Virus record (IMG/VR): IMGVR_UViG_3300033144_001517
Coordinates: 1-22,570 of that record
Origin: a virus
Strand: one strand, 5' to 3'
Length of the DNA stretch: 22,570 nt
The position numbers were made by a program, and so were the translations under genes. Of this stretch, positions 1 to 22,570 are shown in pieces. Position 1 is the first letter of the stretch, and each line of letters opens with the position of its first letter. The notes beneath the pieces are model-generated. The model worked only from the letters and a program-made list of their open reading frames with translations. It was not told the origin of the DNA and did not search any database.

Positions 1-153
1 GCTCGCGGCGAAAGTGTAGCTAATATAGATGAGATAGCTAAGGCTACTGATCTAGTTGCTGCTATGTCAGCAGCTCATGAGGTTTATCAAGCTGCAAATA
101 ACATTGTTGTAAGTCAGGAAGATCGCCTAGGCCTAATTAGAAGAATGGTATGA
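1..153 (+). CDS. C-terminal fragment of an unidentified protein
   Basis: The first frame is open from the window edge to a TGA at 151-153, giving the last 50 residues of a protein whose start lies outside the window. The fragment is predicted to be largely helical (runs such as VAAMSAAHEVYQAA) and ends in RRMV. Its stop overlaps the start of the next gene in an ATGA arrangement (150-153), so the two are probably translationally coupled. The spacing of small and hydrophobic residues is loosely like the C-terminal helix of flagellar rod and hook proteins, but 50 residues are too few to assign a family. I do not recognise the gene; that it is the end of a real gene is supported by the coupling and the open frame. 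Confidence 0.6.
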   Translation, partial: ARGESVANIDEIAKATDLVAAMSAAHEVYQAANNIVVSQEDRLGLIRRMV

Positions 154-707
154 AAATTCTATTCTTACTATTACTACTACCTAGTTTAGCCTTTGCTACT
201 TGGGGTTCCGATGATTGTGATCACCCACGTTTTCAAGAGGTGGGTTGTACCTACCCCGGTGAAAAAGGTGACCCTGGTGAGGATGGACAAGATGGGGCTG
301 ACGGAGCTAAGGGTGATACTGGAGAACGCGGACTTCAAGGTACACCGGGAGTAGTTTCAACTACGTGGATCACTGAAACTCGTAATTGGCAATCTAAGTG
401 GTTGCACTACGCAGCCGCTAGTGATGCTATTCAAGTTCATCTTCCACAAGATTTGCAATCCCGTTTGACATTTGGTATGTCTAGTATTCGTGGCACACAA
501 GGATATGCTGTGGGTTATGCATTTAAAAATGATGATAATATAGCAGTCACTTTCGCCTTGGGTACTAGTGGCGGTGAGCAAGTTGGTAAAGCTAGCATTG
601 GATTTGAATTTGGTGGTAAGAGCAAACCTAAGTATATATCCTTTAGTGAATGTACTTATGTTAATGGTAAGTTAAATTTTGAACAGAAATGCGTAAAAGC
701 TAAATGA
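150..707 (+). CDS. Secreted collagen-like protein with YadA-like anchor region
   Basis: This 185-residue protein begins with a signal peptide: MK, a run of leucines, and probable cleavage after AFA at residue 16. A short segment with two cysteines (C23, C33) follows, then eleven uninterrupted Gly-X-Y triplets at residues 37-69, a collagen-like trimeric stalk. Residues about 85-154 resemble the YadA-type membrane anchor: a short alanine-rich helix (YAAASDAI), then alternating strands with RGTQGYAVGYAF, NIAVTFAL and KASIGFEF. Proteins of that family are outer-membrane trimers that end at the last strand; this one carries about 30 extra residues with two more cysteines (C168, C181). Export and trimerisation are well supported, outer-membrane insertion is inference. 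The start overlaps the upstream stop, and the stop overlaps the next start. A role at the surface of the infected cell, such as receptor masking, or a virion decoration are both possible. Confidence 0.75.
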   Translation: MKILFLLLLLPSLAFATWGSDDCDHPRFQEVGCTYPGEKGDPGEDGQDGADGAKGDTGERGLQGTPGVVSTTWITETRNWQSKWLHYAAASDAIQVHLPQDLQSRLTFGMSSIRGTQGYAVGYAFKNDDNIAVTFALGTSGGEQVGKASIGFEFGGKSKPKYISFSECTYVNGKLNFEQKCVKAK

Positions 708-853
708 TGGGTGGCTGCGCTTATACACTAGGGTCAATAACTTTAGTGTGTATGATATTCTTAGCGGCACAGGCTCTGTTTGGTACTGGCGGTGCTATAG
801 CTATGTTTATAGTAGCTATATTATGGCTTTTTGTGTGTGGGGGTGAGATATAA
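704..853 (+). CDS. Small two-segment membrane protein
   Basis: A 49-residue frame starts at ATG 704, overlapping the previous stop as ATGA, and ends with TAA at 851-853, whose last base is the A of the next ATG. Almost the whole chain is hydrophobic: one segment at about residues 9-26 (with LVCMIFLAAQALF) and a second at about 30-45 (with AMFIVAILWLFV), separated by a glycine turn. It is therefore a predicted hairpin inner-membrane protein with a short acidic tail. The tight overlaps at both ends argue that it is translated and coupled to its neighbours. It could be a small holin-like or partner protein for the flanking gene products, but no family-specific motif is visible and no lipobox is present. 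Confidence 0.6.
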   Translation: MMGGCAYTLGSITLVCMIFLAAQALFGTGGAIAMFIVAILWLFVCGGEI

Positions 854-1332
854 TGAATGCTTGGTGGAAAGTTATAGGTTTAGGCCTTAGTAAGATACCA
901 ATGAAGATAATCACTCTAGGTGTAGTACCTTTTCTAGATGATGAAGCTAGAAACGATCATCCTATTTTTGGTGTGCGCGATGCTACTGATTTAAGCTGGT
1001 ATAATATTGCTTGGCGCAATGGTGTACATAATATGTATAACCGTGAGATGCCCGTTTGGAAAGAGGCAGCCTCTAATACTAAAGATTTAACTCTTGAGAA
1101 TGAGGACGGTTTTCAATGGCGACTTCGCGTAAGTGAAGATGGTGAATACGTTAGTTTTCGAGTGTCGTGGGGTAAAATTAAACCCAAGAAAGGAAAGAAC
1201 GAATTTTATGTGGGCTGGGTAATGAATGAAGATGCCGAGTACATGCGCCTGACGTTTTTTCAGTTACGACCTGCGTGGTTTATCTTAATCCCTATTGTAC
1301 TAGTGTGGGGCGTTGTGAAAATTTTTACGTAG
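853..1332 (+). CDS. Phage protein with C-terminal membrane segment, function unknown
   Basis: This is a 159-residue protein. The N-terminus is mildly hydrophobic and amphipathic (IGLGLSKIPMKIITLGVV). The middle is soluble, with the motif WYNIAWRNGVHN at about residues 49-60, and the final 20 residues form a clear membrane segment (WFILIPIVLVWGVVKIF) after the positively charged FFQLRP. The WRN..HN motif and the closing FFQLRPAW resemble a family of uncharacterised proteins common in phages of Gram-negative bacteria (possibly DUF7338; I am unsure of the number). The gene shares one base with the stop of the preceding small membrane gene (TAATG) and is the last gene before the promoter at 1353. 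No enzymatic motif is seen; a role at the inner membrane or in lysis is conceivable but unproven. Confidence 0.65.
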   Translation: MNAWWKVIGLGLSKIPMKIITLGVVPFLDDEARNDHPIFGVRDATDLSWYNIAWRNGVHNMYNREMPVWKEAASNTKDLTLENEDGFQWRLRVSEDGEYVSFRVSWGKIKPKKGKNEFYVGWVMNEDAEYMRLTFFQLRPAWFILIPIVLVWGVVKIFT

Positions 1333-1352
1333 ACCTAAACTAAAAATACTTC

Positions 1353-1381
1353 TTGACATGCTGCACTAGTTATGTTAAGAT
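1353..1381 (+). promoter_or_regulatory. Strong sigma70-type promoter of the structural operon
   Basis: A perfect -35 box TTGACA (1353-1358) is followed after exactly 17 bases by TAAGAT (1376-1381), one mismatch from the consensus -10, with an extended -10 TG at 1373-1374. It lies in the 98-base gap between the membrane-protein cassette and the HNH gene. Transcription should start near 1388-1390, leaving an AT-rich leader of about 40 bases. It is the only promoter of this quality I found between genes, so it probably drives the head genes with host RNA polymerase. Confidence 0.75.
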
Positions 1382-1430
1382 ATAAAAATAAGAAAATTAA
1401 AAAATATAAATTAGAACATTTTAAATTGTT

Positions 1431-1799
1431 ATGTCAATTCTTAAAAGAATTCCAATAAAATATGTCCGTGATAGAGCGAAGAGTCGCTACGCCAAGGACT
1501 CTCATTGTTATGTCTGTAAAGCTGATGGGTCATTAGACTTCCATCATCTCTTTACTGTGGATATACTTTTTGATAACTGGTTAAAAAACAATAAAATAAT
1601 AATTAAGACTGCTGAAGATATTATAGCAGTACGAGATAACTTTATAAAAGAGCATGATTACGAAATGTTCGAATATGCTAGGACTCTATGTAAAACTTGC
1701 CATAAGCGACTGCATACAGTATATGGACAGCGTCCAGCATTGCATACGGCACAAAAACAAGAGCGGTGGTTGAAAATACAACGATCTAAAAGGAAGTAA
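1431..1799 (+). CDS. HNH endonuclease
   Basis: This 122-residue protein has the layout of phage HNH nucleases: a zinc pair C26-x2-C29, the catalytic core D36-F-H38-H39 with H39 as the likely general base, a helical insert (about 43-80), and the second zinc pair C87-x2-C90 followed by H91 and H95. The family makes metal-dependent nicks or breaks in DNA. Small HNH proteins near head genes act with terminase in DNA packaging of HK97-like phages, while similar freestanding proteins are homing nucleases. The position two genes before portal, in the same operon, favours packaging. The C-terminus is basic (QRSKRK), suited to DNA binding. It starts at ATG 1431 with no recognisable Shine-Dalgarno sequence in a very AT-rich leader. 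Confidence 0.85.
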   Translation: MSILKRIPIKYVRDRAKSRYAKDSHCYVCKADGSLDFHHLFTVDILFDNWLKNNKIIIKTAEDIIAVRDNFIKEHDYEMFEYARTLCKTCHKRLHTVYGQRPALHTAQKQERWLKIQRSKRK

Positions 1800-1801
1800 A
1801 T

Positions 1802-2062
1802 ATGGAAAGTTTTGTGCCTTATATACCTGAAATAGTGGTGGGCGTAATATTGTTAGGTTTTACCTGGTCATTTAAAGGGTGGTCCAACACTTTAAGAGAA
1901 ACATCTGAACAAATTTTAGACAAACTAGAAAAACTCTCAGTCGAATTTCATGGACACAAAGTAGAAAATGAAGGTCGTGTAACTAGACTAGAAACTGAAC
2001 TAGACAATCTGACTAAACAAATTGATAGATGTTTAATACGTGCAGCTAAGGGCAGGGATTAA
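1802..2062 (+). CDS. Small membrane-anchored coiled-coil protein
   Basis: An 86-residue protein with a single hydrophobic segment at about residues 8-25 (IPEIVVGVILLGFTWSF), then a charged region that reads as a coiled coil from about residue 32 to 78, with leucine, isoleucine and valine at heptad spacing (ILDKLEKLSVEF, VTRLETELDNLTKQI). The predicted topology is an N-terminal membrane anchor with a long helix on one side. A good ribosome site (AGGAAG) sits just before ATG 1802, only two bases after the HNH stop. The shape is reminiscent of XhlA-like or inner spanin proteins, but the place between a nuclease and the portal is unusual for a lysis gene. Function is unknown. Confidence 0.65.
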   Translation: MESFVPYIPEIVVGVILLGFTWSFKGWSNTLRETSEQILDKLEKLSVEFHGHKVENEGRVTRLETELDNLTKQIDRCLIRAAKGRD

Positions 2063-2071
2063 AGATTAAAT

Positions 2072-3298
2072 ATGGGATTATTAAAAGATTTATATGTTAC
2101 GTACAAACATCGTGGACAACCTTCAATTGCTAGTATGGAAGGTAGTACCATTGAAAGTTCAAGACGTAAGGTATTTTTTGAACGTTCTTACGATAATATA
2201 GAAGTAGTAAGACGCGGCGTTGACTTAATAGTTAATGCGGGAGCAGAGATAGATGTTAATATCACTGACTCTTTACCTACTAAACACGTACATTCGGGTA
2301 CTGGTAGGAAGAAACAAAAAACATTATTAAATGTATTAAATTTTCGTCCAAATGAAAATGAAGATGTAAACACGTTCAGACGAGAACTAATAATGGATAT
2401 ACTATTAACAGGAAACTGTTATCAATATTGGGATGATGATAACTTATATCATTTACCCTCTGAACAAATGGAAATTAAAACTGGTAAACAGCGAAAAGTT
2501 TCACATTATATTCAGACTGGTGGGGGCTCCGAAAAAAGATTCGAGGTACAAGAAATAATCCATACTAGAGATAATAACGCGGACTCAGTCTATTCAGGCA
2601 GGTCCCGATTACACTCTACTAGAGACACTATAGTTGTCTTGCGGAAGATGTTAAGTTTTCAGGAGAATTTCTTTGAGAATGGGGCTATTCCTGGCCTCGT
2701 TATTCAAACACCTAATATACTAGGAGATAAGATTAAAAACAAAATGTTGGCTAGTTGGAAAGCTCGTTATAATCCACAAACAGGGGGCAAAAGCCCTATG
2801 ATACTGGATGGTGACTTAAAGGTTAATCCACTTAGTCAAACTAAGTTTAGTGAATTAGATTTTGAAGAATCAATCAAGTCTCATGAATTAAAAATTCTAA
2901 AAGCACTTGGAGTTCCTCCTATACTTTTAGATTCAGGAAACAATGCAAATTTAAGACCAAATATACAGTTATTTTATGAAACAACAGTTCTACCATTAAT
3001 TGCTATTTTGATCAGCTCTTATGAAAGGTTCTTTGCATATGATATGGAACCAGACGTAGCTAAAGTTCGAGCTTTAAGACCCGAGCTTAGTGATGCTGCT
3101 CAATATTTTCAAGGATTGGTAAATACAGGAATTATGACAATAAATGAGGCGCGTGTTGAACTTAGGCTCGATAAGAGTACGGAAGAGCATGCCGATGAAT
3201 TGAGAATACCTCAAAACATCGCTGGTAGCGCCGTGGATCCCTCAGAAGGCGGACGCCCGGCGAGTGATGATGATGAAGAAGAAGATAAGGACGATTAA
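2072..3298 (+). CDS. Portal protein (HK97 family)
   Basis: The 408-residue product matches the HK97-type portal in length (usually about 400-430) and pattern. The portal forms the dodecameric ring at the capsid vertex through which DNA enters, docking the terminase and later the connector. Visible family signs include the N-terminal segment VVRRGVDLIVNA, the aromatic stretch GNCYQYWDDDNLYHLP, a clip/stem region containing SFQENFFENGAIPGLVIQTP, and the helix ILKALGVPPILLDSG followed by N-rich NANLRPNIQLFYETTVLPL. The last 20 residues are very acidic (SDDDEEEDKDD). The gene begins nine bases after the small membrane gene and is followed by the protease-capsid fusion, the standard order for this family. 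Confidence 0.93.
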   Translation: MGLLKDLYVTYKHRGQPSIASMEGSTIESSRRKVFFERSYDNIEVVRRGVDLIVNAGAEIDVNITDSLPTKHVHSGTGRKKQKTLLNVLNFRPNENEDVNTFRRELIMDILLTGNCYQYWDDDNLYHLPSEQMEIKTGKQRKVSHYIQTGGGSEKRFEVQEIIHTRDNNADSVYSGRSRLHSTRDTIVVLRKMLSFQENFFENGAIPGLVIQTPNILGDKIKNKMLASWKARYNPQTGGKSPMILDGDLKVNPLSQTKFSELDFEESIKSHELKILKALGVPPILLDSGNNANLRPNIQLFYETTVLPLIAILISSYERFFAYDMEPDVAKVRALRPELSDAAQYFQGLVNTGIMTINEARVELRLDKSTEEHADELRIPQNIAGSAVDPSEGGRPASDDDEEEDKDD

Positions 3299-3318
3299 TA
3301 TTTAATCGAGGAAGTAAT

Positions 3319-5280
3319 ATGGTACTGAAAGACAAAGTTATTAAACTATACTCTCTAATCGAAACTAAAGAAGATGGGGAAGATGGAGAATTACATATTA
3401 CTGGACATGCAAGTACAAATAGTGAAGATCGCTCCGGCGATGTAATTGTATCGGAAGCATGGAACAAAGCAGGAGCTTTAACAAATTATCTAAAGAACCC
3501 AATCGTTTTAGCATACCATGATATGTCTAAACCAATCGGTAAGACAATTGGTCATGAAGTAGATGATAAAGGTTTAAAGATAACAGCTAAGATTAGCAAA
3601 GCCGCTGGAGATATTCTTGGACTTATTAAAGAAGGTATTCTTTCAGCATTCAGCGTTGGATTTATTGTAAAAGATGCTGACTATGATTCTAAACATGGAA
3701 TCTTTGTGATTCAAGAAGTAGAATTATTAGAAGTCAGCGTCGTATCAATTCCAGCTAATCAAGATGCACTTTTCAGTATTGAAAAGAATTTTCCTGATTC
3801 AGAACAATATGTAGAGTTTAAAAAACAATTTATCAAAGAAAGTGAGGAGACTTTAATGGTAGACAAAACAGATAAGGGTTCGAACCCTATCGATGTAGCC
3901 GCTTTAGTTGCAGAAATTACTTCAGCAGTTAAGTCTGATATTAAGACTAGAGACGCCGAAGAGGCAGCTAAACAGGCAGCAGAGAAAAAGGCTGCTGAAA
4001 ATATGGAAGCAATTGCTACCACAGCAGCAGAACGCTTAGTTAAAGATCTTGATGAAAAGTTAGCAGAGAAAGATGCAAATCTATCTGAGATGTTAACTGG
4101 ACTCCATGATCAAATTAAAGCGATGGCTGAAAAAGGCGAACTAAAAGAAGTCTTTGATGCTAAAAACAAAGGAAAAATGGAATATAATGAAGATAAAGGC
4201 ACCCGCTTTGAGAAGCTAGATACTAATACTCGTGATGGTATTATGTATGCTTCTAAACTTCTAGGCATTCCAGCTACAGAAACAAAAACATTTAAAGATT
4301 TTGTTAAGAAATCTGGAATGGAGCATTGGGACTCCGGTGTAACCGGTGAGTGGGAAGATGAGTATTCTACACGAGTTCAAAACGCTATGCGTGAACAACT
4401 AGTTGTAGAGTCATTATTTACCTCTATTCCAATGTCTACACCTACAATGAATATGCCTATTAACCCAGAAGCGGGTGACGCTACTTGGGTTCATGAAAGT
4501 GCATATCGTTCAGATACGGCCCCTTGGGCTGAAACAGGTGATGGTAGTGATACCTCAACCGGTACAGCAGTTGATCATGAAATCGATGAACAAACTTTAA
4601 TCGCTCGTAAATTAGCAACTAGAGAGTACATCGGGTATGAAGAAGAAGAAGACAGTATTGTCGCTCTTGCTCCTATTATCAATGATGCTGTTGCTCGTAG
4701 AATGGCACGTACCTCTGATCTAGCTTACTTACGTGGTACTGGATTTTTAAGTAATTCAGTAGCTTACGATCCTATTCTTGGATTGGAAGGCCGCGGCGCT
4801 GGTACAACTGATTTAACCATTGCCGGTAGTGCATCTTGGGCAGCAAATGTGGCTGAAGATGACGTTGCTGATATGAGAAAAAATCTTGGCCTTTATGGTT
4901 TAGATCCATCTCAACTAGTTTTACTTGTTTCGCATGATTACTACTATGAGTTAATGAAGTTAGATAACTTCAAAACAGATGATCTAGCTGGTATTGATCG
5001 CGCTACACTTAGAACAGGTCAAGTTGGCAGTATTTTCGGCGTAACTGTTCTAGTTTCTCAAATGTTTGACAATGCAGCTATTGTAACTGGCACAACAGGA
5101 ACAACGCTAGCCATTATGGTTAGACCAAGTAACTTTATTACCGGTGTGCTTCGTGGAATCACCACAGAAGCCGATAAAGACGTAATCAACCAGAAACGAG
5201 TTATTGTTTCTAGTCGTAGATTTGCGTTTAATGATATCATCACAGGTGAGGCTACAGTTAACCTACAAATTACATCTTAA
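3319..5280 (+). CDS. Fused prohead protease, scaffold and major capsid protein
   Basis: This 653-residue protein joins three functions usually split over two or three genes. Residues 1-155 are an S78-type prohead protease: GHAS and DRSGD near 30-41, candidate catalytic H67 in AYHD, nucleophile S112 in AFSVGF, and the acidic LLEVSVVSIPAN segment around E138. Residues 195-275 are charged and alanine-rich, a coiled-coil scaffold (delta) domain. Residues from about 330 onward are the HK97-fold capsid protein, with TSIPMSTPTMNMPI, the ARRMARTSDLAYLRGTG helix and the closing RRFAFNDIITGEA. The protease is expected to digest the scaffold during maturation, with a cut somewhere before residue 300. 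The ribosome site GAGGAAG lies just before ATG 3319. A second start inside the gene is listed separately. Confidence 0.93.
   Translation: MVLKDKVIKLYSLIETKEDGEDGELHITGHASTNSEDRSGDVIVSEAWNKAGALTNYLKNPIVLAYHDMSKPIGKTIGHEVDDKGLKITAKISKAAGDILGLIKEGILSAFSVGFIVKDADYDSKHGIFVIQEVELLEVSVVSIPANQDALFSIEKNFPDSEQYVEFKKQFIKESEETLMVDKTDKGSNPIDVAALVAEITSAVKSDIKTRDAEEAAKQAAEKKAAENMEAIATTAAERLVKDLDEKLAEKDANLSEMLTGLHDQIKAMAEKGELKEVFDAKNKGKMEYNEDKGTRFEKLDTNTRDGIMYASKLLGIPATETKTFKDFVKKSGMEHWDSGVTGEWEDEYSTRVQNAMREQLVVESLFTSIPMSTPTMNMPINPEAGDATWVHESAYRSDTAPWAETGDGSDTSTGTAVDHEIDEQTLIARKLATREYIGYEEEEDSIVALAPIINDAVARRMARTSDLAYLRGTGFLSNSVAYDPILGLEGRGAGTTDLTIAGSASWAANVAEDDVADMRKNLGLYGLDPSQLVLLVSHDYYYELMKLDNFKTDDLAGIDRATLRTGQVGSIFGVTVLVSQMFDNAAIVTGTTGTTLAIMVRPSNFITGVLRGITTEADKDVINQKRVIVSSRRFAFNDIITGEATVNLQITS
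3844..3849 (+). promoter_or_regulatory. Internal ribosome binding site before M180
   Basis: The hexamer GAGGAG lies six bases before an in-frame ATG at 3856-3858 within the protease-capsid gene. The same hexamer, eight bases from its start, serves the first tail tube gene (8059-8064). It is as good as or better than the site at the gene's own start (3308-3314), which argues for real initiation here. Confidence 0.65.
3856..5280 (+). CDS. Nested scaffold plus major capsid protein from an internal start
   Basis: Starting at the in-frame ATG 3856 yields residues 180-653 of the fusion (474 residues), which lack the protease and begin just before the scaffold domain. That length and composition (about 100 residues of charged helix followed by a capsid domain) match the normal HK97-type capsid precursor. 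The supporting evidence is the GAGGAG site six bases upstream and the location exactly at the linker between the two domains. It would give many capsid subunits and few protease copies from one message, as nested genes do in lambda (C and Nu3). Proteolytic processing of a single fusion is the alternative. Confidence 0.6.
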   Translation: MVDKTDKGSNPIDVAALVAEITSAVKSDIKTRDAEEAAKQAAEKKAAENMEAIATTAAERLVKDLDEKLAEKDANLSEMLTGLHDQIKAMAEKGELKEVFDAKNKGKMEYNEDKGTRFEKLDTNTRDGIMYASKLLGIPATETKTFKDFVKKSGMEHWDSGVTGEWEDEYSTRVQNAMREQLVVESLFTSIPMSTPTMNMPINPEAGDATWVHESAYRSDTAPWAETGDGSDTSTGTAVDHEIDEQTLIARKLATREYIGYEEEEDSIVALAPIINDAVARRMARTSDLAYLRGTGFLSNSVAYDPILGLEGRGAGTTDLTIAGSASWAANVAEDDVADMRKNLGLYGLDPSQLVLLVSHDYYYELMKLDNFKTDDLAGIDRATLRTGQVGSIFGVTVLVSQMFDNAAIVTGTTGTTLAIMVRPSNFITGVLRGITTEADKDVINQKRVIVSSRRFAFNDIITGEATVNLQITS

Positions 5281-5299
5281 TCTTAGGGTGTTCTTATAT

Positions 5300-5326
5300 G
5301 GAGTGGGGGAGTTCGTTCCCCACTCC
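5300..5326 (+). terminator. Strong GC hairpin after the capsid gene
   Basis: A hairpin with a perfect 9-bp stem, GGAGTGGGG against CCCCACTCC, extends by one A-T and one G-U pair to 11 bp and has a GTTCG loop. It fills most of the 51-base gap after the capsid stop. No clear U-run follows (TTACTATG), so it may be a weak attenuator or an mRNA stabilising or processing element instead of a full terminator. A matching hairpin follows the first tail tube gene at 9304-9330. Confidence 0.7.
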
Positions 5327-5331
5327 TTACT

Positions 5332-5940
5332 ATGTGGAATATTATGACTGATTTAATTAATCTAGATTGTTATAAAGAGTATAAAAGCATAAAAAGTACT
5401 GATCGTGACGGTAAGATTCAAACTCTTATCTCACAAGTTAGTGCACTTATAGAACAATACTGTAATAGAAAATTTATTGAATATTCTGCATCACCAGGCG
5501 TAACTGAGTGGTTTGATGCCAACCAGACTGAAGTTGATTTAACTCATTTTCCAGTAATTGCTGTGAATGGGGTTATGACTTCTGCAGATGGCGGAATTAC
5601 TCAAACAGCTTTAACTGAAGCATCTACAGATTACGACGGCTACTATGTAGACACAATTAACTGTAGAATTATACAACAAAAGGGTTTAGTATTTTTAACC
5701 ACGTATGATGTTCCATTTAGAAGTTTAGAGGTAACATATACTGCTGGTTATACAGAAGATACTTTCCCAAAAGATTTAGAGCTAGCCGTACTAGATACGG
5801 TAGTTTATTATGAAGATAATGAAAACAAACCTACGCAATCTTTGCTGGGGGCTACTATAGATAATCCCTTACCTTATGCGGCTAATAGTTTTCCTGCTCA
5901 TATTCGTAGAATACTAGACTTGTATAGGTATAGTGCATAA
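5332..5940 (+). CDS. Head-tail connector protein (gp6-like adaptor)
   Basis: The 202-residue protein fits the adaptor family that forms a ring under the portal after packaging (HK97 gp6, SPP1 gp15). The opening DLINLDCYKEYKSI, the following helix ending in ALIEQYCNRKF, and the later VTYTAGYTEDTFPKDLELAVLDTVVYY with helices near the C-terminus are typical. Two starts are possible: ATG 5332 (used here) and ATG 5344. Neither has a clear Shine-Dalgarno site because the GC hairpin occupies the upstream region, and homologues usually begin close to the DLI motif, so 5344 is a real alternative. The stop shares one base with the next ATG (TAATG at 5938-5942). Confidence 0.82.
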   Translation: MWNIMTDLINLDCYKEYKSIKSTDRDGKIQTLISQVSALIEQYCNRKFIEYSASPGVTEWFDANQTEVDLTHFPVIAVNGVMTSADGGITQTALTEASTDYDGYYVDTINCRIIQQKGLVFLTTYDVPFRSLEVTYTAGYTEDTFPKDLELAVLDTVVYYEDNENKPTQSLLGATIDNPLPYAANSFPAHIRRILDLYRYSA

Positions 5941-7628
5941 TGGCTAAAAGAATCAATTCAAGACTTAAAAGACAGTTAGAAGGTAAGGCCAATAGAGAAA
6001 AAATGAAAGGTCTTAAATTAGAAGTCACAGTTGAAAAGTCAACAGAAACTTCTAGGCCTCCTAGTACTAATAAGAAAGAACTTAATAGTTTCTTACAAAA
6101 AGTTAAAGTAATTTTAGATCAAGATTCAACTAAAAAATCAAGAATTCGAAAAGACAAAAGAATTCAAGCCGTTATATTATCGGCCGATGAAATTTTTACT
6201 GAAGTTTCTCATTCTCTATCTCCTTTTATGTACCCAGAAGATCCGGGTAGTACTGAAAGAAAAAGAATAGCAAAGATTATAGCCAAAGATTTATGGAATA
6301 TATATAAAACTAAAGTAAATATTGGAACAGTTTATATTCAAGGCCAAGAAGATGCTTTTGTAAGAGATCCTAATCCTGCGGCGTTATTTGACAATACTAC
6401 TATGGTGATGTATGTTCACGGTAAAAAAGGTACAAGTCATTTTGGTAGATTAAGTAAAACGGTCAATCCAGCACTAAAAAGATATTTAAGAACTAAACCT
6501 TCTAGCGATCCTACGCGCGTATTTTTTCTTCCTGATGATGAATATTATGAAGAAAAAAAAGCACTAGAAGGACAACTGGAAAAAGATTATCAAGCTTCAT
6601 CGGGGTTAATTAGTTCACGTGCTCCAAGCAAGACTCCCGAAGCGGCCAAGAAACAGTGGAAGATCAATCAAAGATCTAAGCGTCAAGGATTTAAAGATTT
6701 AAGGGCTAAATATCCCGGTAATAGAGGCGGAGCAGTTTTAGGTCATACTTTTGGTCCTGGAGTAAGTGTAGGGTCCGCAGGTCTTTTAGATGATAAAACT
6801 ATAGTATCTCAACAAGATATAAATGATGTTGAACTATCAAGTGTAATTCCAGCAGAATTACGAACAACACTAAAACCTTTATTTATTGAATTAGTAAGTG
6901 AAGGTGACGCAAAACTTATATACGAGCGCACAGTAAGAGCTAATAATGTTATTGGCGAAATTGCTATTATAGCACCAGAATTAGCTTTGAAAAACTCCAG
7001 AGAGGGTACTGATGCTCAAAAAACTCTAAAAAAAATTAAAATAGAAATAAGAAAATACGAAAGAAAAATAATAAATATGGGTGGTAGCCCAAGTTTTGTA
7101 AGATTAATAAGAGAATATATAGAAAGTATATTTTTAGGTGTTAAACCTAAAAATAAAAAATATACTACTAGGAAAACTATTAAAAAAGGGGGAAAAACTG
7201 TACTCCCTGTTACTGTAAACACTATTAAAGGTGGAACAGCAAGAGTTAGAGATGTTGGTGGGTCTTCCTCTGGGTCTGCTGGAACAGATTTAAATTCAAC
7301 AATAGGTTTAATAAATAGAAAGCTTCATGACCAAATTCAAAAGAACATGGGCAAAGGTAGATCAAAGAAGATATTAAACTATAGAACAGGTGACTTCGCC
7401 AGATCTGCAGAAGTTCAAACATTTTTTGATGCACACGAGAAGAACGCCATTGGCGCTCGCGTTAAATATCAGAGACAACCTTACGGAGTATATGAACCGG
7501 GAAATTACCCTCCATTATATAAACCAGGAAGAAGCCCCGCTAGAATATTCGGAATTAGTATTAGACAAATATTACAAGAAGAACAAATTGTTAAGCTAAG
7601 ACGAGTTAAGGTAGAGTTAAGTGGCTAA
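5940..7628 (+). CDS. Large basic neck-region virion protein
   Basis: This 562-residue protein is rich in lysine and arginine. Its last 130 residues resemble a phage structural domain: NSTIGLINRKLHDQIQKNMG, then ILNYRTGDFARSAEV, aromatic PYGVYEPGNYPP, and a closing SIRQILQEEQIVKLR. In other phages this domain occurs in head-tail joining or neck proteins. The first 430 residues contain a conserved-looking GHTFGPGVSVGSAGLL at about 277-292 and several helical, highly charged stretches, but no catalytic motif I recognise. The position between the adaptor and the tail terminator fits a head completion (stopper) or neck role, yet it is far larger than stopper proteins (usually 100-150 residues). 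It overlaps both neighbours, by one base upstream and eight downstream. Exact function is unknown. Confidence 0.7.
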   Translation: MAKRINSRLKRQLEGKANREKMKGLKLEVTVEKSTETSRPPSTNKKELNSFLQKVKVILDQDSTKKSRIRKDKRIQAVILSADEIFTEVSHSLSPFMYPEDPGSTERKRIAKIIAKDLWNIYKTKVNIGTVYIQGQEDAFVRDPNPAALFDNTTMVMYVHGKKGTSHFGRLSKTVNPALKRYLRTKPSSDPTRVFFLPDDEYYEEKKALEGQLEKDYQASSGLISSRAPSKTPEAAKKQWKINQRSKRQGFKDLRAKYPGNRGGAVLGHTFGPGVSVGSAGLLDDKTIVSQQDINDVELSSVIPAELRTTLKPLFIELVSEGDAKLIYERTVRANNVIGEIAIIAPELALKNSREGTDAQKTLKKIKIEIRKYERKIINMGGSPSFVRLIREYIESIFLGVKPKNKKYTTRKTIKKGGKTVLPVTVNTIKGGTARVRDVGGSSSGSAGTDLNSTIGLINRKLHDQIQKNMGKGRSKKILNYRTGDFARSAEVQTFFDAHEKNAIGARVKYQRQPYGVYEPGNYPPLYKPGRSPARIFGISIRQILQEEQIVKLRRVKVELSG

Positions 7629-8055
7629 TAAAAGAACACAAATAGTTGCAGCTATAGCTGATCTATTAAAAAATAATTTAACGGGTGAAAGTCCTTACAT
7701 TACTAATATTTTTGAAAATGTAAAAGCTAAACAGGTCTTTTGGGATGAAGTAACAGATTACCCTTTTATATGTGTATATAGTGGGGGAGAATCAAGAGAG
7801 TATCTTCCTGGAGATTTTAAATGGGCTTTTTTAGCTGTTAATATAAGAACTTATGTTAATGATGAAGAAGCAAAAGATAGAATTGAAGAAATATTCGAAG
7901 ATATCGAATTAATACTGGATAATAATAATAATCTTATCGTGGACGGTAATAACCTTAGTTGCGATATAAGAATATTGTCATTATCAGACGATGAAGGAGT
8001 ATTAAATCCTATAGGTGTTGGTGAAATAACACTTGAGGTCAGATACGAAGTATAA
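7621..8055 (+). CDS. Tail terminator / tail completion protein (probable)
   Basis: A 144-residue protein starting at GTG 7621, eight bases inside the previous gene. The family pattern is a first helix (QIVAAIADLLKNNL), a strand region (FICVYSGGESREYLPGDFKWAFLAVNIRTYV), a helix of acidic residues (RIEEIFEDIELIL) and final strands (GVGEITLEVRYEV). This alpha-beta layout and the position immediately before the tail tube gene fit tail terminators such as lambda gpU, which cap the tube and join it to the head. No direct motif proves it; assignment rests on fold-like pattern and gene order. The GTG start and modest ribosome site suit a protein needed in few copies. Confidence 0.65.
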   Translation: MANKRTQIVAAIADLLKNNLTGESPYITNIFENVKAKQVFWDEVTDYPFICVYSGGESREYLPGDFKWAFLAVNIRTYVNDEEAKDRIEEIFEDIELILDNNNNLIVDGNNLSCDIRILSLSDDEGVLNPIGVGEITLEVRYEV

Positions 8056-8072
8056 AATGAGGAGATAAATAA

Positions 8073-9296
8073 ATGGCATTTAGTTTATCAAGAAACGCCA
8101 AACTATATGTTACTACTAGTCAGACTATTGCTGGTATGACAAATAGTAATACTTTTGAAGTTCCTATTCTTGATGGGTTTTCATTCTCAGCTACTACTGC
8201 TACTCAAGAAATTGAAATCAGTGAAGCGGGAATAACTCCAACAAGAGGACAACAAGTATTTACTACAGCTATTGAGCCAGTAGAGTGGAGTATCCAAGGA
8301 TACATGAGACCACGTTACGATGGTATAGACGATGTGGTAGATGCTGTAGAGAGAATTCTGTGGGAAGGTTTAACTTCTTCTGGTGTCTCTAATACAGTAG
8401 GAACAGGAGCAAATGGTAACGGTACTACTCGTGCCGCAAATCCAGCCAATGGATTGGCAATAGATTTTACAGATTCTAACACAAATGAATTGTTACAACT
8501 ATCCCTAGTATTTAACTTGGGTACGTCAGCTGCTCCAACTTGGTACCATATTGATGGTGCTGTTATAGATACTGCTGAAGTTGATTTTGGTATTGAAGAT
8601 ATCGCTTCCATTAGTTGGACAGGCTTCGGTACTAATATAGTTGAAGTTATAGATAGTACAGATGTAGTAGCGCTAGCAGCTATGCTTGTGAATACTAATG
8701 GTGATTGGCAAGATTCTGGATTTCCAGATGGATCAGCGGGTTACTTACCCGCACCAACAGGTACGCAAGCGTGTATTAGAAATAAATTATCTACTGTAAC
8801 TTTAGTGGGTGAATCAGGTCAAGTAGGTATTGGTGGTAACACTTATACTGTAGCTTTGACTGGTGGTAATTTAACTGTTTCTAATAATATTACGTTTTTA
8901 ACACCCGAGACTTTAGGTACTGTAAATCTACCTTGTGGTCACTTTACGGGACAAAGAACAATTAGTGGTGAGATGACTGCTTACTTGAAGACCGGTGGGG
9001 CTAATGATACAGGAGATCTAATGAATGATCTGTTGACATATTCTACAGGTGCTACAGGGTCAGATCCTACAAAGTTTGCATTAGATATTTATGTGGGTGG
9101 AATAGCACCTGCATCACCATATGATACACCTGTGGTGCAATTAACTTTAGCAAATGCTCACTTAGTAATTCCAACAATTAATATTGAAGATGTTGTAGCC
9201 GTAAGTATTCCGTTTACCGGATTACCTTACACAGGAACTGCTCCTGACCCAACTGCTTTTAATGAATTAACTGTTAATTACTACGCTGCTGAGTAA
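8073..9296 (+). CDS. Major tail tube protein, first copy
   Basis: The 407-residue product is the likely main tail tube subunit. It has an excellent ribosome site (GAGGAG, eight bases before ATG 8073), is followed by a strong hairpin, and sits between tail terminator and chaperone genes. The sequence is predicted to be nearly all beta strand, with an N-terminal region (RNAKLYV, TATQEIEISEAG) and a C-terminal block ALTGGNLTVSNNITFL then GHFTGQRTISGEMTAYLKTG. The same blocks recur in the next gene, so the two are paralogues. It is large for a tube protein (many are 150-250 residues), which suggests an added domain, possibly surface-exposed, in the central part (about residues 190-265). Confidence 0.8.
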   Translation: MAFSLSRNAKLYVTTSQTIAGMTNSNTFEVPILDGFSFSATTATQEIEISEAGITPTRGQQVFTTAIEPVEWSIQGYMRPRYDGIDDVVDAVERILWEGLTSSGVSNTVGTGANGNGTTRAANPANGLAIDFTDSNTNELLQLSLVFNLGTSAAPTWYHIDGAVIDTAEVDFGIEDIASISWTGFGTNIVEVIDSTDVVALAAMLVNTNGDWQDSGFPDGSAGYLPAPTGTQACIRNKLSTVTLVGESGQVGIGGNTYTVALTGGNLTVSNNITFLTPETLGTVNLPCGHFTGQRTISGEMTAYLKTGGANDTGDLMNDLLTYSTGATGSDPTKFALDIYVGGIAPASPYDTPVVQLTLANAHLVIPTINIEDVVAVSIPFTGLPYTGTAPDPTAFNELTVNYYAAE

Positions 9297-9303
9297 TAAA
9301 TGT

Positions 9304-9330
9304 GGTGGACGGGAGCAATTCCCGTCCACC
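9304..9330 (+). terminator. Strong GC hairpin after the first tail tube gene
   Basis: A perfect 11-bp stem, GGTGGACGGGA against TCCCGTCCACC, with a five-base loop GCAAT, is followed by TTTCT. It starts seven bases after the stop of the tube gene and ends just before the ribosome site (AGGGTG, 9338-9343) of the paralogue. The T-run is short, so it is either a partial terminator that lowers expression of the downstream genes or an mRNA end-protecting element. Its position and shape mirror the hairpin at 5300-5326. Confidence 0.75.
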
Positions 9331-9347
9331 TTTCTACAGGGTGAATA

Positions 9348-10358
9348 ATGACAGTCTTCTATAAAAGAAACACCGACATATACATTTCTAAAGCTGCCAA
9401 TGCTAGTGCTAATGCAACTAACACGGTGCAATTGAAAGTTAAGGACTTTTCTTTTAATCAGAGTTCTAACACACAAGAAGTTGGAAGATCAACATTAGAC
9501 CCCACAGAAGAACGCATACTGGCGCCACATATAGCGTCAATTGCCCCTGTAAGTTTTAATTTTACAACTTACATACTACCCTTGGTAGATACAAATGTTA
9601 CAAGCCCAGAGGAATACTTATGGGTGAGTTTGATGGGGGCAGATTCGTTGACTAGTAACTCTACTAGTTCAACCATAGATTTTGCAGACGGGAATGTAGG
9701 AACATTGCAAAATCTTACTCTATGGTTCGATCAACCAGACAAATCCGAAGGCAATTATAGGTTAGATAATGCAATTGTAGATTCAGCTAAGATTAATTTT
9801 GATATTAATGGAATTGCTGAGGTGCAATGGTCGGGTCGCGCATTAAGTATTAGTCCAGATAATACTCCTCCAGCGGCAACTGATAGAACGACAGCGGATA
9901 ACTATTTAAAAAATAGACCGTCAACAATAACTCTCACAGCTAACTCAATATCTTATACTTTAGCGTTAACTGGTGGGAATATAAATTTTAATAATAATAA
10001 TCAATTTTACGGCAGAAATCAATTAGGTAAAACTACGACACCACAAGGTCATTATACTGGAAACAGAAAGATAAGTGGTTCTCTCAATTTTTATTTAAAA
10101 GATGGATCAAACACTAGTGCGGATTTATTCAGCGATATATTAGCTAATATTACCGATGATGATTACGAAACTGTTTGGGATGCCGACATTACTGTTAATA
10201 TCACAGGCACTACAGCCCCCTATGTACAACTAAACGTACCAAGAGCAATAATGGGAATGCCCAGAACTGATTTTGCTGAAGTAGTAGGTTTAAGTTTACC
10301 TTTTAGCGCAAAAGAAGGCGTGGGTAACTATAGTACTGTAATATATAACATGCCATAA
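9348..10358 (+). CDS. Second tail tube-like protein, paralogue of the previous gene
   Basis: This 336-residue protein is related to the preceding tube protein along its whole length. Shared blocks in the same order are RN.D/K.YI/V near the start, TQEV/I, an AVIDTAEVDF/AIVDSAKINF pair, STVTL/STITL, ALTGGNL/ALTGGNI, GHFTGQRTISG/GHYTGNRKISG with YLK, and the final VVAVSIPF/VVGLSLPF. It is about 70 residues shorter, mostly in the middle. It begins after a hairpin, with the moderate site AGGGTG, so expression is probably lower than that of the first copy. It may be a minor tube subunit, a specialised ring at one end of the tail, or part of a mixed tube. Confidence 0.75.
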   Translation: MTVFYKRNTDIYISKAANASANATNTVQLKVKDFSFNQSSNTQEVGRSTLDPTEERILAPHIASIAPVSFNFTTYILPLVDTNVTSPEEYLWVSLMGADSLTSNSTSSTIDFADGNVGTLQNLTLWFDQPDKSEGNYRLDNAIVDSAKINFDINGIAEVQWSGRALSISPDNTPPAATDRTTADNYLKNRPSTITLTANSISYTLALTGGNINFNNNNQFYGRNQLGKTTTPQGHYTGNRKISGSLNFYLKDGSNTSADLFSDILANITDDDYETVWDADITVNITGTTAPYVQLNVPRAIMGMPRTDFAEVVGLSLPFSAKEGVGNYSTVIYNMP

Positions 10359-10374
10359 TATGAGGTAATTTACC

Positions 10375-10836
10375 GTGGATCTAAAAAATATGCTGCTATC
10401 TGAGAAGGTAGTAACATTTGACTTTCCTGGCTCTGATGGACTCACTTTTGACTTAGCATTTTTGTCAAAAGAGAGCAATCAAGCTTTGTTTAAGAAATGT
10501 CAAAAAACTAAATTTAATACAAAAACTCGTCAACAAGAACAAGAATTCGATGACGACATGTTTTTGGAATTGTATGTACAAGCAATTGTAAAAGGTTGGA
10601 ATGGGTTTAAACTAAAATTCTTAAGAGAATTAGTATTAGTAGAAGTTTCAGATAAAGATGAAGAAAAAGACTTAGACTTTTCAGATACTAACGCATTACA
10701 CCTAATGAAGAACAGTGTTATCTTCGATAATTGGGTAAGCGAGATGATCTCTGATCTGGGAAATTTTACATCGAACGATTCAATCTTGAAGTCCAAAGAA
10801 TTGAAAATTATATCAAAGAGTCCGGCTCAGGTTTAA
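10375..10836 (+). CDS. Tail assembly chaperone (lambda gpG-like)
   Basis: A 153-residue protein starting at GTG 10375, preceded by the weak site AGGT. It lies between the tube genes and the tape measure gene, exactly where tail chaperones occur, and its length is close to lambda gpG (140). The chain is helical and charged, with LAFLSKESNQALFKKC, a central MFLELYVQAIVKGWNG helix and a final NWVSEMISDLGN segment. It would bind the tape measure protein and deliver tube subunits during tail assembly without remaining in the virion. At codons 129-130 the ribosome meets a slippery sequence that joins it to the next frame. The last 23 residues after that site are specific to the unshifted product. 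Confidence 0.78.
   Translation: MDLKNMLLSEKVVTFDFPGSDGLTFDLAFLSKESNQALFKKCQKTKFNTKTRQQEQEFDDDMFLELYVQAIVKGWNGFKLKFLRELVLVEVSDKDEEKDLDFSDTNALHLMKNSVIFDNWVSEMISDLGNFTSNDSILKSKELKIISKSPAQV
10758..10767 (+). other. Programmed -1 frameshift site (slippery sequence)
   Basis: The run GGGAAATTTT contains two overlapping heptamers in the correct phase for -1 slippage from the chaperone frame: G GGA AAT (10758-10764) and A AAT TTT (10761-10767). The first differs only in its last base from the lambda G/GT site GGGAAAG. The -1 frame is open from 10755 and continues without a stop to 11180. About 12 bases downstream an AT-rich stem (TTCAATCTT against AAG and ATTGAA, 10779-10805, one bulged A) may act as stimulator. 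Confidence 0.8.
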
Positions 10837-11180
10837 CACCGGAACAGTATTTTGAGATGTGTGAAATGCTGGGATCAGAACCTGTAGATGAGGAGATTCC
10901 AGTAGGCAGAGAAGATTTGTCTATAGATACTCAAATAGTATTTAACATGTATGATAAGCTTCCCGCTAAATGGGAAGGTTTTTCAGGGCAATACATGGGT
11001 AAAGAACTAAATATATTACCTTTATTATTTGACGAGTATGATATAGACTCAAGTTTAAGAAGATATGCGTGGGATATAATCCCTATAATTGATAGCATTG
11101 TCGCAGAAGACATAGCTAATAAGATAAGAAGTAGAACTAAGGAAGCAGGAGAGCTAAGTGGCAGCAGACGCCAACATTAA
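10764..11180 (+). CDS. Frameshifted extension of the tail chaperone (lambda gpT-like part of GT)
   Basis: The frame is open from 10755 to a stop at 11178-11180 and encodes about 138 residues after the slippery site, beginning FYIERFNLEVQRIENYIKE. The protein pattern continues smoothly upstream of the first ATG in this frame (10857), which has no ribosome site, so an independent start there is unlikely. Slippage would give a fusion of about 268 residues from GTG 10375, close to lambda gpGT (279). In lambda the G part coats the tape measure and the T part recruits tube subunits. The segment contains GSGLTPEQYFEMCEMLGSEP and a conserved-looking helical C-terminus. Its end overlaps the tape measure start by 23 bases. 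Confidence 0.78.
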   Translation, partial: FYIERFNLEVQRIENYIKESGSGLTPEQYFEMCEMLGSEPVDEEIPVGREDLSIDTQIVFNMYDKLPAKWEGFSGQYMGKELNILPLLFDEYDIDSSLRRYAWDIIPIIDSIVAEDIANKIRSRTKEAGELSGSRRQH

Positions 11181-14100
11181 CCTTAAGTTAATTTTACAGT
11201 CCCAAGGTATTGAACCTACAAAGAAAAACATGGATAGACTTCATAAGTCTCTGCAGAAAACTGCGGGTGCTATGGGCAAGGTAGGTGTAGCAGCTAATAA
11301 AACAAAAAGAAATCTTGAAGGTGCAGCTCAACGAAGTGGTAGCGCCGGAAAGGATTTTGCTCGTATGTCACAAGGTATGGGCGGATTAGTTCAGGCCTAC
11401 GCTACTGTAGCCGCTAATGTATTCGCTCTCAGTTCAGCTTTTCTAGTTTTACGTCGTGCAGCAGATCTGTCTAGCATGACTAAGTCTGCAGAAGACTTTA
11501 GCAACAGGTTTGGTGTAAGTGTCACACGTATTACTAGACAGATGCAGGTAGCTTCTGGCGGGGCGCTGAGTTTTGCTGAAGCTTTACCTACTATTAATAA
11601 AGCTATTTCAGCAGGTATTGGTGTAGAGCAAATGGAGCAATTAACTATTGCTGCTACTAAAGCTGCTCAAACTTTTGGTGGTTCTGCTACCGAAGCTTTA
11701 AGTAGATTTATTAGTGCTGCTCAACGTGGCCGTGTAGAGATAATTCAAACTCTTGGTATTGTTATCAAAACAGAACAAGCTTATAAAGACTATGCCGCCA
11801 CAGTAGGTAAAACAGCTTTAGAGTTAACTGCTTTAGATAGACAACAAGCTATTCTTAATGCTACTATTAAAGAGAGTCAAAGTATATTTGATCAAGTAAA
11901 TATTGATCCTAATCCTTTTCAACAATTATTAGTTACTTTAACTGATCTTAAAGATACGGTATTAACTACTATTACAGATGCTATAACCCCTATGGTTAAT
12001 GCTTTTAATCAATCAAAATTTGCTGCTGCAGCTTTAATAGCTGTTATGCTTAAATTAGTGGGTGGAAAGATATTTGGTCAAGTTGCAATAGGTGTTGTCG
12101 CAGCAGCCAAAGCAGGTAGACAAACTACAATTCAGGCAAGGGCCGCAGAAAGAACGGCTGTCGCTGTTGCAAAAAGAAGGGATAGAAGAATAACTAATTC
12201 TATAAAAGCCGCAAAAAAAGAAGCTTTAGCTTTTGAAGAAGGACTTAAAAAACAAGAAAAAGCTCACGCATCTTTTACTACAAAGATTTTAATTCAAGAA
12301 AAAGGTTTAAATATAGGTGTAGCCACTGAAAGACGAGCAGCTCTAGCGAGAAATATAAAAAGTTTAGAGGGTGGTGGAAAAGCTTTCGCTGGATTACCCG
12401 GATTAGAGGCATCAAAAAGACAATTATTAGTAATAGATAGGTTATTATTGTCTGTTGCAGGTAGTGCAGCTAAAGCTAATCAATCTATCGCTACTGTGGG
12501 TAAAACTCTTGGTGCAACAACAACTAAGGGAATACGCAATCTTTCTATAATGGAAGCTAAATTAGCATCTATGACGGCACGATCATTGGCAGTTAGTTCT
12601 GCTTTTAAAACAGGTTTTGCACAAGGTTTTCAAATTGCTGAAGGAAAAGTAGTTAAGTCTGTTAGGGGCATGACCGTTGCTTGGAGAATATTTGTTAGAG
12701 ATATAGGTTCGGGGGCAGCCAAAGCTAAATCTAATATGGTTAACTTTAGTAGAGCTATGGGTAGAACTATAGGTATTATATCCGCAGGTCTTTCAAGTCT
12801 TGTTTCAATAGCTACTAGTGTTTTTCTTATATTTACTATAGGTGCAGCTATTTGGGAAAAATATGGAGATTCTATGCGAGGCATAACTCCAGAGATGCGT
12901 GCAATTATGGATGCGAGCGAGGAATTCAAAGATGCATTAGATGAAGTAAATGTTAGAGCGGCTGAGGGTATAGTACGATTAGGTGAAGAGTTTCCTGCTT
13001 CTTTAAAGAAATTACAAGATGCTTTAAAGTTCACCGCGGGTACTTTTGCTTCTATTAATACTGCTATAATTAACTTTCAAAAAGTAATAATAGCTCAATT
13101 AGAAGGTTTAACTATTACTCAGGCCAGTAAAAAATTAGAAAAATTAAAAGATATAGCCGTGATAATGAGAGTTGAATTAGAAAGATTACAAAATACTACG
13201 ACTGCAGATTTACCTACTGGGAGCACTATATTTCCAACTATTGCTAAAATAAAAGAACAAAAGAAAGAGTTGGCTGAAATAGAAGATCAAATATTAGTAA
13301 TTGATTCAACTATGAAAGGTTTAGCTGAAACAATAACTACAGAACTTTTACACTCTTTAGAGTTAGCTAAAAATACAGCTAGAGGAGCCGGATTTAGACA
13401 ATTTGGACGACTTCTTGTAGATGAACTAAATAAAGGTATAGCTGACAGTAAAATAAAGCTTACCAGGGATGAACGTATAGATTTAGTGACATCAGCAAAT
13501 GCACAAGATGCCGAAAAATTTAAAGAAACTTTAGATGAGATTAAAGTGCGTTTAAATGATGATATAGCATTTAATAATTTTTCTAATAATATATTTGGTG
13601 CAATACAAGGATTTTTATCTGCGGGCGAAGAAGCAACTAGAACTATAGACGCGGCCTTAGCTAGTTTAGCTGATGTAGAAAATAGAATAAGCAATTTCGT
13701 AAGTGGTTTAGATAAAGCAAGAGCAGCTACTGGGCCCAACAAAGAGGTGGCAGGTTTTATACTAGATATTAATAGAGAACTTAAAGCTTTAGATTTAAAT
13801 CAAAAAGGTCTAACTAAAAATACTAGTTTATCTAAAATATTTGGAGATCCAGAAGAATTAGCATTAGTAAAACAACTATTAGGTTTTGCGGCAGGAGAAG
13901 AAGTAAAAATAGGTCAAGCCTTAGCTGAATCAGAAAAAAGACAGTTAACGATTATAGCAGCTACTCAGTCTAGATTATTGAGTACTAAAAAGTTAAAGAT
14001 TGAAGCAATTAAATTAGCTACTTTAAAACAAAAAGAAGCAGAAACCGATTCAGAAAGATTATTAAATATAGATAAAAGATTAACTATTGAAAAAAATATT

Positions 14101-15768
14101 GCGCAGGAAAGACTAATTAATGCAAAAGCTATTCTAGCAGAGCAGGAGGATTTACTGGTTAGTTATAGTAAGGTTACAACAACTTCGGCAGAAACTTTAG
14201 CTGTTGCTAGATCAGAAAGAGATGTATTAGAAGAAGCAGTAGCTGCTGCCGAAGCAAAAAGAAATGTATTATATGAAAATTTAGAATTACAGAGAGAATT
14301 TTTAAAAATTGAAAAAGAAAGTCTTACAGCTACTAAGGGTAGTTTAGCTATTAAATTGAGCATTGACAAACTTGATAGTAAATTAGTTACAAACATTACT
14401 GCCTATAGAAAAGAAAATCAAGAAATATATTTAACTCAACGATTACAATTAAGAAATAAAACTGATTTTCTTGAATTAGAAATAAGATCTTTAGAAATTG
14501 CAAATAAAACTTTTGAACAAAAAGAAAAAGAACGTGTAGTTTTACAAGCTAAGTTAGCACTTATTGAAAGAGAAACAGCATTATTGATTCGACAACAAGA
14601 AAGCAGACAAGCCTTAAATATAGAGGCCGGCGGCACTCATATATTTACCGAAGAAGCAATTTCTCAAACAGCTTTATTTTTAAGGAGAGCCCTTGAAAAA
14701 GAAATTCCTAAGTTAAAATCAGCTTTTGAAATACTAGGGGAAGGTTTCTCAAAGACTATTATTGATACTTTTGATACTGTTATTGATAATCTTTTAGAGG
14801 GTGGAAAGAATTTTGGTCAAGTAGTTAGAGAAGCTTTAAAAGCATCTTTAAGAGATGTTATAGGTAATGCTTTAAATAATGATATGAAGAAAATATTTAT
14901 AGGTTTAAAAGATTCACTTAGAACGTTACCAGTAGAAGAACAAGAACCTTTAACCGCACTTTCTGGTTTTGGTAAAGGTGAGTTAGGCCCCAGTAGCACA
15001 ACTACTGCATTAGATGAAATGTTTGCCGTTCCCCCCGCTATTGAACAATTTCAGACGACTATGACTGATAATGCTATAAAACAAGTAGAAATTCAAACAG
15101 AAAGTCGTGGATTTTTAGAAACTATAAAAGATAATATTACAACCTTTATTAGTAAAGGTAATGAAGTTGCAGCAATGTCAGAGGGCGAAGTTGAAAAAGC
15201 TTTAAAAAGTGGAAGTATGAATATAGAGAGTGTAGAAACAGTAAATAATTCTCCCACTACAGATAATGCAATTCTTACAGCTGCTACCACAACTGCGGGC
15301 TTTATACAAGAAGGTACTAACGCAACCCTAGAGTCGGGTATAAATTTAATAAGTGCTTTATGGTCTATTGCTGCAGCAAATCAAGCTTCTGAAACTGCTG
15401 AAACTGCTGGTGGTATTGTCAGTGCTTTTACTAATGCAGATGGGGGAATACTTAGTGGTATGGGCTCCATTAAAGCTTTAGCAGATGGAGCAGTTATAAA
15501 TAAACCTTCTATGGCAGTAATTGGAGAAGGAAAAAATAGCGAAGCTGTAGTACCCTTACCTAACAATAGAGAAATCCCAGTAGACTTAAAAGGCTCTAGT
15601 GGAGATACTGTTAATATTGAGCAGAATTTTGATTTTAGTAATGCGAATACGGATACTATCTCCGCATTAAGAACTGAAGCAAGAGCAATTGAAGAAAGAA
15701 CATTTAATAGAGTATTCATAGAAGTTAATAAAGGCGGCAAGTACGCTAAGATTGTAGGACGTAGATAA
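11158..15768 (+). CDS. Tape measure protein
   Basis: At 1536 residues this is the longest complete gene. It starts at GTG 11158 after an AGGAG site. The protein sets tail length and is ejected through the tube during infection. It opens with MAADANINLKLILQSQG, typical of the family, followed by a glycine-rich hinge and helix (MGGLVQAYATVAANVFAL). Hydrophobic stretches lie at about 291-315 and 538-566 (IGIISAGLSSLVSIATSVFLIF), consistent with membrane insertion. Long charged coiled coils fill residues 860-1190. The C-terminal ADGAVINKPSMAVIGEG..EAVVPLP motif (about 1442-1468) is a hallmark of phage tape measures. At roughly 0.15 nm per residue it predicts a tail near 230 nm. Its stop shares one base with the next start. 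Confidence 0.93.
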   Translation: MAADANINLKLILQSQGIEPTKKNMDRLHKSLQKTAGAMGKVGVAANKTKRNLEGAAQRSGSAGKDFARMSQGMGGLVQAYATVAANVFALSSAFLVLRRAADLSSMTKSAEDFSNRFGVSVTRITRQMQVASGGALSFAEALPTINKAISAGIGVEQMEQLTIAATKAAQTFGGSATEALSRFISAAQRGRVEIIQTLGIVIKTEQAYKDYAATVGKTALELTALDRQQAILNATIKESQSIFDQVNIDPNPFQQLLVTLTDLKDTVLTTITDAITPMVNAFNQSKFAAAALIAVMLKLVGGKIFGQVAIGVVAAAKAGRQTTIQARAAERTAVAVAKRRDRRITNSIKAAKKEALAFEEGLKKQEKAHASFTTKILIQEKGLNIGVATERRAALARNIKSLEGGGKAFAGLPGLEASKRQLLVIDRLLLSVAGSAAKANQSIATVGKTLGATTTKGIRNLSIMEAKLASMTARSLAVSSAFKTGFAQGFQIAEGKVVKSVRGMTVAWRIFVRDIGSGAAKAKSNMVNFSRAMGRTIGIISAGLSSLVSIATSVFLIFTIGAAIWEKYGDSMRGITPEMRAIMDASEEFKDALDEVNVRAAEGIVRLGEEFPASLKKLQDALKFTAGTFASINTAIINFQKVIIAQLEGLTITQASKKLEKLKDIAVIMRVELERLQNTTTADLPTGSTIFPTIAKIKEQKKELAEIEDQILVIDSTMKGLAETITTELLHSLELAKNTARGAGFRQFGRLLVDELNKGIADSKIKLTRDERIDLVTSANAQDAEKFKETLDEIKVRLNDDIAFNNFSNNIFGAIQGFLSAGEEATRTIDAALASLADVENRISNFVSGLDKARAATGPNKEVAGFILDINRELKALDLNQKGLTKNTSLSKIFGDPEELALVKQLLGFAAGEEVKIGQALAESEKRQLTIIAATQSRLLSTKKLKIEAIKLATLKQKEAETDSERLLNIDKRLTIEKNIAQERLINAKAILAEQEDLLVSYSKVTTTSAETLAVARSERDVLEEAVAAAEAKRNVLYENLELQREFLKIEKESLTATKGSLAIKLSIDKLDSKLVTNITAYRKENQEIYLTQRLQLRNKTDFLELEIRSLEIANKTFEQKEKERVVLQAKLALIERETALLIRQQESRQALNIEAGGTHIFTEEAISQTALFLRRALEKEIPKLKSAFEILGEGFSKTIIDTFDTVIDNLLEGGKNFGQVVREALKASLRDVIGNALNNDMKKIFIGLKDSLRTLPVEEQEPLTALSGFGKGELGPSSTTTALDEMFAVPPAIEQFQTTMTDNAIKQVEIQTESRGFLETIKDNITTFISKGNEVAAMSEGEVEKALKSGSMNIESVETVNNSPTTDNAILTAATTTAGFIQEGTNATLESGINLISALWSIAAANQASETAETAGGIVSAFTNADGGILSGMGSIKALADGAVINKPSMAVIGEGKNSEAVVPLPNNREIPVDLKGSSGDTVNIEQNFDFSNANTDTISALRTEARAIEERTFNRVFIEVNKGGKYAKIVGRR

Positions 15769-16370
15769 TGGCAATTTTAAGTTTTCCAAATATAATCCCA
15801 GATACACAAGATTTTGGTATAAAATATAATACTCAAGTATCTACTACTACTTTAAGTGGCATTTCTCAAACTATAGAGTTACCGGGCGCACGCTGGAAAG
15901 GTAGATTAAGTTTTAGAGATATGACGGTATCTGAGTCGGCCGCATTAAAAAGTTTTTTACTTAAATTAAGGGGGTCTTCTGGAAGATTTTTATATGGAGA
16001 TATAACACATGCTGATCCATTTAACAATGTAGTAGATTCCTTAACTATAGAATCCGGAAGCACTGCCAGATTATTAAGAGTTACATATGCTGGAGGAGGC
16101 TCAGCTAGATTAACCGAGGGGGATTACGTACAAGTAGGCACCGACGATACTAGAGAGTTAAGATATATAGTAGATGAAACTTTTGTTAGTGGCAACACTT
16201 ATGATATACAAGTAGAACCAATGGTACGACGTATAGATTATGTAGGTTTAAGTTTAGTATATAATGATCCTACAGGTGTATTTTTATTAGATTCAAATGA
16301 ACAAGCTACTTGGGGTACTCAAAGTAAAGCTTTACTATCAGATATTAATATAAGTTTTGTAGAGGCATAA
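15768..16370 (+). CDS. Distal tail protein-like (lambda gpM position)
   Basis: The 200-residue product begins AILSFPNIIPDTQDFGIKYN and contains ELPGARWKGRLSFRDMT followed by ALKSFLLKLRGSSGRFLYGD. This pattern is seen in proteins that directly follow the tape measure in many siphoviruses and in gene transfer agents. They form the ring at the end of the tube to which the tip attaches. A second beta-rich part (residues 85-200) has the motif GDYVQVG and a closing strand. The gene is coupled to the tape measure gene through a TAATG overlap and is directly followed (stop next to start) by the hub-like gene. Family assignment rests on these motifs and order. Confidence 0.7.
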   Translation: MAILSFPNIIPDTQDFGIKYNTQVSTTTLSGISQTIELPGARWKGRLSFRDMTVSESAALKSFLLKLRGSSGRFLYGDITHADPFNNVVDSLTIESGSTARLLRVTYAGGGSARLTEGDYVQVGTDDTRELRYIVDETFVSGNTYDIQVEPMVRRIDYVGLSLVYNDPTGVFLLDSNEQATWGTQSKALLSDINISFVEA

Positions 16371-17021
16371 ATGTCAAAAATAATAGATTCACTAGTACAA
16401 GCATCGATAGATAGTAAAAACTATGCCGGCATAATTTTATGTAGATTAGAATTTGAAAGTCCTACAGGTTTTTTAAGGTTGAATAATACTCATCAAAGCA
16501 TTTATTGGGATGAAGATGGGGGAGGAGAAGTAGAATACCTTGGCGTAGGTAATTTAGCAAGTATTGGTGTTTTACCTGAAACTAATGAGTTATCTGCACA
16601 ACAAATTCAATTAACATTAAGTGGTATTCCCAGTACTACACTTACTGCTGCTTTTAGTGATACGTATGCGGGAAATCCTGTATATGTATGGTATGGTACA
16701 TTAGACAAAGACACTTATGCTATAGAAGGTGGGCAGTCTGGTCCAGTTTTGATTTTTGCTGGTAATATGGACTACTCTACAATAGAGTTTGGTGATACAG
16801 CTACTATAGTAGTTAATGCTACTTCTCGTTTAGCAGATTGGGAAAGGGCCCGCGGTGGAAGATATAATCAATCTTATCAAAGAAGATATGTGGATCCTAC
16901 AGACGATGGTTTTAAATATATGAAAGCACTACAAAATAAAGCTGTTAGTTGGGGTAAATTTACTATGGCAGATCCAGGCGGTCCTACAGATGGGGATCCA
17001 GGTAATAAAAAAGGTGGTTAA
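16371..17021 (+). CDS. Tail hub-like protein (DUF2163-like, lambda gpL position)
   Basis: A 216-residue protein with a beta-rich body: CRLEFESPTGFLRLNNTHQSIYWD, VEYLGVGNLASIGVLPETNELSAQQIQLTLSG in its middle, then PVYVWYGTLD and LIFAGNMDYSTIEFGDTATIVVNATSRLADWERARGGRYN near the end. The strand pattern followed by ..RLADWER.RGGRY....QR and a proline-aspartate segment is typical of the DUF2163-type tail protein found between distal tail protein and peptidase in gene transfer agents and many phages. It probably forms the baseplate hub under the distal tail ring. The C-terminal 20 residues are flexible (glycine, proline, aspartate, lysine), and the last 32 bases overlap the next gene. Confidence 0.7.
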   Translation: MSKIIDSLVQASIDSKNYAGIILCRLEFESPTGFLRLNNTHQSIYWDEDGGGEVEYLGVGNLASIGVLPETNELSAQQIQLTLSGIPSTTLTAAFSDTYAGNPVYVWYGTLDKDTYAIEGGQSGPVLIFAGNMDYSTIEFGDTATIVVNATSRLADWERARGGRYNQSYQRRYVDPTDDGFKYMKALQNKAVSWGKFTMADPGGPTDGDPGNKKGG

Positions 17022-17421
17022 AAAAAATTTAACAAGTATAATCTACAAATATAAAGACTTAAAATTTAACTGGAAAGATTTTGATTGTTGTATTTTTACG
17101 GTCAATGTAGTCGAAGAATATACAGGATGCCCTTTGCCACTTTGGAGAGAGGTAATAGATTATACTAATTTTAGGGGCGCAATGAAAGCTTTACGAAAAT
17201 TGGGTTGTAAAGATTTAAAAAATTTACCAGATATTATATTAGATACACCTAAGAAACCTATCTCTGAAGTAAAATTAGGAGAACCCGTTTATTATATAAA
17301 TGAAGAAGGTGAAGGTATTTTAGGTGTATGTAATGGTGCACAAGCATATTTTTTAAAAAGGAATGATGGGTTAGTGACTAGAAAGATAGAAAATTGTTTA
17401 TATTGTTGGAGTATTGACTAA
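16990..17421 (+). CDS. Tail-tip protein in the NlpC/P60 position, DUF6950-like
   Basis: This 143-residue protein has the marks of the DUF6950 group: a cysteine motif WKDFDCCIF (about 28-36), then YTGCPLPLWR, a helix GAMKALRKLGC, and later VKLGEPVYY with GILGVCNGAQAYFLK and a closing CLYCWSID. The layout parallels NlpC/P60 peptidases, which occupy this slot (lambda gpK, GTA gene 14) and open peptidoglycan. However, no histidine occurs anywhere in the chain, so the usual Cys-His-His mechanism is not available; a structural role as a plug or hub component is more likely. The start at ATG 16990 overlaps the previous gene by 32 bases; GTG 17014 is an alternative. The stop shares one base with the J-like start. 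Confidence 0.7.
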   Translation: MGIQVIKKVVKKNLTSIIYKYKDLKFNWKDFDCCIFTVNVVEEYTGCPLPLWREVIDYTNFRGAMKALRKLGCKDLKNLPDIILDTPKKPISEVKLGEPVYYINEEGEGILGVCNGAQAYFLKRNDGLVTRKIENCLYCWSID

Positions 17422-20400
17422 TGGGTCAAGCCATAGCCGTAGCAATTACAGGTTTAGCAGCTACATCAACACCAGTTCTTGTCATTGGTGCGATAATCAA
17501 TCTTGCTATAGCAACTATACTAGGAAAAATTCTAGCCCCAGATGTAAATGATAGTAGAGATACTAGAGGGATGCAAAGAGCTGTACGTAATAATATTTTA
17601 CCACGTAGAGTAATATACGGAGAATGTTTAGCTGGTGGCCCCTATGTAGTTCTAGAAACGTTGGGCAGAGACAATGAAGAATTAACCTTTATAATAGCTT
17701 TAGCCGGACATCCGGTAGATGATATATTGGGTATTATACTGGAAGATTTTTATGCTGATATAAGTGGTAGATATCCAATTGCCGCGCCCGCAGATAATGA
17801 TTTATCTCCTACGTGGGAAACGGGAGTAGGTTCTGGGGTAGCAAAAGTAGTTAAAAATTTAGGGTGGGGTTATGCTGATTTTCAGTATGTTACAGATGGA
17901 GCTAAGCAGGACGCTGCAGATGATAGAACTAGGGCGGCAGAACAAGAAACTACTTTACTTGAAACACAGTGGGATATTCCTACTTCTACAGTAAGAGATA
18001 GTGAAACCGGTCTTTATAATAATGATACGGCACCGGTAGATAGAGCCAAATTAACAAATATAGCACATATTTTATTTAGCATGGAGTATGATCCTGAAAA
18101 TAGTATAGGGTGGCCGAACCCCAATTTTCATGTAAGAGGAAAAAGATTATACAACCCTTATTTAGATCCTAATTTAGCAGTATATGGAGCAGATACTTCT
18201 GGTACTCATGATCTTAATGATCCAGATACTTGGGAGTGGTCAGAAGACTGGACTCTATGTTGCTTAGATTATTTAATTAATAGTGCATATGGTTTAGGTG
18301 TCAGAGCTAATACTATCAGCCCTACAGATAGAACTTTAAATGAAGTAGATTGGGAAACTATGATCCAATCATATTTAGAAAGTTCAGAAATTGTATCTAA
18401 CGGATTACCTAGTGGGCATGTAGATAATGGAACCGGTCCTAGATATACGATTAATGGTCTTTTTGAGGTTGGTGACACCCCCATGTCAATAATGGAGAGT
18501 CTACTAACTTCTGGTTCAGGAGAGTTAATATACTCTCAGGGCTTATATAAATTAAGACCTGGGGTATACAGAGCCCCCAGCTCGGAAACCGATATTATAA
18601 ATGAAGATATGATGGTTGGACCTTTAACTATTCAAACACATACCCCCCGAGCAGATTTATTTAATAAAGCAGCGGGAGTTTTTGTAGATAGAGGATATAA
18701 CAGAGACGTAGCTAAAAGTAAATTAAATTTACCCTTATATGTATCGTCAGACTTCGAATTAGTAAATCCTTTAGATTCTAGTGGAGTTAATCCTTTTGAA
18801 GTAATAGATGGGGAAGAGATAACCGAACACTTCGATTTCCCCTTCACAACAAGAAATTTCGAAGCTCAGAGATTAGCTAGAATTCAATTAGAACGAGTAC
18901 GCAGGGGTTTAAGTGTAAGTTTCAACGCCACTCTAGAAGTATTAAAGTATTCTGTAGGGGATACAATATATTTAGAAATATTAAATGATTCTAAATATAG
19001 TAGTGAATTATTTTTTAATAGATTAGGTCTAGATGATTCAGTCCAAGATAGACCAGATACTCCATTTACTCCTTACTATAAACAATTCAAAATAGTTAGC
19101 ATGGAGTATAATGAAGATTTTACTATAGCAGTAACACTATTAGAAGAATCAGAAACAATATATGAGTGGAATGATGGCGATGCTAGCCCTGACGAAGATA
19201 ATTTAATTTCTGATTTAATTATAGGAGACCCTTTAGGTACAGTACAGCCCCCAGATTTTGTTGTAGCTAGTCCAGAACAAACTATTACTGAAGTAGAAAA
19301 AGCTTCAGGAGTTGAAGTTCAAATAAAATGGTCTGCCCCAGATAGGGGTTCTGTATTAGATCAAGTAGACAGAGCGTTTATAGAAAGTTATATTTTAGAA
19401 TTTGGAATAGTAGATAATCCCTCAGAGGCAGATCCCGCAGATAGAGTTTCTACTTGGGCACCTGGCGGCATATTTACGCCAACTGATAGAGTTCCCATAG
19501 TTCAAGGTCCTATAGTTTTATCAAATTTATATATAAATGATACTACAGACTATGATTTCAGATTAAGGTCTTTAACGTTTTCTGGCAGATCTTCAGTATG
19601 GGCATACTACAGTACTGATGTAGGGTCGGACTTTTCTCCAACAGCACCTACAGTTTCAACTAGGTATTATATTTTACCCACGTCTGGAACAGTAATACAA
19701 AACGGAGCAGGTGAATTAACTGTAGAGGCGCGCGAGGTTACTACAACTGGAGATATATTACTAAGCTCTGGCAATATAAGATTATATGTGGGCTCTTTAG
19801 AGGTTACCTCAGCTAATGGGTTTGTTTCACCCTCTGATGGTTATACAGGTATATTTAATGCTGGAGACATCAGTGGAAATGTATTAGTAGAACTAAGAGA
19901 TGATGTAGCAGTGGAGTTGTATGATACAATTTCACTGGCTGATATAACTGATGGTGGTGCTGGATCAGATGCAACATCTGGTTATATAGAGGCAAAAGAT
20001 ACCTTAGCCTGGGTTAGGGGAACAGATGCAATTTGGGATCCTACAGATACTAGTACTAATATGGATGTTACATTTGTCCGAGGCGGATCGGAGGTAGCTA
20101 GATGGTCTAGACAAATAGATAGAAGTGGTTTAACTTTATCCGATGGCGGAGCTACTACACATGCGGGGACTAATTTAAATACAGGAGATATAACCCCTAC
20201 TGTTACTATTATGCCACTGGGAAGGGGTGCAGTAGTTGAATATTATTATGATGATGGTGGTGGAAATATAGCCTATGTAGCAGAAATAGCTACAGTTACC
20301 TATTCCGGTATATCAAGACTCTATATTAAACCTACAAATACTGCTATTAGAAATGGTGTAGGCACTATAACGTTAGAAGGTCGTATAGTCGATGAAAATG

Positions 20401-22570
20401 GAGATGCTCTACTTACTTCTGGAACAATTCAGTTATACGATGAAAACGATAATTTAATAAGTACAAATAGTCCTGGCAATTATCCAAGTCCTTCAGATGG
20501 GTATACAGGAACATTTACCGCAGCTGAAATAAATAGTGAATTAACTGTTTATTTAGGTGAAGGCGCCCCTCCAGCAACTTATTATGATAGTATAACTTTA
20601 GTAGATGTTACAGATGGTGAAGCTGCTATTGCGGGTTGGATAACACCAGAGTTTTTAGCTTGGCGTCGAGATATAGATAGTGGAGCATGGGTACCTGCAG
20701 CAGGTACTACCCAATTAGATATTATATTTAGTATCGGCGGAGTAGATGCCGCCAGACAAGGTTATTTAATAACTAGAGATTCGGATGGTTTATTAACGGG
20801 GGGGACTACAACAGCAGCTTCCCCAGGTAATTTAAACACTGGTAGGCTTACTCTCAGTACTTCTGGAACTGGAACCACTAACTTTACTATTCAAGCGGAC
20901 TATAGTTTCGATAGCATCACTAGTAGTGTAGCAGAAACTGTGTTTTCAGTTGCTGGCGGGGATTCCGCAGTGACTGGACATTTAACACAAGAAAATTTAG
21001 TTTATCACTCAGCATCTGATCAAGTTGTAACTTTGCCTGCTGGCGCCGTTTCTCAATTTAAAATGTATCAGGGTGGATCAGACATAACTGCTGATAGTGG
21101 TGTAGATTTTCAAGTACTTAGTCCAGACACTGATGGTGGTGTAACATTAAGTATAGATAATGGTGCAGGTGCAACTCAAGGTGAAATTAGCTTAACTGGA
21201 ACATGGGACCAAGCGGTATCTGAGTGGTTAATGACAGGTACATATGATGGTGTAACCATTGAGAAAGGTTTTGGAATAGCTAAATCTATTGAAGGACAAA
21301 CTGGTTTTTCTGTAGTTCTTACTAATGATGCACATACTATACCCGTAACTAATTTAGGGGTTCATGATTATACAGGTTCTGGAACATCTATAGAAGTATT
21401 TATAGATGATGTCAAACTCGTTTACGATAGTACGAGTCCGTATACTGATGGATCTTTCAGAGTAACAAATGTATCTGCAAGTAATATAACAGCAGGCTCT
21501 GCCTCTTTCCCAAGTCCCGGCGATTTCGTAGTATATGCAGATGCTAGTGCTATGACTGCAGATACTGCATCAATTACTTACACGCTTATTGTACGCAATA
21601 ATAATGGATTAGAGTCAACAGTTACTAGAGTACAAACCTTATCTAGATCTGTAGCTGGTGCTGACGGCATTAATACATATTTATCTAATGAAGCACATAC
21701 AATAACAGCAGATAATGATAGTACTAACTATACTTTACCAACTAATCCAGTTTCACAATTTTATGTATTAGACGGTACAGTAGATGTAACAGATACCTCT
21801 GCAGTAACTTACTCAGTAGTTGGGTCGGCAGTTAAAAATGGTTTAACTATAAGCATTAATGATGCTATAGGTAATAAAGGTGAAATTTCATTATCTGGCG
21901 CATCTCCAACTTGGACGTCTGACGCTGAGAACTTTACAGTTCGTGCCACATATAATACAGTAAATTACGATAAAGTATATTCAATATCTAAAGCTTTAGC
22001 GGGTGCTGAAGGACCAACAGGAGATCCAGGAGATCCGGGGGCAGATGGAGCAGATGGTGAAGTAGGTTGGGGACATGATTTAATATTCTCTTCAATTGAT
22101 GAGGATACAGTAGGTTGGACATATGGAACAATTTGGACAGCAGCGGGTGGGACTTATCCAATAGAAAGTCCTGGTGCAGATACTGGCAACATGACAGCTA
22201 GAACTTATATTTACTTTGATTCAAATAGTCCAACTCCAACTACGTTATCTACTACAACCGATGCACAAACTTCAGTAGGCTTAGGTAAAATACTAATTGC
22301 AGTTGCGGAAGATAATATAGAAGCTAGTCCGAATGTTGGTGAAGCAACTTTCCAAGTATTTGGTGGTGCTGGTGGACTTAAAATAGCAGGAGATGAAATT
22401 GCTGCTAATAGTATTCTTGCTAATAATATAAATTCTACCTTTTTCCAAGGTGCAGTATTTAGTGGCGGAATTTTTCAAACTAGAAAACCTTTAACTTCGT
22501 TACCAAGTCCACTACCTGATACTTCTAGAACTTCTATTTCCGAGGGTGGTCAGCTTCAAATTCAAGATAA
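17421..22570 (+). CDS. J-like tail tip / receptor-binding protein, 3' end outside window
   Basis: The frame starts at ATG 17421 and is open to the last base, giving at least 1716 residues. I translated it to the end and found no stop. The N-terminus is hydrophobic (residues 1-40), then comes the tip attachment core with NNILPRRVIYGECLAGGPYVV and LTFIIALAGHPVDDI, as in lambda gpJ and GTA megatron proteins, through about residue 600. An FN3-like domain follows at about 611-745 (VQIKWSAPD, then YDFRLRSL). After that come two long beta-rich repeats (748-1177), three shorter repeats (1178-1527), eight Gly-X-Y triplets (1528-1551) and a distal region resembling phage fibre tails. The protein should form the tip and central fibre, open the tube, and choose the host receptor through its C-terminal part. 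Confidence 0.88.
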   Translation, partial: MGQAIAVAITGLAATSTPVLVIGAIINLAIATILGKILAPDVNDSRDTRGMQRAVRNNILPRRVIYGECLAGGPYVVLETLGRDNEELTFIIALAGHPVDDILGIILEDFYADISGRYPIAAPADNDLSPTWETGVGSGVAKVVKNLGWGYADFQYVTDGAKQDAADDRTRAAEQETTLLETQWDIPTSTVRDSETGLYNNDTAPVDRAKLTNIAHILFSMEYDPENSIGWPNPNFHVRGKRLYNPYLDPNLAVYGADTSGTHDLNDPDTWEWSEDWTLCCLDYLINSAYGLGVRANTISPTDRTLNEVDWETMIQSYLESSEIVSNGLPSGHVDNGTGPRYTINGLFEVGDTPMSIMESLLTSGSGELIYSQGLYKLRPGVYRAPSSETDIINEDMMVGPLTIQTHTPRADLFNKAAGVFVDRGYNRDVAKSKLNLPLYVSSDFELVNPLDSSGVNPFEVIDGEEITEHFDFPFTTRNFEAQRLARIQLERVRRGLSVSFNATLEVLKYSVGDTIYLEILNDSKYSSELFFNRLGLDDSVQDRPDTPFTPYYKQFKIVSMEYNEDFTIAVTLLEESETIYEWNDGDASPDEDNLISDLIIGDPLGTVQPPDFVVASPEQTITEVEKASGVEVQIKWSAPDRGSVLDQVDRAFIESYILEFGIVDNPSEADPADRVSTWAPGGIFTPTDRVPIVQGPIVLSNLYINDTTDYDFRLRSLTFSGRSSVWAYYSTDVGSDFSPTAPTVSTRYYILPTSGTVIQNGAGELTVEAREVTTTGDILLSSGNIRLYVGSLEVTSANGFVSPSDGYTGIFNAGDISGNVLVELRDDVAVELYDTISLADITDGGAGSDATSGYIEAKDTLAWVRGTDAIWDPTDTSTNMDVTFVRGGSEVARWSRQIDRSGLTLSDGGATTHAGTNLNTGDITPTVTIMPLGRGAVVEYYYDDGGGNIAYVAEIATVTYSGISRLYIKPTNTAIRNGVGTITLEGRIVDENGDALLTSGTIQLYDENDNLISTNSPGNYPSPSDGYTGTFTAAEINSELTVYLGEGAPPATYYDSITLVDVTDGEAAIAGWITPEFLAWRRDIDSGAWVPAAGTTQLDIIFSIGGVDAARQGYLITRDSDGLLTGGTTTAASPGNLNTGRLTLSTSGTGTTNFTIQADYSFDSITSSVAETVFSVAGGDSAVTGHLTQENLVYHSASDQVVTLPAGAVSQFKMYQGGSDITADSGVDFQVLSPDTDGGVTLSIDNGAGATQGEISLTGTWDQAVSEWLMTGTYDGVTIEKGFGIAKSIEGQTGFSVVLTNDAHTIPVTNLGVHDYTGSGTSIEVFIDDVKLVYDSTSPYTDGSFRVTNVSASNITAGSASFPSPGDFVVYADASAMTADTASITYTLIVRNNNGLESTVTRVQTLSRSVAGADGINTYLSNEAHTITADNDSTNYTLPTNPVSQFYVLDGTVDVTDTSAVTYSVVGSAVKNGLTISINDAIGNKGEISLSGASPTWTSDAENFTVRATYNTVNYDKVYSISKALAGAEGPTGDPGDPGADGADGEVGWGHDLIFSSIDEDTVGWTYGTIWTAAGGTYPIESPGADTGNMTARTYIYFDSNSPTPTTLSTTTDAQTSVGLGKILIAVAEDNIEASPNVGEATFQVFGGAGGLKIAGDEIAANSILANNINSTFFQGAVFSGGIFQTRKPLTSLPSPLPDTSRTSISEGGQLQIQD
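19656..20951 (+). repeat. Two tandem long domain repeats in the tail tip protein
   Basis: Two units of about 215 residues, 19656-20309 and 20310-20951, are alike at the protein level. Both contain an RYYILPT/RLYIKPT opening, I.NG.G.LT/ITL.., SGNIRLY/SGTIQLY, PSDGYTG.F, a YD.I.L.D.TDG block, LAWVRGTDAIW/LAWRRDIDSGAW and a closing NLNTG. They look like immunoglobulin-type fibre modules. They are too diverged to be a DNA-level repeat. Confidence 0.75.
20952..22001 (+). repeat. Three shorter domain repeats in the tail tip protein
   Basis: Three units of about 110-123 residues lie at 20952-21299, 21300-21668 and 21669-22001. Shared elements are an opening with LTNDAHTI/LSNEAHTI, VSQFKMYQGG/VSQFYVLDG in units one and three, QGEISLTG/KGEISLSG, and a closing boundary of the type KSIEGQTG, RSVAGADG or KALAGAEG. 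Units one and three are closest to each other. Confidence 0.7.
22002..22073 (+). repeat. Collagen-like Gly-X-Y stretch in the tail tip protein
   Basis: About eight Gly-X-Y triplets (starting GAE GPT GDP GDP GAD GAD GEV) follow directly on the last domain repeat. Short collagen segments in tail proteins act as trimeric linkers between rigid modules. The triplets GDP and GAD are also used in the secreted collagen-like protein at 150-707. Confidence 0.75.

Follow-up and report, generated by a model that had tools for sequence, protein, structure and literature searches.

An undescribed phage protein family that joins a collagen stalk to a predicted trimeric-autotransporter-type anchor

Results

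A collagen stalk and a probable outer-membrane anchor in one small phage protein

Why would a phage encode a small exported protein that appears to carry collagen repeats on an outer-membrane anchor, and place it among its packaging genes? The question is raised by an open reading frame near the start of the window, a 22,570-nucleotide stretch of viral DNA (IMG/VR record IMGVR_UViG_3300033144_001517). An earlier note, made from the sequence alone, took the product for a miniature trimeric autotransporter-like protein that projects a short collagen rod from the infected cell, where it could block superinfection or alter adhesion. The structural half of that interpretation (signal peptide, collagen stalk, and an anchor of the trimeric autotransporter, or TAA, type) stands, while the remainder takes its place among three live options for the role. 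The frame runs exactly from 150 to 707, as the note had it, and encodes 185 amino acids. The features of the locus are as follows.

1..153, + strand: C-terminal end of the upstream gene (fragment), from sequence; by eye it resembles the frame L031:447-788
150..707, + strand: predicted outer-membrane anchor protein with a collagen stalk, 185 aa (coordinates include the stop), one of a family of 26
150..197, + strand: Sec-type signal peptide (residues 1-16) with a likely cleavage site after AFA and the hydrophobic core LLLLLPSLAFA
216..248, + strand: tip loop CDHPRFQEVGC (C23-C33); cysteine pair spaced 6 or 9 in 25/25 members with an N-terminus
258..356, + strand: 11 perfect Gly-X-Y triplets, residues 37-69 (PF01391 and shuffle test)
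363..428, + strand: predicted pore helix, residues 72-93 (AlphaFold2)
456..611, + strand: predicted YadA-type anchor of four strands, residues 103-154 (PF03895, AlphaFold2, Foldseek, VIA-align)
615..704, + strand: C-terminal extension with C168 and C181, a low-confidence hairpin (AlphaFold2 pLDDT 45-60), clade-specific
704..853, + strand: overlapping gene for a 49-aa membrane protein with two hydrophobic stretches, a candidate partner (sequence; counterparts in relatives)
853..1332, + strand: 159-aa protein with two hydrophobic segments, possibly co-transcribed (sequence)

The upstream gene ends across the start codon of the 150-707 frame (ATGA, four bases shared), and the stop codon of that frame in turn overlaps the start codon of the next gene, so that it looks like one cistron in a translationally coupled string. 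The L031 frame that resembles the upstream fragment lies between TerL and the collagen-anchor gene of that contig. The signal peptide reported by the note, judged by eye from the sequence and from the alignment of members, is of Sec type, and every member with a complete N-terminus has a signal-like one. The eleven Gly-X-Y triplets are likewise confirmed; when the protein is shuffled 20,000 times, no run exceeds 6, so a run of 11 is far beyond chance, and the Pfam Collagen model PF01391 scores above its cut-off (E 2.3e-6, 27.7 bits against 27.2). A triple helix built from these residues would measure about 9.5 nm. Just ahead of the collagen lies a second conserved cysteine pair, C23 and C33, which the note had missed. 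PHROG matches are essentially limited to the collagen stretch, and PADLOC and NCBIfam give no useful name for the protein.

The predicted fold of the anchor

The Pfam model YadA_anchor (PF03895) matches residues 103-154 at E 1.4e-6, with 28.7 bits where the cut-off is 22.7, and a monomer model computed with AlphaFold2 from an alignment of 14 relatives has a helix at residues 72-93 followed by strands at 104-113, 116-126, 131-140, and 143-152; averaged by block, pLDDT is mostly 84-96. The helix and alternating strands that the note had likened to a YadA anchor are both there, and the segments it quoted (LTFGMSSIRGTQGYAVGY, NIAVTFAL, and KASIGFEF) fall on predicted strands 1-4. A Foldseek search with the model against 350,542 PDB chains returns membrane anchors as its best five matches, from Hia (3emo, 8.0e-5), Hia (2gr7, 1.8e-4), AtaA (9vnj, 5.1e-4), Hia (2gr8, 7.2e-4), and YadA (2lme, 0.013), with no other value below 0.08. 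VIA-align gives Z scores of 9.3-10.8 to the same five PDB entries, and 6.0 to the next best. A structure prediction with no barrel was to refute the note's reading, and the monomer model, with its barrel-type anchor, does not refute it. At the sequence level the best three PDB chains for a profile of the anchor are again YadA and Hia, none of them individually significant, and the anchor as a single sequence has no match among PDB sequences.

The fold of a TAA anchor, one helix and four antiparallel strands per chain, is present both in this model and in that of a longer relative, L037, whose anchor is the same and matches AtaA and Hia by Foldseek and VIA-align. By its modeled fold, then, the 150-707 protein very probably carries a trimeric-autotransporter-type anchor, in which three chains would complete a 12-strand barrel. 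Location of the anchor at the extreme C-terminus is usual for TAAs and does not define the fold. Here strand 4 ends in GFEFGG and 31 residues follow it, so that the chain does not end in an aromatic residue of the anchor; because it continues past the last strand, we call the protein TAA-like rather than a canonical TAA. The note was right that this extension has two cysteines (C168 and C181), and right that it is unlike the known family, since TAA anchors in solved structures and nine YadA-anchor proteins of cultured phages all end at the last strand. AlphaFold2 draws the tail as a hairpin (residues 162-183), which at pLDDT 45-60 is unreliable. The protein has no lipobox and is anchored by a predicted barrel-type domain, which sets it apart from spanins of the Rz/Rz1 type.

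A family of 26 members with exchangeable tips

Viral contigs and one bacterial genome collection were scanned by pattern and the results filtered by the anchor profile, which gives 26 distinct members with the collagen and anchor layout: the window, 24 other viral contigs, and one Desulfuromonadales MAG. The gene occurs in 1 of 277 genomes of that MAG's class, and therefore looks phage-borne. Collagen matches all 26 members, and YadA_anchor matches 16 of them at E <= 0.01, several below the curated cut-off. Candidates L002, L003, L005, L006, and most of L043-L091 were dropped after the anchor-profile search showed that they matched via collagen repeats only. The members constitute a previously undescribed phage protein family.

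All 25 members with a complete N-terminus place two cysteines, spaced 6 or 9, before the collagen, and the tip so defined comes in three types (CDHPRFxExGC with close variants, C-x3-PHHC, and C-x3-HQQC), each with at least one histidine. The window protein has the CDHPRF type and L117 the PHHC type, though their sister anchors are 73% identical. Comparison of the two sequences suggests that the tip has been exchanged as a module, as expected of an exposed, exchangeable part. Between the same two anchors dN is 0.175 and dS 1.58, values by which the gene is under purifying selection. In another pair, L119 and L120, the anchors are almost identical and the C-terminal tails differ, a pattern that suggests recombination at the domain edge.

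C-terminal extensions and the adjacent gene

An extension is carried by 24 of the 26 members. Two (L137 and L141) end canonically, in ...VEF. Six (the window, L030, L031, L117, L119, and L120) have a short extension of about 30-40 residues with cysteines, spaced C-x12-C in five and C-x6-C in L117. The remaining 18 have a long extension of 85-139 residues; in the one modeled, L037, the anchor is followed by a linker and then by one continuous helix of 87 residues, with pLDDT mostly 92-98. TAA chains end, by established topology, on the periplasmic side of the outer membrane, and by this analogy the extension should be periplasmic.

The class of extension goes with the gene that follows. Each of the 18 long forms has an abutting downstream gene of 84-103 codons (overlapping, or with almost no gap), whose product has a hydrophobic segment at its N-terminus and is acidic in its C-terminal part, resembling an i-spanin only in this arrangement. 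These 18 pairings are not independent events, the long forms being mostly one clade. Even so, one long form, L118, is placed in the short clade (support 95/92) with the partner type still present, and long forms retain the partner gene across different genomic settings. In five of the six short forms the abutting gene encodes a membrane protein of 43-51 residues; the window copy is the gene at 704-853, and its counterparts, alike in position and size class, are in L030, L031, L119, and L120. The two members that lack an extension have unrelated downstream neighbors, judged by eye to be an SPFH/prohibitin-like gene in L141 (6246 onward) and a proteasome-subunit-like gene in L137 (6251 onward).

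Genomic setting

The window corresponds to a head module like that of T5, with a portal protein 40% identical to that of Pectobacterium phage My1, and the 150-707 gene sits between the terminase and HNH positions. Close relatives of the window share this packaging-gene setting, and five members are found behind genes resembling that of the terminase small subunit. In eight other members the gene directly follows a group that encodes a CHAP-like enzyme or a candidate peptidase together with a small membrane protein, an Rz-like protein, and a lipoprotein, and in two more it lies close behind a GH108 endolysin. Neighbor assignments besides GH108, CHAP-like, and TerL are drawn from size, topology, and weak matches.

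Comparison with known proteins

Genes resembling YadA have been reported from virulent phages over more than a decade and filed as putative virulence genes or tail proteins (PMC3728262, PMC9146016), PMC3728262 being the one that mentions them as putative virulence genes. We located YadA-anchor proteins of cultured phages by Foldseek against viral models, and read some of them. Signal peptide, collagen, and YadA_anchor occur together in phiEco32 gp119 (an "agglutinating adhesin") and in Salmonella FSL SP-076, Yersinia YenM_P778, and Salmonella Munch phages. Like the window protein, these are phage-encoded, with Gly-X-Y stalks of 21-41 triplets, and those of phiEco32 and SP-076 share the cysteine pair ahead of the collagen. 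Unlike it, they have a canonical anchor that ends at the last strand, with no extension, and their genes lie among non-late genes. The leftward region of phiEco32 holds middle and early genes, the early ones probably for host takeover (PMC8948821); its position there would make gp119 itself an early gene. RefSeq names gp119 (NC_010324, 69718-70515) a tail protein, which looks wrong. A tblastn search of 50,697 cultured phage records with the window protein and anchor fragments of three members found nothing credible, and the family anchor profile showed no significant link to gp119, so that common descent of the two collagen-anchor groups is unsupported. The "YadA domain" protein of Pectobacterium phage My1 was rejected as a relative, having no PF03895.

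Among cellular proteins, the anchors of YadA, Hia, and AtaA (PF03895) share the order of signal peptide, N-terminal passenger, and C-terminal pore helix with four strands per chain; the 150-707 protein differs in having collagen in place of head and coiled-coil stalk, in its small size (185 aa), and in the chain that runs past the last strand. In AtaA-TpgA, a TAA anchor of the outer membrane has a periplasmic partner of its own (PDB 9vnj; PMC13082670). There, however, TpgA is a separate peptidoglycan-binding protein, whereas here the anchor chain itself bears the extension and the candidate partner belongs to the inner membrane. In Burkholderia, Bucl8 forms an outer-membrane trimer that displays a collagen triple helix outside the cell (PMC7682875), but it is a TolC-type efflux channel, chromosomally encoded, with the collagen elsewhere in the chain. 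The immunoglobulin-binding Eib proteins are YadA-like and prophage-encoded (PMC6024878; EibC and EibD were found by similarity), but no collagen stalk is described for them and their setting is lysogenic conversion. We found no description of a collagen-stalked TAA in the open-access literature. As far as we have searched, the plan of collagen plus anchor already exists, unexplained, in cultured phages, and the extension classes, cysteine-tip types, and partner gene are undescribed. The family sets the exported, anchor-bearing kind of "YadA" phage protein apart from a virion protein of the same name, and its plan is constant: a cysteine tip, a collagen rod, a predicted barrel, and optionally a putative periplasmic arm with a membrane partner gene.

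Proposed role, and alternatives

The best overall explanation, to which we assign about an even chance, is that the protein is a miniature TAA-type outer-membrane protein that remodels the surface of the infected cell. Its N-terminal sequence would direct Sec export and be cleaved; three chains, each contributing the pore helix and four strands of the monomer model, would form one outer-membrane beta-barrel; and the cysteine-loop tip and Gly-X-Y repeats would be carried out via the barrel and zip into the triple helix on the cell surface, a step that we infer from the TAA mechanism and from collagen chemistry. This much of the anatomy we consider highly likely. The C-terminal extension would remain in the periplasm, where, in the long forms, its proline-rich linker and single long helix may bind the small inner-membrane protein whose gene comes next, as the invariable pairing of the two suggests. 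Expressed from the packaging or lysis region of the genome, the protein would most likely alter the infected-cell surface, such that further phages, released progeny included, adsorb less to the infected cell or its debris.

Surface remodeling fits best because the protein is exported, phage-encoded, and fitted with an exchangeable tip. Blocking of adsorption as its specific effect is a tentative proposal that falls somewhat short of an even chance. Surface blocking usually comes early in infection, and the place of the window gene by packaging genes, and of relatives by lysis genes, suggests late expression, which counts against it. So does the tip CDHPRFxExGC, which is very conserved across unrelated phages, more so than a simple steric shield needs.

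Linkage to lysis genes and the inner-membrane partner keep open a trans-envelope role, in which trimer, extension, and partner would bridge the envelope and, with holin, endolysin, and spanins, help to open or break it. The position of eight members directly after a lysis-like cassette, and of two more close after an endolysin, favors such a complex, as does the spanin-like layout of the protein encoded next to every long form. However, the same phages appear to have an Rz-like/lipoprotein pair too (by weak matches only), the gene is located at packaging genes in the window type and in five other members, two members lack both extension and partner, and it is hard to see what lysis would gain from a collagen rod on the cell surface; we regard this role as rather unlikely. 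Should the trans-envelope pairing hold, it would give phages a novel means of linking or remodeling the two membranes of the host. A related proposal, that the family forms a two-membrane apparatus in the dying host, with a barrel-anchored collagen trimer whose own C-terminal helix reaches the co-encoded inner-membrane protein, is doubtful; were it correct, the collagen rod would form the outer face of a novel kind of phage envelope complex that differs from both spanins and TAA-TpgA.

Kinship with TAAs, a fold family mostly adhesive, brings in adhesion or aggregation, by which the rod tip would bind a surface, another cell, or matrix and hold infected cells or debris together, with the extension mechanically reinforcing the anchor much as TpgA does for AtaA. 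The periplasmic partner of AtaA resists extraction in simulations (PMC13082670), the surface collagen region of Bucl8 binds fibrinogen (PMC7682875), and the prophage Eib proteins, as TAA relatives, bind immunoglobulin (PMC6024878). But the gain for a phage about to lyse its host is not evident, and the rod is very short and has no known adhesive domain, which leaves adhesion an unlikely role. By far the least probable reading is a virion decoration or tail protein. Tail fibers often contain collagen repeats (as in the PHROG matches), annotators often name such genes tail proteins, and a cyanophage "YadA domain-containing structural protein" has been detected in virions by mass spectrometry (PMC9146016). 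Against this, every member with a complete N-terminus has a cleavable-type signal peptide, the PHROG matches cover essentially the collagen only, and the P-HM2 cyanophage protein of that same name, with neither signal peptide nor YadA_anchor, is a different thing.

The role of the family is testable in a tractable coliphage with the simple form, phiEco32 or its relative Bas90. The protein may also serve as a minimal scaffold, of natural origin, with which to display collagen on Gram-negative cells.

Other genes of the locus

The HNH protein at 1431-1799 is 34% identical to a T5-type site-specific nicking endonuclease, likewise found between terminase and portal. The T5 gene at the locus equivalent to 150-707 was ruled out as a homolog, being an unrelated gene for a cytoplasmic-type protein. 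Between HNH and portal genes, L030 encodes (7173-7781) a protein in which a hydrophobic segment at the N-terminus accompanies a PAS domain (PF08447, E 3e-8); L029, L031, and further loci of the short class have it too, and in the window that place is taken by a shorter protein of 86 aa (1802-2062). No tRNA or Rfam RNA was found in the window. The 653-aa frame at 3319-5280 is a protease-capsid fusion, with prohead serine protease (PF04586) and phage capsid (PF05065) domains. A tail-tip-like frame (17421-22568), which runs off the end of the window, has a short Gly-X-Y stretch of its own (GDPGDPGADGADG) near its C-terminal part.
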